Source: Luteimonas rhizosphaerae
GTDB taxonomy: Bacteria; Pseudomonadota; Gammaproteobacteria; Xanthomonadales; Xanthomonadaceae
DNA length: 64,000 nucleotides
Assembly (NCBI RefSeq): GCF_002849595.1
Contig: NZ_NRQR01000024.1
Location: 1-64,000, forward strand
Reading direction: 5' to 3'
The position numbers were made by a program, and so were the translations under genes. The notes below the pieces were generated by a model. It was given only the letters and a program-made list of their open reading frames with translations. It was not told the origin of the DNA and made no database searches. Numbering within the stretch: position 1 is the stretch's first letter; each line of letters opens with the position of its first letter. Of the stretch, positions 1 to 64,000 are shown piece by piece.

Positions 1-130
1 TGTCGGCGGTCGCCATCGGCGGCGGCGGCGCGTCGACGGCGGCCGGCGGCGGGGCGGGCTCGGCGCAGGCCGCGAGCGCGGCGGCCAGGGCGAGGGTCAG
101 GACGACTCGGGCAGGATCGAAACGACGCAT
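1..130 (-). CDS. Lipoprotein, N-terminal part only
   Basis: The reverse strand opens with ATG at 130 and reads MRRFDPARVV, then a hydrophobic stretch ending LAAC, a good type II signal peptide with the lipidated Cys at about residue 22. A Pro/Ala-rich tail typical of lipoprotein linkers follows and runs off the window edge. No function can be given because the mature domain is outside the window. Confidence 0.55.
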   Translation of the reverse strand, partial: MRRFDPARVVLTLALAAALAACAEPAPPPAAVDAPPPPMATAD

Positions 131-482
131 CGGGACACTCCAGTCGATGGGGAAGGCGGCAGGCCGCGACAGCGCCGCAGCATAGACCCAAGCGCGCATC
201 CGCGCGGCCTCGGCGACGGCCTGCCGCGTGCCACGGATGCCGCGCGCGCGGGGTTCCGGAGCGACGCGCTCGACGGCGGCGGCATGGGCCGCCGTGCGGA
301 AGACAGGCCGCAACAGCTGCGCGACGCCGCCGACGGCGACCGCGGCAGACGCGTCACGCGCGCGAGCGACCCGCAGGCGCCACTCGACCCGCTGTTGCAG
401 GCCGGGGTCGACACGGACAGCCGGGTGACGCTGCGCCGAGCGCGCGCCCCGCACGGGCTGCCGGCGCCGTGCGCCGTCCACG
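131..482. other. Gene-free stretch between the edge lipoprotein and speA
   Basis: This 350-base GC-rich stretch has open frames on both strands, but none has a recognisable protein or a plausible start with a ribosome site. It should hold the 3' end of the speA transcript and the promoter of the lipoprotein gene. I see no clear hairpin followed by a T-run. Confidence 0.4.
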
Positions 483-2372
483 TCACTCCAGCGGTGTGTC
501 GTCCAGATACGTGTAGCCGGTCAGTCCCGCTTCCAGCGCATCCTTGAGGCGCTGCGATTCGTCGCCCGGCAGCGCGGCGCGATCGACCAGCGCGGTGTAG
601 CTGGCACGCAGGTCGCTCAGCGCATACCCGACGTAGTCGAGCATCACGTCGGTCGTGTCGCCGCGGCGCTGCTGCACGACCCGGTACCCGTCGCCGTCGA
701 CCTGGACCTCGATGGCATCGGTATCGCCGAACAGGTTGTGGATGTCGCCGAGGATCTCCTGGTAGGCGCCGACCATGAAGAAACCGAGCCGGTACTGCTC
801 GCCCTTGCGCAACGCGTGCAGCGGCAGCGAGGTGTCGAGGTCCTCGTTCTCGACGTAGGTGTCGATCTTGCCGTCGGAGTCGCAGGTCAGATCGGCGATC
901 ACGCCGCGACGCTCGGGCACTTCGTCGAGGCGCTCGATCGGCACGATCGGGAACACCTGGTCGATCGCCCACACGTCGGGCATCGACTCGAACACGCTGA
1001 AGTTGACGAAGTACTTGTCGACGAGGCGCTCGTTGAGTTCGTCGAGCAGCGGGCGGTGGCTTTTCTCGTCGTAGGTCAGGCGCGCGCGCACGGCATGCGC
1101 GATCGCATAGAACAGATCGTCGATGCGCGCACGATGGACCAGGTCGATCTGCCCGAGCGCGTACAGCGCCAGGCCTTCGGCGTGGTGGTGCTGGGCCTCG
1201 TGGAACAGCTCGACCGCCGGCCGGGCGGTCAGCTCGTCGTGGATCTCGCGCAGGTTGCGCACGACGGCGGGCTCGTCGTCGTGGAGGTCCGGCACGCGGC
1301 CTTCGGGCGCGCGCTCGACTTCCGACACGTTGGCGACCAGCACCGCGTGGTGCGCGGTCATCGCGCGGCCGCATTCGGTGACGATGCGCGGCGGCGTGAG
1401 ACCGTGCTCGGCGCAGGCCTGGGCCAGCGGCTGCACGATGGAACCGGCGTACTGGCGGATGCCGTAATTGACCGAGTTGTAGCTGCGCGAGCGCGTGCCC
1501 TCGTAGTCGACGCCGAGCCCGCCGCCGACATCGACGTGGCTGATCGTCGCGCCGAGCTTGGTCAGCTCGACGAAGTACCGCGTGGCCTCGCGCATGCCGT
1601 TGGCGATGTCGCGGACGTTGGAGATCTGCGAGCCCATGTGGAAGTGCAGCAACTGCAGGCAGTCGGTCATGTCCGCGTCGCGCAGCTTCTTCCACAGGTC
1701 CAGCAGCTGGCGCGGATTGAGGCCGAACTTGGCCTTGTCGCCGCCGCTGTTCTGCCACTTGCCGGCACCGAGCGAGGCCAGCCGCATGCGCACGCCCAGG
1801 CCCGGCTTGACGTCGAGCGCGGCGGCTTCCTCCATCACCAGCGCGAGCTCGGACGGCTTCTCGACGACGATGAAGGTCTGCAGGCCGAGCTTGCGGCCGA
1901 TCAGCGCCAGACGGATGTATTCGCGGTCTTTGTAACCGTTGCAGACCACCAGGCCGCCCGGGCGCGACAGCGCCAGCACTGCCATCAGTTCCGGCTTGCT
2001 GCCCGCTTCCAGGCCGAAGCCGTCGCCGTGGTGCGAGGCCAGCGTGCCGGCGACGCCACGGTGCTGGTTGACCTTGATCGGGTACACGGCCGTGTAGCCG
2101 CCCGGGTACTCCCACTCGGCCTGCGCCTGGGCGAAGGCGTCCTGCAGGCGCGCGAGGCGGTCACCGAGGATGTCGGGGAAACGCACCAGCATCGGCAGCT
2201 GCGCGCCGGCCGCACGCGCGGCGTCGACCGCGTCGGGCAAGGGAATCGACGGGCCGTTCGTGCCACGCGGCGCGACCACGATGCGGCCGGCGTCGTCGAC
2301 GTCGAAATACCCCTCGCTCCAGTGCGGGATCGAGTACGTCTTGCGGGCGAGGTCGGTGGACCAGGCGGTCAT
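483..2372 (-). CDS. speA: Biosynthetic arginine decarboxylase
   Basis: PLP enzyme converting arginine to agmatine, the first step of the agmatine route to putrescine. The 629-residue product has the length usual for SpeA. The PLP lysine is Lys100 in AVYPIKVNQ at the start of the alanine-racemase-like barrel; FHMGSQI and DVGGGLGVDYEG follow, and the C-terminal beta-domain carries the catalytic-type Cys at about 497 (TCDSDGK). I chose the ATG giving MTAWSTDLARKTY because the family alignment starts there; an in-frame ATG 33 bases upstream would add only MRLPRTTGMPP. It points away from speE, two genes off, which uses the putrescine it leads to. Confidence 0.95.
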   Translation of the reverse strand: MTAWSTDLARKTYSIPHWSEGYFDVDDAGRIVVAPRGTNGPSIPLPDAVDAARAAGAQLPMLVRFPDILGDRLARLQDAFAQAQAEWEYPGGYTAVYPIKVNQHRGVAGTLASHHGDGFGLEAGSKPELMAVLALSRPGGLVVCNGYKDREYIRLALIGRKLGLQTFIVVEKPSELALVMEEAAALDVKPGLGVRMRLASLGAGKWQNSGGDKAKFGLNPRQLLDLWKKLRDADMTDCLQLLHFHMGSQISNVRDIANGMREATRYFVELTKLGATISHVDVGGGLGVDYEGTRSRSYNSVNYGIRQYAGSIVQPLAQACAEHGLTPPRIVTECGRAMTAHHAVLVANVSEVERAPEGRVPDLHDDEPAVVRNLREIHDELTARPAVELFHEAQHHHAEGLALYALGQIDLVHRARIDDLFYAIAHAVRARLTYDEKSHRPLLDELNERLVDKYFVNFSVFESMPDVWAIDQVFPIVPIERLDEVPERRGVIADLTCDSDGKIDTYVENEDLDTSLPLHALRKGEQYRLGFFMVGAYQEILGDIHNLFGDTDAIEVQVDGDGYRVVQQRRGDTTDVMLDYVGYALSDLRASYTALVDRAALPGDESQRLKDALEAGLTGYTYLDDTPLE

Positions 2373-2454
2373 CGGCGGCATTCCGGTCGTGCGGGGGAGC
2401 CGCATAGTCTAGGGTCATCGGGCCAAACCGGCGGTGACACCGGCGGACGACGGC

Positions 2455-4332
2455 TCAGACGCGGCGGCCGCGCCCGCGCCGGTAGACCGGCTCGCCGCAT
2501 GCGCGACGCACCTGTTTCGCCAGCGCCGCCGCGTCGCTGCCGGTGAACACGGTGTGGCTGCCGGGGAGCCGCAGCGCATCGGACAGCGCCTGCAGGCCGG
2601 CGCTTTCGCTGGCGACCGAGCCGCGCCAATCCAGCAGCAGGACGTAGTGCGCGGACTGCTCGGCCATCGCGACCTGCTTGCGCACCAGCCACGCGGCGGC
2701 GACCCGCGCGTGCGCGGCAAGGGTGTCGTCCAGGCGCCGCAACGTGGCGGCGTCGAGCGCATGGGGCTGCAGCGCATCGCCCGCTTCGATGCCGTCGCGA
2801 TCGCGCAGGTCGTCGGCGCGCGGCGCCAGCTCGGCCTGCAGCGCGGCGACCGCGGCGGCGGTGTCGGCCTCGAGATCGGGATCGCGTGCCAGGCCCGCCA
2901 GCGCGTCGCCGACCGGGCCGATGGCACCGGCATCGCGCGCGACCGCGTCGCGCAAATGGGCCGCACCCGCCGGATCGCCGGCCTGCAGCAGGCGCACGCC
3001 GAGCCGGAACGCCAGCATCGCGCTGTCGGGCCGCGCCGTGCGCGCCCGGGCCAGTACGGGCAGCGGGTCGTGATCGATCTCGATCGACTCGAACAGGCGC
3101 GCGTGCTCCACCGCCTCGTCCACCGTCAGGCTGGTCTGCCCGTCGAGCGCATGGAACCGCGCGCGTTCGCCTGCCGCGGCCGCATGCTGCGCCTGCCACT
3201 CGGGCAGCAGTTGCGCGCGCCACTGCTGGTCCAGCGTCCGCTCGATCCGCGGCAACGCCTCGCCGAGCCAGTCCGCGGCCGGTGCGCCGCGCGGACGCAA
3301 CGCCGGGGCGACACCGAGCGCCTCGAGGCGGCGCGCCAGCGGCGGATGGGTGTCGTCGGCATCGACGTCGCGTTCGGCGATCGCCAGCAGGCGGTCGATG
3401 CGCGGCAGGGGCTCCGCCTGCAGGCCGGCGACCAGCGGCGACAGCACGTGCGCCGGCAGGTGCGATTGCACCCGCGCACGCGCCAGCAGCCGCGGCCACA
3501 ACGTGGACGTCCAGCGCGCGCTGCCGTGTTCGAGGCGCAGCAAGGCGCTGGCCATCGCGTCCGCCCCGACGACGCGCGCCGCGGCGGCGTCGGCGCGGAA
3601 TTCGTGGGCGCGTGCCAGCACGAAACTCCAGGCATCGAACAGCGGTGCATACCACGCGTAGAAGCGCGCGATCGGCAGCGCGAGCAGGAAGCCGCTGCGC
3701 GACAGACCCTCGACGGCGCGATACCAGGTGAGGCGCACGCGATAGAGCCAGCCGGCGAGGCGGCCGTCCTCGGCGCCGAAGTGGCCGAACTCGTGCGCGA
3801 TCACCGCGGCGGCTTCGTCGCGATCCAGCAGTTGCAGCAGCGGCAGGCCGAGCACGAGGTAGTGGCGGTGTCCCGCCAGGCCGAGCAGGCGCGGCAGGCT
3901 GGCCGCCGCGGCATTGAGCTGGGTATCGATGACGATGCCCGCCAGCGGCGGCGCGCCGGTCGCCTGGCGCAGGCGTTCCACTTCGGCGCGCAGCGCGGGC
4001 GCCTCGTCCGCCGCCAGCAGATGGCCCTGCGGCACCGCGAAGCGCACCCACATCGCGCGCAGCAGCACGGCGATCCCCATGCCGGCGACGATCAGCAGGA
4101 ATCCGGCCTGCGGTTCCAGTCGCGCGCCCTGCACCAGCACCCGCCACGCGACCAGCGCCGGCAACGCGAGCAGCGCCAGCAGCAGGCCGACGAGAAACCC
4201 GTAGCCGGCCAGCGCCAGCAGTACGACGCGCACGAGGTAGGCCTGCGGGGACGCCGCGGCGCGCGCTTCCAGGCGCGCGACTCGCGCGCGACGTCGTGCA
4301 GTCGCGGCGTCGGCCGCGCGAAGAGGCGCCAT
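2455..4332 (-). CDS. M48-family integral membrane metalloprotease
   Basis: Zinc protease of 625 residues. Two hydrophobic segments (about 33-60 and 78-95) precede the catalytic HEFGH motif at 180-184; a second acidic zinc ligand is likely the Glu of AHEFRAD about 60 residues later. The C-terminal half is Ala-rich and helical, possibly a repeat domain, and has no motif I recognise. Known M48 proteins such as HtpX and Oma1 do membrane-protein quality control; a similar role is inferred. The start giving MAPLRAAD is preferred over an ATG 42 bases upstream that lies in the speE promoter region. It is divergent from speE. Confidence 0.85.
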   Translation of the reverse strand: MAPLRAADAATARRRARVARLEARAAASPQAYLVRVVLLALAGYGFLVGLLLALLALPALVAWRVLVQGARLEPQAGFLLIVAGMGIAVLLRAMWVRFAVPQGHLLAADEAPALRAEVERLRQATGAPPLAGIVIDTQLNAAAASLPRLLGLAGHRHYLVLGLPLLQLLDRDEAAAVIAHEFGHFGAEDGRLAGWLYRVRLTWYRAVEGLSRSGFLLALPIARFYAWYAPLFDAWSFVLARAHEFRADAAAARVVGADAMASALLRLEHGSARWTSTLWPRLLARARVQSHLPAHVLSPLVAGLQAEPLPRIDRLLAIAERDVDADDTHPPLARRLEALGVAPALRPRGAPAADWLGEALPRIERTLDQQWRAQLLPEWQAQHAAAAGERARFHALDGQTSLTVDEAVEHARLFESIEIDHDPLPVLARARTARPDSAMLAFRLGVRLLQAGDPAGAAHLRDAVARDAGAIGPVGDALAGLARDPDLEADTAAAVAALQAELAPRADDLRDRDGIEAGDALQPHALDAATLRRLDDTLAAHARVAAAWLVRKQVAMAEQSAHYVLLLDWRGSVASESAGLQALSDALRLPGSHTVFTGSDAAALAKQVRRACGEPVYRRGRGRRV

Positions 4333-4481
4333 GGGCTCGGGCTCGTGACGGAGGGACGCCGCGCAGTATCGCACCGGCCCGACATCGGGCCGACATCCGG
4401 ACTTCGCTACAATTCCGGCCCCGCTGGCCGCCGCGATCGACGCGCCGACCGCCTGAATTCCCCCGCATTGCAGGAACCGAC

Positions 4482-5333
4482 ATGACCGCGCCCCACTGGC
4501 TCTACGAGAACTTCGAACCCGCCGGCTCGGCCATCGGCTTCCGCGTCAACAAGAAGCTCGATGAGGTGCAGTCGCCGTTCCAGAAGATCGAGCTCTACGA
4601 ATCGACCGACTGGGGCAACGTCATGCTCATCGACGGCGCGATGATGGTGACCACGCGCGACAACTTCCTCTATCACGAGATGATGTCGCACCCGGCGCTG
4701 TTCACCCACGCCGCGCCGAAGACCGTCGTCATCATCGGCGGCGGCGACTGCGGCACGCTGCGCGAAGTGCTGCGCCACCCGGGCGTCGAGAAAGCCGTGC
4801 AGTGCGACATCGACGAGCAGGTCACGCGCATGGCGGAGACGTATTTCCCCGAGCTGTGCGAATCCAATGGCGACCCGCGCGCCGAGATCCTCTTCGACGA
4901 CGGCATCGCCTACATGGCGAACTGCGCCCCCGGGAGCGTCGACATCGTCATCGTTGATTCGACCGATCCGGTCGGCCCGGCCGAAGGCCTGTTCAACAAG
5001 GCGTTCTTCGAAAGCTGCCACCGCGCGCTGAAGGACGACGGCATCCTCGTCCAGCAGTCCGAATCGCCGCTGGTGCTGCTGGAGCTGATCCAGGCCATGC
5101 GCGCCGAGATGGGCAAGGCCGGTTTCACCACCTTCCAGACCCTGCCGTTCCCGCAGCCGTGCTACCCGACCGGCTGGTGGAGCTGCACGCTGGCGCGCAA
5201 GGGCCAGGGCTTCGACTTCCGCGAAGCCGACGCACGCGCCAAGCCGTTCGAAACGCTGTACTACACCGCCGACATCCACAAGGGCGCGCAGTCGCTGCCG
5301 CCGTTCGTGGCGAAGGCGCTGGGCGAGGGCTGA
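4482..5333 (+). CDS. speE: Spermidine synthase (polyamine aminopropyltransferase)
   Basis: Transfers the aminopropyl group of decarboxylated SAM to putrescine in the cytoplasm. The 283-residue protein has the SAM-binding GGGDCG at 86-91 and the catalytic acidic loop VDSTDPVGPAEG at 158-169, both canonical. The start is the ATG after GCAGGAACCGAC, which supplies a Shine-Dalgarno. A TACAAT at 4408-4413 could be its -10 box, though I see no good -35. With speA it makes a local polyamine cluster; speD is not in the window. Confidence 0.95.
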   Translation: MTAPHWLYENFEPAGSAIGFRVNKKLDEVQSPFQKIELYESTDWGNVMLIDGAMMVTTRDNFLYHEMMSHPALFTHAAPKTVVIIGGGDCGTLREVLRHPGVEKAVQCDIDEQVTRMAETYFPELCESNGDPRAEILFDDGIAYMANCAPGSVDIVIVDSTDPVGPAEGLFNKAFFESCHRALKDDGILVQQSESPLVLLELIQAMRAEMGKAGFTTFQTLPFPQPCYPTGWWSCTLARKGQGFDFREADARAKPFETLYYTADIHKGAQSLPPFVAKALGEG

Positions 5334-5337
5334 GCGC

Positions 5338-5625
5338 TCAGCAGCCGCAACCGCCCGTCACCGGACGGGCCGTGCGCGCACCGTCCTCGCGGACGCCCGA
5401 GAGGCGTCCGCGGAACTCGACACACTCGCAGCCTTCTTTCCCGTCACAGGTGCGCGTGACGAAGCCGGCGCACCAGGCGACGTAAGGTCCGCCCGCGAAG
5501 CGGGCATTGACCGGCATCCCGCACGACGCGCCCCAGGCGCGCAGTGCACCGGTGAACATGGGTAGGACACGGTCCGCGCCGTCGAGCCGCAGGACGGGGG
5601 GCGATCCGTCGTCCAGGCCCTGCAT
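5338..5625 (-). CDS. Small Cys-rich hypothetical protein
   Basis: A 95-residue frame convergent with speE, its stop 4 bases from the speE stop. Codon third positions are almost all G or C through the whole frame, unlike a chance ORF, so it is probably coding. It has seven cysteines, including a CDGKEGCEC segment and a GCGC carboxyl end, suggesting metal binding or disulfides. I recognise no family. The start is uncertain: the frame stays open upstream with no ribosome site at the chosen ATG, so the true N-terminus may be longer. Confidence 0.45.
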   Translation of the reverse strand: MQGLDDGSPPVLRLDGADRVLPMFTGALRAWGASCGMPVNARFAGGPYVAWCAGFVTRTCDGKEGCECVEFRGRLSGVREDGARTARPVTGGCGC

Positions 5626-5784
5626 CAGCAGGGCGGGATGAACGTCGACACCCGGGGTTGTTCGCCTCGTCAGCGAACAGCCGCGTTCGGGCTGTGAACC
5701 GGCTGCGGGTCGATCCGCAAAGGACCCTCGGCCGCGGTGCCCGCGCTCGCAGGCAACGCGAGCGACACTCCCGCCCCGGGGGTG

Positions 5785-6234
<450 letters not shown>

Positions 6235-6345
6235 CTAGTGCCGCGCGCCCGGCGCCGGCGCTTTCCTGACGGGGGAGCGCGGCCTGTGCCGACTGCACCC
6301 TCACGCGCCGCGCGCGACGCTGGCCGGACACCGAAGGAAGCCGCC

Positions 6346-6648
6346 ATGATCGACCTGACCCACATCGACGAACTCGCCCGCCGCCTCAGCGGCCTGGTGC
6401 CCCCGGGCCTGCGCGGCGAGGCCTCGCAGGATCTCCGCGAGGAGCTGCAGGAAAACTTCAAGGCCGTGCTGCAGTCGGGCCTGGCGAAGCTCGACCTGGT
6501 GACGCGCGAGGAATTCGACGTGCAGCGCGCGGTGCTGCTGCGCACGCGCGAGAAGCTCGACGCGCTGGAAGCGCAGGTCCGCCAGCTGGAATCGGGCCGC
6601 GACGGCAGCGCACCCGCCGTCGGCGGTCCCACGCCTTCGGCCCACTGA
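6346..6648 (+). CDS. ubiK: UbiK-type ubiquinone biosynthesis accessory factor (BMFP domain)
   Basis: A 100-residue, highly helical protein. Its N-terminal amphipathic helix (IDELARRLSGLVP) and C-terminal coiled coil (REKLDALEAQVRQLE) are the two parts of the BMFP/YqiC family. In E. coli UbiK forms a trimer with UbiJ and helps aerobic coenzyme Q synthesis at the membrane. It starts at ATG with GAAGGAAG upstream and lies 10 bases before comM, so the two are probably cotranscribed, a neighbour pair common in this family. Confidence 0.85.
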   Translation: MIDLTHIDELARRLSGLVPPGLRGEASQDLREELQENFKAVLQSGLAKLDLVTREEFDVQRAVLLRTREKLDALEAQVRQLESGRDGSAPAVGGPTPSAH

Positions 6649-6658
6649 GGCTCCGCCC

Positions 6659-8176
6659 ATGGGGCTGGCGCTCGTGCACGGACGTGCGCGCGCAGGCGTT
6701 CGTGCACCCGCCGTCCAGGTCGAGGTGCATCTGGCGGGCGGTCTGCCGTCGATGTCGATCGTGGGCCTGCCGGAGGCCGCCGTACGCGAAGCCAAGGACC
6801 GGGTGCGTGCGGCGATCCAGTGCGCACAGTTCGAGTTCCCCGCGCGCCGCATCACCGTCAACCTCGCGCCCGCGGACCTGCCCAAGGGTGGCGGCCGCTT
6901 CGACCTGCCGATCGCCCTCGGCATCCTGGCCGCCAGCGGCCAGATTCCCCAGGACGCACTCCACGAATGGGAGTTCGTCGGCGAGCTCGGGCTCACCGGC
7001 GAGCTGCGCCCGGTCGACGGCGTGTTGCCGGCCGCACTGGCGGTCGCCGGCAGCGGCCGCAAGCTCGTGGTGCCCGCCGCCAATGGCGACGAAGCGGCGC
7101 TGGCAGCGGATGTCGAAGTCCGCACCGCGCGCACGCTGCTCGAGGTCTGTGGCCTGCTGACCGGCCAGCGCGCGCTGCCCCAGGCGATCGCGCCACCGCA
7201 GCGGACGGTGGGCGGTATCGACATGCGCGACGTCCGCGGCCAGAGCCAGGCACGACGCGCGCTCGAGATCGCCGCGGCCGGCGGTCATCACCTGCTGCTG
7301 GTCGGGCCACCGGGGTGCGGCAAGACCCTGCTCGCATCGCGGCTGCCCGGCCTGCTGCCGGACGCGAGCGAGGCCGACGCGCTCGAAACCGCCGCCGTGC
7401 GTTCGATCAGCGGCCACGGGCTCGATCCGACCTGCTGGCGCACGCGGCCCTTCCGCTCGCCGCACCACACGGCCAGCGCCGTCGCGCTGGTCGGCGGCGG
7501 TGCCGAGCCGCGTCCCGGCGAGATCTCGCTGGCGCACCACGGCGTGCTGTTCCTCGACGAACTGCCCGAGTGGGACCGCCGCGCGCTCGAAGTGCTGCGG
7601 GAACCGCTCGAGTCGGGCGTCGTGACGATCTCGCGCGCCGCGCGGCAGAGCGAGTTTCCAGCGCGCTTCCAGCTGGTCGCCGCAATGAACCCGTGCCCCT
7701 GCGGCTGGGCGGGTGATGTCTCCGGACGCTGTCGCTGCAGCGGGGACGCAATCCGACGCTACCGCGCACGCATTTCCGGCCCCCTGCTCGACCGCATCGA
7801 TCTGCATGTCGATGTGCCCCGCCTGCCGCCTGCCGCCTTGCGACCGGACGCGCCGGAGGGTGAAGCCAGCGACCGGATCCGGTCGCGCGTCGACGCGGCC
7901 CGCGCGCGGCAACTCGCGCGCGGCGGCGCCATCAATGCACGCCTCGACCAGAGCGGCACGATGCGCGTGTGCCGCCTGCAAGCCCGTGACCAGGCCCTGC
8001 TCGAGCGCGCCATCGACGCCCTGCATCTCTCCGCGCGCTCCATGCACCGTATCCTGCGCGTCGCCCGTACCATCGCGGACCTCGACGAGAGCGAGACCAT
8101 CGCATCGGGACATCTCACCGAAGCGCTGGGGTATCGCGGTGCCGACCGCTGCCTGGATTCAGAAAAGCGGGTCTGA
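6659..8176 (+). CDS. comM: YifB/ComM-family Mg-chelatase-like AAA+ ATPase
   Basis: 505 residues. The N-terminal Lon-protease-like fold (PSMSIVGLPEAAVREAKDRV) is followed by the AAA+ core with Walker A GPPGCGKT at 216-223, a Walker B in VLFLDELPEWD, and a Cys cluster (CPCGWAGDVSGRCRC) before the sensor region, as in ComM. ComM is a hexameric helicase that promotes branch migration during natural transformation. The gene is complete, so it may be functional. The ATG lies 10 bases after the ubiK stop. Confidence 0.92.
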   Translation: MGLALVHGRARAGVRAPAVQVEVHLAGGLPSMSIVGLPEAAVREAKDRVRAAIQCAQFEFPARRITVNLAPADLPKGGGRFDLPIALGILAASGQIPQDALHEWEFVGELGLTGELRPVDGVLPAALAVAGSGRKLVVPAANGDEAALAADVEVRTARTLLEVCGLLTGQRALPQAIAPPQRTVGGIDMRDVRGQSQARRALEIAAAGGHHLLLVGPPGCGKTLLASRLPGLLPDASEADALETAAVRSISGHGLDPTCWRTRPFRSPHHTASAVALVGGGAEPRPGEISLAHHGVLFLDELPEWDRRALEVLREPLESGVVTISRAARQSEFPARFQLVAAMNPCPCGWAGDVSGRCRCSGDAIRRYRARISGPLLDRIDLHVDVPRLPPAALRPDAPEGEASDRIRSRVDAARARQLARGGAINARLDQSGTMRVCRLQARDQALLERAIDALHLSARSMHRILRVARTIADLDESETIASGHLTEALGYRGADRCLDSEKRV

Positions 8177-8205
8177 ACTTTGGGGGACCAACGGAGACTC
8201 TCGCG

Positions 8206-8511
8206 CTAGATTGCGTCGCCGCGCGGCGTGCCACGCCGGTGGCGCAGAGCATCGAGCGTATCCTCGCGCGCCTCTTCTCTCGATGCCGCAGTACGACATA
8301 CCCGCGTGGACCGATTGCTGCCGATCTGCTTTTCGTTACGGCAGACCATCTTTTCTTCCGGCTGTGATTCCCTTACCTCGGCCGGCACGACAGGCGGCGT
8401 CGGAGTCGGCGAAACGACGGTGGCGGAGGCCTCGACCTCTTGCGCAGAGGAGATCGAAACCCCAGCCAGATTAAGGCCGATAAACAACATAGCAAGACCG
8501 ATTGGGCGCAT
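8206..8511 (-). CDS. Small secreted protein with C-x10-C / GSNR motif, paralogue 1
   Basis: A 101-residue protein: signal peptide cleaved near SSAQEV (about residue 24), a Pro/Ser linker, then VCRNEKQIGSNRSTRVCRTA, where two Cys flank a GSNR core. A basic, acidic tail with EEARE follows. The second small gene upstream encodes the same layout (VCTRTRQTGSNRVTRLCRTA). GGAG lies 7 bases before the ATG. Similar short C-x(n)-GS-x(n)-C proteins occur in xanthomonads, but I know no function. A periplasmic or secreted disulfide-bonded peptide is inferred. Confidence 0.7.
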   Translation of the reverse strand: MRPIGLAMLFIGLNLAGVSISSAQEVEASATVVSPTPTPPVVPAEVRESQPEEKMVCRNEKQIGSNRSTRVCRTAASREEAREDTLDALRHRRGTPRGDAI

Positions 8512-8689
8512 GGCATGCTCCTAAAGGTAGAGATCGCTGTCGACCCTACTTCTTTTTTTGCCGCTCTGCATCATCGACACGGACGCAGCACCGATCGCCG
8601 ATCGTCCCCGGACACCCCTTTAGGATCCCTTCGATCACTCAGTCTCTAAAGCGTGATTTAGCATCCGCCAATGGCCCCGCGAGAGGACC

Positions 8690-8977
8690 TCAGATCTGGA
8701 TATCAGGCACGGGTTGACTCTTTTTCCGACGCATCGCCTCTTCGGCTGCCCGCCTTTCAACGCGCGCTTCCTCCGCAGTCCTGCAAAGGCGCGTCACCCG
8801 GTTGCTGCCGGTCTGTCTCGTCCGCGTGCAGACCAGTGCTTCCTCCTCATTCGCGACGCGGGTTTCGGCAGGCGTCGCCGCGTCTCCGGACGCCTGAGGC
8901 GCCTGGGCGAAAGCCGTTAACGCCGCAGGTGCGAGCAAGAGGGCGGAAATTGCAACCGCAACGCGAAAACGAGTCAT
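8690..8977 (-). CDS. Small secreted protein with C-x10-C / GSNR motif, paralogue 2
   Basis: A 95-residue protein: signal peptide ending ALTAFAQAP (about residue 25), an Ala/Glu linker, VCTRTRQTGSNRVTRLCRTA, then a charged helix EEARVERRAAEEAMRRKK. It shares motif order, Cys spacing and the EEAR tail with the next gene downstream on the same strand. AGGAG lies 6 bases before the ATG. The two are separated by 178 bases and probably arose by tandem duplication followed by divergence. Function unknown. Confidence 0.7.
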   Translation of the reverse strand: MTRFRVAVAISALLLAPAALTAFAQAPQASGDAATPAETRVANEEEALVCTRTRQTGSNRVTRLCRTAEEARVERRAAEEAMRRKKSQPVPDIQI

Positions 8978-9077
8978 CCTGAACTCCTAGCAGTCAACGA
9001 AGCTCAACACTATCCCGGGAACGATCCGTGCGCTTTGCTTTTTTTGCCCGTAACCGGGAAACGCGCCCGCATCCGCC

Positions 9078-10409
<1,332 letters not shown>

Positions 10410-10474
10410 GGCGGGTCTCCGGAAGACAGCGTGTCGCGGTGGTTCGGAAGGGGTCGGTCGGCGTGCGGCGTCAG

Positions 10475-12085
<1,611 letters not shown>

Positions 12086-12148
12086 CGGGCGGTTCCTGGC
12101 GGCAACGGCGTATTGCGTTGCAGCAGACCCTCCACCTGCATCGATTAT

Positions 12149-12169
12149 TTGACAATACAGTTTTGGCAA
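12149..12169. promoter_or_regulatory. Paired TTGNCAA sites in the aceB / LysR divergent promoter
   Basis: TTGACAA and TTGGCAA, each self-palindromic, lie 14 bases centre to centre in the only AT-rich part of the 119-base divergent region. This fits a LysR-type operator serving both promoters. The first site also contains a perfect -35 hexamer (TTGACA) for the plus strand, without a convincing -10 at 17 bases. Confidence 0.45.
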
Positions 12170-12204
12170 TGTTACCCATGATTTGAACTTATACAGTCTT
12201 CCCG

Positions 12205-13173
12205 ATGGCACCCAAGTCCCCGCCCGAGCTGCGTTTTCCCTACAAGGCCGACCGCCTGAAGCCGCTCCGCGCGTTCTGCCAGACCACGCGACTGGGTTCA
12301 GTCTCGCGGGCGGCCGAGGCGCTCTATGTCAGCCAGCCGGCCATCACGCTGCAGTTGCAGGCGCTGGAACGTGAGCTGGGTGTCAGGCTGCTCGAGCGCA
12401 GCGGACGTCGCCTGGTCCCGACCCGAGAGGGCGAAGTGCTCTACGACCTGGCGGTGCCGCTGGTGGAGGCGCTCGACGGGCTTCCCGCCGCGTTCCGCCG
12501 CGGCCTCGACGGGCTTGATGCCGGCGAGCTCAACATCGCCGCCAACAGTTCGACGATCCTGTATCTGTTGCCGAAGATCGTCGAGAATTTCAGACGTTCG
12601 CACCCGGATGTGCGCCTGGTGCTGCACGATGCGATCACCGCGGACGGCACCGACCTGCTGCGCGCGGACGCCGTCGATCTGGTCGTCGGCTCGATGGTCG
12701 ACGTGCCCGGCGACCTCGGCTATGCGCCGGTCTACCGCTTCGATCCGATCCTCATCACGCCGCGCGACCATCCGCTGACCCGGGTGCCGACGCTGACCCT
12801 GCAGGCGCTGGCCCAGTACGGCCTGATCCTGCCGCCGAAGCGCCAGATCACCTACCGCCTCGTCGACCAGGTCTTCCAGCAGGCGCGCGTGCCCTACACG
12901 GTGGCGCTGGAGGTCGGCGGCTGGGAGGTCATCAAGCGCTACGTCGCGATGGACATGGGCATCTCGATCGTCAGCTCGATCTGCCTGGATGCCAGCGATG
13001 CGTCGCGGCTGGCGACGCGGCCGGTGTCGGACTGGTTCCCGGCGCGCAGTTACGGCGTGGTGGTGCGCAAGGGCAAGGTGCTGTCGCCGCAGGCACGCGC
13101 CTTCATCGAGCTGATCCAGCCGGAACTGTTCGTCCGCCGCGACGACCAGAGCAGCGGCCATTCGGAACGCTGA
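12205..13173 (+). CDS. LysR-family regulator divergent from aceBA
   Basis: 322 residues. A winged helix-turn-helix lies at about 23-80 (RAFCQTTRLGSVSRAAEALYVSQPAITLQLQALE), then the periplasmic-binding-like effector domain (ELNIAANSSTILYLLPKIVENF). The N-terminus is extended by 15 basic/proline residues relative to most LysR proteins. Divergence from aceB with shared operator-like sites points to regulation of the glyoxylate shunt, a context inference. The effector is unknown. Confidence 0.88.
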   Translation: MAPKSPPELRFPYKADRLKPLRAFCQTTRLGSVSRAAEALYVSQPAITLQLQALERELGVRLLERSGRRLVPTREGEVLYDLAVPLVEALDGLPAAFRRGLDGLDAGELNIAANSSTILYLLPKIVENFRRSHPDVRLVLHDAITADGTDLLRADAVDLVVGSMVDVPGDLGYAPVYRFDPILITPRDHPLTRVPTLTLQALAQYGLILPPKRQITYRLVDQVFQQARVPYTVALEVGGWEVIKRYVAMDMGISIVSSICLDASDASRLATRPVSDWFPARSYGVVVRKGKVLSPQARAFIELIQPELFVRRDDQSSGHSER

Positions 13174-13275
13174 CCCGCGCACACGTAAGCGCGCCGTTGC
13201 CGGCGACACCCTCGCGAGGTCGACGTCGGGCGGCACGCCGTCCCCGCAACGGGCACGGCCGTCCGCCAAGGCGAC

Positions 13276-14328
13276 TCAGCGGCGCGCGGGCACCGTCTCG
13301 TCCTCTTCGGACGCCGGCGCCGGGGTGTCGCGCCGCGAGGCCTTCTCCAGCTCCGCCAAGGCCACCACGCCGGCCGCTTTCGCCGCCATGGCCTTCTGCT
13401 GCACCGAGCACAGGGTCTGCATGTGGTCGGCGTCGAAATTCAGGCGCTCGATCAGGAAGTCGACGAAGGCGCGCACCTTGGGCGAGACCAGGCGGCCACC
13501 GGCGAACACGGCGTTGAAGTCCATCTCGGGCCCGGTCCAGCCGGCCAGCACGCGCTGCACCAGGCCCGCTTCGACCAGCGCCTTGGCCATCACGTCGCCG
13601 GTCAGCAGCAGCCCTTCGCCCTGCAGCACCGCCCAGTTCAGCGCGGAGGGATCGTTGGCGACCAGCTGCGGATTGACCGGGAACTCGCGCAGCGCCTCGC
13701 CATCGGTCAGCGACCAGACGTAGCGGTTCTGCGGATTGCGGCTCTTGCGCATCACGAGCGTGCGGTGGTGCTGCAGATCGTCGGGATGCAGCGGCTCGCC
13801 GTGCTGGGCGATGTAGCCGGGACTGGCGAAGATCTGCGTGCGCAGGCTGCCGAGCTTGCGCGCGACGAGGTTGGAATCGGGCAGCGTGCCGACGCGCAGC
13901 GCGAGGTCGGCCTCGCCGGCGATCAGGTCCAGCTTCTCGTTGCCCAGATGCATGTCCAGCGAGATTTCCGGGTACTGCGCCTGGAAATCGCCGAGCAGCG
14001 GCGCGATCCAGGTGATGCCTATCGAATACGGGACAGTGAAGCGCAGCCAGCCGCGCGGCCCCGACTGCAGCTGGCCGACGGCGCTCTCGGCCTCGTCCAG
14101 TTCTCGCGCGATGCGCTGGCAATGCTCGTGGTAGACGCTGCCGGCCTCGGTCAGGCCGAGGCGGCGCGTGGTCCGGTGCAGCAGCCGCGCGCCGAGGCGC
14201 TGTTCGAGCTCCTGCACCTTGCGGCTGACCGTGGTCTTCGGCAGACCCAGCGCGTTGGCCGCGGCGATGAAACTGCCCTGCTCGACGACCTTGACGAAGA
14301 TCAGGGTGTCGTTGAGATCGTGTGCCAT
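13276..14328 (-). CDS. LysR-family regulator divergent from the RND efflux operon
   Basis: 350 residues; HTH near 5-62 (DTLIFVKVVEQGSFIAAANALGLPKTTVSRKVQELE), then a substrate domain of the CrgA/AphB-like type. It ends with an unusual Ala/Glu tail. By analogy with MexT, the LysR regulator beside MexEF-OprN, it is the likely local regulator of the efflux operon on the other strand. The promoter region between them has two dyads, described separately. Confidence 0.88.
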   Translation of the reverse strand: MAHDLNDTLIFVKVVEQGSFIAAANALGLPKTTVSRKVQELEQRLGARLLHRTTRRLGLTEAGSVYHEHCQRIARELDEAESAVGQLQSGPRGWLRFTVPYSIGITWIAPLLGDFQAQYPEISLDMHLGNEKLDLIAGEADLALRVGTLPDSNLVARKLGSLRTQIFASPGYIAQHGEPLHPDDLQHHRTLVMRKSRNPQNRYVWSLTDGEALREFPVNPQLVANDPSALNWAVLQGEGLLLTGDVMAKALVEAGLVQRVLAGWTGPEMDFNAVFAGGRLVSPKVRAFVDFLIERLNFDADHMQTLCSVQQKAMAAKAAGVVALAELEKASRRDTPAPASEEDETVPARR

Positions 14329-14356
14329 GAGGTGCCTCGGGGGATTGGACCGGTCG

Positions 14357-14395
14357 AGGGATAATTATTCCCTGGAAATCGGACTAATCAAGTCC
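14357..14395. promoter_or_regulatory. Two dyads between the LysR gene and the efflux operon
   Basis: AGGGATAATTATTCCCT (14357-14373; 5-bp arms round an AT core that is itself palindromic) and GGACT-AATCA-AGTCC (14381-14395) lie in tandem in the divergent spacer, 29 bases upstream of the LysR ATG. Closely spaced AT-rich dyads like these are the usual form of LysR recognition and activation sites. Confidence 0.45.
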
Positions 14396-14442
14396 TGTTC
14401 CCGCGCCTAAGGTAAGCGTCCTCCCCCCACAGGACGCTCCGC

Positions 14443-14700
14443 ATGTCGCAGTCGCCCGTGCTGACCTACCGCCGCAACGCCGCCCCGTCCACCCCGGCGC
14501 GCAGCCGCGGCAAGGCGCTTGAAATTCCGCCGAATCAATCGTCTAGCGCCGCCGTAGGTGCCCGTCGGCAGGCGCGTGGCGGTGCGTTCGCATGGGGCTG
14601 GCTGACCGCCCTGTTGCCCCGCTCCACCCCCGCCACGACAGCCGGCGCCCGGTCCGGCCACGGGGTTTCGGGAAACAAAATCCCGAGGACGGGACAATGA
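14443..14700 (+). CDS. Small hypothetical leader gene of the efflux operon
   Basis: An 85-residue frame whose stop overlaps the next gene's start (ATGA), so translation may be coupled. The first 27 codons have the strong G/C third-position bias of real genes; the rest does not, and the protein is basic with no known domain. It could be a small real gene, a decayed one, or an upstream ORF that controls the operon. A hairpin (TCGGGA-N7-TCCCGA, 14668-14686) sits just before the Shine-Dalgarno of the next gene. Confidence 0.35.
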   Translation: MSQSPVLTYRRNAAPSTPARSRGKALEIPPNQSSSAAVGARRQARGGAFAWGWLTALLPRSTPATTAGARSGHGVSGNKIPRTGQ

Positions 14701-15548
14701 GAGGCCCCTTGCTGGTGCTGGGTGCCACCGGTGCGATCGGCAGCGCCGTCGTGGCGAGCGCGCTGCAGGCCGGCGCTCCCGTGATTGCGGTGGCCCGCGA
14801 CGCGGACCGGCTCGACGCCCTGCGCGACCGGCATCCGGGCGCCGCGTTGACCACGCTGGCCGCCACCGTGGCCAGCGATGCCGACGCCGCGACGCTCGCC
14901 GCGCAGCTGGCCGCGTTGCCGGGGCCCGCGTTGTCCGGCGCGATCGCGGCCATCCGCGGCAGCGCCGAGCGCGGCCGTCTGCTCGATGCGCCCGCCGACT
15001 TCCTGCGCCGGCGTCTCGACGAGGACCTGCTGCCGCATCTGTTCATCGCCCGCCACCTGCTGCCGCTGCTGGCCCCGCAGCCGCGCAGCGGTTACGTGCT
15101 GGTCGGCGGCCCGGGGGCCGACTATCCCTGGGCCGGCTACGGGCACCACTCGATCGGCGCCGCCGCGCTGCGCATGCTGGCGCGCGTGCTGCACGACGAA
15201 GCCCGCACCCTGCCGGTGCGCGTGCAGATGCTGGCCGTCGATGCGCCGGCGCGCACCACCGAGCACGCCCGCCATGCCTGCAGCCAGTGGCCGGCCGCCC
15301 ATGCGATCGCGCAGGCCGCGCTCGACATGCTCGCGCGTCACGACCTGCCGGCCCAGCCGCTGGTCCGGTTTCCGATCGCCTCCGCGATGCCCGGGCTGAC
15401 GCTGTCGGACGACATCGACATCGCCGAACGCCGCTGTACGCCGGTCCGCCAGACCCGGACCGCCGCCCCGTCCGCCGACGACCTTTCCGCCGCACGCACC
15501 TTGCTGCGCGGCCTCGCCACTTCCGCTTCCGCACAGGACCACCCGTGA
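14697..15548 (+). CDS. Atypical short-chain dehydrogenase-like protein
   Basis: 283 residues. The Rossmann start GATGAIGSAVV at 8-18 matches NAD(P)-binding SDRs. The active-site region reads GYGHHSIGAAAL where YxxxK is expected, so the catalytic Lys is missing. It may bind a nucleotide without normal oxidoreductase activity. The ATG overlaps the upstream small frame by four bases, and its stop overlaps the adaptor start (TGATG). It is therefore a tightly coupled first member of the efflux operon. Confidence 0.7.
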   Translation: MRGPLLVLGATGAIGSAVVASALQAGAPVIAVARDADRLDALRDRHPGAALTTLAATVASDADAATLAAQLAALPGPALSGAIAAIRGSAERGRLLDAPADFLRRRLDEDLLPHLFIARHLLPLLAPQPRSGYVLVGGPGADYPWAGYGHHSIGAAALRMLARVLHDEARTLPVRVQMLAVDAPARTTEHARHACSQWPAAHAIAQAALDMLARHDLPAQPLVRFPIASAMPGLTLSDDIDIAERRCTPVRQTRTAAPSADDLSAARTLLRGLATSASAQDHP

Positions 15549-16738
15549 TGACCCGCTCCCCCCACCCGATGTCCCGCCGCGCGCCCCGTGCGTTGCTCCT
15601 GCTCACCCTGGCCGCGACGATCGCGGTCGTCGTCGCCGGCTGCGACAGCCGCGCCGACGATGCCGCCGCGCCGCCCCCGCCCGAGGTCAGCGTCGCCCCG
15701 GTGCTGACCGAACAGGTCCGCCAGTGGGACGACGCCACCGGTCGCATCTCCGCCGTCGATTCGGTCGAACTGCGGCCGCGCGTCAGCGGTTACGTGCAGC
15801 GCGTCGCGTTCGACGAAGGCGCCGAGGTCGACCAGGGCGACCTGCTGTTCGTCATCGATCCGCGGCCCTATCGCGCGGCACTCGACCAGGCCGAGGCGAA
15901 CCTCGCCCGCGCCCGCGCCGAAGCGCAGCTCGCCGGGACCCAGGACGCGCGTGCCAAGGCCCTGGTCGACGCGCAGGCGATCTCGCGCGACGAGTTCGAA
16001 ACCCGGCGCGCGGCGAGCGCACAGTCCGGCGCCAGCGTGCGCGCCGCGGAAGCGGCCGTCGCCGCGGCACGGCTCGACCTGCAGTTCACCGAAGTCCGCG
16101 CGCCGGTCGCCGGCCGTGCCGGCCGCGCGCTGGTGACCGCCGGCAACCTCGCCCAGGCCGACGCGACCCTGCTGACGACCGTCGTCTCGCAAGACCCGGT
16201 GCACGTGTACTTCGAGACCGACGAACGCGCCTTCCTCGGCTACCAGGCGCAGGCGCGCGCCGGCACCCGCGCCGACGACGGCAATGCGGTGCGCATCGGA
16301 CTCGCCGACGAGACCGGTCATCCGCACGCCGGCATCGTCGACTTCATCGACAACCAGGTCGACCCCGCGACCGGCACGGTCCGCGCCCGCGCGGTGCTGC
16401 CGAATCCGGACCGCGTATTCACCCCGGGCATGTTCGCCCGCGTGCAGCTGGAAGGCGCGGCCGCGGCGCCGGCGATCCTGATCGACGACAAGGCCGTCAT
16501 CACCGACCAGGACCGCAAGTACGTCTACGTCGTGGGCGAGGACAACACCGCGCAGCGCCGCGACGTCGTGCTGGGCCGCATGGTCGAGGACCTGCGTGTC
16601 GTGCAGTCGGGACTCGCGGCCGGCGACCGGGTGATCGTCAACGGCGTGCAGAAGGTCTTCATGCCGGGCATGCCGGTCGCGCCGAAGGCGGTGACCATGC
16701 GCGGTGATACGCCTGCCGACGCCGTGGCGAAGCGCTGA
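15548..16738 (+). CDS. RND efflux periplasmic adaptor (MexE/AcrA type) lipoprotein
   Basis: 396 residues. The lipoprotein signal peptide has Cys32 in VVVAGC; then a barrel-sandwich hybrid (YVQRVAFDEGAEVDQGDLLF), a coiled-coil hairpin rich in Ala/Arg/Glu, the lipoyl return half (APVAGRAGRALVTAGNL) and a C-terminal beta-barrel. It links the inner-membrane pump to the outer-membrane channel. The start codon overlaps the previous stop. A second ATG seven codons on (MSRRAP) gives an equally good signal peptide. Confidence 0.9.
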   Translation: MTRSPHPMSRRAPRALLLLTLAATIAVVVAGCDSRADDAAAPPPPEVSVAPVLTEQVRQWDDATGRISAVDSVELRPRVSGYVQRVAFDEGAEVDQGDLLFVIDPRPYRAALDQAEANLARARAEAQLAGTQDARAKALVDAQAISRDEFETRRAASAQSGASVRAAEAAVAAARLDLQFTEVRAPVAGRAGRALVTAGNLAQADATLLTTVVSQDPVHVYFETDERAFLGYQAQARAGTRADDGNAVRIGLADETGHPHAGIVDFIDNQVDPATGTVRARAVLPNPDRVFTPGMFARVQLEGAAAAPAILIDDKAVITDQDRKYVYVVGEDNTAQRRDVVLGRMVEDLRVVQSGLAAGDRVIVNGVQKVFMPGMPVAPKAVTMRGDTPADAVAKR

Positions 16739-16767
16739 TCGCCGCTGCGCCTCGTCACCCCCGCCAC

Positions 16768-16904
16768 GTCATTCCCGCGCACGCGGGCCGCGCTTTTCGA
16801 CCGCGCTTTCCGCGGGTCATCCAGGGACTTCGATTTCGTCTCACGCCCCTGGATGACCCGCCGCCCGGCTGCTGAAGGACGACGCCCGCCTGCGCGGGGA
16901 TGAC
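16768..16904. repeat. Nested palindromic intergenic repeat (REP/BIME-like)
   Basis: Two pairs of inverted arms lie inside one another: outer arms of 21 bases (16768-16788 and 16884-16904, two mismatches), inner arms GCGGGTCATCCAGGG / CCCTGGATGACCCGC (16812-16826, 16847-16861) exactly complementary. GTCATCCAGGG and GTCATTCCCGCG modules of this kind are dispersed in xanthomonad genomes. It lies between adaptor and pump genes, where a long RNA hairpin could affect mRNA decay or relative expression. Confidence 0.8.
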
Positions 16905-16959
16905 GCGTTCGTTTTCCCGTTCTCTCTGCGGCGCCCCGCCGCCCACAAGGAATTTCCCC

Positions 16960-19900
16960 GTGGACTTCTCCCGCTTCTTCATCGACCGGCCGATCTTCGC
17001 CGCGGTGCTGTCGATCCTGATCTTCGCCGGCGGCCTGATCGCCATCCCGCTGCTGCCGATCGGCGAATATCCCGAGGTCGTGCCGCCCTCGGTGGGCGTG
17101 CGCACCGTGTATCCCGGCGCCAACCCGAAGGTGATCGCCGAAACGGTGGCGACGCCGCTGGAGGAAGCCATCAACGGCGTCGAGGACATGATGTACATCA
17201 AGTCCGTCGCCGGCTCTGACGGCGTGCTGCAGCTCACCGCGACCTTCCGGCCCGGCACCGATGCCGACGAGGCCGCGGTGCGCGTGCAGAACCGCGTGGC
17301 CCAGGCGCTTGCGCGCCTGCCCGAGGACGTGCGACGGCAAGGCGTGACCACGCAGAAGCAGTCGCCGGTGTTCCTGATGGTCGTGCACCTGACCTCCGAG
17401 GACGGCCGCTACGATTCGTTGTACCTGCGCAACTACATGCGCCTGCACGTGCGGGACGAACTGGCCAAGATCACCGGCGTCGGCGATGCGCAGCTGTTCG
17501 GCGGCGGCGACTATGCGATGCGGCTGTGGCTCGATCCCGACCGCATCGCCGCACGCGGCATGACCGCCAGCGACGTGCTGCGTGCGGTGCGCGAGCAGAA
17601 CGTGCAGGTCTCGGCCGGCCAGCTCGGCGCCGAGCCGATGCCCAACGGCAGCGACTTCCTGCTGCCGATCAATGCCAAGGGTCGCCTGGAGAGCGTCGAG
17701 GAGTTCGGCGACATCGTGCTGAAGTCCGGCGACGACGGCGAACTCGTGCGCCTCGCCGACGTCGCGCGCATCGAGCTCGCGGCCGGCGACTACACGCTGC
17801 GCGCGCGCCTCGACGGCAAGAACGCCGCGGCGATCGGCATCTTCCAGGCCCCGGGCGCGAACGCGCTCGAGATCCGCGACGGCGTCGTCGCGAAGATGGA
17901 GGAACTGCGTCCGTCGCTGCCGCCGGGCGTCGAGATCCAGTCGATCTACGACACCACCATCTTCGTGCGCGATTCGATCAAGTCGGTCGTCGTCACCCTG
18001 CTCGAAGCCACGCTGCTGGTGGTGCTGGTGGTGATCCTGTTCCTGCAGACCTGGCGTGCCTCGATCATCCCGCTGCTGGCGGTGCCGGTGTCGGTGGTCG
18101 GCACGTTCGCGGTGCTGTACCTGCTGGGCTATTCGATCAACACGCTGACCCTGTTCGGGCTGGTACTCGCGATCGGCATCGTCGTCGACGACGCGATCGT
18201 CGTGGTGGAGAACGTCGAGCGCCACATCGAACTCGGCGCATCGCCGCTCGAGGCGGCGCACCTGGCGATGAAGGAAGTCTCCGGGCCGATCATCGCGATC
18301 GCGCTGGTGCTGTGCGCGGTGTTCGTGCCGATGGCGTTCCTGACCGGCGTGACCGGCCAGTTCTACAAGCAGTTCGCGGTGACCATCGCGATCTCGACGG
18401 TGATCTCGGCGATCAACTCGCTGACCCTGTCGCCGGCGCTGGCGGCGATCCTGCTGAAGTCGCACGACGCGCCGAAGGATCGCGGCTCGCGCCTGATCGA
18501 CCGTCTGTTCGGCTGGCTGTTCCGTCCGTTCAACCGCTTCTTCAACCGCAGCTCGGCGCGCTACGAGAGCGCGGTGTCGCGCTCGCTGGGCCGACGCGGC
18601 GCGGTGTTCCTGGTGTACGCGGTGCTGCTCGCCGGCGCGGGCCTGATGTTCAAGGCGGTGCCGGCCGGCTTCATCCCGGTGCAGGACAAGCTGTACGTGA
18701 TCGCCGGCGTCAAGATGCCCGAAGGCGCGTCGATCGAACGCACCGACGCGACGCTGAAGAAGATGGCGGCGCTCGCGAGCGAGGTCGACGGCGTCGCCAG
18801 CGAGATCGCGTTCCCGGGCCTCAACCCGCTGCAGTTCACCAACACGCCCAACAACGGCGTGATCTTCTTCACCCTCGATCCCTTCAGCGAGCGCTCGCGC
18901 ACCGCCGAAGAGATCACCGCCGAGCTCAACCAGAAGTTCTCGACCATCCAGGAGGGCTTCACCTTCGCCTTCATGCCGCCGCCGATCCAGGGCCTGGGCA
19001 ACGGCTCGGGCTGGTCGCTGTTCGTCGAGGACCGTACGCGTCTGGGCTATGGCGAACTGCAGAACGCGGTGCAGGCCTTCCAGGGCGCGGCGTCGCAGAC
19101 GCCCGGCATGGGCTTCCCGATCAGCAGCTACCAGGCGAACGTGCCGCAGCTCGACGCCGACGTCGACCGCGAGAAGGCCAAGGCCCAGGGCGTGCCGCTG
19201 ACCGAGCTGTTCGACACGCTGCAGACCTATCTCGGCTCGGCCTACGTCAACGACTTCAACATGTTCGGCCGCACCTGGCAGGTCATCGCCCAGGCCGACG
19301 GGCAGTTCCGCGACGAGGTCTCCGACATCGCCAACCTGCGCACGCGCAACGACGCGGGCGAGATGGTGCCGGTGGGGTCGATGGTCAACGTGCGCCAGAC
19401 CTACGGACCGGACCCGGTGATCCGCTTCAACGGCTACCCGGCCGCCGACCTGCTCGGCGAAGCCGACCCGCGCGTGCTGTCGTCGGGCGAGGCCATGGCC
19501 AAGGTCACCGAACTCGCCGAGCAGGCGCTGCCGGCCGGCATGGGCATCGGCTGGAGCGACCTGAGCTACCAGCAGTCGACCCAGAGCGGCGCGGCGGCGA
19601 TCGTGTTCCCGCTGGCGGTGCTGCTGGCGTTCCTGGTGCTCGCGGCGCTGTACGAAAGCTGGACGCTGCCGCTGGCGGTGATCCTGATCGTGCCGATGAC
19701 CCTGTTGTCGGCGCTGTTCGGCGTGTGGCTGGCGGGAGGCGACAACAACGTGTTCGTGCAGGTGGGTCTCGTCGTGCTGATGGGCCTGGCCTGCAAGAAC
19801 GCGATCCTGATCGTCGAGTTCGCACGCGAGCTGGAACTGCAGGGCAAGGGCATCGTCGAGGCCGCGCTGGAAGCCAGCCGCCTGCGGTTGCGCCCGATCG

Positions 19901-20148
19901 TCATGACCTCGGTCGCGTTCATCGCCGGCACCGTGCCGCTGGTGCTCTCGTCCGGCGCCGGCGCGGAAGTCCGCTCGATCACCGGCATCACGGTGTTCGC
20001 GGGGATGCTGGGCGTCACGGTGTTCGGGCTGTTCCTGACGCCGGTGTTCTACGTCGCGCTGCGCAAGCTCGCCAACCGCAAGCTGGTCTCGCATGGCCCG
20101 GCGCACACCGCGCCGCATGACGCGCTGCCGACCACGCAGCAGTCCTGA
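16960..20148 (+). CDS. RND multidrug efflux pump, MexF type (HAE1 family)
   Basis: 1062 residues, full length. It starts VDFSRFFIDRPIFAAVLSILI, like MexF, from a GTG with AAGGA 8 bases upstream; an in-frame ATG 60 bases earlier lies in the intergenic repeat. The proton-relay pair Asp410-Asp411 sits in TM4 (AIGIVVDDAIVVVENVERH), and the TM10-11 block GLVVLMGLACKNAILIVEFA is intact. It exports drugs by proton antiport with the adaptor upstream. Its channel partner two genes down is broken, so the pump may use another OprN/TolC. Confidence 0.95.
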   Translation: MDFSRFFIDRPIFAAVLSILIFAGGLIAIPLLPIGEYPEVVPPSVGVRTVYPGANPKVIAETVATPLEEAINGVEDMMYIKSVAGSDGVLQLTATFRPGTDADEAAVRVQNRVAQALARLPEDVRRQGVTTQKQSPVFLMVVHLTSEDGRYDSLYLRNYMRLHVRDELAKITGVGDAQLFGGGDYAMRLWLDPDRIAARGMTASDVLRAVREQNVQVSAGQLGAEPMPNGSDFLLPINAKGRLESVEEFGDIVLKSGDDGELVRLADVARIELAAGDYTLRARLDGKNAAAIGIFQAPGANALEIRDGVVAKMEELRPSLPPGVEIQSIYDTTIFVRDSIKSVVVTLLEATLLVVLVVILFLQTWRASIIPLLAVPVSVVGTFAVLYLLGYSINTLTLFGLVLAIGIVVDDAIVVVENVERHIELGASPLEAAHLAMKEVSGPIIAIALVLCAVFVPMAFLTGVTGQFYKQFAVTIAISTVISAINSLTLSPALAAILLKSHDAPKDRGSRLIDRLFGWLFRPFNRFFNRSSARYESAVSRSLGRRGAVFLVYAVLLAGAGLMFKAVPAGFIPVQDKLYVIAGVKMPEGASIERTDATLKKMAALASEVDGVASEIAFPGLNPLQFTNTPNNGVIFFTLDPFSERSRTAEEITAELNQKFSTIQEGFTFAFMPPPIQGLGNGSGWSLFVEDRTRLGYGELQNAVQAFQGAASQTPGMGFPISSYQANVPQLDADVDREKAKAQGVPLTELFDTLQTYLGSAYVNDFNMFGRTWQVIAQADGQFRDEVSDIANLRTRNDAGEMVPVGSMVNVRQTYGPDPVIRFNGYPAADLLGEADPRVLSSGEAMAKVTELAEQALPAGMGIGWSDLSYQQSTQSGAAAIVFPLAVLLAFLVLAALYESWTLPLAVILIVPMTLLSALFGVWLAGGDNNVFVQVGLVVLMGLACKNAILIVEFARELELQGKGIVEAALEASRLRLRPIVMTSVAFIAGTVPLVLSSGAGAEVRSITGITVFAGMLGVTVFGLFLTPVFYVALRKLANRKLVSHGPAHTAPHDALPTTQQS

Positions 20149-20176
20149 CCCTCCCGTTCTTCGACAGGAATTCCCC

Positions 20177-20911
20177 ATGACCACCTCCCCCCGCGTCGCC
20201 CTCGTCACCGGCGCCACCCGTGGCATCGGCCTGGAAACCGTGCGCCAGCTGGCCGAAGCCGGCGTGCACACGCTGCTGGCCGGGCGCGATCGCGACCGCG
20301 CCGTCGCCGCCGCGTCGACGCTGCAGGCCGACGGCCTGCCGGTCGAGGCCATCACGCTCGACGTCACCGATGCCGCGAGCATCGCCGACGCCGCGCGCGA
20401 CATCGAGCAGCGCCACGGTCGCCTCGACATCCTGGTCAACAACGCCGCCATCCTCGCCGACGATCCGCAGCTCGGCGTCGCCGGGCAGTCGCTCGAGGCC
20501 TGGCGCTCGACCTTCGACACCAACGTGTTCGGCCTGATCGCCACGACCCAGGCGCTGTTGCCGCTGCTGCGCAAATCCGAGGCCGGTCGCATCGTCAACG
20601 TGTCCAGCGCGCTGGGGTCGTTGACCCTGCACCAGGACCCCGCATCGCCGGCCTACGCCATCAAGGCCATCCCGTCGTACAACGTGTCCAAGAGCGCCGT
20701 GAATGCATGGACCGTGCACCTGGCGCATGCGCTGCAGGACACCGGCATCCAGGTCAATGCGATCCATCCCGGCGCGGTGAAGACCGACGGCAATCCCAAC
20801 GGCGACCTGCCCGTTGCCGAGGGCGCGAAGACCGGCGTCGCGCTCGCACTTCTCGGCGCCGACGGTCCGACCGGCCGCTTCCTCCACTTCGGCGACGTGC
20901 TGCCGTGGTGA
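20177..20911 (+). CDS. Short-chain dehydrogenase/reductase, tandem copy 1
   Basis: 244 residues, classical SDR: TGATRGIG cofactor motif at 11-18, NNAA, and an active site with Ser (NVSSALGS) and YNVSK. AGGAA lies 6 bases before the ATG. It is 28 bases after the pump gene and closely resembles the next gene, with some 87 bases of identical DNA near the 5' end. SDRs beside MexEF-type pumps may detoxify or reduce reactive pump substrates; this is inference. Confidence 0.9.
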   Translation: MTTSPRVALVTGATRGIGLETVRQLAEAGVHTLLAGRDRDRAVAAASTLQADGLPVEAITLDVTDAASIADAARDIEQRHGRLDILVNNAAILADDPQLGVAGQSLEAWRSTFDTNVFGLIATTQALLPLLRKSEAGRIVNVSSALGSLTLHQDPASPAYAIKAIPSYNVSKSAVNAWTVHLAHALQDTGIQVNAIHPGAVKTDGNPNGDLPVAEGAKTGVALALLGADGPTGRFLHFGDVLPW

Positions 20912-20966
20912 CCCGGCGCGCGACGACAACTCCCCTCTCCGACTTCCCCACCAGGACCCCCTCCCC

Positions 20967-21719
20967 ATGAACACGTCTTCTTCCCGCATCGCCCTCGTCA
21001 CCGGCGCCACCCGTGGCATCGGCCTGGAAACCGTGCGCCAGCTGGCCGAAGCCGGCGTGCACACGCTGCTGGCCGGGCGCAACCGCGACCGCGCCGTCGC
21101 CGCCGCGTTGAAGCTGCAGGCCGAAGGCCTGCCGGTCGAAGCGATCGCGCTCGACGTCACCGATGCCGACAGCCTCGCCGAGGCCGCACGCAGCATCGAG
21201 CAGCGCCACGGTCGCCTCGACATCCTGGTCAACAACGCCGGCATCCAGATCGAGGATCCCCAGGCGGGCGTCGCCGGCCAGTCGATCGACACCTGGCGCA
21301 CGACCTTCGACACCAACCTGTTCGGCCTGATCGCCACCACCCAGGCCCTGTTGCCGCTGCTGCACAAGTCCGCGGCCGGCCGCATCGTCAACGTCTCCAG
21401 CCTGCTGGGGTCGCTGGCGCAGCATCAGCAGCCCGGATCGCCCATCTACGACATGAAGGGCATTCCCGCCTACAACGTGTCCAAGACCGCGGTGAACGCA
21501 TGGACCGTGCACCTGGCGCATGCGCTCCGGGACGACGGCATCAAGGTCAACACGATCCACCCGGGTTACGTCCGCACCGACATGAACAAGGCCGGCGACA
21601 CGCAGAACGGCGAACTCGAGATCGCCGACGGCGCGCGCACCAGCGTGAAGCTGGCGCTGATCGCGGACGACGGCCCGACCGGCGGCTACTTCTACCTCGA
21701 CGAGGTGCTGCCATGGTGA
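20967..21719 (+). CDS. Short-chain dehydrogenase/reductase, tandem copy 2
   Basis: 250 residues, paralogue of the preceding gene, with the same TGATRGIG, NNAG and YNVSK motifs. It differs mainly in the C-terminal substrate region (TIHPGYVRTDMNKAGDTQNG). The stop overlaps the start of the channel gene (ATGGTGA), so the channel would be translated by coupling. Near-identical 5' DNA with the first copy indicates a recent duplication or gene conversion. Confidence 0.9.
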   Translation: MNTSSSRIALVTGATRGIGLETVRQLAEAGVHTLLAGRNRDRAVAAALKLQAEGLPVEAIALDVTDADSLAEAARSIEQRHGRLDILVNNAGIQIEDPQAGVAGQSIDTWRTTFDTNLFGLIATTQALLPLLHKSAAGRIVNVSSLLGSLAQHQQPGSPIYDMKGIPAYNVSKTAVNAWTVHLAHALRDDGIKVNTIHPGYVRTDMNKAGDTQNGELEIADGARTSVKLALIADDGPTGGYFYLDEVLPW

Positions 21720-23141
21720 GCCGTCTCGCGATCACCGCGCTGGCGAGCGCCCTGCTCGCCGCCTGCGCGGTCGGCCCCGACCATGTGCGGCCTGCGATGC
21801 CGGTGCCGGCGACGTTCGCGTCGGAATCGACGGCCGCCACGTCGCAGGCCGGTGCGGACGGGCGATCCGCAGCTGACCGCGCTGGTGCAGACCGCACTGG
21901 TCGCCAACCACGACCTGCGCATCGCGTTGTCGCGCTACGACCAGGCGCGCGCGCTGCTGCGGCAGTCGCGCCTCGACGTGCTGCCGACCGTGACCGCACG
22001 CGGCGAGGGCGCGAGCACGCGCGCCAGCGCCGACCAGCTGCCCGGCGTGCCGCGCGCCGATCGCGACGGCGAGGGCTACAGCGCCGGCATCGACGCCAGC
22101 TGGGAACTCGACCTGTTCGGCCGCGTGCGCCGCGGCATCGAGGCCGATCGCGCCGATGCCGCCGCGACCGCGGATGCGTTGCGTGCGACCCAGGTCGCGA
22201 TCGTCGGCGAGGTCGCGACCGGTTATCTGCAGTTGCGCGGCCTGCAGGAACGCCTGCGCGTCGCCGAGGACAACGCCCGCACCCAGCGCGACACCCTGCG
22301 CCTGGTCGAGGCGCGCGCCGCCGCCGGCCAGGACAGCGCGTTCGACACCGCGCGTGCGCGTGCCCAGGTGGCGTCGACGTCTGCGCGCATTCCCGCGCTG
22401 CAGGCCGAGGTCACGGCGACGATGCATCGCCTCGCCGTGCTCACCGGGCGCACGCCGGACGCGCTGCTCGCCGAGCTGTCGCCGGTGCGCGCACTGCCGA
22501 CGGTGCCGGCGACGATCGATCCCGGGACGCCGGGCACGCTGCTGCGCCGTCGCCCGGACATCGCCGCGGCCGAGCAGCGGCTGCACGCCGCGACCGCGCG
22601 CGTCGGCGTCGCCACCGCCGACCTGTTCCCGCGTTTCACCCTCGGCGGACTGATCGGCAGCCAGGCGATCGACACCGGCGACCTGTTCTCGCGCGACAGC
22701 GAAACCCGCCTGGTCGCGCTCGGCATCGACTGGTCGTTCCTCGACATCGGCCGCGTCCGCGCCCGCATCGCCGCGCGCGACGCCGAAGCCGAAGGCGAGC
22801 TCGCGCGCTACCAGCAGACCGTGCTACTGGCGCTGGAGGATGCCGAGAACGCGCTGGTCCGCTTCGACCGTGCGCGCGAGGAGGACCGCCAGCTGGAAGA
22901 CGCGGCGATCGCCAGCGCGCGCGCCGCCGAGCTCGCGCGGCTGCGCTTCGACGCCGGCGCGACCGGTCTGCTCGACGTGCTCGACGCCGAACGCACCCGC
23001 CTGCAGGCGCAGGACGCGTTCGCCGACGGCCGCACCCGCAGCGCGACCGGCGCCGTCGCGGTCTACCGCGCGCTCGCCGGCGGCTGGCCGCAGACCCTGC
23101 CACAGCGCGAGGCACTGGGCTCGGCGGTGTCGCAACGCTGA
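21713..23141 (+). pseudogene. Outer-membrane efflux channel (OprN/NodT family), frameshifted
   Basis: The ATG at 21713 gives a proper lipoprotein signal (ASALLAACAVGPDHVRPA), then the frame runs into nonsense near 21860. From GDPQLTALVQTALVANHDLR on, the rest of the channel reads in the +1 frame to 23141, complete with the WELDLFGRVRRGIEADRA segment, RRRPDIAAAEQ and C-terminal helices. The W-x-x-F block that normally precedes GDPQL is missing, so a deletion of 3n+2 bases is likely. Either the channel is dead or the assembly dropped bases. Confidence 0.8.
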
Positions 23142-23314
23142 CGCGGATCGCTCGTGTGCCGCCGCGCGCAGGCCCGTACCGGATCGCGCGGCGTCGGCGG
23201 CGTGACCGGTCGATGGCTGCAGGGATCCGAGGACGGGTCGATGGCCCGCGGCGTGACCGCGGCAGACATCGTCCAACGCGGGAGATCGTGGCTCGCGTGC
23301 CTTCCCGGATCGGG

Positions 23315-23341
23315 CGGTCTGCCGCCTGCTCCGGCAGACCG
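23315..23341. terminator. Hairpin between convergent efflux and effector operons
   Basis: A perfect 10-bp stem CGGTCTGCCG / CGGCAGACCG with a 7-base loop lies between the channel gene (plus) and the DUF2235 gene (minus), 27 bases from the latter's stop. No T-run follows on either strand, so strength as an intrinsic terminator is uncertain. Confidence 0.4.
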
Positions 23342-23368
23342 TGGGACCGCGCTGTGCCCTGAAGCGCG

Positions 23369-24745
23369 TCAACGCTCCAGCTGGGGGGCTGGCATCTCCT
23401 GCGCGGGGTCCGGCGTGCGCAGCGCCGGATCGAAGGCATGCGGCGCCAGGCCGGCCCGCCCGGAGTCCAGCCAGCGCTGCCCGGCGGGGCCTTGCAGGCG
23501 TTCCCGGGCGATCTCGAGGACCGACGCACCATCGCCGTCACGCGCGGCGCCCAGCAGTCGATCGACGAAGACCCCGTCGTTCGCACTCGCGCGGTTACCG
23601 GGCACGGGGCCGATCTCGACCCGTTGCCAGGTCAGCGACGCGGCCATGGCCTCGTTGCGCGGCATCGCATCGCGGCAGTCGAGCTGGCACAGGATGGGCG
23701 GGGCGAGCAGATCGATCTGCTCGCGCTCGCCGGCGCGCTCGAACTTCGACGTGCCATACAGGCCCGCCAGGTGCTGCTCGGAGCGATGGACCACGTAGGC
23801 CTCCGGGTCGTGCGGGATCGACCGCTTCTCCAATGGCGATGGCGAGATCTGAGCGGCAATGTAATCAATCGCCAGATTGCCGCTCTGCACGGCCAGACCA
23901 TCGCGCTGATAACCACCACCGATGTCGCTATGCGCTCCTGCAACGACGACATTCAAGAAGCGGCCGTCCGCCGTCACGCCGGGATCGATGATCGACGTGC
24001 TCGGAAACGGGTTGCGGCGCTCGTCGGCCGCTGTAATCTGAAAACCGGAGACCACCGACGCCGCGAGACGCCGGTCGTGCTCGAGCGGCTTTCCCGTGCC
24101 AACCGGATCGAAGAGCACGACAGACTGGATCACGCGCCCAGGCGCCTGCAACGGCGGTTGCGGGTAGACGGCCTGCCCGATGATCTGGCCATCCTGATCG
24201 CGACGGACGTTGGCGCCTTCAGGATTCTGGATCCCCCGCGTTTCGACCATTCGCGTAAACCCAGCCGCTTGCTCGCCGCCGCGGCTGAAGCCCGTGACCA
24301 AGATGCGGATGTCCGCTGCAGGATCCTCCTTCAGCCAGCGATCGGCCCGGGTCACGAACTGCAGGTACATGTCTTCGAGCCGCGCTTGGTAACTTGCGCC
24401 TGTCGCCTTGTCGAGCGTGCGGCTCAGCCAGCGCTCCTGTGTGCCGGGCCCTTCGACGTAACCGGCTTCGATCGGCGTGTAGCCCAACTGATCGCTGTAA
24501 CGGGCTGCTACTTCGCGCAACTGGTCATCGAGAAGCGCGACATTGGTCATCTTGCCGGGATCCTGCTTGCTGTTTCCGGTTCCATCGAACGAGGCAATGA
24601 ACAACCTCTGTTCCGGGCGATCTAGATCCAGCAGCACCGGTGCCGAAAATGCAGCCAGCTGCTGCTCTGCAGCGGCATAACTCGCAAGTTGGGCCTCGGT
24701 CGCGACCTCGGCACGCACGCCATCTGGATTCCGATTGCCGCCCAT
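23369..24745 (-). CDS. DUF2235 / Tle1-like alpha/beta hydrolase, putative phospholipase effector
   Basis: 458 residues. FIASFDGTGN (51-58 region), the nucleophile elbow GFSRG with Ser154, and the acid-containing GAHSDIGGGY are the hallmarks of DUF2235, the fold of Tle1 type VI phospholipase effectors. No signal peptide is visible. The C-terminal 80 residues match no domain I know. AGGAGG lies 6 bases before the chosen ATG; a TTG 7 codons upstream lacks this. Codon GC is lower than in neighbours. No VgrG, PAAR or T6SS gene is nearby, so the secretion route is unknown. Confidence 0.75.
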   Translation of the reverse strand: MGGNRNPDGVRAEVATEAQLASYAAAEQQLAAFSAPVLLDLDRPEQRLFIASFDGTGNSKQDPGKMTNVALLDDQLREVAARYSDQLGYTPIEAGYVEGPGTQERWLSRTLDKATGASYQARLEDMYLQFVTRADRWLKEDPAADIRILVTGFSRGGEQAAGFTRMVETRGIQNPEGANVRRDQDGQIIGQAVYPQPPLQAPGRVIQSVVLFDPVGTGKPLEHDRRLAASVVSGFQITAADERRNPFPSTSIIDPGVTADGRFLNVVVAGAHSDIGGGYQRDGLAVQSGNLAIDYIAAQISPSPLEKRSIPHDPEAYVVHRSEQHLAGLYGTSKFERAGEREQIDLLAPPILCQLDCRDAMPRNEAMAASLTWQRVEIGPVPGNRASANDGVFVDRLLGAARDGDGASVLEIARERLQGPAGQRWLDSGRAGLAPHAFDPALRTPDPAQEMPAPQLER

Positions 24746-24777
24746 GTCCAACCTCCTGTCAGACAACTTTCAGTCGA

Positions 24778-25419
24778 TCAATAGGTCCTGCTCCAGACGA
24801 GCACCAGGTCGTCGCGATGGCCGCTGTAGACGTTGCCCGGAATCTGAAGTTCCTTGGTTGGAATGAAAGCTCGCATGTAGACACTGATCGTCCGGTCGTT
24901 CACTTCCATCACGATGTCCGGGTTTCCGATGGAAACGCCTTCCCGGATATCCTCGCGCGGCGTCTGGTGAACGATCAGCTCGTCCTTGAAGATCTCGCCA
25001 ATATCGACTTCCGCCTGGAGTGGCGTCCCGTCGCGGCTGCGCCATTTCACTTCGGCGGGCGGGGGGAAGTTCCTGATCGAGATGTGACCGGCGCCGGTAC
25101 TGGCGAATGCATTGGGGTGCACGTCTTCTCGTGCGGGTCTCGGGCCCCCTCGCGCACCGCCCCGCTCATGAAGACGCCCTGCGTAGAACACCGAGCATTC
25201 TTCAAGCGCGTACGTCGCGATGCCGAAATTGTGTCGCAGAAAACGCAGGGGCCAATCGGTCACGGTGTTGTGCGCGCCGGTGGGATTCGCCGGTGTCGGT
25301 TCGTTCGGTGTCATCGCCATCCCCTGGCATCCTGTGGCTGAGAGCGCGACTGCAACCGTCGCGAGTGCGAGCCGCCGCGCGGCGCCGCGAGGTCGACCGT
25401 TTTCCGTCCGCTGGACCAT
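24778..25419 (-). CDS. Putative lipoprotein, probable partner/immunity protein of the DUF2235 hydrolase
   Basis: 213 residues. A basic N-region, a hydrophobic core and ALSATGC give a lipoprotein-like signal (Cys about 31). The mature part (WPLRFLRHNFGIATYALEEC, HISIRNFPPPAEVKWRSRDG) resembles conserved proteins I recall next to DUF2235 hydrolases; the family name is not certain. It is upstream of the hydrolase, 32 bases apart, in one operon. A periplasmic lipoprotein is the expected place for immunity to a phospholipase. Other in-frame ATGs at 25434, 25464 and 25488 are possible; GGAG 9 bases before 25419 decided the start. Confidence 0.6.
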   Translation of the reverse strand: MVQRTENGRPRGAARRLALATVAVALSATGCQGMAMTPNEPTPANPTGAHNTVTDWPLRFLRHNFGIATYALEECSVFYAGRLHERGGARGGPRPAREDVHPNAFASTGAGHISIRNFPPPAEVKWRSRDGTPLQAEVDIGEIFKDELIVHQTPREDIREGVSIGNPDIVMEVNDRTISVYMRAFIPTKELQIPGNVYSGHRDDLVLVWSRTY

Positions 25420-25641
25420 CGCATCGAACTCCATGTTCCGGGCATGTCGCAGGTGTCCGAGCATGACAGTTCGCGCCCGGCTGTCCATCAGAGTTTTCCC
25501 TTCGCTGTCGCGCCGCGTCCACTGGCGGAGGGACGATTGCGCTCGCGACGTGTCTTGCGCCGACCGCACGGCGTTCTGCTCGCGGCCTCGCGACATTGAC
25601 CCCGGCCATACTCCCCGGCATCCCGCGCTGGAGGCCGCCAC

Positions 25642-26070
25642 ATGTCCCGATCCCTGGCTGCCGCGCTGCGCGACGGTCTTGCCCTGGCGCCTTTGCGCCG
25701 GGCGCGCATCGCCGGGCTGGCGTTCGTGTTCGTGTGGTTCTTCGTCGGTGGCCTCGCGCATTTCGTGCTGACCGAGGTCGAGATGCGGATCGTGCCGCCC
25801 TGGATGCCATGGCCGCGCGAGGCGGTGCTGGTCAGTGGCGTGTTCGAGCTGCTCGGTGCCGCCGGCCTGCTGTGGCATCGCACGCGACGCGCGGCCGGCG
25901 TAGGCCTGTGCCTGCTGACGCTGGCGGTGACGCCGGCGCATGTCCACATGCTGCAGCGGCCGGAGCTGTTCGACGTGCCGCTGTGGGCGTTGTGGCTGCG
26001 GTTACCGGTGCAGGTCGCGCTGCTGGCGCTGATCGTCTGGAGCACGCCGCCGCCGCGAGCCCGCGTCTGA
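25642..26070 (+). CDS. Four-helix membrane protein, DoxX-like
   Basis: 142 residues with four hydrophobic segments (about 24-46, 60-80, 86-104 and 117-137) and the pattern FELLGAAGLLWHRTRRAAGVGL seen in DoxX/MauE-like inner-membrane proteins. The family has been tied to quinone-linked or thiol redox processes, but no specific role is known here. It stands alone, with no cotranscribed neighbour on its strand. Confidence 0.7.
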   Translation: MSRSLAAALRDGLALAPLRRARIAGLAFVFVWFFVGGLAHFVLTEVEMRIVPPWMPWPREAVLVSGVFELLGAAGLLWHRTRRAAGVGLCLLTLAVTPAHVHMLQRPELFDVPLWALWLRLPVQVALLALIVWSTPPPRARV

Positions 26071-26357
26071 TTGCGAGGGGCGCGTATGCCGGTTGCGATG
26101 GTGTGGGCGACCACACGACGTGGCCAGGCGCGGCCGCACCTGCGCGAGCGCGAGGCCGGCGGCAGGAAAGCCCCACGTCCTTCGACGGGCAGGCATGACA
26201 CGCGCGACCAGGGCAGATGGCCGGGCGCCCGACGCAGGTGGCCCGGGTCCGGTTCCCGGCAGCGCGCACGTCCATCGCACGCGCCGCGTCGACGCCAGTC
26301 TGGAACACCCTCGCCCGCCCGCAGGCGAGCGAGGACGTCCGCGCCTGTCGCGACGGC

Positions 26358-28219
26358 TCAGCCGGCGGCCAGCAGCCGGTTCATGCGCTGCACGAAGGCG
26401 GCCGGATCGGGCAACGGCGCACCGGCGGCGATCTCGGCCTGTTCCAGCAGCAGCGTCGCGAGATCGGTCGCCCGGGCGTCGTCGGTCTCGGCCGCCACGC
26501 GCTGCAGCAGGGCGTGCGCGGGATTGATCTCCAGCGTCGGCTTGCTCTCGGGCACGTCCTGCCCCGCTTCGCGCAGCAGGCGCGCGAGATGCCGGTCAGA
26601 CGCGCGGAGACCCGCACGTCGCCGACGCGGTCGCCGAGCAGGGACTTGATCCGCTCGACCAGCGGCGCGGCATCCTTCGAGGCTTCCGCCTGTTTCGCCT
26701 TGTCGGCCTCGTCGAGCGGCAGCTCGCCCTTCGCGACGTTCTTCAGCGACTTGCCCGCGTACTCGTGCAGGCTGCCGAGCATCCACTCGTCGATGCGGTC
26801 CGACATCAGCAGCACTTCGATGTCCTTGGCGCGGAACGCCTCGAGCTGCGGGCTGCCGGCGGCGGCGTTGTAGCCGTCTGCGGTGATGTACCAGACGGTG
26901 TCCTGGCCGACGGCCATGCGGCCCACGTAATCGTCGAGCGACACGGTCTGCGCGGCGCCCTCGCCCTTCGTCGAGGCGAAACGCAGCAGCTTGGCGATGC
27001 GTTCGCGGTTCGACGGATCCTCGCCGATGCCTTCCTTCAGCGTGTTGCCGAACGCCTTGTAGAACGCGGCGAACTTCGCCGGCTCGTCGCGCGACAGCTT
27101 TTCGATGAGGTCGAGCACGCGCTTCACGCAGGCGCCCTTGATGCGGTCGAGCTGGCGGTTGTGCTGCAGCAGTTCGCGGCTGACGTTGAGCGGCAGGTCG
27201 TCGGCATCGACGACGCCGCGCACGAAGCGCAGGTAATTCGGCAGCAGTTCCTCGGCCGCGTCCATGACGAAGACGCGCTTGATGTAGAGCTTCAGGCCCT
27301 TGCGTTCGTCGCGGCCGCCCATCATCAGGTCGAACGGCGGCTTCTCGGGCAGGTACAGCAGCGTCGTGAAGCTCTGGCTGCCTTCGACGCGGTTGTGTGT
27401 CCACGCCGCGGCGTCGTTGAAGTCGTGGCCCAGCGCCTTGTAGAACGACTGGTATTCCGCGTCGCTGATCTCGGACTTCGGCCGCGTCCACAACGCGGAC
27501 GCATCGTTGACGGTCTCCCACGCCGGCGCGGCATCGGCAGGCGCGTCGGTTTCGCTGTCGTCGGCAGGCGCCGGTGTGTCGGCGGGCATGCGGATCGGGA
27601 ACGCGACGTGGTCGGAGTACTTGCCGATCAGCGAGCGCAGCGTCCAGTCGGCGAGGAACTCGTCCTCGTCGGGCTTGAGGTGCAGCACGACGGTGGTGCC
27701 GCGCTCGGGCAGTTCGACGGTGTCGAGCGAATACTCGCCGCGACCGTCGCTTTCCCACTTCACGCCCTCGGCGGCCGGCGCATCGGCGCGGCGCGTCAGC
27801 ACGGTCACGCGCTCGGCGACGACGAAGGCCGAATAGAAGCCGACGCCGAACTGGCCGATCAGGCGCGCGTCGGCCTTCTGCTCGCCGCTCATCGCCTCGA
27901 GGAAGCGGCGCGTGCCGGAGCTGGCGATCGTGCCGATGTTGGCGACCACCTCGTCGCGGGTCATGCCGATGCCGGAATCGCGGATGGTGATGGTGCGCGC
28001 GTCCTTGTCGGCCGACACGTCGATCTGCAGCGCGCCGTCGCCGGCCAGCAGGTCCGGATTCGCGATCGCCTCGAAGCGCAGCTTGTCGCAGGCATCGGAC
28101 GCATTGGAGATCAGCTCGCGCAGGAAGATCTCCTTGTGCGAGTACAGCGAGTGCGTGACCAGGTGCAGGACCTGGGCGACTTCGGCTTCGAACTTGCGGG
28201 TTTCGGCGGGTGCGGTCAT
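26358..28219 (-). pseudogene. htpG: HSP90-family chaperone HtpG, frameshifted near the C-terminus
   Basis: The frame from ATG 28219 encodes a normal HtpG: ATP-lid motifs ELISNASDACDKLR, DSGIGMTRDE, IGQFGVGFYSAF, and a middle domain through LGDRVGDVRVSARLT. At about 26590-26595 it jumps to the frame HLARLLREAGQDVPESKPTLE that finishes the dimerisation domain at 26358 (MNRLLAAG). Relative to E. coli some 14-16 residues (the DTPA...DEMS block) are missing at the junction, consistent with a 3n+1 deletion. If real, the product has a scrambled C-terminus and probably cannot dimerise. Confidence 0.88.
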
Positions 28220-28329
28220 TGCGTGCGGCTTCCGTGTGGATGTGGTGCGAGCCGGGGATATTGGTGTCGCCGGCCGGGAATCAAGGCGGCGGCCATGCGC
28301 CCGTATCGGGCCGCAAGTGGTCCCTCCCG

Positions 28330-28352
28330 GTAGGAGCGCGCTTGCGCGCGAG
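28330..28352. repeat. REP-like hairpin
   Basis: GTAGGAGCGCGCTTGCGCGC and the following bases form the GTAG-tetranucleotide plus GCGCGC-TT-GCGCGC hairpin typical of REP sequences in Xanthomonas, Stenotrophomonas and relatives. Only one copy is seen here, between htpG and the AraC gene. Confidence 0.65.
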
Positions 28353-28459
28353 CGGGGCGTCTGGCGCACCGGGTGTCCGCGACCGTCGCGTCTCGCGCTT
28401 TGGGAATCCCTCGAACAACCCGCGCGCGCGAAGACGCTTCGACCAGGATCGCGTCGCGA

Positions 28460-29353
28460 TCAGGATGCGGGGGCCTGCGCGCCGCGCAGCTGGCCGACGT
28501 CGCGGGCGGGCGGGGCGCCGAAGCAGCGCGCGTAGTCGCGGCTGAACTGCGAGGGGCTTTCGTAACCGACCCGGAAGCCCGCCGTCGCGGCATCGCAGCC
28601 TTCGCCGAGCATGAGGCTGCGCGCGGCCTGCAGGCGCAGCTGGTTGCGGTACTGCAGCGGCGACATCGTGGTGACGTCGCGGAAATGCTGGTGGAAGGTC
28701 GACGGGCTCATCCGCGCCGCGTCGGCCAGCGTGCGCACGCTGCAGGGCGACGCGTAATGGGTCTTCAGCCAGGCGATCGCATGGCCGACCCGCGCCAGCC
28801 GGCTGTCGCCGCTGGCGATGCGGCGCAGGGTCGCGGCCTGGTCGCCGCGCAGCAGCCGGTAGAGGATCTCGCGCTCGGCCAGCGGCGCCAGCGCGTCGAT
28901 GTCCTCGGGCGTGTCGAGCAGGCGCAGCAGGCGCGTTGCGGCGTCGAGCAGGCCCGGTGTCATCCGCCCCAGCACCAGCCCGGGGCCCGCGTCCGGCGCG
29001 TCGGCCAGGCCCCCCATCTGCAGCAGCAGCTCGCCGAGCAGTCCGGGATCGAATACGAGCTGCATCGACAGATAGGGCGCCGCCTCGCTCGCGGTGACCA
29101 CGGTGCCGATGACCGGCAGCTCGACGGCGCAGACCAGATAGGTCGCCGGCTCGTAGACGAGGGCGCGATCGCCGAGCACGACCTGCTTGCGGCCCTGCGC
29201 CACCAGGCACAGCGAGGCCTCGTAGACCGCGTGCACCGGCGTCGTCGGCGCGGCGGATCGTATCAGCGTGACCCGCGGCAGGCGGCTGGGCTGCAGCCCG
29301 TCGCCACGGGTGTGGCGGTCGATCAGGGACGCGAGTTCGGACGAATCGGCCAT
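28460..29353 (-). CDS. AraC-family transcriptional regulator
   Basis: 297 residues. An N-terminal AraC cupin of the AraC_N type (VYEASLCLVAQGRKQVVLGD) is followed by two C-terminal HTHs (CSVRTLADAARMSPSTFHQHF and GYESPSQFSRDYARCFG). The start MADSSELASLIDRH was chosen because upstream residues are in the divergent promoter. It faces the SDR at 29512, and this AraC-SDR arrangement usually means local control of the reductase. Confidence 0.9.
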   Translation of the reverse strand: MADSSELASLIDRHTRGDGLQPSRLPRVTLIRSAAPTTPVHAVYEASLCLVAQGRKQVVLGDRALVYEPATYLVCAVELPVIGTVVTASEAAPYLSMQLVFDPGLLGELLLQMGGLADAPDAGPGLVLGRMTPGLLDAATRLLRLLDTPEDIDALAPLAEREILYRLLRGDQAATLRRIASGDSRLARVGHAIAWLKTHYASPCSVRTLADAARMSPSTFHQHFRDVTTMSPLQYRNQLRLQAARSLMLGEGCDAATAGFRVGYESPSQFSRDYARCFGAPPARDVGQLRGAQAPAS

Positions 29354-29511
29354 GGCCGCGTTGTCCCACGCCGGCGCCGGTGCCGCAAGGGCCGGCGGCC
29401 GGATCCGGAGGATCGTGCAAGGACCCCGGCCGCCTGTGCTACCGGCGGCGCTTCGCGCGGTGGGACCGTGACCCCACGCCGGATGTCGGCATGCCACCCC
29501 AGGAGACGCCC

Positions 29512-30249
29512 ATGACTTCCCCCCTCGCAGACCGGATCGTCCTCATCACCGGCGCCAGCAGCGGCATCGGCGCCGCGGCCGCGCGCCTGCTCGCCGCGGC
29601 CGGCGCCACGGTCGTGCTCGGTGCGCGGCGCCGCGACCGGCTCGATGCGCTGGTCGCCGAGATCACCGCGGCCGGCGGCACCGCCCGGGCGCACACGCTC
29701 GACGTGACCCGCCGCGACGACGTGCAGGCCTTCGTCGATGCCGCGACCGCCGACTTCGGCCGCGTCGACGTCATCGTCAACAACGCCGGCGTCATGCCGC
29801 TGTCGGCGCTGTCGGCCGGCAAGGTCGACGAATGGGACCGGATGGTCGACGTCAACATCAAGGGCGTGCTGTACGGCATCGCCGCGGCGCTGCCCGGCAT
29901 GCGGGCGCGCGGCAGCGGTCACGTCATCAACGTCGCCTCGACCGGCGGCCACGCGGTGTCGCCCACGGCGGCCGTCTACTGCGCGACCAAGTACGCGGTG
30001 CGGGCGATTTCCGAAGGCCTGCGCCAGGAAGAGGACCGGGTGCGGGTGACGATCATCTCGCCCGGCGTCACCGAATCCGAACTCGCCGACAGCATCACCG
30101 ACCCGGCCGCGCGCGACGGCATGCAGACCTACCGGCGCACGGTCATCGGCGCCGACGCGGTGGCGCGCGCGATCCGTTTCGCGATCGAGCAGCCCGAGGA
30201 CGTCGACACCAGCGAGATCATCATCCGGCCGACGGCGGTGGCGTGGTGA
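29512..30249 (+). CDS. Short-chain dehydrogenase/reductase
   Basis: 245 residues; TGASSGIG at 15-22, NNAGVMP, and YCATKYAV as the YxxxK active site make this a classical SDR of the YdfG-like oxidoreductase group. AGGAG lies 7 bases before the ATG. Its TGA overlaps the GTG start of the next gene, so the two are coupled, and an AraC regulator faces it. Confidence 0.9.
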   Translation: MTSPLADRIVLITGASSGIGAAAARLLAAAGATVVLGARRRDRLDALVAEITAAGGTARAHTLDVTRRDDVQAFVDAATADFGRVDVIVNNAGVMPLSALSAGKVDEWDRMVDVNIKGVLYGIAAALPGMRARGSGHVINVASTGGHAVSPTAAVYCATKYAVRAISEGLRQEEDRVRVTIISPGVTESELADSITDPAARDGMQTYRRTVIGADAVARAIRFAIEQPEDVDTSEIIIRPTAVAW

Positions 30250-30668
30250 GCGGCGCGACGCGCACGCGCCCCGACGCGCCCGCCGCGCCGCAGGGCGCGG
30301 GCCTGTCGGCGCATCTGGTCGGCGCGCTCGGGATGACCGGGGCACTGCTGCTGCAGGCCGGGACCGGTGCGGCGCAGACGCCGCCGGCGTCGCCGGCCGC
30401 GGCGCAGGCCGCCCCGCCCGAGACGGCCTCGCACCCCTATGTGGGCATGTGGGTCACCGCCGACGGCAGGATCCGCCACGCGTTGTTGCCGAACGGGCGC
30501 TACGACGAAGCGCGCGGCCATCGCGAGAGCGCGTATCGCGGCCGCTACGTCGTCGACGGCAACGCGATCGATTACGTCGACGATACCGGCTTCACCGCCG
30601 ACGGCGTGTTCGTCGACGAGAACACCCTGCACCACGGCGGCATGGTGCTGTTCCGCCGCTCGCCCTGA
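30246..30668 (+). CDS. Atu4866-domain small protein
   Basis: 140 residues from a GTG that overlaps the SDR stop (GTGGTGA); a GTG one codon earlier is equivalent. An N-terminal hydrophobic stretch ends near GTGAAQTP, perhaps a signal. The mature part HPYVGMWVTADGRIRHALLPNGRYDE and YVDDTGFTADG matches the Atu4866 beta-barrel fold, often found next to or fused with SDR genes. Function unknown; a ligand-binding role beside the reductase is inferred. Confidence 0.75.
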   Translation: MSGATRTRPDAPAAPQGAGLSAHLVGALGMTGALLLQAGTGAAQTPPASPAAAQAAPPETASHPYVGMWVTADGRIRHALLPNGRYDEARGHRESAYRGRYVVDGNAIDYVDDTGFTADGVFVDENTLHHGGMVLFRRSP

Positions 30669-30793
30669 CGGCACGCGCGCGGCCGGTCTCGTCCGATCGA
30701 CGGCCGGCCGTGCGGTCGCTGCATACCGATCACCGGTTCCTGCGTCTCGCCCTGGAACCAGTTTCCTTCCCTTCGTCTCGATGGAGTTGTCCG

Positions 30794-31303
30794 ATGCGTG
30801 TTCTCTCCGAACGTCCCTGGCGGACCGCCACTGCTACCGTCCTCGCGTTGCTGCTCGCCGCGCCTGTCCTCGCCGTCGCCCAGACGCGCGACGCGACCGA
30901 AACCCGCAACCACGCCTTGGTCCACGACGCGTTCGCCGCCTGGGCGCGGGGCGAGGGCCAGGTGTTCGACCTGCTCGCGCCCGACGTGACCTGGATGATC
31001 AAGGGCTCCGGTCCGTCGGCGCAGACCTACCGCAGCCGCCAGGCGTTTCTCGACGACGCCGTCGCGCCCTTCGCCGCCGAACTCGCGTCGCCGCTGGTGC
31101 CGACGGTGCGCCGCATCTGGAGCGACGGCGACGAGGTGCTGGTGTACTGGGACGGCGCGACGACGCTGCGCGACGGCACGCCCTACCGCAACAGCTACCT
31201 GTGGATCTTCACCCTGCGCGGCGCGCAGGTGGTCGAGGTCACCGCCTTCCTCGATCTGCCGGCCTACGACGCGGTGCTGCAGCGCGCGCAGACGCGGCGC
31301 TAG
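30794..31303 (+). CDS. Exported NTF2/SnoaL-like protein
   Basis: 169 residues: signal peptide cleaved near LAVAQTRD (about residue 30), then an NTF2-like cone fold (NHALVHDAFAAWARGEGQVF, LLAPDVTWMIKG, EVLVYWDG). Such domains act as small-molecule isomerases or binding pockets. GGAG lies 9 bases before the ATG. It is 125 bases after the Atu4866 gene and may be in the same transcript. Confidence 0.78.
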   Translation: MRVLSERPWRTATATVLALLLAAPVLAVAQTRDATETRNHALVHDAFAAWARGEGQVFDLLAPDVTWMIKGSGPSAQTYRSRQAFLDDAVAPFAAELASPLVPTVRRIWSDGDEVLVYWDGATTLRDGTPYRNSYLWIFTLRGAQVVEVTAFLDLPAYDAVLQRAQTRR

Positions 31304-31414
31304 TCGACGCGCGCGGGAGTCCGCGGACGATCGACGGGGCGGTGCATGGGTCACCCGCGCGAACGCTCGCATCGACCGGTCGTCCCTGCAGCGCGGATAC
31401 CGCGCACGACGACA

Positions 31415-31834
31415 TCAGACGTAGGCGATCCACTGCCGCAGCAGTGCCTGCAGCGCATCCGCGCGCGCATCGACATCGGCACGGTCCGCGAATGCCACCC
31501 GCGCGCGGTCCGCGGCGAGCCAGGTCAGCAGGCGTGCCGGATCGGGAATGACGAGTCCACCTTCAGGCAGTGCACGCGCCTTCGCACCGAGATGCAGGAT
31601 CAGTCCGATGCCCGAGGGCGCACGCAGGTGCGTCGTCGCGAAGTACTCGGTCGTGCGCCAGCTCGGCGCGTTCCACTTCACGCCTTCGGCGACCGCCGGA
31701 TCGGCACCCGTCACGACGGCACGCAGGCGTTGCACCGCATCGAGATGCGGATGGACGAGCGTGGCGAGCAGCGCGTCGACGGCGGCCGCGGTGTCGGCCG
31801 GCGTGCGGTGTCGCGAGTGTGCGGCGTTCGCCAT
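31415..31834 (-). CDS. DUF1801 family protein
   Basis: 139 residues with the DUF1801 (YdhG-like) core: LRAVVTGADPAVAEGVKWNAPSW, then GLILHLGAKARALP. The fold is the same as in frataxin-like/YjbR proteins; the biochemical role is unknown. It reads toward the downstream cytochrome b561 gene from the opposite side, and nothing in the sequence links them. Confidence 0.82.
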   Translation of the reverse strand: MANAAHSRHRTPADTAAAVDALLATLVHPHLDAVQRLRAVVTGADPAVAEGVKWNAPSWRTTEYFATTHLRAPSGIGLILHLGAKARALPEGGLVIPDPARLLTWLAADRARVAFADRADVDARADALQALLRQWIAYV

Positions 31835-31867
31835 GACAACGCGCGACGGGGAACGACGCCGCGCGAC

Positions 31868-32476
31868 TCAGGTGCCGCGCGTGTCGGGATGGGTGACGGG
31901 CGTAACCGCATCCGGTGCCTGCGGCCCATCGATGGGCGCTGCGCGCGATGCGCCGCGCGCCATCGCCTCGAACACGCCGTCGCGCCGCACCCAGGCATGG
32001 AACAGAGCCGCCGCCAGATGCGCGAGCACGGTCGCGAACAGCACCAGCGCCAGCCAGCCGTGTGCGGTGCGCAGCACGGTGTAGACGGTCGGGTCGTGCG
32101 GCGCGATCGGCGGTAGCGCGACACCGGACCACAGCACGACCGGATTGCCGGCCGCCGACACCATCGCCCAGCCGATCAGCGGCATCGCGAACAGCAACGC
32201 GTACAGCGCCCAGTGCGAGGCGTGCGCGGCGGCCACCTGCCAGCGCGGCAGGTCGGCCGGCAGCGGCGGCGGCCGATGCAGGCACCGGTTGACAAGGCGC
32301 ACGACCGCCAGCAGCAGGATCGCAATGCCGAGCGGACGGTGCAGGTCCAGCAGCACCGGCCGCAGCGTCATCGACGCGACCATGCCCACGCCGACGAACA
32401 GCATCGTCAGCACCATCACCGACATGCTCCAGTGCAGCAGCCGGGCGAGTCCGTTGAAATGGCGTGGCGCGCTCAT
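31868..32476 (-). CDS. Cytochrome b561-type membrane protein
   Basis: 202 residues, four hydrophobic helices with haem-ligand histidines in RLLHWSMSV (TM1), LLDLHRPLG (TM2), AAHASHWALY (TM3) and RTAHGWLAL (TM4). It should carry electrons from the quinol pool to the periplasm. Its ATG overlaps the stop of the catalase-like gene (ATGA), so it is the probable electron donor or partner of that peroxidase. Confidence 0.9.
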   Translation of the reverse strand: MSAPRHFNGLARLLHWSMSVMVLTMLFVGVGMVASMTLRPVLLDLHRPLGIAILLLAVVRLVNRCLHRPPPLPADLPRWQVAAAHASHWALYALLFAMPLIGWAMVSAAGNPVVLWSGVALPPIAPHDPTVYTVLRTAHGWLALVLFATVLAHLAAALFHAWVRRDGVFEAMARGASRAAPIDGPQAPDAVTPVTHPDTRGT

Positions 32477-33585
32477 GGCGCGCCCTCCGTCACGGGTGTC
32501 TCGCCGGTCGTCGCCGCCTCGCCAGCGCCGGTCGCGATCTCGCGCTCGCGCCGGTCGAACGACGATGCGTAGACCGCCGCGCGTGCGGCGAGGATCGGAT
32601 CGTCCGACACCGCCACGCCGGGCGGCAGCACGGTGGGATCGAAATTCAGATCGCGGCAGGGACCCGTGGCCTGCGGCTCGGCGCGTTCGATGACGACGGT
32701 GCCGATCACGACCTGTTCGCGGTCGTCGGGCCAGGCGGTCGACGGATCGGCGCTGTCGTCGCCCGGTCCGGCGATCGTGGCCACCATGTCCCAGCGCAGC
32801 GGTCCGTTCGCAAGGCGCGTCTGCAGTTCGCGCTGCAGGTAATCGTCGCCGGCGGCCTCGCGCTGCGCGGCGGGCAGTTCGACGAACGGCGCCTGCGGGC
32901 GCATCGACCAGCGCACCAGGCGACTGCCGCCGCCGGCATCGTCGAAGCGGAACGCGTGGATGCCGTTGTACTGCGTGTTGGCGAAGCTGTCCGACCACGG
33001 CGCGGACTTGGCCCACGCGGCGAACTTCGCACTTTCCGGATGGGCCTGGGCGAAGGCGGCCATGCGCGCGGGGTCCGGCTTGCCGGTCGCGGGGTCCGGC
33101 GCGGACGCGAGCGTCTGCGCGTGGAAGGCCTCGATCGAGGCGACGCCGAAGAACGGGAAACTGTTCATCGCCATGCGCCATTCCTGGCCGTCGTCACCGC
33201 GCAGCACCAGCGCCATGCTGCGCACGCGCGCCTGCGCGTCGAGGCCGTAGGGCGACCCGCCACCGATCGACATGCGGCCCAGCAGCGGCGTGCGTCCCGG
33301 CGCCAGCACGCGCGCCTTCGACAGGGCCGCGGCGGCCTCGCTGCCTTCGAAGTGGCCGGCCACGCAGACGCCCTTGGCGTGCGCGCGGCGGAACCCCGGA
33401 TACGGCTGTGGCGACGTGCCTTCGATCGCGTCGGTCATGCGCGCCGGCGTCAGCCGTTGCGGCGTCAGCCAGCCCGCAGTCCAGGCGAAGAGCAGCGCCA
33501 GCGTGGCGACGATCGCGGCGATGGCGAGATAGGCCCCGACGGGGCGGGCGGCCGGCGTGCGCGGCGGCGGATCGACGGAGGGCAT
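32473..33585 (-). CDS. Catalase-family peroxidase (SrpA-like), membrane-anchored
   Basis: 370 residues. An N-terminal hydrophobic helix (about 17-37) anchors or exports it. The catalytic His lies in KGVCVAGHFEGSEAA, and the haem-ligand Tyr is not evident to me. The protein is much shorter than a monofunctional catalase, as usual for the SrpA group. Coupling with the cytochrome b561 gene by a 4-base overlap points to a periplasmic peroxide-reducing pair. The start MPSVDPPP is preferred over an upstream in-frame start. Confidence 0.88.
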   Translation of the reverse strand: MPSVDPPPRTPAARPVGAYLAIAAIVATLALLFAWTAGWLTPQRLTPARMTDAIEGTSPQPYPGFRRAHAKGVCVAGHFEGSEAAAALSKARVLAPGRTPLLGRMSIGGGSPYGLDAQARVRSMALVLRGDDGQEWRMAMNSFPFFGVASIEAFHAQTLASAPDPATGKPDPARMAAFAQAHPESAKFAAWAKSAPWSDSFANTQYNGIHAFRFDDAGGGSRLVRWSMRPQAPFVELPAAQREAAGDDYLQRELQTRLANGPLRWDMVATIAGPGDDSADPSTAWPDDREQVVIGTVVIERAEPQATGPCRDLNFDPTVLPPGVAVSDDPILAARAAVYASSFDRREREIATGAGEAATTGETPVTEGAP

Positions 33586-33694
33586 CGTGGCGTCCCGGAG
33601 GTGGCTGCGGCCGAGCATACGCCTGTCGCGCGGCGAATCGGCCCGCCTGCCGCGGCCCCGGACGCGCGCGCCCCGTTGCCGCGTCCCGAGTGGT

Positions 33695-35710
33695 CTACAG
33701 CGGCCACACCAGCAGCAGCATCGGCATGGCGACCGCGATCACCACGAGCTGCACCGGCAGGCCCAGACGCCAGTAATCGCCGAAGCGGAAGCCGCCCGGG
33801 CCGAGGATCAGGGTGTTGTTCTGGTGCCCGATCGGGGTCAGGAACGCGCACGACGCGCCGACCGCTACGGCCATCAGGAACGGATCCGCGCTGACGCCCA
33901 GCGTGGTCGCCGCACCGACCGCGATCGGGCACATCACCGCCGCGGTCGCCGCGTTGTTCATCAGGTCCGACAGCGTCATCGTCACCACCAGCACCAGCGC
34001 CAGGCCGATGACCGGATGGCCCTGGGCGACGGTGTCGAACAGGAAACGCGCGATCAGGTCCGCGGTGCCGGTCGCCTCCATCGCGCTCGCGACCGGCATC
34101 AAGGCGGCCAGCAGCACCACGACCGGCCAGTCGATCGCGGTGTAGACCTCGCGCGGCGGCACCGTGCGCAACACCATCGACGCGAGCACGCCGAGTGCGA
34201 ACGCGATCGCGGCGGGCACCAGGCCGAACGCGGCGGCCGCGACCGACAGCGCGAGGATCGCCGCGGCGGTGATGGCCTTGCGGCGGTCGGGCATGCGCAG
34301 TTCACGCTCGGCCAGCGGCACGCCGCCGAACTGCGTGGCGAACGCGGCGATCGACGCCTGCGTGCCCTGCAGCAGCAGCAGGTCGCCGGCACGGAACATT
34401 CGAGAACGCAGCCGCGTCGTCGAGCGCTGGCCTTCGCGCGCGATCGCCAGCAGGTTGATGCTGTGCTGGGTGCGCAGCGCCAGGTCGGTCGCCGAGCGGC
34501 CGGCGAGACCGGAGCCCGGCAGCACGGCGATTTCCTGCAGCACGATGTCGCTACGCGGGGTGCGCGCGTCCTCGTCGGTGGCGTCTTCGTCGGCGGCGTC
34601 CGCGTCGTGCTCTTTGTCCTGCGACGGCTCCGCATCGGGGCCGGTCCCGGCCTGCGTGCGCGCTGTCTGGCGCGCAGGCTCGCGGGGCGCCGAGGCGTCG
34701 GCGCGTGCGTTGGCGTCGCGGGGCGCGTCTGTCGCCTGGGCCGCATCCGGCGCCGCGGTCTGCGCGGCCGCATCGTCACGCGCATCGCCGACCTCGCTCC
34801 CGTCTTCGTCGTCGTCGTCGCTGACCGCTTCCTCGAGCGCGAGGCCGAGGCTCGACAGGGCGCCCGCCAGCGCGTCGGCTTCCGCTTCCAGGACCAGGAT
34901 GTCGCCGGCCCGCACCACGCGCGCGAGGTCGGGGGCGTGCACGCGGAACTCGGCCTGGACCATGCCGACGACCTGGGCGTCGTGTTCGTCGAGGATCGCC
35001 TCGATCTCGCGCACGGTCTTGCCGACGGCCTTCGCGCCCTCGGGCACGCGCGCCTCGGTGAGGTAGGCGCCGGTGTCGAAACTCTCCGCGCCCGCGTTCT
35101 TGCGCGCCGGCACCAGCTTCCAGCCGCCGAGCACGATCAGCAGCACGCCCGCGACCGCGACGGCGACACCGACCGGCGCGTAATCGAACATCGTGAACGC
35201 ACCGGCGTCGGTCTGCTGCCGGAAGCCGGACACGATCAGGTTCGGCGGCGTGCCGATCAGCGTGGTCATGCCGCCGAGGATCGACCCGAAGGCCAGCGGC
35301 ATCAGCACCTGGCCCGGCGCGAGTTCCTGCTTGCGCGCGATCTGGATCGCCACCGGCATCAGCAGCGCGAGCGCGCCGACGTTGTTCATGAAGGCCGACA
35401 GCACCGCGGCGAGACCGGTCAGGGCCGCGATCGCCAGCATCGGTCCCGCCTTCGCCGGCAGCACCACGCGGGTCAGCGCATCGACCGCGCCGGACGTCTG
35501 CAGGCCACGGCTGAGCACCAGCACGCAGGCGACGGTGATCACCGCCGGATGGCCGAAGCCCGCGAACGCGCCGCTCGCCGGCACCAGGCCCACCAGCACG
35601 CACAGCAGCAGCGCCGCGCCGGCCACCATGTCGTGGCGCCAGCGTCCCCACAGGAACATGCCGACGGTCGCGGCGAGGATGGCGAGGATCAGGATCTGGT
35701 CGGTCTGCAT
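33695..35710 (-). CDS. SLC13/DASS-type permease with two RCK_C (TrkA_C) domains
   Basis: 671 residues. Transport helices at 5-200 with the SNT-like NNVGALALLMP and TPPNLIVSG, a cytosolic part with two RCK_C domains (about 213-293 and 388-468), then the second helix bundle (MNNAATAAVMCPIA, TPIGHQNNTLI). This is the layout of dicarboxylate/sulfate permeases. Residues 297-387 are an extra linker dominated by Asp, Ala, Glu and Thr, likely disordered. The start MQTDQILILAIL gives the first helix; the frame upstream is not protein-like. Confidence 0.88.
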   Translation of the reverse strand: MQTDQILILAILAATVGMFLWGRWRHDMVAGAALLLCVLVGLVPASGAFAGFGHPAVITVACVLVLSRGLQTSGAVDALTRVVLPAKAGPMLAIAALTGLAAVLSAFMNNVGALALLMPVAIQIARKQELAPGQVLMPLAFGSILGGMTTLIGTPPNLIVSGFRQQTDAGAFTMFDYAPVGVAVAVAGVLLIVLGGWKLVPARKNAGAESFDTGAYLTEARVPEGAKAVGKTVREIEAILDEHDAQVVGMVQAEFRVHAPDLARVVRAGDILVLEAEADALAGALSSLGLALEEAVSDDDDEDGSEVGDARDDAAAQTAAPDAAQATDAPRDANARADASAPREPARQTARTQAGTGPDAEPSQDKEHDADAADEDATDEDARTPRSDIVLQEIAVLPGSGLAGRSATDLALRTQHSINLLAIAREGQRSTTRLRSRMFRAGDLLLLQGTQASIAAFATQFGGVPLAERELRMPDRRKAITAAAILALSVAAAAFGLVPAAIAFALGVLASMVLRTVPPREVYTAIDWPVVVLLAALMPVASAMEATGTADLIARFLFDTVAQGHPVIGLALVLVVTMTLSDLMNNAATAAVMCPIAVGAATTLGVSADPFLMAVAVGASCAFLTPIGHQNNTLILGPGGFRFGDYWRLGLPVQLVVIAVAMPMLLLVWPL

Positions 35711-35966
35711 GGGACGCCGTGCGGGAGAAACGGGGGACAGCCTAGAGCACGCGCGCGTCCGTGGCAGGTGGCGGGCGTCGGATGCGCGCCGCGGGGGATG
35801 TCGACGCCGGCGCATGCGAGGCGCGGACGCCATGTCGGCGCGCTCGTCAGCGCGGAACCGTTCGGCGCTGCGCGAAGTCGGGTGTTTCGGCGCCATCGCA
35901 TGAGACCGTGCGCAGGGCCGGCACCCGCCGCGCGTCGCGACGCAGGCATCGCACCCGCGCCGCGAC

Positions 35967-36356
35967 TCACCGCGGACCGATGGCCTCGCCGTCGGGAATG
36001 TCGTAGTAGTCGCCTTTTTCGGCGGTGTAGATGTGCAATGCGATCCTGCAGCCGGTCGACGTGTCGAGCGCGCCCATCGCGATCGCGATCCAGGCATGTT
36101 TGGTGGTGTCCAGAGGATCGAAGAACAGCGTCGACCCGCAGGTGCCGCAGAAGCCGCGCCGCGCCTTTGCCGACGACGCGTACCAGCGCACATGCGCCGC
36201 ACCCGTCACCGTCAGCGCCGTGCGTGGCACCTCGATATTGTCGAACACATGACCGGTCCACTTGCGGCATTGCACGCAGTGGCAGACCTCGACCGGACCC
36301 GCATCGGCGGTCGACCGGAACGACACCAGACCGCACAGGCAGCGTCCTTCGAGCAT
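35967..36356 (-). CDS. GFA-family (Gfa1/Fae-like) zinc protein, copy 1
   Basis: 129 residues with the paired metal motifs RCLCG, CHCVQCRK and FCGTCGSTL of the glutathione-dependent formaldehyde-activating family. These are zinc-binding beta proteins; the original enzymatic claim is disputed. GAGGTG lies 6 bases before the ATG at 36356, while a GTG 6 codons upstream lacks one. Two further GFA proteins lie at 51.1 and 57.0 kb. Confidence 0.87.
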   Translation of the reverse strand: MLEGRCLCGLVSFRSTADAGPVEVCHCVQCRKWTGHVFDNIEVPRTALTVTGAAHVRWYASSAKARRGFCGTCGSTLFFDPLDTTKHAWIAIAMGALDTSTGCRIALHIYTAEKGDYYDIPDGEAIGPR

Positions 36357-36461
36357 CGCGGGCACCTCGGACACGTCGCGACACGCACGCGATCACGGCC
36401 GCGCGGCATCGCCTGGAGTTGAGGACTGCCGCCGCGGTGCGACGGCAGTCCGGTCACGCCA

Positions 36462-36866
36462 TCAGGGCTGGTAGCACGCGCCCGACGGATCGACCTCGAT
36501 CTGGATCAGCTCGCCGCCGGCACCGCCCCAGACATTGCCACCGGTGAAGATCAGGCAACCCTCGTCGCGGAACAGCACCTGCATCCGCGTTGCGTCGTTG
36601 CCGAAGTAGAACGGGATCCAGCGCTTGCCTGATTCGTATGTGTGGGACCGGTCCGGCGCGCTGTCCATCAGCTCCTGCACGTCCTGCATGCTCATGCCGA
36701 TCTGCAGCTGCGCGAATTTGCTGCCCTCGGCCGGCGTGCCGACGATCTCGCCGGTGAACGAGCCGTCCTGCGACTGCACTTCCCGCGTCTGTCCCTCGTT
36801 CGCCGCCGTCGTCCCGGCCGCCCCCAGTGCCAGCGCCAGTGCGGCGCCGATTGTCCATGCCTGCAT
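36462..36866 (-). CDS. Small exported protein with BamE/OmlA-like fold
   Basis: 134 residues, signal peptide ending near AGTTAANEG (about 22). The mature segment KFAQLQIGMSMQDVQELMDSAPD has the helix-turn that marks SmpA/OmlA/BamE-type domains (IGMsxxqVxxLmG), followed by a beta sheet. It has no lipobox, so it is not BamE itself. A strong GGGGAGGGG precedes the ATG. Function unknown. Confidence 0.65.
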   Translation of the reverse strand: MQAWTIGAALALALGAAGTTAANEGQTREVQSQDGSFTGEIVGTPAEGSKFAQLQIGMSMQDVQELMDSAPDRSHTYESGKRWIPFYFGNDATRMQVLFRDEGCLIFTGGNVWGGAGGELIQIEVDPSGACYQP

Positions 36867-37259
36867 TCCAGTCCCCTCCCCAACGTCGCCGGAATGGCGA
36901 CGGCGGGGCGATGCTAGCAGGCGACCACGGCCCGGGCGATCCGGAAGCGGCGCCCGGCTCCGGCGTTGCGATGCGCGGTCGACGCGCTGGATTGTGTGCC
37001 CGTGGCGGACGACATCGGTCCGAGGATCGCGTCGCGGTCGTGCCGCCGCCGCGGCGACGCGCATCGGATGAGGCACGGCGACGGCGACCGTCGCGCCACA
37101 GGGTGATGCCGGACAGCACGCCGACAGCGACGTTCAACGCCGTGCGCGGCATGTCGACGACGTGAAACGGCGGCGTGCTCAGCTGCAGGTGGCGGTGCCC
37201 TGCGTCGCCCGGCCCAGCGCAAGCGCCAGCACGACAGGACGGACGAGCGCCCCGGGGTG
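36867..37259. other. Gene-poor spacer
   Basis: 393 bases without a convincing gene. On the minus strand one reading frame gives a short hydrophobic run, MPRTALNVAVGVLSGITLW, that may be a gene remnant, but no start with a ribosome site or continuing domain is present. The region also holds the promoter of the BamE-like gene. Confidence 0.35.
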
Positions 37260-37529
37260 TCATCGCGGCAGGGCAAAGGCTTGCGGGCGCGCTGCAGGAT
37301 GCGGCGAGGCCGCGCCCGTCACGCGCGAGACCGCGGCGGTCTCGTGGCGAAGCACCGTCATCAGGAACTCCAGCACGCGCGCGCCGTGTCCGTCGCGGAC
37401 GAGGTCCGCGGCCGTGCTGCCATCGAGCGCGGCGATGGGGTCGTCGTGGTACCAGCGCCGCGCTTCGGAGGCGTCGGTGACCATCGCGGCGGCCGACAGC
37501 ACGCAGCGCTCGACGTCGTGGCCGCTCAC
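37260..37529 (-). CDS. ParS/MbcA-like (DUF2384) antitoxin-type protein
   Basis: 89 residues from a GTG that overlaps the histidine kinase stop (GTGA). Third codon positions are almost wholly G/C, so it is a real gene. ASEARRWYHDDPIAALDGST and ADLVRDGHGARVLEFL fit the Xre/MbcA/ParS toxin-binding domain: A-x-x-W-x-x-x-P, then L-x-G-x-T and G-A-x-x-V. The N-terminal Xre HTH of chromosomal antitoxins is absent, and no RES toxin is adjacent. Coupling to a kinase suggests it was recruited to signalling. Confidence 0.68.
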   Translation of the reverse strand: MSGHDVERCVLSAAAMVTDASEARRWYHDDPIAALDGSTAADLVRDGHGARVLEFLMTVLRHETAAVSRVTGAASPHPAARPQAFALPR

Positions 37530-38884
37530 GCCGCGTGCACCTGGTGCCGCGGAATCGCGACCACGAAGCGGGCACCACCGCCGTCGGCGACCTCCACCGT
37601 GATCGTCCACTGGTGCGCGAGGCAGATCTCGCTGACGATGGCCAGACCGAGCCCCGCGCCGTTCGTCGCGGTGGACGCACGCCAGAACCGCTCGAACAGA
37701 TGCGCGCGGTCGCCGGGTGCGACGCCCGTGCCCTCGTCGGCCACGACGAAGCCGCGAGGCGCGACCTCGAGGGTCACGCGGTTGCCCGTCGGGGTGTGGC
37801 TGATCGCGTTCTCGAGCAGGTTCTTCAGCAGCACGAAGACCGCGCCGCCATCCGCGTCCACCCAGGCGTCGGGTTCCTGCCGTTCGACCTGCAGCCGCAC
37901 GCCGTGCTGCTCGGCCACGCGCGCCATGTAGCCGCCCGCTTCCTGCGCGAGCGCCCACAACGACACGCGCGCGAAGCGGTAGTTGCGATCCTCGCTGACC
38001 TCGGCCAGGTGCAGCAGCTGGTTCACCTGCCGCGCCATCAGCTGGGTGTCGTGCAGCATCGCATCGCGGTCCATGCCCTCGCCGAGCTCGATCTCCGCAC
38101 GCAGCAGCGTGAGCGGCGTCTTCAGTTCGTGCGCGGCCGTCGCCAGGAAATCCTGCTGGACGCGCAGGCCGTGTTCGAGCCGTTGCAGCGCGAGGTTCAA
38201 CGCCTCGATGAGGGGGCGCATCTCCGACGGCATGCCGTCGGTGCGCAACCGCGCCGAGACCGTGCGCGGGTTGATCTGCGCGGCCAGTTCCGACGCCTGC
38301 TGCAGCGGGCCGACGGCGCGCCGGATGGTCAGGTAGATGACGATGGCGAACACGGTCAGGGCGCCCAGCGCCGCGACGATCGCCGATTCGCGGTAGAGGC
38401 CGTGGGCATGTTCGGCGAGGCGCTGCTCCATGCGCTGGCTGCGCGCGACCTGGATGCGGTAGTCCATGTCGCGGCCGGCCACGTGGCGTTCGGCCACCTG
38501 CAGGGCCACCGGCGGGCCGTCGCCGCGGACCTCCACGCGATCGCGACCGGGCGGCATGCGCTCGAGTGCGGCGAGCGCGGGGCCGCGCGGGCTGTGCACG
38601 ACCACGCGGCCCGTCGCATCGGTCACGCGATAGGCGATATCGCGGCGCAGCGCATCGTAGTCGCCCGCGAACCAGGTGCCGCCGAGTGTCTCGCTGTCGA
38701 ACCGGCCGGCGAGGATCTGCTGCTCGATGACCGACAGGTCGTCGTGGTTTTCCTGGCGCACCTCGTAGTCGGTGCCGCGCAGGTGCGCCAGCGCGGCAAA
38801 GATCGCGATCGCCACCGCGCCCGCGGCGAGCATGCCGACCAGCGCCGACAGCAGCAGCCGGCCGACCAGGCTAGGGGGCCACAT
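37526..38884 (-). CDS. Sensor histidine kinase (PhoQ/QseC-like class)
   Basis: 452 residues. TM1 at 9-34, a periplasmic sensor region of about 130 residues, TM2 at 168-188, HAMP, then HisKA with His252 (AAHELKTPL) and an HATPase_c with NLLENAISHTP and DEGTGVAP. It overlaps the response regulator by 14 bases upstream and the DUF2384 gene downstream. The ligand is unknown; the mipA gene at the head of the operon suggests envelope stress or cationic-peptide sensing. Confidence 0.92.
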   Translation of the reverse strand: MWPPSLVGRLLLSALVGMLAAGAVAIAIFAALAHLRGTDYEVRQENHDDLSVIEQQILAGRFDSETLGGTWFAGDYDALRRDIAYRVTDATGRVVVHSPRGPALAALERMPPGRDRVEVRGDGPPVALQVAERHVAGRDMDYRIQVARSQRMEQRLAEHAHGLYRESAIVAALGALTVFAIVIYLTIRRAVGPLQQASELAAQINPRTVSARLRTDGMPSEMRPLIEALNLALQRLEHGLRVQQDFLATAAHELKTPLTLLRAEIELGEGMDRDAMLHDTQLMARQVNQLLHLAEVSEDRNYRFARVSLWALAQEAGGYMARVAEQHGVRLQVERQEPDAWVDADGGAVFVLLKNLLENAISHTPTGNRVTLEVAPRGFVVADEGTGVAPGDRAHLFERFWRASTATNGAGLGLAIVSEICLAHQWTITVEVADGGGARFVVAIPRHQVHAA

Positions 38885-39557
38885 CGCCGACGCCCAGTGA
38901 GAATCCGTGGCCGCGGCTGTTCACCAGGGCCAGCGCGGATCCGATGGCAGCGAGCTTGCGCCGCAGCCGATGCACGGCGACGTCGAGCGCATTCGGCGTC
39001 ACCGCGTCGGTGAGGCCCCAGGCGGCCTGTTCGAGGCTGCTGCGCCGCACCGTGCGTCCTTCCGCCTGCAACAGGCACACCACGATCTGCAGCTCGGTGG
39101 GCGACAGGGTCACCACCTCGTCTCCGCAGCACAGGCAGCCGGCCTGGGGCAGCACGCGCAGGTCGCCGTAGCGCACCTCGTTGGGCTGCAGCGACGGCGC
39201 CCGGCGCAACAGCGCCCGCACGCGCGCCACCAGTTCTTCCATCGCGAACGGCTTGGGAAGATAGTCGTCGGCCCCCGCTTCCAGGCCGTCGACGCGGTCG
39301 CGCAACGCGTCCCGCGCGGTGAGCACCAGGCACGGCGTGGCCCGGCCCGCCGCGCGCAGGCGCCGTACGAGATCGAGGCCGTCGCCGCCGGGCAGGCCGC
39401 GATCGACGAGCAATGCGCCGTACTCGCGTTCGTTGAGCGGTCGCCACGCGGATTCGGCGGTGCCGAACACATCGGAGGGGATACCCGCGGCCAGCAGGCC
39501 GCGCGCGATCAGGCCGGCGATGCGGTCGTGGTCCTCGACGATGGCGACTCGGTTCAT
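38871..39557 (-). CDS. OmpR-family response regulator
   Basis: 228 residues. The receiver has acidic pocket ED at 8-9, phospho-acceptor Asp52 (LLVDRGLPG) and PKPF; the C-terminal winged helix (TPNALDVAVHRLRRKL) is OmpR/PhoB type. It should recognise tandem direct repeats about 11 bp apart; GACTTAC repeats with this spacing occur 45 bases upstream of mipA. It reads in one operon with mipA, the kinase and the DUF2384 protein. Confidence 0.93.
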   Translation of the reverse strand: MNRVAIVEDHDRIAGLIARGLLAAGIPSDVFGTAESAWRPLNEREYGALLVDRGLPGGDGLDLVRRLRAAGRATPCLVLTARDALRDRVDGLEAGADDYLPKPFAMEELVARVRALLRRAPSLQPNEVRYGDLRVLPQAGCLCCGDEVVTLSPTELQIVVCLLQAEGRTVRRSSLEQAAWGLTDAVTPNALDVAVHRLRRKLAAIGSALALVNSRGHGFSLGVGDVAP

Positions 39558-39569
39558 CGCAGGGTCCGG

Positions 39570-40370
39570 TCAGAAACCACGTGCCACAGCGATGAAGGCC
39601 TGCGCCACGCCGTCAGTATCGCGTTCCAGCAGCGGGCTGTCGGCGAGTTCGTCGGGCAGGTGCTGGTACTGCAGGCGGCCGATCACCTGCCACTTGCCGC
39701 CGAGCGGACGCTGGAACGTCACGCTGGCCGCGGGCACGACGGCGGCGCCGGGCGCGTACGCCGCGCCGTTGAAGGTTTCGGATGCCCGCACGCCGTAGTA
39801 GTAATCGGCCACGTCCTCGGAGAGCCACTTCACGCCGATGCCGGGAATGACCGTGGTCCTGCCCAGGCTCAGGCGATACGTGTAGTCCAGGGCCAGTTCG
39901 TATCCGTCGCTCGTGCCGGTGACGTCGGCGACGCCGCGCACGGCCAGTGCGTTGCGTCCGAGGCGCCACTGCGCGGCGAGGCCTGCGTCCGCCGCGTCGT
40001 CGCGGTCGACCAGTCGATCGAGATCCACGCCATTGCCAGCCAGGGCCGCGCGGCCCAGGTCGTCCCGGTCCACGCCGTCGAAGCGGCCGGACACGATGGC
40101 ATCGAGCACGAAACCATCGGTCGCCAGCAGGTGGACGCCCACCGTGTCGGCGCGCCAGAACAGCCGGTCGCCTTCGTACGTCACATAGGGCAAGGGCCGC
40201 GTCCGCACGCCCTCGCCCGCGTAAGGGCTGTCGACGACCGACGCGCCGAGCCCCAGGGTCCAGCGATCGGGTTGCGGTGTCTGGCTGAGGGCGGGTTCCG
40301 CGCCCACGGGCGTCTGGGCCGCCACGGTGACGGGGAGAAGGAACAGCAGGGCAAGTGCGGCACGGGACAT
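39570..40370 (-). CDS. MipA/OmpV-family outer membrane protein
   Basis: 266 residues: signal peptide (AALALLFLLPVTVAAQ), then the family start WTLGLGASVVDSPYAGEGVRTRPLPYV and transmembrane beta-strands ending in a C-terminal aromatic (RGF). MipA scaffolds murein-synthesis complexes in E. coli; relatives respond to polymyxin or salt. It is first in the operon, 12 bases before the response regulator, and its promoter has the GACTTAC repeats. Confidence 0.9.
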   Translation of the reverse strand: MSRAALALLFLLPVTVAAQTPVGAEPALSQTPQPDRWTLGLGASVVDSPYAGEGVRTRPLPYVTYEGDRLFWRADTVGVHLLATDGFVLDAIVSGRFDGVDRDDLGRAALAGNGVDLDRLVDRDDAADAGLAAQWRLGRNALAVRGVADVTGTSDGYELALDYTYRLSLGRTTVIPGIGVKWLSEDVADYYYGVRASETFNGAAYAPGAAVVPAASVTFQRPLGGKWQVIGRLQYQHLPDELADSPLLERDTDGVAQAFIAVARGF

Positions 40371-40414
40371 GGGGGAACGCCGGTCGGGGGGGTGCCGACC
40401 ATGGTCGTGACCGC

Positions 40415-40434
40415 GACTTACACCGGACTTACGC
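40415..40434 (-). promoter_or_regulatory. OmpR-type direct-repeat site upstream of mipA
   Basis: GACTTAC-N4-GACTTAC, two identical 7-mers 11 bases apart, lies 45 bases before the mipA start. One helical turn is the usual spacing for OmpR-family binding. The same motif with the same spacing recurs once at 46180. The neighbouring response regulator is the natural candidate for binding it. Confidence 0.55.
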
Positions 40435-40535
40435 ATTGGCGGTCATGTCCGGAGCAGGGCCGGGGGCGCAGTCGCCGGCGCAACGGCGCTGCAGGTCGTG
40501 GCCGCGACGCGGCACCGACGCGCGGTACCCGCCGG

Positions 40536-41150
40536 TCAGGCGGCCGCCGCGGCGATGGCGCCGTGGAAGCGGCCGACGAAGTCGTCCATGCCCACCTCGC
40601 CGAGGTCCACCGCCTTGGCGCCGCCGGCCGCGACGACCGTGACGTCGTCGATGCCGATCACGCCGAGGACCAGGCGCAGGTACTGGACGGCGATGTCGCG
40701 GTCGCGGATCGGCGAGTCCCGGGTATAGACCCCGCCGGAGGCGACCAGCACCGTCGCCCGGGTCCCGGTCACGAGCCCGCGGCCGTCCATGCCGAGCGTC
40801 AGCCCCTTGCGGACGATGTGGTCGATCCAGGCCTTCAGCGAGGCCGGCACGTTGTAGTTGTAGACGGGCGTCGCGATGACGATGTGGTCGGCGGCGAGCA
40901 CTTCGGCGACCAGCGTGTCCGAGCCCTGCATCCGCGCGCGCATGTCCGGCGTCCACTGGCCGGGCGGGGTGAAGTACGCCGTGAGCCACGGCGCATCGAC
41001 GAACGGCAGCGGGGTGGCCGCGAGATCGCGGTGGACGATCTCGCCCTGCGGATGCGCCTGGCGCCAGCGGTCCACGAAGCGGCGGGTGAGGTGGCGGGAA
41101 ATCGAACGATCGCCGCGCGGGCTGGTCTCGACGACGAGGAGTCTGGACAT
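40536..41150 (-). CDS. azoR: FMN-dependent NADH-azoreductase
   Basis: 204 residues, flavodoxin-like. [10 protein letters not shown] binds FMN phosphate; [18 protein letters not shown] and ASGGVY are characteristic of AzoR. The enzyme reduces quinones and azo compounds with NADH. The ATG has GGAG 8 bases upstream. It is divergent from a LysR gene, with a dyad close to the latter's start, the usual pairing for quinone/thiol-stress control. Confidence 0.92.
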
Positions 41151-41221
41151 GGGGGTGCCTTCGTTGATGGGAGCGGCGCCCATGCTGGCCGCCGTAGTCC
41201 CCCTGCGGAAGCGATAAAATT

Positions 41222-41238
41222 CCGATCAATTCGATCGG
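41222..41238. promoter_or_regulatory. Dyad in the azoR / LysR divergent region
   Basis: CCGATC-AATTC-GATCGG, a perfect 6-bp dyad, ends 12 bases before the LysR ATG in a 100-base divergent spacer. The position suits autorepression of the LysR gene and activation of azoR. Confidence 0.45.
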
Positions 41239-41250
41239 TCGAGGTGATGG

Positions 41251-42156
41251 ATGATCGGCAACTTCACCCTGGACCAGCTGCGCATCCTGGTCACGATCGC
41301 GGACACCGGCAGCTTCTCCGCTGCGGGGCGGGCGCTGGGACGAGTGCAGTCGGCGATCAGCCAGTCGATCGCGACGCTGGAGCACGTGCAGGGCGTGAGC
41401 CTGTTCGACCGCAGCACGCACCGGCCGCGCCTCACCGACGTGGGGCGTGCGCTCGTCGCCGAAGCGCGCACCGTGCTGGCCAGTGCCGCGCGCTTCGAGG
41501 CGCTCGCCGCGGGCACGCGCGCCGGCGTCGAACCGGAACTCGCCATCGCGGTCGATCCGCTGGTCCCGACGGAGGCGTTCATCGACAGCCTGCGCGCGCT
41601 GCGCGTGGCGTTCCCGTCGCTGCCGGTCAGCTTCTCGACCGAAGGCCTCGGCGGTGCGGAGCGCCGGCTGCGCCGAGGCGACGCCGCCATCGCGTTGTGC
41701 ACGCTGCTCCCCACGGTGCCGCAGGACCTGGCGGCGTTGCCGCTGGTGGCGGTGGAACTGGTGCCGGTGGTCGCGCACGACCATCCGCTCGCGGCGCTCG
41801 GGCGCGCCGTGGACCGCACCGATCTCGATGCCCACGTCCAGCTGATCCTGTCCGACCCGTCGACGCCGGACGGCCCGAGTTACGGCGTGCTGAGCACGCG
41901 GACCTGGCGCTTCGTGGAGCTCGGGCGACGTCTCGACTTCCTGCTGGCAGGCCTCGGCTGGTGCCGGATGCCGGCCCTTCTGGTGGCACCCCTGATCGCC
42001 CAGGGCCGGCTCGTGCGGCTGGCGATCCACGACGACCCGGCCCCCGCCCCGGGTGCCCTGACGATCTACGCTGCCCACCTGCAGACCCGGCCGCCGGGAC
42101 GGGCGGGACGCTGGCTGCTGGAGGATCTCCGGGCGCGCTTCGCGCCGGACCGGTAA
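41251..42156 (+). CDS. LysR-family regulator divergent from azoR
   Basis: 301 residues with an N-terminal HTH (LRILVTIADTGSFSAAGRALGRVQSAISQSIATLE) and a LysR substrate domain. A GAGGTG precedes the start. Its best-supported target is azoR on the opposite strand, from context. I cannot name the inducer. Confidence 0.9.
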   Translation: MIGNFTLDQLRILVTIADTGSFSAAGRALGRVQSAISQSIATLEHVQGVSLFDRSTHRPRLTDVGRALVAEARTVLASAARFEALAAGTRAGVEPELAIAVDPLVPTEAFIDSLRALRVAFPSLPVSFSTEGLGGAERRLRRGDAAIALCTLLPTVPQDLAALPLVAVELVPVVAHDHPLAALGRAVDRTDLDAHVQLILSDPSTPDGPSYGVLSTRTWRFVELGRRLDFLLAGLGWCRMPALLVAPLIAQGRLVRLAIHDDPAPAPGALTIYAAHLQTRPPGRAGRWLLEDLRARFAPDR

Positions 42157-42485
42157 GCGGCGCGCTGCCAGGTCACGATCGCGAGGTCGCGGATGGCGGC
42201 ACCGGACCGCCGCCGGCGCGACACCATCCGGAGCGGGCAGGCGTCCACCGGATCCGGCCCGTCCGCGGAACGTCGCGGCCGGCGAGGCTGCGCGCGTCGG
42301 ACGGGCGCGCTGCGCAGCGCCGTTCGTATCTCGAAAGCGCGACGAGCCCGTCGACCTGCCCGGCCCGTCCCACTAGAGTCGGGCGTGCGCACGCCCACCA
42401 CGCGCGACGGGGTTCCACGGCGCTGCCAGGCGGGTGCGGACACGTCCCGCCCCCCGTTCCAACGTCCACAACGGAGACGACAACG
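42157..42485. other. Gene-free spacer before the DJ-1 gene
   Basis: 329 GC-rich bases. The frames present are basic and low in coding character, and I see no RNA gene or terminator with a T-run. It must contain the promoter of the DJ-1-like gene. Confidence 0.4.
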
Positions 42486-43163
42486 ATGCACGTCCTGATG
42501 GTGCTGACCTCGCATGACCGGCTCGGCAATACCGGCCGCAAGACCGGCTTCTGGCTCGAAGAGCTGGCCGCCCCCTACTACGTGTTCAAGGACGCCGGGT
42601 ACGCGATCACCCTCGCCTCGCCCAAGGGCGGGCAGCCGCCACTCGACCCCAAGAGCAACGAGCCCGATTTCCAGACCGACGACACCCGTCGCTTCGAGGC
42701 CGACGCCGACGCGGGCCAGGCGCTGGCGACGACGGTGATGCTCGCCGATGTCTCGGCGGACGATTTCGACACGGTGTTCTACCCCGGTGGCCACGGCCCG
42801 ATGTGGGACCTGGCCGAGAGCCCGGCGTCGGCGCGCCTGATCGAAGCGTTCCTCGCCGCCGACAAACCGGTCGCGCTGGTCTGCCACGCGCCGGGCGTGC
42901 TGCGCCACGTCCAGACCCCGGACGGCCGTCCGCTGGTCGAAGGAAAGCAGGTCACCGGCTTCACCAACACCGAGGAAGCAGCGGTGGGCCTGACCGAGGT
43001 CGTGCCGTTCCTGGTCGAGGACGAACTGCAGGCCAAGGGTGGCCTCTATTCGAGCGGCCCGGACTGGAGCCCGTACGTGGTGCAGGACGGCCTGCTGATC
43101 ACCGGCCAGAACCCGGCCTCGTCGGCCCCCGCCGCGCAGCGCCTGGTCGCCGCCTTGCGTTGA
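42486..43163 (+). CDS. DJ-1/PfpI-family protein (type 1 glutamine amidotransferase-like)
   Basis: 225 residues. The family nucleophile elbow is VALVCHAPG with Cys about 138; Glu in GFWLEELAAPY and YPGGHGPMWDLAES complete the Hsp31-like active site. Relatives act as glyoxalase III, chaperones or deglycases. GGAG precedes the ATG by 9 bases. It stands alone between a LysR gene and a CGNR gene. Confidence 0.9.
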   Translation: MHVLMVLTSHDRLGNTGRKTGFWLEELAAPYYVFKDAGYAITLASPKGGQPPLDPKSNEPDFQTDDTRRFEADADAGQALATTVMLADVSADDFDTVFYPGGHGPMWDLAESPASARLIEAFLAADKPVALVCHAPGVLRHVQTPDGRPLVEGKQVTGFTNTEEAAVGLTEVVPFLVEDELQAKGGLYSSGPDWSPYVVQDGLLITGQNPASSAPAAQRLVAALR

Positions 43164-43294
43164 CCCCTGGCGGGAGGCTCACGCTGGTCGCGCGGCGTCG
43201 GCGTGGCGTGCGCGGGCGGGACGTGCGTCGCCCGCCGCCTGCGAGGCACGACCGGGCTGCGGGCGCCCGGCTGCACGGACCTGCGCGCATCCGG

Positions 43295-43879
43295 TCACGC
43301 CGAGGCCCGCGGCCCGCGCGCGCTGCGCGCCCTGAACGTCGCCGCCTTCTGCCGGTTGCCGCACTGGGCCATGCTGCACCACCGCCGCTTGTGCGACTTC
43401 GTGCGGTCGTAGAACCACAGAATGCAGTCCGGGTGTTCGCATTGCCGGACCAGGGCGAAGTCGCCCTCCACCAGCAGCTGTGCCGCGGCCTCGGCTACGG
43501 GGCCGAGCAGCGCGGGCACCGCGTCGCTGCACGCGGTCCGGGCGAGTGCGAAGCCGCCGTCCGACGTGCGCTTGACGGACGGTGCCGTCACGTAGCGGTG
43601 CAGGAACTCGTTGAGCACCGCGAGGTCCGGGTGGTCGCCCGCCTTGCGCGCAACGACCAGAGCACGCACCCGCGCCCGCAGGGTCCGGCCCTGGGCCAGC
43701 AGGCCCGACGGCGGCGGCGTGCCGGCCGCCTGCCCGATGCCGTGGCGCGCCAGCCAACGGACGACGTCCGCAGCCGTGGCCCAGTGGTCGATCAACCCGC
43801 CCTGGCTGCGCGCCTCGGTATTGAGCAGATCCAGCGCCAGGTGGTCGACATGCCCGGCGGCGTCTCGCGCTTCGGTCAT
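43295..43879 (-). CDS. CGNR zinc-finger transcriptional regulator
   Basis: 194 residues. N-terminal ABATE (stress-induced) domain (HLALDLLNTEA, LVEGDFALVRQCEHPDCILWF), then the CGNR finger (KRRWCSMAQCGNRQKAATF) near the C-terminus. Such proteins act as stress or ligand-responsive regulators. GGAGG is 8 bases before the chosen ATG; an ATG two codons upstream is too close. It faces the hydrolase at 43999, with twin operators between. Confidence 0.88.
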   Translation of the reverse strand: MTEARDAAGHVDHLALDLLNTEARSQGGLIDHWATAADVVRWLARHGIGQAAGTPPPSGLLAQGRTLRARVRALVVARKAGDHPDLAVLNEFLHRYVTAPSVKRTSDGGFALARTACSDAVPALLGPVAEAAAQLLVEGDFALVRQCEHPDCILWFYDRTKSHKRRWCSMAQCGNRQKAATFRARSARGPRASA

Positions 43880-43884
43880 CGACA

Positions 43885-43913
43885 TAACCTCCAAAAATAT
43901 ATTTGACAGGTTA
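43885..43913. promoter_or_regulatory. Operator-like dyad 1, TAACCT-N17-AGGTTA
   Basis: Inverted TAACCT / AGGTTA half-sites round a 17-base AT-rich spacer, overlapping the Shine-Dalgarno of the CGNR gene. An exact second copy of the half-sites and spacing lies 56 bases away. Confidence 0.5.
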
Positions 43914-43931
43914 CCACGCAGCGGCTAGCCT
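43903..43931 (+). promoter_or_regulatory. Sigma70-type promoter of the hydrolase gene
   Basis: TTGACA (43903-43908), 17 bases, TAGCCT (43926-43931), 68 bases before the hydrolase ATG. The -35 box lies within the first operator-like dyad, so a bound regulator would block it. Confidence 0.5.
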
Positions 43932-43940
43932 GCGGCATAG

Positions 43941-43969
43941 TAACCTTCAATATTTGATTTTTAAGGTTA
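43941..43969. promoter_or_regulatory. Operator-like dyad 2, TAACCT-N17-AGGTTA
   Basis: Second copy of the dyad, with an AT-rich 17-base core. It lies in the leader of the hydrolase, 30 bases before the ATG. Confidence 0.5.
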
Positions 43970-43998
43970 CGCGCAGTGCCCACTCCGAGGATCCCGCC

Positions 43999-44937
43999 AT
44001 GCACATCGCCCCGCTCGTTCTCGCCGCCGCCACGCTCCTGGCCGGCGCCACGTCTGCCGCGGCGTCCGACCCCGCGGCCACGGTCCACTACCGCACCACG
44101 GACATCCGGGGCGTCAGCGTCTTCTATCGCGAAGCCGGCCCGGCGGATGCGCCCGTCGTGCTGCTGCTCCACGGCTTCGGCGCCTCGTCGCACATGTTCC
44201 GGGAGCTCATTCCGGCCCTGGCGACGCGGTATCGGGTGATCGCGCCCGACCTGCCCGGTTTCGGTCAGACCACGGTCGCGCCGGGCGTCGCGTTCGACTA
44301 CACCTTCGACACGCTGACCTCGGTCATCGAGGCCTTTACCGTCGAGAAGGGCCTGAACCGCTACGCCCTCTACGTCTTCGATTACGGCGCGCCCGTCGGC
44401 TGGCGACTGGCCGTGGCGAATCCCGGGAAGATCACCGCGATCGTCAGCCAGAACGGCAACGGCTACGAGGAAGGCCTCAGCGACGGCTGGGCCGACATGC
44501 GCAAGGCGTGGGCATCCCCGACCGCCGACAACCGCGAGGCGCTGCGTCGCTTCAACACGCCCGAGATGATCCAGTGGCAGTACACCGAAGGGGTCGAGGA
44601 CACGTCGCGGATCGCGCCGGAGAGTTACCAGCTGGCCTCGGCGGCGATCGCGCGGATCGGTGTCGAACCGCAGATGGACCTGCTGCTCGACTACGGCAGC
44701 AACGTCCGCCAGTACCCGCAGCTGCACGCGTTTTTCCGCCAGCACCAGCCGCCGACGCTGGCGATCTGGGGCCGGCGCGACCCGTTCTTCCTGCCGGCCG
44801 GCGCGGAGGCGTTCCAGCGCGACAACCCGAACGCCGAGGTCCGCTTCCTCGACGCCGGCCACTTCGCGCTCGAAACCCATGGCGGCGAGATCGCGGCGGC
44901 GATGCTCGAGTTCCTGGATCGCAGCATCGCACGTTGA
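43999..44937 (+). CDS. Exported alpha/beta hydrolase with Asp nucleophile (epoxide hydrolase/haloalkane dehalogenase-like)
   Basis: 312 residues: signal peptide ending near AAASDPA (about 23), oxyanion HGFGASSHMFREL, and an elbow VFDYGAPVG with Asp128 where esterases have Ser. A later acid in WGRRDPFF and His in DAGHFALETH complete the triad. Asp nucleophiles mark epoxide hydrolases and dehalogenases. It faces the CGNR regulator, likely its repressor/activator. Confidence 0.88.
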   Translation: MHIAPLVLAAATLLAGATSAAASDPAATVHYRTTDIRGVSVFYREAGPADAPVVLLLHGFGASSHMFRELIPALATRYRVIAPDLPGFGQTTVAPGVAFDYTFDTLTSVIEAFTVEKGLNRYALYVFDYGAPVGWRLAVANPGKITAIVSQNGNGYEEGLSDGWADMRKAWASPTADNREALRRFNTPEMIQWQYTEGVEDTSRIAPESYQLASAAIARIGVEPQMDLLLDYGSNVRQYPQLHAFFRQHQPPTLAIWGRRDPFFLPAGAEAFQRDNPNAEVRFLDAGHFALETHGGEIAAAMLEFLDRSIAR

Positions 44938-45046
44938 ACGCCGACGCGGCCTGCGATGCCCCACCGGCATCGCAGGCACGTTGCGCCGGCACCGCGCGGG
45001 GACCAGGTCGATCCCTCCAGGCCCGCGGGTCCTGGCGTCCCCGCGA

Positions 45047-45922
45047 TCAGGCGTTGAAGCCCGCATCCACCGTGACCACGGATCCGGTCATGAACTGCGC
45101 CGCGGGACTGGCGAGAAAGCTCACCGCGGCGGCGATGTCGGCCGGCGCGCCGTAGCGGCCGAGCGCGGTCAGGCGCGTGTTGGCCTCCGACCACTCGCCA
45201 TCGGCCGGATTCTGGTCGGTGTCGATCGGGCCGGGCTGGACCAGGTTCACGGTGATGTTCTGCGGCCCCAGCTCGCGCGCCAGTCCGCGGTTGAAGGCCA
45301 GCAACGCGGACTTCGACATGGAATAGACGGTCAGCCCCGGATAGGGAACGCGCTCGCCCAGGGCGGAGCCGATGGTGATGATGCGGCCGCCGCCGGCCAG
45401 GTGCGGAATCGCCGCCTGCGCAGCGAGCACCGCCGCACGCGCGTTGACGTCGAGGACGTCCTGGATGACCGCCAGGTCCATGTCGACCAGCGGGCCTGCG
45501 CGCGAGATGCCGACGTTGTTGACGAGGATGTCGAGCCCGCCGAGTGCCGTCACGGTCTCGGCGACCGAGCGCCGCACTGCGGCGGGATCGCCGCTGTCGG
45601 CCTGGATCGCGAGGCCGCGACGACCAGCCTGTTCGATGTCGCGCACGACGGCCGCGGCCTTGTCCGCGGACTGCAGATAGGTGATGGTGACATCGGCGCC
45701 GCGGCGCGCCAGGGCCAGCGCGATGCCGGCACCGATGCCGCGCGAGGCGCCGGTGACCAGCGCGCGTTTGCCGCGCAGGTCCTGCGGCGGCGTGTCGCCG
45801 TCATTGCCGCGGCCACGTGTCGCCGCGACGGCCAGTGCGGGTGCGCCGACTGCGGCCAGCCCCTTCGCCACGCCGAGCAGCAGGTTGCGCCTGCTGATGC
45901 CGTGATTGCCGATCTCTTGCAT
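45047..45922 (-). CDS. Short-chain dehydrogenase with Tat signal
   Basis: 291 residues. The N-terminus HGISRRNLLLGVAKGLAAVGA is a twin-arginine signal; then a classical SDR follows with TGASRGIGAGIA, NNVGIS and YSMSKSALL. Most SDRs are cytosolic; export folded with bound NAD(P) would need Tat. AGGAG precedes the ATG by 7 bases. A GACTTAC repeat site lies 258 bases upstream. Confidence 0.88.
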   Translation of the reverse strand: MQEIGNHGISRRNLLLGVAKGLAAVGAPALAVAATRGRGNDGDTPPQDLRGKRALVTGASRGIGAGIALALARRGADVTITYLQSADKAAAVVRDIEQAGRRGLAIQADSGDPAAVRRSVAETVTALGGLDILVNNVGISRAGPLVDMDLAVIQDVLDVNARAAVLAAQAAIPHLAGGGRIITIGSALGERVPYPGLTVYSMSKSALLAFNRGLARELGPQNITVNLVQPGPIDTDQNPADGEWSEANTRLTALGRYGAPADIAAAVSFLASPAAQFMTGSVVTVDAGFNA

Positions 45923-46179
45923 GTCGTTCTCCTGGAATCCGGCCATTGCCGGTCGTTGTGGGACGTGGTTGTGGTGGGCCGATCGCGTACCCGCTGCGAT
46001 CACTTGGGGGAGGCGTTGGCCGCTGGCCGGTCTGCGCAGCGGGTTCAGACGCGAGGCCAGGCGGACGTTGCAGGCCCGGACCTCTGCGCTGACACGGCTG
46101 CAGACAGGAAGAAGACGGGTGACAGCGCAATCTGGAACATGGGAAAGCTGTGCGTGGTCTGGACGATGGTCTTTGTCAC

Positions 46180-46199
46180 GACTTACGCAGGACTTACAC
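46180..46199. promoter_or_regulatory. Second GACTTAC direct-repeat site
   Basis: GACTTAC-N4-GACTTAC, identical in sequence and spacing to the site upstream of mipA. It lies between the Tat-SDR (start 45922, minus) and the end of the Gal80-like gene, in the orientation found before mipA. It may place the SDR under the same response regulator. Confidence 0.5.
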
Positions 46200-46286
46200 G
46201 CGGTTGCCAGACGGCGAGTTGTGCATGCATCCGGGCTTGAATCTGCCGGCTATGTCCCGCGGGCGAGCGCGGCCCGGCGCAAGCAC

Positions 46287-47384
46287 TCAACCGAGGCGTT
46301 GCCGCTGCCCGGTCTGCGCCGCGCGCTCGACCGCCGCGATCAGGCGGGCGTTGTGGCGCGCGTGCGCGAAGCCGGGCGTGTCGTACGTGCCGGCGGCGAT
46401 GTCGCGCGCCAGGCTGGCGTAGACCTCGCCGACGTTGATGGCCGCGCCGTTCCAGACGTCCGCCGCCGTCGGGCCGACACCCGTCGCGACCGGTGCGTCG
46501 GGCGCGTCGAACGGCACGCTGGCCCACAGCGTCAGGTCGCCGACCTGCACGCCGGCCAGGTGGTCGCCGCGCAGGGTCAGCAAGCCCTGCGTGCCGCGGA
46601 TTTCGAACACGAATCGCGGCGCATTCTCGACGCCGGCCAGCACCTGCACCGACACGGACGCGCCCGAGGCCGTGGCGCCGATCAGGTCGATGTGATCCGG
46701 GATCTCGCGCACCGATGTGTCGCCGGTATCGACCAGCGTGATCTGCGGCCACAACAGCGCGGTACGCGCGTCGACCTCCGTGAAATCGCCCAGCACGCTT
46801 TCGACGATGTCGAGGACGTGTGCAGTGGTGATCGTCAGGAAGCTCGCGCCGGACGCCGCTTTGTTGAAATAGTCGTAGGCGCTCGGCGAACTCGGGCCGA
46901 AACCGAACGTCGTCGCGCGCACGTTGGCCGACAGCAGCCGGCCGAGCGCGCCGGACGCGACGAGGTCCGCGGCGCGCCGCACCGACGGGTTGGCACGCCC
47001 CTGCAGGCCGATCGCGGTGTGCAGTGCACCTGCGGCGTCGGCCATCGCCTCGGTCTCGGCCAGCGTCGCGCCGAGCGGCGATTCGCAATAGACGGCCTTG
47101 CCCGCGGCCAGCGCCGCGCGCACCAGGTCGTGGTGCGCCGGCACTTTGACCGCGACGGTGACGATGTCGATCGTGTCGTCGGCGATCAGGGCATACGGAT
47201 CGGCGTACCAGCGCTCGGCGCCGAACGCCGCGGCGGCAGCGCGCGCGCTGTCTTCGCGGCGCGTGGCGACCGCGGCCAGCACGAGATCGGGATGGGCCTC
47301 GATGGCAGGCACGTGCGAGGCGCCTGCCCAGCTCGCCCGGGTATCGGCGCCGATGATGCCGACGCGTAAGGGATGGATGGACAC
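46287..47384 (-). CDS. Gfo/Idh/MocA-family oxidoreductase, Gal80-like
   Basis: 365 residues from a GTG with GGAG 6 bases upstream. Rossmann start RVGIIGADTRASWAG, then YCESPLG where most enzymes have the catalytic EKP; here Lys is Ser. Gal80-like members carry EWPLG at this place. The C-terminal GFO_IDH_MocA_C part is present. Loss of the Lys makes a binding or sensing role possible; dehydrogenase activity is uncertain. It is 87 bases after the aldo-keto reductase gene on the same strand. Confidence 0.85.
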   Translation of the reverse strand: MSIHPLRVGIIGADTRASWAGASHVPAIEAHPDLVLAAVATRREDSARAAAAAFGAERWYADPYALIADDTIDIVTVAVKVPAHHDLVRAALAAGKAVYCESPLGATLAETEAMADAAGALHTAIGLQGRANPSVRRAADLVASGALGRLLSANVRATTFGFGPSSPSAYDYFNKAASGASFLTITTAHVLDIVESVLGDFTEVDARTALLWPQITLVDTGDTSVREIPDHIDLIGATASGASVSVQVLAGVENAPRFVFEIRGTQGLLTLRGDHLAGVQVGDLTLWASVPFDAPDAPVATGVGPTAADVWNGAAINVGEVYASLARDIAAGTYDTPGFAHARHNARLIAAVERAAQTGQRQRLG

Positions 47385-47471
47385 GGTGTGGCTCCAGAGG
47401 TTGGGGGAGGTGAAAGCGATGAGGCCGTGCGCGGCAGGGCGCGCGTGGATGTCGTCCCGCGCGCGACGGCA

Positions 47472-48488
47472 TCAGCTGCGGCGGTCGTCCGACTGGGCCA
47501 GCAGCCAGCCGGGATACTCGGCCGGTAACCGGCTGGCGGCATCCAGTCGCGCCAGCGCGGCGGCATCCAGGCGCAGGTCGGTCGCCCGCACGTTGTCGGC
47601 GAGTTGCGCGACGCGTTTCGCGCCGAGCAGCACCGTGGTCACGACCGGCTGGTGCAGCAGCCAGGCGATGGCCACCTGGCCGGGCGTGGCATCGTGCTGC
47701 TGCGCGACGGTGCGCAGCACCTCGATCAGCGGTTCGCCACGCTGGCGGTCGATCGGCGGGAAATCGAGGTCCGTGCGCCGGCCATCGGCGCCGTCGCCAC
47801 CGCTGGAATACTTGCCGGTCAGGTAGCCACCGGCCAGCGGGCTCCAGACCATCAGGCCGACGCGCTCGGAGGCCAGCATCGGCGCGATCTCGCGTTCCAG
47901 GTCGCGGCCGACCAGCGAGTAGTACGCCTGCAGCGAGACGATCGGCGCGAGTCCGCGCGCGCGGCCGATACCGAGCGCCTTCATGACCTGCCAGGCGGCC
48001 CAGTTCGACAGGCCGACGTAGCGCACGTCGCCGGCGCGCACCAGGGTGTCGAGCGCGTCGAGCGTTTCCTCGATCGGCGTGGCCGGATCGAAGGCGTGGA
48101 TCTGGTAGAGGTCGATGTGGCCGACGCCGAGCCGCTGCAGGCTGGCCCGGCTCTGGCCCAGCACGTGCCGGCGCGAGCCGCCGCGCATGTTCGGTCCCTC
48201 GCCCATCGCCGATGCCACCTTGGTGGCGATCACCACGTCGTCGCGCGCGACGCCCAGGTTGCGCAGCGACTGGCCGAGCATCGTCTCGCTGCGGCCGTCG
48301 GCATAGGCGTTCGCCGTATCGAAGAAATTGATGCCGGCGTCGAGCGCCGCGCCGACCAGGGCATCGGCCTCGTCCTGGCCCAGCCGGCCCACCTGGCCCC
48401 AGATGCCGCCTTCGCCGCCGAGGGTCATCGCGCCGAAGCACAGCTCCGACACGAACAGTCCGCTGTCGCCCAATGTGCGCATCCGCAT
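47472..48488 (-). CDS. Aldo/keto reductase
   Basis: 338 residues, a TIM barrel with the catalytic Asp/Tyr in NFFDTANAYADGRSE, Lys in VVIATKVASA, and His in IDLYQIHAFDP. The NADPH-binding region (LLGAKRVAQLADNV) is typical. AGGAG precedes the ATG at 48488 by 7 bases. It is divergent from a LysR gene and probably cotranscribed with the Gal80-like gene. Confidence 0.92.
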   Translation of the reverse strand: MRMRTLGDSGLFVSELCFGAMTLGGEGGIWGQVGRLGQDEADALVGAALDAGINFFDTANAYADGRSETMLGQSLRNLGVARDDVVIATKVASAMGEGPNMRGGSRRHVLGQSRASLQRLGVGHIDLYQIHAFDPATPIEETLDALDTLVRAGDVRYVGLSNWAAWQVMKALGIGRARGLAPIVSLQAYYSLVGRDLEREIAPMLASERVGLMVWSPLAGGYLTGKYSSGGDGADGRRTDLDFPPIDRQRGEPLIEVLRTVAQQHDATPGQVAIAWLLHQPVVTTVLLGAKRVAQLADNVRATDLRLDAAALARLDAASRLPAEYPGWLLAQSDDRRS

Positions 48489-48594
48489 GACACGTCTCCT
48501 CATCCGATCGAGGTGGTCACCGTACGCAGCGGATTGGCTGTCCAGAAGACCGCAAACCGCACATCAGTCGTAAGCACGGCTTTACAATCCGCCG

Positions 48595-49515
48595 ATGGAT
48601 CCGTCGCAACTGCCGTCGCTCGCCTGGTTCGCCCACGTCGCCCGCCATGGCAGCTTCACGCGCGCGGCCGAGGAGATGAGCGTGTCGCGCGCGGCGCTGT
48701 CCCAGCACGTCAAGGCGCTGGAAGCACAGCTCGGCGTGCGCCTGCTCTATCGCACGACCCGGAACATGTCGCTGACCGAGGCCGGGCAGACACTGTTCGA
48801 CGCGCTGGCACCGTCGCTGGGCGGCATCGAGAATGCGGTCCAGCGTCTGGGCGAGGTCCGCGACACGCCGTCTGGCGTGCTGCGGGTGAACACCTCGCGT
48901 CTCGCGGCACGCGCGCTGGTCGAACCGCACCTGGTCGAATTCCACGCGCGCTATCCGCAGGTCACGCTCGAACTCGCGATGGCCGACTCGCTGTCGAACA
49001 TCATTGCCGACGGCTGCGATGCCGGCATCCGGCTCGGGCAGAGCCTGGCGCCGCACGTCGTCGCGGTGCCGATCAGCCCGCCGCTGTCGATGGCGGTCGC
49101 GGGCTCGCCGGATTACCTCGCGCGCCACGGCCTGCCGAAAACGCCTGACGACCTCGCCGCGCACCGCTGCATCAACTACCGCTTCGCGGGCACGGGCGCG
49201 CTGCACCACTGGGATTTCAAGGCGCGCGGCCGCCACGGACGCCACTTCACCCAGGCCGTCACCGGCCCGCTGATCTGCAACGACGACCAGGCCATGGTGC
49301 GCGCCGCACTGCAGGGCATCGGCCTGCTGCAGATCGTCGACCTGTCGATCCAGCCGCAGCTCGCCGACGGCAGCCTGGTCCGCGTGCTGCAGGACTGGAC
49401 GCATCCCCTCGCCGGCTTCCATCTCTACGCGCCCTCGCGCGAGCACATGCCGTCGAAGGTGCGCGCGCTGATCGACTTCCTGGTCGAGAAGCGGGATGCG
49501 GTGGTGGTGCCCTGA
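48595..49515 (+). CDS. LysR-family regulator
   Basis: 306 residues, HTH at about 8-65 (AWFAHVARHGSFTRAAEEMSVSRAALSQHVKALE), C-terminal substrate domain of the GcvA/DsdC-like type. It faces the aldo/keto reductase gene. In the spacer a weak GTAA-N8-TTAC dyad (48570-48585) lies 10 bases before its ATG. Confidence 0.9.
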   Translation: MDPSQLPSLAWFAHVARHGSFTRAAEEMSVSRAALSQHVKALEAQLGVRLLYRTTRNMSLTEAGQTLFDALAPSLGGIENAVQRLGEVRDTPSGVLRVNTSRLAARALVEPHLVEFHARYPQVTLELAMADSLSNIIADGCDAGIRLGQSLAPHVVAVPISPPLSMAVAGSPDYLARHGLPKTPDDLAAHRCINYRFAGTGALHHWDFKARGRHGRHFTQAVTGPLICNDDQAMVRAALQGIGLLQIVDLSIQPQLADGSLVRVLQDWTHPLAGFHLYAPSREHMPSKVRALIDFLVEKRDAVVVP

Positions 49516-49535
49516 CCGCGACGCGGATCGCGCGC

Positions 49536-49928
49536 TCAGAACATCGTGTTGTCGTGTGCTGCCTGCACGGGCACCGGTTGCAGCACGTCCCAGTGTTCGA
49601 CGATCTTCCCGTCCGCATCGAAGCGGAAGATGTCGATGCCGGCCCAGTCCGGGTGCGCGTCCGTCGGCCAGTGCTGGTGGCAGTGCAGGACGACGAGATC
49701 GCCCTCCGCGACGACGCGCTTGAACGTCACGTGTTTGCGCGGGTAGTCGCGTGCCATGCGTTCGAAGTACGCGATGAAGGCCTGTGCACCGTCCGCGACC
49801 TGCGGGTTGTGCTGGCGGTACGTCGCGCCGACATAGCGGGCCACCGCCTCGGCAGGGCGACCGTCGTTGAACATCAGGCGGTAGAACGCCATCGCGGTCG
49901 ACTTGTTCTGCGCGGGGGTGGTCGGCAT
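49536..49928 (-). CDS. SnoaL-like (NTF2 fold) protein
   Basis: 130 residues. [34 protein letters not shown] and [22 protein letters not shown] are the standard pattern of SnoaL/polyketide-cyclase-like proteins with unknown small substrates. It is convergent with the LysR gene. Confidence 0.85.
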
Positions 49929-50040
49929 GGCGAGGGTCCGGTGCGTCGCAGTGGCCTGCGCGTAGTTCGTGTCGGGCGACGTCGGGGCGCCGGAGGATCG
50001 GGGCGTGGATCGGCGCGGGCGACGCGCGCTGATTCTGGTA

Positions 50041-50412
50041 TCAGCCGCCCGATGCCCCGGAATGCGGCTGCGGCGCCGGACGCTGCGACGGTGGCGACCT
50101 GGCGCCCAGCGTGCGCGCCGTCGCCAGCGCCCACCAGCCGAGCAGACCGCTCATGACGATCCGTGCGGGAAAGTAGAGCAGCGCAGGCAGCGCGAACAGC
50201 CAGGCGACGACATGCGCCGGCAGCACATGGGCGGCCACGGCCTTCACCCAGAGCAGGGCCGGCAGATGCGCCTGCAGCAGCGCGCCGACCTGCAGGCCGG
50301 GGTCGTCCCAACCGGACGCGGCCACGACCCACAGCGCGTACAGACCGATCGCGCCGTCGCCGATGCTGCCGACGAACGAGGACCAGCCGAGGACCAACAG
50401 GAACATGCGCAT
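50041..50412 (-). CDS. Small integral membrane protein
   Basis: 123 residues with three to four hydrophobic helices (about 4-34, 42-66, 68-85) and a Pro/Ser tail. I recognise no family. Strong G/C third positions support it as a gene. Confidence 0.55.
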
Positions 50413-50511
50413 CGGGTCGCCTTGTGCGATGGATCGGAGTCGTCGGGCGGGCGTATCGCGGCGCCCGCGCCGACGGACACGCGATCATGCCGCGCTCGCC
50501 GCGTTGGCGTC

Positions 50512-50892
50512 TCAGGTGACCTGTGTGCCGACCCACCACGTGGTGCCGCCGGCATCGGTGAATCCACCGCGGCGGTCCTCGTCGTCGCCCTGCGCCGGCG
50601 CTTTCACCGGCGTCGCGCCGGCGGCGATCGCACGCTGGTACGTGGCGTCGACATCGGCGACGTAGACGTGCACGTGCGCCGCGACCGCAGGCCACCCCGC
50701 GGTCGCCTCGCTCAGCATCAGCACGGTGTCGTCGATCCGCGCCTCGGCATGCAGCAGCGTCCCGTCGTCGCGCGCGTAGCGCCGCAGCGGCGTGGCGTCG
50801 AAGACCCGGACCAGGAAGTCGAGCGTCGCCTGCGCGCCGTCGACGACGAGGTACGGGGCGACCGAGGTGTAGGCGTCGGGCTTGAACGACAT
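50512..50892 (-). CDS. VOC-family (glyoxalase-like) protein
   Basis: 126 residues; SVAPYLVVDGAQATLDFLVRVFDA, VHVYVADVDATYQRAIAAGAT and GGFTDAGGTTWWVGTQ fit a PhnB/glyoxalase betaalphabetabetabeta unit, though the usual DPFG-H is DAGG-W. It probably binds a metal or small ligand. Start MSFKPDAY is preferred to upstream in-frame starts. Confidence 0.85.
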   Translation of the reverse strand: MSFKPDAYTSVAPYLVVDGAQATLDFLVRVFDATPLRRYARDDGTLLHAEARIDDTVLMLSEATAGWPAVAAHVHVYVADVDATYQRAIAAGATPVKAPAQGDDEDRRGGFTDAGGTTWWVGTQVT

Positions 50893-51120
50893 GGCGGCTC
50901 CTCGCGAACGGCGTGCTGGCGTGCATCCGGATGGCGCATGTACCGGCCATGCGGCGCCGCCCGATGCTAGCGCAGGGCCGCGGCGGATCCGCACGGATCC
51001 GCGACCGTCCGTCGGCGCGCGACGTCGAGATCCGCGCGACCGCACCCGTGTGGGGTCATGCGCCGGCTTCCGCCCGGTCGCGCCCGACACGCGCGACCGG
51101 CATCGACGCCAGGCAACGCG

Positions 51121-51510
51121 CTACGGCGCCCGCGTCGGCCCTTCGCCCTCGACGACACTCTGCGCCGCGCCATTGCTCTGGCCGATCGCACCGATGGTCG
51201 CGAGATCCACGCCCTCGATGCAGGCGAGATTGAAGCCGTACTCGGTCGGCACGCTGCGACGCTGGTGATGCGTGTAGATCCCGCAGACGCCGCAGAACCA
51301 GTGCTTCGCGATGCCGGTATTCCACTGGTAGAGACGCAGCGCGTCGGCGCCGCGGATCACGCGCAGGCGGTCGAGGGTGACCCCCGCCATGACCGCGCCC
51401 TTGCGACGGCACAGCGAACAGTTGCAGCGCCGCACGTTCTCGAAGCCGTCGATCAGATCGACTTCGAACGCGACGGCCCGGCAGTGGCAGGTCCCGGTGA
51501 CGGTTGGCAT
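51121..51510 (-). CDS. GFA-family zinc protein, copy 2
   Basis: 129 residues with TCHCRAV, CNCSLCRRKG and FCGVCGIYTHHQ, the Cys pairs of the GFA fold. Quite diverged from the other two copies in the window. Confidence 0.88.
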   Translation of the reverse strand: MPTVTGTCHCRAVAFEVDLIDGFENVRRCNCSLCRRKGAVMAGVTLDRLRVIRGADALRLYQWNTGIAKHWFCGVCGIYTHHQRRSVPTEYGFNLACIEGVDLATIGAIGQSNGAAQSVVEGEGPTRAP

Positions 51511-51743
51511 GGCGTGGTCCGATCCTCGGTGGCGGCGGCCGGATGCTCCCATGCGGGGCGGTGCTGTCCGCACGCCATGGGCCGATGGTCGCGCGGCCCA
51601 AGCGAAACCCGCGCAGGATCGGCCCGACCGCGAGCTAAACTTCGGCGCTGCGGAGCCGATGGGGTGTTGCGGGCCGACCGCAACGGGGGAGACATGCGCT
51701 GGGGCGTGGGAGGGGCGCTGCTGCTGCTTCTGGCAGCTGTCGG

Positions 51744-53336
51744 GTGCGTGGAGGTCCCGGCGACCTCCGCGGCGACCTCGCTGCGGTCCGCGCGGCCGCG
51801 GGCTGGCAGGACGCGGGTGATGCCCTGCGCCGCCGCGACGACGCGCGCTGGTGGCGGGTGACGGTCGACGCCGGCCCGGCGCCCGACGCCGGCGAGTGGA
51901 TCGTCTCGATCCGCGAGGCCTACGATGCGCGCCTCGTCGTCTATGCGCCGCCCGACTACCGGCCGCGTGCGCTGGCGACGTTCGACCCCGCGGCGACCCA
52001 GATCGGTTCACGCCAGCGCCTGACGATCCCGGTGCCGGACACGGCGCTCGACCGGCCCGTCTTCATCGAAGTCGTGTCCTCGCGCCATCAGCCGATGCGC
52101 GTCGAGGCGCAGCCGCTGCAGGCCTACCTCACCGCAGACTACTCGCGCGTGCGCTTCAGCAGCGCCGTCCTCAGCGCGCAGCTGCTGCTGGCCACGGTGG
52201 CGGCGATCTTCGCGTTCGCGCTGCGGCGCTGGATGCTGCTGCTGTTCTGCGTGTGGGTGCTCTCGGTCGCGGTGTATCTCGTGGTCATGCGCGGCGAAGT
52301 GGTGGCGCTCGCACCGTGGCTCCCGCCGGCACATGCCATGCGCGTCGCGGGCGTGGTCATCAGCCTGGGCCTGCTGTCGGTCTATGCATTCCTGTTCGCG
52401 CTACTGCAGGTCGGCGAGCGGTTTCCGCGGATCGCCCGCGCCTACAAGCTGACGCTCGCCGCGTGCGCACTGTTGGTGGTGCTGATTCCGTTCGCGCCAG
52501 CCTCGGCGATGACGACGGTGGCCCCGGCGGTCGTCAACCTGCTGCTGCTCGCACTCGGCCTCACCACCCTCGGCATCGGCCTGCGGCGCGCGATCGCCGG
52601 CGATCGCGAGGCGTTGTATTTCCTCATCGGTTGGGGCCTGGTCTCGGTCGTCGCGATGGTGCGCACCGTGTACTTCATGCGCTACGCCGGCACGCCCGAC
52701 TGGCTGGAATACCTGCATCCCGCCGCCGATGCGACCGGCGCGCTGATCCTGGTGCTGGCCACCGCGCGCGCGGCCCGGTATGCGGAGCGCGAGATGGCGT
52801 CCGCGCGCCTCAGCGCAATGACCGATCCGCTGACCGGCCTGCCCAACCGCGCCCAGCTCGACGCCGGCGCCGCGCAGTTGCTCGACAGCTCGACCTCGGG
52901 CGCGCAGGCGCTGTCGGTGCTGTTCGTCGATCTCGATTACTTCAAGCAGGTCAACGACCGCTTCGGCCACGACGTGGGCGACGCCTGCCTGCAGGCGATG
53001 GCCGGCATCCTGCGCCGCCACGTGCGCGCCAGCGATCTGGTCGCGCGCTACGGCGGCGAGGAATTCGTGCTGGTGCTGGCCGGCGCGGACACAGCATCCG
53101 CACTGCGCGTCGCGGAATCGCTGCGCACGGTGGTGGAAACCGAAGGCCGCGAGGTCGGCGGGCGCGAGGTCGGCCTCACCGTATCGATCGGCGTGGCGAC
53201 ACGTCGCCCGGGCGACGACGTCGCCAGCCTGTTCAAACGCGCCGATGCCGTGCTCTACCGCGCCAAACACGCGGGCCGGAACCGCATCGTGCTCGACACC
53301 GACGCCCTCACCCTTCTCGACCCGGAGCCTGCATGA
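51744..53336 (+). CDS. Membrane diguanylate cyclase (7TMR-DISM/GGDEF), N-terminus frameshifted
   Basis: An extracellular 7TMR-DISMED2-like domain (WRVTVDAGPAPDAGEWIVSIRE), seven hydrophobic helices, then GGDEF with active RYGGEEF and an RASD I-site five residues before it. It should make c-di-GMP with product inhibition. The expected signal peptide (MRWGVGGALLLLLAAVGC, from ATG 51694 with GGGGGAG before it) is in another frame; joining them needs a base change near 51745-51790. Without it the best start is GTG 51744. The stop overlaps the next ATG. Confidence 0.8.
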   Translation: MRGGPGDLRGDLAAVRAAAGWQDAGDALRRRDDARWWRVTVDAGPAPDAGEWIVSIREAYDARLVVYAPPDYRPRALATFDPAATQIGSRQRLTIPVPDTALDRPVFIEVVSSRHQPMRVEAQPLQAYLTADYSRVRFSSAVLSAQLLLATVAAIFAFALRRWMLLLFCVWVLSVAVYLVVMRGEVVALAPWLPPAHAMRVAGVVISLGLLSVYAFLFALLQVGERFPRIARAYKLTLAACALLVVLIPFAPASAMTTVAPAVVNLLLLALGLTTLGIGLRRAIAGDREALYFLIGWGLVSVVAMVRTVYFMRYAGTPDWLEYLHPAADATGALILVLATARAARYAEREMASARLSAMTDPLTGLPNRAQLDAGAAQLLDSSTSGAQALSVLFVDLDYFKQVNDRFGHDVGDACLQAMAGILRRHVRASDLVARYGGEEFVLVLAGADTASALRVAESLRTVVETEGREVGGREVGLTVSIGVATRRPGDDVASLFKRADAVLYRAKHAGRNRIVLDTDALTLLDPEPA

Positions 53337-54151
53337 CCCCGTCCATCGATCCCGCCACGCTGCGCCCGGGTGACGTGCTGCTGATGCGCGGCATCGGCCC
53401 CGTGTCCGACCTGATCGCGTGGTTCGGCGACTCCACCTACAGCCACGCCGCCGTGCTCGTCGACGACGGCATGCTGATCGAAGCCGCGGCGCCGGTGTCG
53501 CGTCGCGTGCCGCTGGCCACCCGGCTGGCGCAGGGCGCGTACTACGACTTCATCGACGTGCTGCGCCCGACGCGCGCGAGCGGCGAACCGCTCGACGACA
53601 CCGAACGCGCGGCGATCGTGCAAGGCGCGGTCGACTGTCTCGACGTGCCCTACCCGCTGGACGCATTGCTGCAGATGGCCGTGTTCGCGACGCTGCGCAA
53701 CCGCATTCCCGCCGACGCCGGCGTCCGCTGGCTGCTGCGCGAACTCGTCGAGCATCTGATCGCCGACGACCCGTCGCACATGGTCTGCAGCGAGCTGGTC
53801 TACCGCAGCTTCCTCGCCGCGGACCTGGCACCCGCGCTCATCGTCAGCGCGCAGCTGGACCTGCCCTTCCCGAAGATCGATGTCGCCGAACTGATCCGCG
53901 AATGGCGCGAGGCCAGCGGCAAGACGCACGCGGCGCTGGCCGCGCCGTCCCCCGACCCCACGATGGGCGCGAGCGAGGATGCACTGACCGAATCCTTCGC
54001 GCGCCTGCGCGCAAGCCGCACCACGGCCGTCGCCACGCTCGGCATGCCACCCGTGCTGCGCCCGAGCCCGCGCGACGTGATGCCGGTGGACCTGGAGACC
54101 AGCCCGCAGCTGCGGCGACTGGGGCGGTTGCCATTGACGGTGGCGGCCTAG
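53333..54151 (+). CDS. YiiX/NlpC-P60-like papain-fold hydrolase
   Basis: 272 residues. PGDVLLMRGIGPVSDLIAWFGD and YSHAAVLVDDGMLIEAA carry the His; MVCSELVYRSF carries the Cys in permuted NlpC/P60 order. Such proteins act on amide bonds of lipids or peptides. The ATG overlaps the GGDEF stop (ATGA), so it is coupled to the cyclase. No signal peptide is visible. Confidence 0.82.
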   Translation: MTPSIDPATLRPGDVLLMRGIGPVSDLIAWFGDSTYSHAAVLVDDGMLIEAAAPVSRRVPLATRLAQGAYYDFIDVLRPTRASGEPLDDTERAAIVQGAVDCLDVPYPLDALLQMAVFATLRNRIPADAGVRWLLRELVEHLIADDPSHMVCSELVYRSFLAADLAPALIVSAQLDLPFPKIDVAELIREWREASGKTHAALAAPSPDPTMGASEDALTESFARLRASRTTAVATLGMPPVLRPSPRDVMPVDLETSPQLRRLGRLPLTVAA

Positions 54152-54291
54152 CCAGCGATCCGGAGCGACCCGGATCCGTCGCCTCTGCGCGCGCGTCGAA
54201 GCATCATCACTTTTTGACGAGCACCACCGACGCCCACAGGTTCCGCTCTAGCGAGGCAAGGCCAGCAATACGTTGGAATCAGGAGTTTCAA

Positions 54292-55236
54292 ATGCGTTTC
54301 CAAGGAAAGCGTCCAATACCTAGGTTTCTGCGTTTTTTTGCGACGCAGTCATGCGCCGCTGGGTATCAGCGACGGCCAGCCGATTCGCTCGGTTCCGCGC
54401 GTCGACTTTGCACGCGGAATCGAACTGCCGGAATGGTTGTCCTGTCGCTACTCGGATTGGTAGGCGCGCCAGCATTGGCTGCTCATCAGACATCCTCGCT
54501 TGATGCCAGCGCTGTCATTGCCGCCGGCGAGCGGTTCAGTACCATGGTCGCCAAATCTCGGCAGCGCAACGATATGCCGCGGCTTTCCGATCCGGCCGTG
54601 GCCAGTGTGTTCGATCGCATGGCCAGCCCGCGTCTTCTCGCTCAGGATCGGTACACAGCTGGCGATTTCGGCGCTGTTACCGCCATCTGTGACGTGGCGA
54701 ACCGCATCAACTCCGCTTATCTGCTGTTCGGAGTGGAAACGCGCATTGGTCCGCAAACAGAGCCGACAGAGGCTGCGCGTCAGATGCAGGTACTGTCCTT
54801 GGAGAACGGCACGCGCTTCCACGACGAAACTGTGGCGATGGCGCCGTTTCTGATGCGCTGCGTCGCTGTCCAAGCACAGCTACTGACCGACGCCTTCGGA
54901 ACATGGGCGACAGATGAGCTGACGCCAGTCCGCATCGGTGGGCTTCGGCAGGCTCAAGCAGGAGCAACCGCTGCAGTGTTGGGCGCTTTGAAGATCCTCG
55001 CGGACGCAAATGTGACGCCAGCGCATCACGCGCAATTACTGCGAGAGCTCGGCAGGGCAGCGGCGCCGGTGGCAAACATGCTGCCTTACCCAGCGCGGCA
55101 CCAGGTGTCGGCGTTGGCGCTTCAGGTGGAGACAGCGGCAGCGCCGGAACTGCGCGCGGCGTTAGGGAGCATTCGACAGACCTTCGCAAGCGACGTCTGC
55201 GCCGGACTTTGCGCGCTTGCCGACGTTGATCGCTGA
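54292..55236 (+). CDS. Exported hypothetical protein with long N-region
   Basis: 314 residues. AGGAG lies 6 bases before the ATG. Forty-seven mostly basic residues precede a hydrophobic core VVLSLLGLVGAPALAAHQ, so either the signal is of the extended type or translation really starts at the internal ATG 54433. The mature region is helical, with five or more cysteines (AICDVANRI, MRCVAVQ, DVCAGLCAL). G/C third-position bias is weaker than in neighbours. I recognise no family. Confidence 0.6.
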   Translation: MRFQGKRPIPRFLRFFATQSCAAGYQRRPADSLGSARRLCTRNRTAGMVVLSLLGLVGAPALAAHQTSSLDASAVIAAGERFSTMVAKSRQRNDMPRLSDPAVASVFDRMASPRLLAQDRYTAGDFGAVTAICDVANRINSAYLLFGVETRIGPQTEPTEAARQMQVLSLENGTRFHDETVAMAPFLMRCVAVQAQLLTDAFGTWATDELTPVRIGGLRQAQAGATAAVLGALKILADANVTPAHHAQLLRELGRAAAPVANMLPYPARHQVSALALQVETAAAPELRAALGSIRQTFASDVCAGLCALADVDR

Positions 55237-55299
55237 CTAGAGCATCGCGGGCGCGTTCCACGTGGATGTCGCGGCCGGGAATGCGCCGCGCCGACCCGA

Positions 55300-55569
55300 T
55301 CAACCAGCGCGTCGGCGGTCCAGCAGAATGCCCACGGCCATTCCGAGCGACAGTCCGACGATGCTCCAGGGCAGGGTCGACCCGGTCTGCCAGTAAGCCA
55401 GCGCGCCGCCCGTGAACAGCCCGGACAGCGCGCCGATGGTCAGCCATTTGATGGCGGGAAACCGCCGGCCCCGGACGGCGGCGAGTGCCGTCGCCCGGGC
55501 GCGCTGTGCCTCCTTCCGGTCGCGCAGTAGCGCGTCCGATGCGGCCTCGGCCTCTTCTGTCGTGCGCAT
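55300..55569 (-). CDS. Small two-helix membrane protein
   Basis: 89 residues: an N-terminal charged helix (EEAEAASDALLRDRKEAQRA), then hydrophobic segments at about 42-62 and 66-82. GGAG precedes the ATG. Function unknown. Confidence 0.55.
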   Translation of the reverse strand: MRTTEEAEAASDALLRDRKEAQRARATALAAVRGRRFPAIKWLTIGALSGLFTGGALAYWQTGSTLPWSIVGLSLGMAVGILLDRRRAG

Positions 55570-55707
55570 CGTCTTTCTCCTCGTGTCGTGCGGTCCGCAT
55601 GCCGGCGAGGCACGCGTCCGATCCTGGAGCGGAACGCCGTCCAGTTGCGGCAGGGTCGTCCCCGATGTGGCGCACCGACGCCCTGCTGCATCGGCGCGCC
55701 GGTGGCG

Positions 55708-56130
55708 TCAGCTGTCGACCTGGAACCCCGGGTTGAACACGACCTCCCAGACGTGCCCGTCCGGATCGGTGAAGTACCCGGCATAGCCGCCATAGAACGT
55801 GTCGGCCGGCGCTTTGACCGGCTCGGCGCCATGGGCCGTTGCCTGTTCGAACGCGGCGTCGACGTCCGCTTTCGAATCGACGTTGTAGGCGATGGTGATC
55901 GCGCCCGTGTGGGCCGACGGCACCGCAAGCGCGGTGTCGTGCGCAATGCTGGCCAGCGGCCACGCGGCGAGCTTCAATCCCGGGTGGATGTCGAAGAAGG
56001 CGACCGCTCCGTACTCGAGCTCCGCACCCACGATGCCGTCCGTGTTCAGGCCCAGGCCATCGCGATAGAACTGGACCGCCCGTTCGAGGTCACGGACACC
56101 CAGCGTCAAGACCGTAATTCCAAAGTTCAT
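55708..56130 (-). CDS. VOC-family (glyoxalase-like) protein
   Basis: 140 residues. VLTLGVRDLERAVQFYRDGLGL, ELEYGAVAFFDIHPG and GYFTDPDGHVWEVVFNPGF form the VOC fold with metal-ligand Glu at the end. Start after a GGAG 5 bases upstream. Confidence 0.9.
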   Translation of the reverse strand: MNFGITVLTLGVRDLERAVQFYRDGLGLNTDGIVGAELEYGAVAFFDIHPGLKLAAWPLASIAHDTALAVPSAHTGAITIAYNVDSKADVDAAFEQATAHGAEPVKAPADTFYGGYAGYFTDPDGHVWEVVFNPGFQVDS

Positions 56131-56526
56131 GTCGCTCTCCGAAGTGAGTAAGAGAACTCGGAACGACAACGGCGCCTTCTGAAGACTGCACACACACGAC
56201 CTTCAGCCGACGCGAGTCGGTCCAAGGCCGCGGGGCCACAAGGGCGCAGAGCTCCACCAACGGAGCGGCTGGACTAACCATACCAGCCTGTCTTTTTCGG
56301 CCCGGTCAGCTTATGCAGCGCCGGAAGCGATTGCAACGCGGCTCGGCGGCGCCCGCGTTCCCGAGTCCGGCGCGCGCTCCCGACAGTACCGTTCGCGTCT
56401 GCGCGATCCTGCCTGCGCGTTGCAGATCGACGTCGGCAACAACCAGATGCCGCTTGACTGTCCCATGCGTGTCCGCTCGACTGGATCCGCGCCGCGCAGG
56501 CGTCGACAAGCAGACTGACTGACACG
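56131..56526. other. Gene-free spacer between VOC and YcxB genes
   Basis: 396 bases, no recognisable gene on either strand. One minus frame ends in LHKLTGPKKTGWYG before a stop at 56274, perhaps a remnant, without any domain before it. It must contain the promoter of the VOC gene. Confidence 0.35.
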
Positions 56527-56964
56527 TCAGCCGGCGCGCGGCGCGAATGCCTCGAACAAACGCCTCTGTTCCGATGAGAAGACGCGATACGGCAGCGGCA
56601 TCGCGCCGCCTTCCTCGAGTTCGATGAGATAGGCGCACGACAGACGATGCACGACGCCGACCTGGTCCCAGGTGCGGCTCGCAGTGTGGCCGCGGCTCGT
56701 GCGGGAGAGGCCGGACGCACTGAAGGTGAACGCACAATCGCCGACGCGCGCCATCTTCCAGCGGAAGACCACCGGCACGAACACGTCGAAGATCGCGATC
56801 TGCGAGACGGGCCAGTTCCACGGCCACCAGCGGTTCGGCGGCGTGACGGGCAGCGTGTGGCGCAACGCGATGGACTCGCGCAGCACCTGCTTGTATTCCC
56901 GCAGCTGGTACCTGACCGCCACGTCGATCTTCGGTGCCGTATGTTCCATGTGCTCCGCGTCCAT
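56527..56964 (-). CDS. YcxB-like protein
   Basis: 145 residues. VRYQLREYKQVLRESI and the C-terminal SCAYLIELEEGGAMPLPYRVFSSEQRRLFEAF match the YcxB-like pattern: an N-terminal amphipathic part, a short hydrophobic centre (IFDVFVPVVF) and a bacterial-PH-like end. Function unknown. It lies 9 bases after the third GFA gene. Confidence 0.65.
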   Translation of the reverse strand: MDAEHMEHTAPKIDVAVRYQLREYKQVLRESIALRHTLPVTPPNRWWPWNWPVSQIAIFDVFVPVVFRWKMARVGDCAFTFSASGLSRTSRGHTASRTWDQVGVVHRLSCAYLIELEEGGAMPLPYRVFSSEQRRLFEAFAPRAG

Positions 56965-56973
56965 GCACCCCGC

Positions 56974-57369
56974 CTAATCGTACTGCGCGATCTCGTCCGC
57001 GAGCCGCACCCAGCCGTGTTGCCGCATACCGTAGACCGACGTGGTCGGCGGTGGGAACGCCGGGTCGGCGAAGACGCCGAGCGGGATCGCGACCTGGCCG
57101 GGTTCCGCCTCCAGCCGGTACAGCACCGTGACGCCGCACACGGGGCAGAACGTGAACCGGGCCACGCGGCCCTCGTCGTTGACGCGCACGTACTCCCTGC
57201 CCGCGCCTTCGACAGTGACGTGCGCTGCAGGAAACCGCGCCTGCGCCGCGAACGCGCTGCCCGAGCGTGTCTGGCATGCGAGGCAGTGGCAGACCGACAC
57301 GCGGACCGGTTCGCCTTCGGTGTGGACCGCGAGGCCACCGCAACTGCAACGGGCGTGACGGATGTGCAT
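56974..57369 (-). CDS. GFA-family zinc protein, copy 3
   Basis: 131 residues with ARCSCGGL, CHCLACQTRSGSAF and FCPVCGVTVLYR. It is the most typical GFA of the three. It is probably cotranscribed with the YcxB-like gene 9 bases downstream. Confidence 0.9.
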   Translation of the reverse strand: MHIRHARCSCGGLAVHTEGEPVRVSVCHCLACQTRSGSAFAAQARFPAAHVTVEGAGREYVRVNDEGRVARFTFCPVCGVTVLYRLEAEPGQVAIPLGVFADPAFPPPTTSVYGMRQHGWVRLADEIAQYD

Positions 57370-57447
57370 GGCATCTGGTGTCCGATTGGGCCGCTCCGCG
57401 GACGCGGCGCAGCGCTCTAGGCGCGACGCGGCGGTGCGCCCGCGCGC

Positions 57448-58011
57448 CTACTTCAGAATACGCCGCTGTCCGGCGCAGGCGTCGATGAGTTGCGCCAGGC
57501 GGCGGGCACGGGTCTCCGGGCGCTTGGCGCTGACGATCCAGTGGGTCATGAGGTTGCGGTAGCCCGGTGGCGATGCCACGAAGTACTGCCACGCCAAGCC
57601 GTCGCGCTGGAAGGTCCGCGTTTCGTCCGGCGCCAGCACTGCGGGCGCCGCGCGTTCGAACGCGTAGACCCCCGACCTGCTGTCGTCCCGCGCCGCGTAT
57701 GCGGCAAGCCCGGCCGGCTGCATGCGCTGCTGCGCGATCAGCGCTTCGACCTTCGCGAGATTGACCCGGCTCCAGATCGAGCCGCGACGACGCGGCGTGA
57801 ACCGGATCTGGTACGACGCATCGTCGATGCGCTTGCGCACGCCGTCGATCCAGCCGTAGCACAACGCCTCGTCCACCGAATCCGGCCACGTCATGCTGGG
57901 ACGGCCGGACCCCACCTTGTGGAAGCCCACGATCAGCTCGGTCGCGGTGTCGTGGTGTTGCGCCAGCCAGGCGCGGAATTGCAGGGCGGTGTCGAAGAAG
58001 GTGGGCGACAT
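57448..58011 (-). CDS. YdeI family protein
   Basis: 187 residues. DSVDEALCYGWIDGVRKRIDD, RFTPRRRGSIWSRVNLAKVE and the C-terminal MTHWIVSAKRPETRARRLAQLID are hallmarks of YdeI/OmpD-associated proteins with unknown biochemistry. Start MSPTFFDT fits the family. Confidence 0.88.
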   Translation of the reverse strand: MSPTFFDTALQFRAWLAQHHDTATELIVGFHKVGSGRPSMTWPDSVDEALCYGWIDGVRKRIDDASYQIRFTPRRRGSIWSRVNLAKVEALIAQQRMQPAGLAAYAARDDSRSGVYAFERAAPAVLAPDETRTFQRDGLAWQYFVASPPGYRNLMTHWIVSAKRPETRARRLAQLIDACAGQRRILK

Positions 58012-58229
58012 GGGATTCGATCCGATGGGTGTCGCGCCCTTGGCGCACGGCGCGATGTGCAGCAGCTTGCGGCCAGCACGGCCGCTGGAGCAACGGGACC
58101 TGCACACCCGTTTCCCCATGTGACGCGGCGACCGTCCGTCGGATCGGCCCCGTGCAGGCGAGCAGGCCGCGGCGGCAGGTCTAGACTCGATGCCGCGGCC
58201 TGCGGGCGCGCGGCAACGGGAGGTGCGGG

Positions 58230-59315
58230 ATGCGGACCTGGTGTCTTGCGGCAATGCTGGTGATCGGCGGTGTGGCACCGGCGTCGACGTTCGCCGCGGG
58301 CGACACGCCCCCCGAGCCGGCGCAGATCATGGCGATTCCACCGGAGCTGCACGACGCACTCCGCCAGGCGGTCGCCGAGCGCAGCACATCGCCGCAGGCC
58401 CGGCTCGAACTGCTGATGACCTTCCTGTTCGACCGCGAGCGCGGCCTCGGGATGGCCTACGACCACACGGCCACGTTGACCGTCGAAGAGGCCTATCGGA
58501 CGCGCCGGGCCAACTGCCTCACCTTCACGATCCTCACGCTGGCGCTCGCCCGCGAACTCGGCCTCGACGCGCAGGCCCACCACCTCGACGAAGTGCTGTC
58601 CTGGCGGGAGGAGAACGCGAATCTCGTGCGCACCGACCACGTCAATACCGGCGTGCGCTTGCAACAGCGGCGGTACACGATCGATGTCGCGTCGAACGAC
58701 ATCCTGTCGCGGGCCTCGCCCAACCCGATCCGCGATGAGGTGCTGCTGGCGATGTACTTCAGCAACCGGGCCATGGAGCTCGTCATCGACGGCGACTACC
58801 TCGGCGCCGCGCCGTACATGGCGACGTCGCTGGCGCTCGATCCGGACTCGGCCGACAGCCTGAGCAACGCGGGCGTCGTGGCCCTGCGGACGGGCGACCT
58901 GCCGGCCGCGGAGCGGCACTACCGCGCCGCCCTCGCACGCAAGCCCGATCACCTCGGCGCACTCGCCAACCTGGCGCAGCTGTACGACCGGCAGGGGCAG
59001 GCCGACCGTGCGCAACAGCTGCGCACGCGCAGCGCCCGCGTGCTCGCGCGCGACCCCTTCCATCACTTCATGGCCGGCCATCAGGCCGAGGCGACCGGCG
59101 ACTACGACACGGCCGTCGATCGCTACCGGCGTGCGGTCCGGCTCCATCCCGCCGAACACCGCTTCCACTTCGCGCTCGCCCGTGCGCTGCTGCAACAGGG
59201 CGACACGCGCCAGGCGATCCGGGTGCTGACGCAGGCGCGCAGGCGGGCCGACCAGGACAGCAGCACGCTTTACCAAGCGAAGCTCGATCTGTTGCGGTCA
59301 AAGGCGGCCAGATAG
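58230..59315 (+). CDS. Exported TPR protein with transglutaminase-like N-domain
   Basis: 361 residues: signal peptide ending near TFAAGDTP (about 23). The segment RRANCLTFTILTLALARELGL has the Cys-helix of transglutaminase/SirB1-like folds, and His follows in RTDHVNTGV. TPR units run from about 195 to 340. The papain-like Cys may be catalytic; SirB1-like proteins are often regarded as non-enzymatic. It marks the left edge of the cassette-like region. Confidence 0.85.
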   Translation: MRTWCLAAMLVIGGVAPASTFAAGDTPPEPAQIMAIPPELHDALRQAVAERSTSPQARLELLMTFLFDRERGLGMAYDHTATLTVEEAYRTRRANCLTFTILTLALARELGLDAQAHHLDEVLSWREENANLVRTDHVNTGVRLQQRRYTIDVASNDILSRASPNPIRDEVLLAMYFSNRAMELVIDGDYLGAAPYMATSLALDPDSADSLSNAGVVALRTGDLPAAERHYRAALARKPDHLGALANLAQLYDRQGQADRAQQLRTRSARVLARDPFHHFMAGHQAEATGDYDTAVDRYRRAVRLHPAEHRFHFALARALLQQGDTRQAIRVLTQARRRADQDSSTLYQAKLDLLRSKAAR

Positions 59316-59335
59316 CACCGCATGGCGCATCTAGG

Positions 59336-59358
59336 TAAGTGAACCTGGCACCGTTATC
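59336..59358 (+). repeat. 23-bp dispersed repeat, copy 1
   Basis: TAAGTGAACCTGGCACCGTT and three further bases. It is followed by an extra partial unit, TGCACCGTTATC (59359-59370). One of four same-orientation copies seen only in 59.3-61 kb. Confidence 0.7.
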
Positions 59359-59481
59359 TGCACCGTTATCTCCGCACGTCACAGACCTGATCGCATGAAG
59401 GGACCGCCGGCGTGGGGTGTGGTGTGTCGTCGGTCGCCTGTCCGAGGGCTGCACCGACACGTCACCACTTCAGTAGCCGGG

Positions 59482-59769
59482 TCAGAACAGCAGTGTGCCG
59501 ATGACGAAGACGGCCGGAATCGACAGCAGACCGTACGTCACGAGGGTGGCGCGATAGGCCGGTGTGTCCGGGCTCAGTCGCCTACCCCAGGCCCGCATCG
59601 CCAATGCGACCCCCACTAGCGCCGGGAGAAAGAGCAGGGCCGACAGGTATCCGGAGCTCCCTTCGAACTTCGATGCGCCCGCGATGTAGGGGATGAGGAA
59701 CGAAATCGCACCTGCCACTGTCACTGCGGCCAGCACTGAACAACATCGATGTAGGGCGCTTCTTTTCAT
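59482..59769 (-). CDS. Small three-helix membrane protein
   Basis: 95 residues, hydrophobic segments at about 10-30, 41-59 and 76-94. AGGA precedes the ATG. Unknown; likely a cassette cargo gene, on the same strand as all others in the region. Confidence 0.55.
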   Translation of the reverse strand: MKRSALHRCCSVLAAVTVAGAISFLIPYIAGASKFEGSSGYLSALLFLPALVGVALAMRAWGRRLSPDTPAYRATLVTYGLLSIPAVFVIGTLLF

Positions 59770-59839
59770 GAGATTCCTGGGAATGACGTAGCGCCGCGCC
59801 CTTCGCAGTCGATGCCTTGCGAGACGCTCCCGCTAGAAA

Positions 59840-59862
59840 TAAGTGAACCTGACCCCGTTATC
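59840..59862 (+). repeat. 23-bp dispersed repeat, copy 2
   Basis: TAAGTGAACCTGACCCCGTT and three more bases, the form closest to consensus. It lies between the Tdi1-like and three-helix genes. Confidence 0.7.
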
Positions 59863-59920
59863 TTCTGTCCGCTCACCCAGATGAAGCGGTTCTGCGAAGT
59901 CATTCAGAACGAAGGGCGCA

Positions 59921-60400
59921 CTAGTTACCTAGCGCGACTGATGAAATTGGTGTGCCAATCGGGAGTTCTTTAACTTGCGACTGAATCTTACCGAGGCCAC
60001 TAAAATGCACTATTAAGTCGCTCGCATAAAAGTTGTCAGGCTTGAAATCGCCACCGAGAGTCAGGGGAATCTTGTAGCTAAAACACTGACCAGAGCCAAG
60101 GCTGTGGCCAGCAGACAATAGGTCGCCCACAAGCTGAGGTGCAAACCATTGATCCGCTAGCTCCGGCTCCCGGCGCGAATCGTCGAATTTCTTTCTGCTG
60201 TCCGCTATGCGGGTTAGCTCTGCTCCACCAGTGTCGAGCCAGTAGATGGCGCCGGAGGCATCCTCCAAGAAGGCATCACCTAAAGCTGAAACCATCCGAA
60301 GCGACAAAGCTTCAGGGACGAGCCAGCGCCACTCCCTCATCAGGTCATCAGATGACTGACCTGACAGATCTACTGCCAGTTCCCGCCAAGTAATCTTCAT
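59921..60400 (-). CDS. DUF1851 / T6SS Tdi1-like immunity protein
   Basis: 159 residues. ITWRELAVDLSGQSSDDLMREWRWL and ALSLRMVSALGDAFLEDASG fit the GAD-like/DUF1851 (Tdi1 C-terminal) family, known in type VI immunity and in polymorphic-toxin loci. No toxin partner is adjacent. Codon use is less G/C-biased than in the chromosome nearby. The ATG lies 6 bases from the R' end of a degenerate attC, the usual place for a cassette gene. Confidence 0.75.
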   Translation of the reverse strand: MKITWRELAVDLSGQSSDDLMREWRWLVPEALSLRMVSALGDAFLEDASGAIYWLDTGGAELTRIADSRKKFDDSRREPELADQWFAPQLVGDLLSAGHSLGSGQCFSYKIPLTLGGDFKPDNFYASDLIVHFSGLGKIQSQVKELPIGTPISSVALGN

Positions 60401-60405
60401 GTACG

Positions 60406-60465
60406 GCCTGACACTTGAGTTAAGCCTAGCCACGGCGCGGTGTCGGCGTGAATGAATTCTCAGAC
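60406..60465 (-). repeat. Degenerate attC-like site
   Basis: Read on the minus strand, the site runs AATTCATTCACGCCGAC, then CCGCGCCGTGGC, GGCTTAACTCAAG and ends GTCAGGC. This is close to the central structure of class 1 cassette attC sites (AATTCATTCAAGCCGAC ... GGCTTAATTCAAG ... GTTAGGC). The R' core has decayed from GTTAGGC to GTCAGGC. Confidence 0.6.
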
Positions 60466-60595
60466 GGATCACTTCGTGCAATAGACAACCGCAGTGCGGT
60501 CGTCTACCGGAGTACGCACCACCTTGCCCCTGGCGGCGTACTAACCCCAAAAAATTGAACTCTGACCCCTGTTTTCATCGATTACGCGAGTGCAA

Positions 60596-60883
60596 TCAGT
60601 TGAGCGCCCTGCATGCCGAAACGGCATTGTTCGGGCCCGGGTCGTCCACGATACAGATCACGAACTTCGCGGACTTCTCAAGCGTGAACGTAAATCTGTT
60701 CCGGCTGTCCGACTCGTAGTTGGCACGCACGATAGCGCTCGACGTAATGCGCCAACCATCATTGAGTAGCGCTTCCATCGAGCTTTCCAGAGGCGCTCAT
60801 CTCGTTGAAATAGCGTTCGATGCAAGAGCGCTGAATGCTGCTATGGAAGTAGCAAGGCCCACGGCGGCGACGAGTATATTCAT
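60596..60883 (-). pseudogene. Small secreted protein with premature stop
   Basis: ATG 60883 begins MNILVAAVGLATSIAAFSAL, a clean signal peptide, reaching ISTR before an in-frame TGA (60797-60799). The same frame continues APLESS-MEALLNDGWRIT to 60596, with two Cys (VICIVDD, SACRAL) that look like a disulfide. One C-to-T change in a CGA codon would explain the stop. If read through, it would be a 95-residue secreted protein. Family unknown. Confidence 0.6.
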
Positions 60884-60903
60884 TGCTTCAGCTCTCCAAA
60901 GAT

Positions 60904-60926
60904 TAAGTTAACCTGACCCCGTTATC
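60904..60926 (+). repeat. 23-bp dispersed repeat, copy 3
   Basis: TAAGTTAACCTGACCCCGTT and three further bases, one base off copy 2. It lies just upstream (minus sense) of the small secreted pseudogene. Confidence 0.7.
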
Positions 60927-60950
60927 GTTACGCGACGCTTCGACCAGAAT

Positions 60951-60973
60951 TGAGTGAACCCCGCACCGTTATC
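60951..60973 (+). repeat. 23-bp dispersed repeat, copy 4
   Basis: TGAGTGAACCCCGCACCGTT and three further bases, the most diverged copy. It starts 47 bases after copy 3. Confidence 0.6.
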
Positions 60974-60978
60974 GCTTT

Positions 60979-61497
60979 TTAAGGGGATACGTCCTTCAAC
61001 TCTCTTGATGTATCTAGCTTATCCAAGATGTGAAGAATCACGATTTCTCTTGCCTTGTCGGCCTTATCTCGCCGCTCCAACTCAGTCAGCGTCGTATCGG
61101 CCTCAATTGAGGCCACCTCGCTTTTTGCGCGCTCCAGCTCTTTCGAAATCCCAGCCAAAGATGCTGATAGATACGCTTGCTTTTTGGCATTGAGAATCTG
61201 CGCCCTCATGGATACAGCGGCTCCAATCATGCCGCCCGAAAAGGCACCGACAACGATGTTGAGCAAGCTCGATGCCATCTTAAGATCAGCCAAATGATCT
61301 TGGCCTGGTTGCAGCTTGGTGAGCGCATGCGAAACGTTCTCGACGGACACTTGGAAAAAGAAAGCTAGCGTTAGCGCGGTGATGGCCGGAACCAAGAAGC
61401 GCCAAGGCCTCGCTTGCATTTTTTCATTCACCGCAATGTGCATCGCGGCAGCGGCTCCAATCACTAAAACGACTGCCACTAGAAGGGTCGTCAGCAT
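60979..61497 (-). CDS. Membrane protein with cytosolic coiled coil (second gene of a two-gene cassette)
   Basis: 172 residues. Hydrophobic segments at about 2-22, 32-50 and 77-100, then a helical, charged tail (ISKELERAKSEVASIEAD, ELERRDKADKAREIV). GGGGGAGGA precedes the ATG. It lies 40 bases after the previous gene without an intervening attC, so both belong to one cassette. No family recognised. Confidence 0.65.
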   Translation of the reverse strand: MLTTLLVAVVLVIGAAAAMHIAVNEKMQARPWRFLVPAITALTLAFFFQVSVENVSHALTKLQPGQDHLADLKMASSLLNIVVGAFSGGMIGAAVSMRAQILNAKKQAYLSASLAGISKELERAKSEVASIEADTTLTELERRDKADKAREIVILHILDKLDTSRELKDVSP

Positions 61498-61537
61498 CGG
61501 ATTTCCTCCCCCTAAAGATTGAAGTAAGTGTTAAGGC

Positions 61538-62140
61538 TCACCCGAGTAGCTTTCGCTTGCCTACTCGAACAAAATCTTCGTAAAGCGGCACGAACTCACG
61601 AGACTTTTGGTTCAAAACGCTCGCGTCCTCGAGGACAGAGGGAGGGCGCGGCCCCTCAGCCCGAAGCGCGTCGGGAAAGACCGAGGATTTATCCCCGTTT
61701 CCTACTGGCACCGTGCGCCTTGCGATTTCCATGCTCAGCTCCTGCGCTGCCTCGAAGAGTGCTTTGCGCTTTTTGTCCAGCGCACTATCTAAGAACTCTT
61801 TATCGACGTCACCCCATGTGGCCGCGAAGTTGAAGAATGGCCTTATTTGAGAAGACCAGAACGAGTTTCCGAAGTCGTGCTCTTTCAAAACGTTCAACGT
61901 GGGTTCGACCGGGAAATCTGTCAAGAATTTCTGGAAAAGCGCCCGGTCGTGATCCCGAGGGGGCTGGCCCACATTTAGCTGGTCTTTGACGTAGTCTTTC
62001 GCAAAGAAAGCGGCAATTGCCCCGACAAAGGCGATTGAAGCGTCCCAGCTTGGCTTGTTGTTAAAAGCGCCGTGTAAGAACCACGCTTCAGCGAGCATGA
62101 GTATGGTAACGGCAAGAATGTTCTCTACGCTGAGTCGCAT
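61538..62140 (-). CDS. Membrane-anchored hypothetical protein (first gene of a two-gene cassette)
   Basis: 200 residues; two N-terminal hydrophobic segments (about 6-26 and 32-50), then a soluble domain with no motif I know (KEHDFGNSFWSSQIRPFFNF). The ATG lies 8 bases from the GTTAGGGC end of a split attC. The frame extends upstream through the IS but that part is not this protein. Could be an unstudied two-component membrane system with the following gene. Confidence 0.65.
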   Translation of the reverse strand: MRLSVENILAVTILMLAEAWFLHGAFNNKPSWDASIAFVGAIAAFFAKDYVKDQLNVGQPPRDHDRALFQKFLTDFPVEPTLNVLKEHDFGNSFWSSQIRPFFNFAATWGDVDKEFLDSALDKKRKALFEAAQELSMEIARRTVPVGNGDKSSVFPDALRAEGPRPPSVLEDASVLNQKSREFVPLYEDFVRVGKRKLLG

Positions 62141-62148
62141 GTCAGTGA

Positions 62149-62187
62149 GCCCTAACAGCCGAGTTAAGCCGCCCCGCGAAGCGGCGA
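62149..62187 (-). repeat. Right half of an attC site split by an IS
   Basis: On the minus strand: CGCCGCTTCGCGG, GGCGGCTTAACTCGGCT, GTTAGGGC. Apart from a few bases this is the 3' half of a class 1-type attC, with the GCTTAACTC L' region and GTTAG core. The other half is on the far side of the IS remnant. Confidence 0.75.
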
Positions 62188-62807
62188 GGACTTCCTTCGA
62201 AAAAGTGGACACCTTCTGGTTAGGCGCAAGTGCGTTCGTAGTCGGCAGGTGTGTGGTAATCGAGCGCCGAGTGTAGGCGCTGGTGGTTGTAGAAATCCGC
62301 GTAACCGCGAATGGCTGCCTGGAGCGAGTGGTCGCTGTTGAAGGTGTGCCGGTGATACAGATCGGACGCGGTGACGCCATGCAGGCGGCACAGCGACCTT
62401 ACCGGGGCGGCTTCCGGATGGTGGGCGATGAAGGCGAAGATGTCGGCCTTGGATTGGAAGTGAACGCGATGGCTTTTTTAAAAGTTCATGCTCGACCTGC
62501 AACCGCTCGTACTTCCGCTTCACTTCGCGCAGCGCCTTGAGCTCTGCGGCCACCGTCTTGTCGAGTTCGATTCCCTTGGTCACGATCGCTCCCTCACGGG
62601 CCAGTTTTCGCCAACGAGACAGCATGAAGCGATGGATGTAAAGCGATTCGGCGATGTCGCGTACGGAGACGCCGGCGAGCTCGCTCAATCGCACGGCCGT
62701 CGCCTTGAAATGATCGCTGTAGCGATGGGTTGTTCTGGGGCCTGGTGCTGGCATGAAGACACTCCTAATCGTTAGGTCAGGGTGTCCACTAAACCGAAGG
62801 AACTACC
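62188..62807 (-). mobile_element. Decayed IS3-family insertion sequence
   Basis: About 620 bases bounded by imperfect inverted repeats sharing TTCCTTCG-N4-AGTGGACACC (62188-62213 and 62781-62807). It contains an OrfA and a heavily deleted OrfB. Full elements of the family are about twice this size. It sits inside an attC site. I could not define a target duplication. Confidence 0.8.
62220..62754 (-). pseudogene. IS3-family transposase OrfA plus truncated OrfB
   Basis: OrfA: TAVRLSELAGVSVRDIAESL and a leucine-zipper KREYERLQ-type end (VEHELLKK), reaching the slippery AAAAAAG at 62473-62479. OrfB begins ([20 protein letters not shown]) but after [14 protein letters not shown] jumps to the C-terminal [20 protein letters not shown], so the DDE catalytic core is gone. 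One base is also missing just after the slip site. It cannot be active. Confidence 0.8.
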
Positions 62808-62833
62808 GCATCGGCTTGGATGAATTGTTATGC
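62808..62833 (-). repeat. Left half of the attC site split by the IS
   Basis: On the minus strand: GCATAAC, AATTCATCCAAGCCGA. This is the R'' core and the L'' arm of an attC of the aadA type (AACAATTCATTCAAGCCGA). It begins one base after the stop codon of the SEFIR gene, the normal position in a cassette. Confidence 0.78.
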
Positions 62834-62834
62834 G

Positions 62835-63575
62835 CTAGATGTGTACTAGGCGATGTTGTATGGCGTAGTGCTTCCCTTGTTCAGACAGGTAGAGATCACC
62901 GTCTTGATCCGTAGAGATGAGGTCCTGCTTGATTGCTTGGGCGATCAAAATGTCCAAGTAGATGCGCGAGATCCCGACCTGGCTGACGAGATTCTTGTAG
63001 ATGGTGTACGTCGCCCCAGTCTCGAAGTCGGCTACCACTTGGCGCATGAGCAATTTGATTGGGTCGCCCGTCTTGTCGGGGCTAACTTCAGAAGCCGGCT
63101 GAAAAGGGTTGTTTCCAATTGGAGGCTTCTCAAACAGAGGTGCGCCATGAATTGTGCGCACAAGCTCATCAAATGAAAACTCCATTTGATCATCGCTCGA
63201 AAAGTCGATGTATAGCTTGCTCTTCAAGAAGGTAGGCACATCTGATGTGCCGAATTGCCTGATGATTGGAATGACCTTGCTCGAATCGATGTCACGCATC
63301 AGGTCTGACGTGACAATCATCTTCTCGTAGCCGACGCCACCCTTGCCAGAATTAGCCTTTTCTACATACGGGGCCGTGCACACCATCAAGACACGATCCG
63401 CCGTTCGGAGCTTGTTCTCCATGAAAGCAGGAAGATCGTCGCCGGGCCGTAGATCCCATTGGTCCAAGCTTGCATCCACGCCGCTGTTGCGGAGCTTGAT
63501 GCCCAGATCGAGCACCCACTTTTTGTGCTCCAAGCTGTCGTGGGAGTAGGAAACGAATACCTTAGGGATGTCCAT
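62835..63575 (-). CDS. SEFIR/TIR-domain protein, cassette-borne
   Basis: 246 residues. MDIPKVFVSYSHDSLEHKKW opens a SEFIR/TIR domain; LDQWDLRPGDDLPAFMENKL places Glu53 where TIR NADases have their catalytic Glu, and the alphaE-type PIIRQF follows. The C-terminal 80 residues form a winged-helix-like region (DILIAQAIKQDLISTDQDGD). Bacterial TIR proteins often act in phage defence by NAD cleavage. ATG 63575 has GGAAG before it; ATG 63587 (MEAS) is possible. Lower GC than the genome. Its TAG runs straight into attC. Confidence 0.85.
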   Translation of the reverse strand: MDIPKVFVSYSHDSLEHKKWVLDLGIKLRNSGVDASLDQWDLRPGDDLPAFMENKLRTADRVLMVCTAPYVEKANSGKGGVGYEKMIVTSDLMRDIDSSKVIPIIRQFGTSDVPTFLKSKLYIDFSSDDQMEFSFDELVRTIHGAPLFEKPPIGNNPFQPASEVSPDKTGDPIKLLMRQVVADFETGATYTIYKNLVSQVGISRIYLDILIAQAIKQDLISTDQDGDLYLSEQGKHYAIQHRLVHI

Positions 63576-63590
63576 CGATGCTTCCATAGC

Positions 63591-63627
63591 GCATAACACT
63601 GAGTAGCGCCCAAAAAGCGCGTTATGC
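63591..63627 (-). repeat. GCATAAC / GTTATGC dyad upstream of the SEFIR gene
   Basis: Perfect 7-bp inverted repeat GCATAAC-N23-GTTATGC with an inner GCGC-N7-GCGC. The outer cores agree with the R''/R' motifs of the next attC (GCATAAC). It could be a short attC or the last recombination junction. It lacks the usual L arms. Confidence 0.45.
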
Positions 63628-63729
63628 ACATGGTGTTCCGGCCAAGCGCCGGCGGTCAATCGCTTCTCTCTCGGTTCTGAATTCAATCGCTAGCTGCCGA
63701 TGCGTGAGCGATCGGTCGCGTTCGCTCCA

Positions 63730-63760
63730 CGCGTTATCTCAGGATTCGCCTGATAACGCG
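63730..63760. repeat. Bulged hairpin CGCGTTAT ... ATAACGCG
   Basis: CGCGTTAT, CT bulge, CAGG, loop ATTCG, CCTG, ATAACGCG. It contains GTTAT and ATAAC and has an extrahelical pair of bases, like folded recombination sites, but could also be an ordinary terminator hairpin. It lies between the cassette region and dcp. Confidence 0.4.
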
Positions 63761-63800
63761 GAGTACTTCGAGAAGTTCGATATGCACGCCTCCCAACGCA

Positions 63801-63828
63801 ATCGGGGCGACCCGAAGGCCGCCCCGAT
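63801..63828 (-). terminator. Hairpin downstream of dcp
   Basis: ATCGGGGCG ... CGCCCCGAT with inner CC-CGAA-GG, 38 bases past the dcp stop. A strong GC stem without a U-run, probably the 3' end of the dcp transcript. Confidence 0.5.
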
Positions 63829-63865
63829 GCGCAGACCGCATGACGCGCAGGGCGCGTCAGTCAGC

Positions 63866-64000
63866 TCACTTCAACCCACGATGCTCCAGCAGCGGCTCGA
63901 CGCTCGGGTCCTGGCCGCGGAAGTCACGGTAGGCGGTCGGCAGGTCCTGCGAATGGCCGATCGACAGGATCTTGTCGCGGAAGGTCTGGCCGTTCTCGCG
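63866..64000 (-). CDS. dcp: Peptidyl-dipeptidase, C-terminal end only
   Basis: The last 44 codons read RENGQTFRDKILSIGHSQDL, then YRDFRGQDPSVEPLLEHRGLK, the typical end of M3-family oligopeptidases (E. coli OpdA/Dcp end FRGREPQLDAMLEHYGI). The HExxH catalytic region is beyond the window edge. G/C third-position bias returns to that of the core chromosome. Confidence 0.85.
   Translation of the reverse strand, partial: RENGQTFRDKILSIGHSQDLPTAYRDFRGQDPSVEPLLEHRGLK

Follow-up and report, generated by a model that had tools for sequence, protein, structure and literature searches.

A cassette array headed by an attI-like site, with no adjoining integrase gene, at the dcp locus of Luteimonas rhizosphaerae

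The window analyzed here is a 64,000-nucleotide stretch of the Luteimonas rhizosphaerae genome. Next to dcp, it carries a group of genes that an earlier note, made from the letters alone, had described as an integron cassette array without an integrase. The locus holds the following features.

63730-63790, unstranded: leader containing an inverted repeat, CGCGTTATC..GATAACGCG, as well as a TGCATATCG element
63631-63659, minus strand: candidate cassette promoter, TTGACC-17-ACACCA, with a poor -10 (inferred)
63594-63629, minus strand: attI-like site, type 2, with a GCGC-TTTT-GCGC hairpin and a GTGTTA core that would be cut between 63597 and 63596
62835-63587, minus strand: cassette 1 gene, TIR/SEFIR protein (TIR_2, 3.4e-20; PADLOC bSEFIR, 3.5e-81)
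62150-62833, minus strand: attC of cassette 1, split by an IS remnant (5' half 62803-62833, 3' half 62150-62191)
62192-62802, minus strand: IS3-like remnant with inverted ends and an HTH_Tnp_1 OrfA frame (PF01527, 7e-11)
61538-62140, minus strand: cassette 2 gene, 200 aa, 80% identity to a Xanthomonas arboricola protein
60979-61497, minus strand: cassette-like gene 3, 172 aa (4 proteins matched, itself included)
60405-60465, minus strand: decayed attC with degenerate core bases
59921-60400, minus strand: cassette-like gene, T6SS immunity Tdi1 C-terminal domain (PF08906, 1.2e-13)
59482-59769, minus strand: 95-aa protein without a Pfam family, probable right flank, with congener copies beyond attI or the array

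The array has a GC content of 0.538, compared with 0.705 in positions 1 to 58000 of the window, and GC3 is 0.55 to 0.66 in the four cassette-like genes versus 0.90 in the TPR gene; all array genes are on the minus strand, so the one-strand, low-GC character noted earlier is real. The TPR gene, by contrast, had been taken as the old neighbor and edge of the locus, but no copy of it was detected by tblastn in any congener locus fetched. The 95-aa gene probably forms the right edge instead, as a conserved flank; its product has counterparts with 78 to 83% identity beyond attI or the array in G301, G266, G232, and G286. A GATAACGGGGTCAGGTTCACTTA repeat, present in four copies in the right part of the array, was considered as a short attC and rejected; it is left out of the platform because the genome has 19 occurrences of it (none in the reversed control) and the model finds no attC at four other loci bearing it. 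A search of the region against Rfam gave a single match (E = 0.85), under its own cutoff and taken as chance.

Three attC sites had been claimed, and a covariance-model check had been proposed. We built the model from ten attC sites of another array in the same genome, so the match at 60405-60465 is not self-matching. This site scores 38.6 bits (genome-wide E = 1.1e-6; 150 of 5,618 first-look candidates were scored), and we read it as decayed because its folding no longer beats that of shuffled sequences (z = 0.56). The second claimed site is seen as two halves around the IS3-like remnant, which has 22-nt inverted ends (62192-62213 and 62781-62802) and lacks most of its second transposase frame, as judged by eye. 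The model finds the 3' half alone, and weakly (62159-62193, 18 bits, E = 0.042); against the attC consensus, the halves score 20 and 26, compared with maxima of 11 and 15 among 300 random window segments. No attC was found by the model after the gene at 60979-61497. The start and end of cassette 2 nearly close by eye (GTGAGCCCTAAC versus GTGAGCCTTAAC). The third claimed site, 63591-63627, has no match to the attC model even up to an E value of 10 and corresponds to the attI-like site, which gives the region an entry site of its own and makes it a platform, more than an attC cluster.

Sequence comparison favors an attI over an attC reading of 63594-63629: the first cassette, with the bSEFIR/TIR gene, closes on this site, which in congeners also stands at the head of arrays at the dcp locus and two other loci. 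Closure is seen as a 12-nt repeat (62826-62837 and 63587-63598), the first bases of the cassette being complementary to R'' of its own attC; beyond GTTA, 7 of the 8 bases compared agree, with R'' located by its own letters and placed independently by the attC alignment. The type-2 core is nearly invariant across three chromosomal loci, and the 34-bp pattern of the site turns up in 4 of the 395 genomes of the family, compared with none for the reversed control. Pattern, closure, and core thus mark an attI at the head of the array, although the attI model R2 does not recognize the window site. In a search at E ≤ 1, the model trained on intI-linked sites matched none of the type-2 sites searched except that of locus B (16.1 bits, E = 0.18); the window attI is a second type that this model does not see, and its pairing with a cognate IntI therefore counts as a weak point. 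By eye, TTGAC precedes GCATA in other type-2 sites at a similar spacing, 25 to 27 bases, and elements similar to those of the window leader are present in other type-2 leaders, which otherwise align poorly. The type-2 carriers do not form one clade in a tree in which several supports are low.

The window holds no intI, as had been claimed. The only intI in the genome is a C-terminal remnant beside ilvD on another contig, with 160 bits in one search and, in another, 162.6 bits versus a cutoff of 265, over model positions 203-315 only (∼113 residues); it is the sole match above 100 bits, so that no functional intI lies in cis and no integron-integrase is nearby. The earlier proposal of a cassette array without integrase is supported, although of the at least two attC sites expected of a CALIN, the model recovers one, decayed, and the second is IS-split and seen by its halves only. 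Three arrays of this genome are detached from intI, at dcp, locus B, and locus D; sites recorded in it outside the window include an attI with ten attC (C32:33186) and an attI scoring 39.4 bits that is accompanied by a 49.8-bit attC (C4:366986).

The earlier reading missed the recurrence of this arrangement across the genus. With a model trained on intI-linked sites and a listing threshold of E ≤ 1e-3, we found 75 attI sites in 52 genus genomes, 33 of them adjoined by intI or a piece of it and 42, in 27 genomes, without. Neither these 42 type-1 orphans nor 8 patterned type-2 sites had any trace of intI in the flanks fetched (tblastn with one IntI, E of 1e-3 or 1e-2). An attC lies downstream, on the cassette side, in 39 of the 42; two of the remaining sites are at contig ends, and one (L237) lacks it. 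At the G301 dcp site, the model likewise finds no attC. Closure of the first cassette on the orphan attI was observed in 24 of 29 arrays, compared with 11.7% when mispaired (P = 5e-5), and in 14 of 19 arrays of a second set (mispaired, 7.3%; P = 5e-5). Orphan attI sites follow dcp in 9 of the 23 genomes readable there, and locus D is orthologous in 8 genomes, the window's own included in both counts; locus B is empty in G317, as judged by eye. Among 34 intI loci compared, intI adjoins ilvD in only four (G301, G318, G178, and G298), which rules this position out as a genus rule.

Orphan cores tend to resemble the intI-linked attI of their own genome. For 35 orphans, identity was 0.83 within a genome versus 0.67 otherwise (P = 1e-4), a similarity inflated by shared ancestry, and leaders also gain slightly within a genome (0.53 versus 0.47); a smaller set of 17 gave 0.93 versus 0.69, which is flattering relative to the fuller set. 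Eight of the 35 are unlike their own attI (two each in G097 and G311 and one each in G244, G255, G306, and G312). All 34 core bases are identical in G232 (at dcp), G297, G303, and G306. The similarity probably arises because all sites must fit the same IntI, so that selection would be its cause.

We considered whether each platform was once a complete integron that decayed into an ordinary CALIN, losing its own intI and keeping attI as a leftover. Broken intI pieces are real, both in the window's genome and as N-terminal fragments adjoining attI in G314, G070, and G144; intI lies beside ilvD in only 4 of the 34 loci compared, so that intI-bearing platforms are found at more than one position; and CALINs have been described as proposed degraded integrons (PMC9024848). 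On the other hand, intI leaves no trace in the flanks fetched around the orphans of either type, and many orphan cores match the present IntI site of the same genome; we regard decay as unlikely. The identical 34-bp cores in four genomes could instead reflect recent copies of the intI-attI region moved to other loci. Leaders past the core, however, are hardly more alike within a genome (0.53 versus 0.47, or 0.63 versus 0.58 with other scoring), and the dcp and D loci are orthologous over several species, leaving copying very improbable. Insertion at attG has been reported for integrons (PMC12901181, citing Loot et al. 2024), but an attI-like sequence stands at the insertion point here, the sites match attI (with high model scores) or one another in hairpin and core, and they recur at orthologous loci; landing at chance chromosomal attG-type sites is thus highly implausible. 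A vertically inherited gene cluster with a chance resemblance to attC, for which we found no supporting point, has next to no standing given the attC E value, the cassette closure, and the lack of any tblastn match (E = 1e-4) for the TIR, 61538, 60979, and Tdi1 genes, other than the window copies, in 273 congener loci, so that a gene order kept vertically, which the earlier note had named as a refutation, is not seen in the congener dcp regions compared.

Thus, we conclude, with a probability of roughly three in four, that the region is an old integrase-less platform, one of several attI platforms once served in trans by an IntI, whose gene was lost and whose array is decaying. The array would start at its own attI (63594-63629) and read away from dcp, its cassettes having been inserted there by an IntI encoded elsewhere. 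In this genus, an IntI would act in trans on several dedicated attI sites, each at a fixed position in the chromosome, and the spare insertion sites in relatives suggest that a single integrase is able to supply several docking points. With only the last ∼113 residues of intI left beside ilvD, the dcp, locus B, and locus D arrays would be stranded, and the dcp array would be decaying through core mutations, IS insertion, and attC loss. In G305, G208, and G299, which have orphans but no intI today, and in G314, which has a fragment only, service in trans could only be past. We lean, less firmly, toward a distributed integron in which one IntI feeds one to three dedicated orphan attI sites at fixed loci, each equipped with a leader of its own and, probably, a promoter, and co-evolving with the resident IntI; the window type 2 would then be a second attI class, sharing the TGCATATCG element, possibly co-regulated, that took the place of type 1 at dcp on more than one occasion.

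If many arrays do have a working attI fed in trans, a genome would offer several "first cassette" positions, and CALIN counts would need re-reading. Integrons are typically described with one attI near the integrase, and attI detection by IntegronFinder is limited to class 1 (PMC9024848); our searches of open-licence papers turned up no account of orphan attI platforms. Like a CALIN, the window array has attC-bounded cassettes and no intI nearby, but it starts with its own attI, which the CALIN definition does not include. The attG sites and delta-attI cassettes are likewise nonstandard places for cassette insertion; attG sites diverge from classical att sites, whereas the type-1 orphans are close to attI (PMC12901181). 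In the sedentary chromosomal integron of Xanthomonas, intI adjoins ilvD (PMC12444791), and the Xanthomonadaceae integron shares with Luteimonas the IntI family, the ilvD site (of the window genome's remnant and four congener intI genes), and an intI that is often broken. Luteimonas differs in that a genome carries several attI platforms separate from intI and in that intI lies off ilvD in most loci read. Xanthomonas also has conserved CALIN loci off ilvD, which resemble the Luteimonas platforms in being arrays without integrase at positions fixed across species; attI is not among the features described for them in the part of the source available (PMC12444791). Their conserved positions would be testable with an attI model, and orphan attI sites such as those of Luteimonas are a candidate reason for why these positions are fixed.

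Between dcp and a 95-aa gene, contig C9 of this 3.64-Mb genome is filled with low-GC genes on the minus strand, much as the earlier note had described for a CALIN-like array at 59336..63760:

dcp, end near 63873, minus strand: array border
TIR/SEFIR gene, minus strand: PADLOC bSEFIR, E 3.5e-81
Two genes between the TIR/SEFIR gene and the Tdi1-type gene, minus strand: no assigned family
Tdi1-type immunity gene, minus strand: low GC
95-aa gene, 59482-59769: probable other array border

That note had also proposed three attC-like sequences and a covariance check. With a model (R1) built from ten attC of another array in the same genome, on contig C32, 60405-60465 scored 38.6 bits (genome-wide E value of 1.1e-6; 150 of 5618 first-look candidates scored). 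The second proposal is the attC of the first cassette, interrupted by an IS3-like remnant; the third, at 63594-63629, is ruled out as an attC, with no match to R1. When conserved gene order in relatives was looked for, the window's four cassette genes had no match in 273 fetched loci except the window itself.

A repeat, GATAACGGGGTCAGGTTCACTTA, lies in the right part of the array (59336-59371, 59840-59863, 60904-60927, and 60951-60974). It occurs at 19 places in the genome at ≤3 mismatches (reversed control, 0), with clusters on C15 (149-152 kb), C4 (163-166 and 421 kb), and C8 (41 kb). In and around 4644-5543 of fetched locus L034, gene-start fragments (MRQG...RWDRLEHLLAAYYREAGYQVEHLG) were seen by eye between repeat copies, an arrangement suggestive of tandem gene copies that vary.

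The design of 63594-63629 also heads the C32 array. A 34-bp pattern with ≤3 mismatches recovered eight such attI-like sites in four genomes of one genus among 395 family genomes (reversed control, 0), and two further sites of this kind (type 2; type 1 is the kind beside intI) were recognized by eye, at dcp in G317 and at chromosomal locus B in G301. Across eight aligned sites from three loci, the CATA-to-TGTTA stretch is nearly invariant and the leaders are variable. Exact-pattern matches to the window site came from Luteimonas sp. BLCC-B24 and Lysobacteraceae bacterium NML93-0793, its own record possibly being excluded. The TIR cassette starts at the site's GTTA, and 7 of the 8 bases compared beyond it are the reverse complement of R'' in the cassette's attC, which was first located by its letters and is put at the same point by the attC alignment. 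By eye, repeated TGCATATCG elements, partly forming inverted pairs, precede the putative promoter in type-2 leaders (window 63730-63790, L012 5030-5190, L106, L107, and L108); they could be an operator.

An attI model, built from 18 intI-linked sites only to avoid circularity, found 75 sites at E ≤1e-3 in 52 genomes of the genus, this one included; 18 of them belong to the training set or resemble its members, and stricter filters were used. The flanks of all 75 were read. Whole or partial intI adjoins 33 sites, with only fragments in G314, G070, and G144 and split frames in G178, G244, and G303. The short N-terminal fragments adjoining attI in the first three (L231, L246, and L270) are stages of integrase loss. 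No intI was detected by tblastn with one IntI in the fetched flanks of the other 42 sites (27 genomes), here called orphans. An attC lies on the cassette side of 39 of these, in L256 and L266 only at 1.6-2 kb from attI; the exceptions are L264 and L272 (contig edge) and L237. Downstream of dcp, 9 of 23 readable genomes, this one included, have an attI, five of type 2 and four of type 1 (of 30 loci retrieved, 5 lacked the expected C terminus and 2 were too short; ≥200 bases after dcp required). The model finds the four type-1 dcp sites (59.7, 59.1, 42, and 29.1 bits) and did not recover the type-2 dcp sites; the G208 dcp site, with attC, has an E value of 0.0017, outside the 75.

Cassette insertion at an orphan attI requires the sequence following GTTA to mirror the R'' of the first attC. 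All four informative bases do so in 24 of 29 arrays (8 type 2, 21 type 1), versus 11.7% full matches among mispaired arrays (permutation P = 5e-5); L096, L227, and the genome's own array at chromosomal locus D match at three bases, L158 at two, and L242 at one. A second, type-1 set gave closure in 14 of 19 arrays (mispaired, 7.3%; P = 5e-5), the failures matching at three bases (L258, L265, and L269) or two (L256 and L266).

The same places recur in different species. Locus D is common to eight genomes including this one, with flanks 88 to 93% identical, and flanks also reveal one site common to G306 and G311 and another to G123 and G313. At locus B, 4 of 23 genomes viewed carry an attI; G317 goes straight to the gene that, in the window's genome, lies after the locus-B array, which by eye makes it an empty site. 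In a dcp plus locus-B gene tree, several of whose inner supports are low (30 to 66), type-2 carriers are not grouped: the window's genome pairs with G266 (support of 91) and G317 with G208 (100), both partners having type 1 at dcp.

Orphan cores also tend to follow the resident integrase. For 35 orphans, an intI-linked attI could be read in the same genome; 34-base core identity was 0.83 to this own site versus 0.67 to the other 32, a comparison confounded by relatedness; leaders, as a kinship control, gain less (0.53 versus 0.47). The own site ranked first for 17 of the 35 and in the top three for 25 (P = 1e-4; 10,000 permutations). Eight orphans are clearly unlike it (two each in G097 and G311, one each in G244, G255, G306, and G312). 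Some nonfollowing orphans resemble each other between genomes, and we infer that these are leftovers of earlier IntI.

Somewhat more likely than not, at a probability of roughly 0.57, is a distributed integron in which one IntI feeds orphan attI docking sites in trans, the two matched by coevolution. IntI would insert excised cassettes at an attI of the cell, intI-linked or detached, the latter presumably in trans, and a leader promoter would drive the newest cassette on each platform. It is rather unlikely that each platform was once a complete integron that lost its own intI, an ordinary CALIN by decay. ilvD lies within the fetched intI flank in just 4 of 34 genus loci (G301, G318, G178, and G298), a count from flanks of ~1.5 kb in most loci, which ilvD farther off would escape; this slightly raises the odds of decay and lowers those of the distributed integron.

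intI is above cutoff in 189 of 297 family genomes. A TIGR02249 search found no intact intI in the window's genome: the best match (160 bits, model positions 203-315) is a 145-aa frame inside C32, tail to tail with ilvD (TIGR00110, 816 bits), and the remaining matches are <73 bits. Insertion and excision should therefore have stopped here, and attC decay, the IS insertion, and a lost attC fit stopped integrase activity. A second intI in G307 (L115, contig C45), 62.7% identical to that of G123, has no clear attI hairpin upstream by eye.

Integrase-less arrays and the ilvD integron are already known (PMC9024848, PMC12444791). IntegronFinder limits attI detection to class 1 (PMC9024848), so orphan attI platforms would be missed. 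Xanthomonas has CALIN at conserved loci other than ilvD, with attI not mentioned in the sections consulted (PMC12444791); unlike those loci as described there, the arrays reported here have an attI at their heads.
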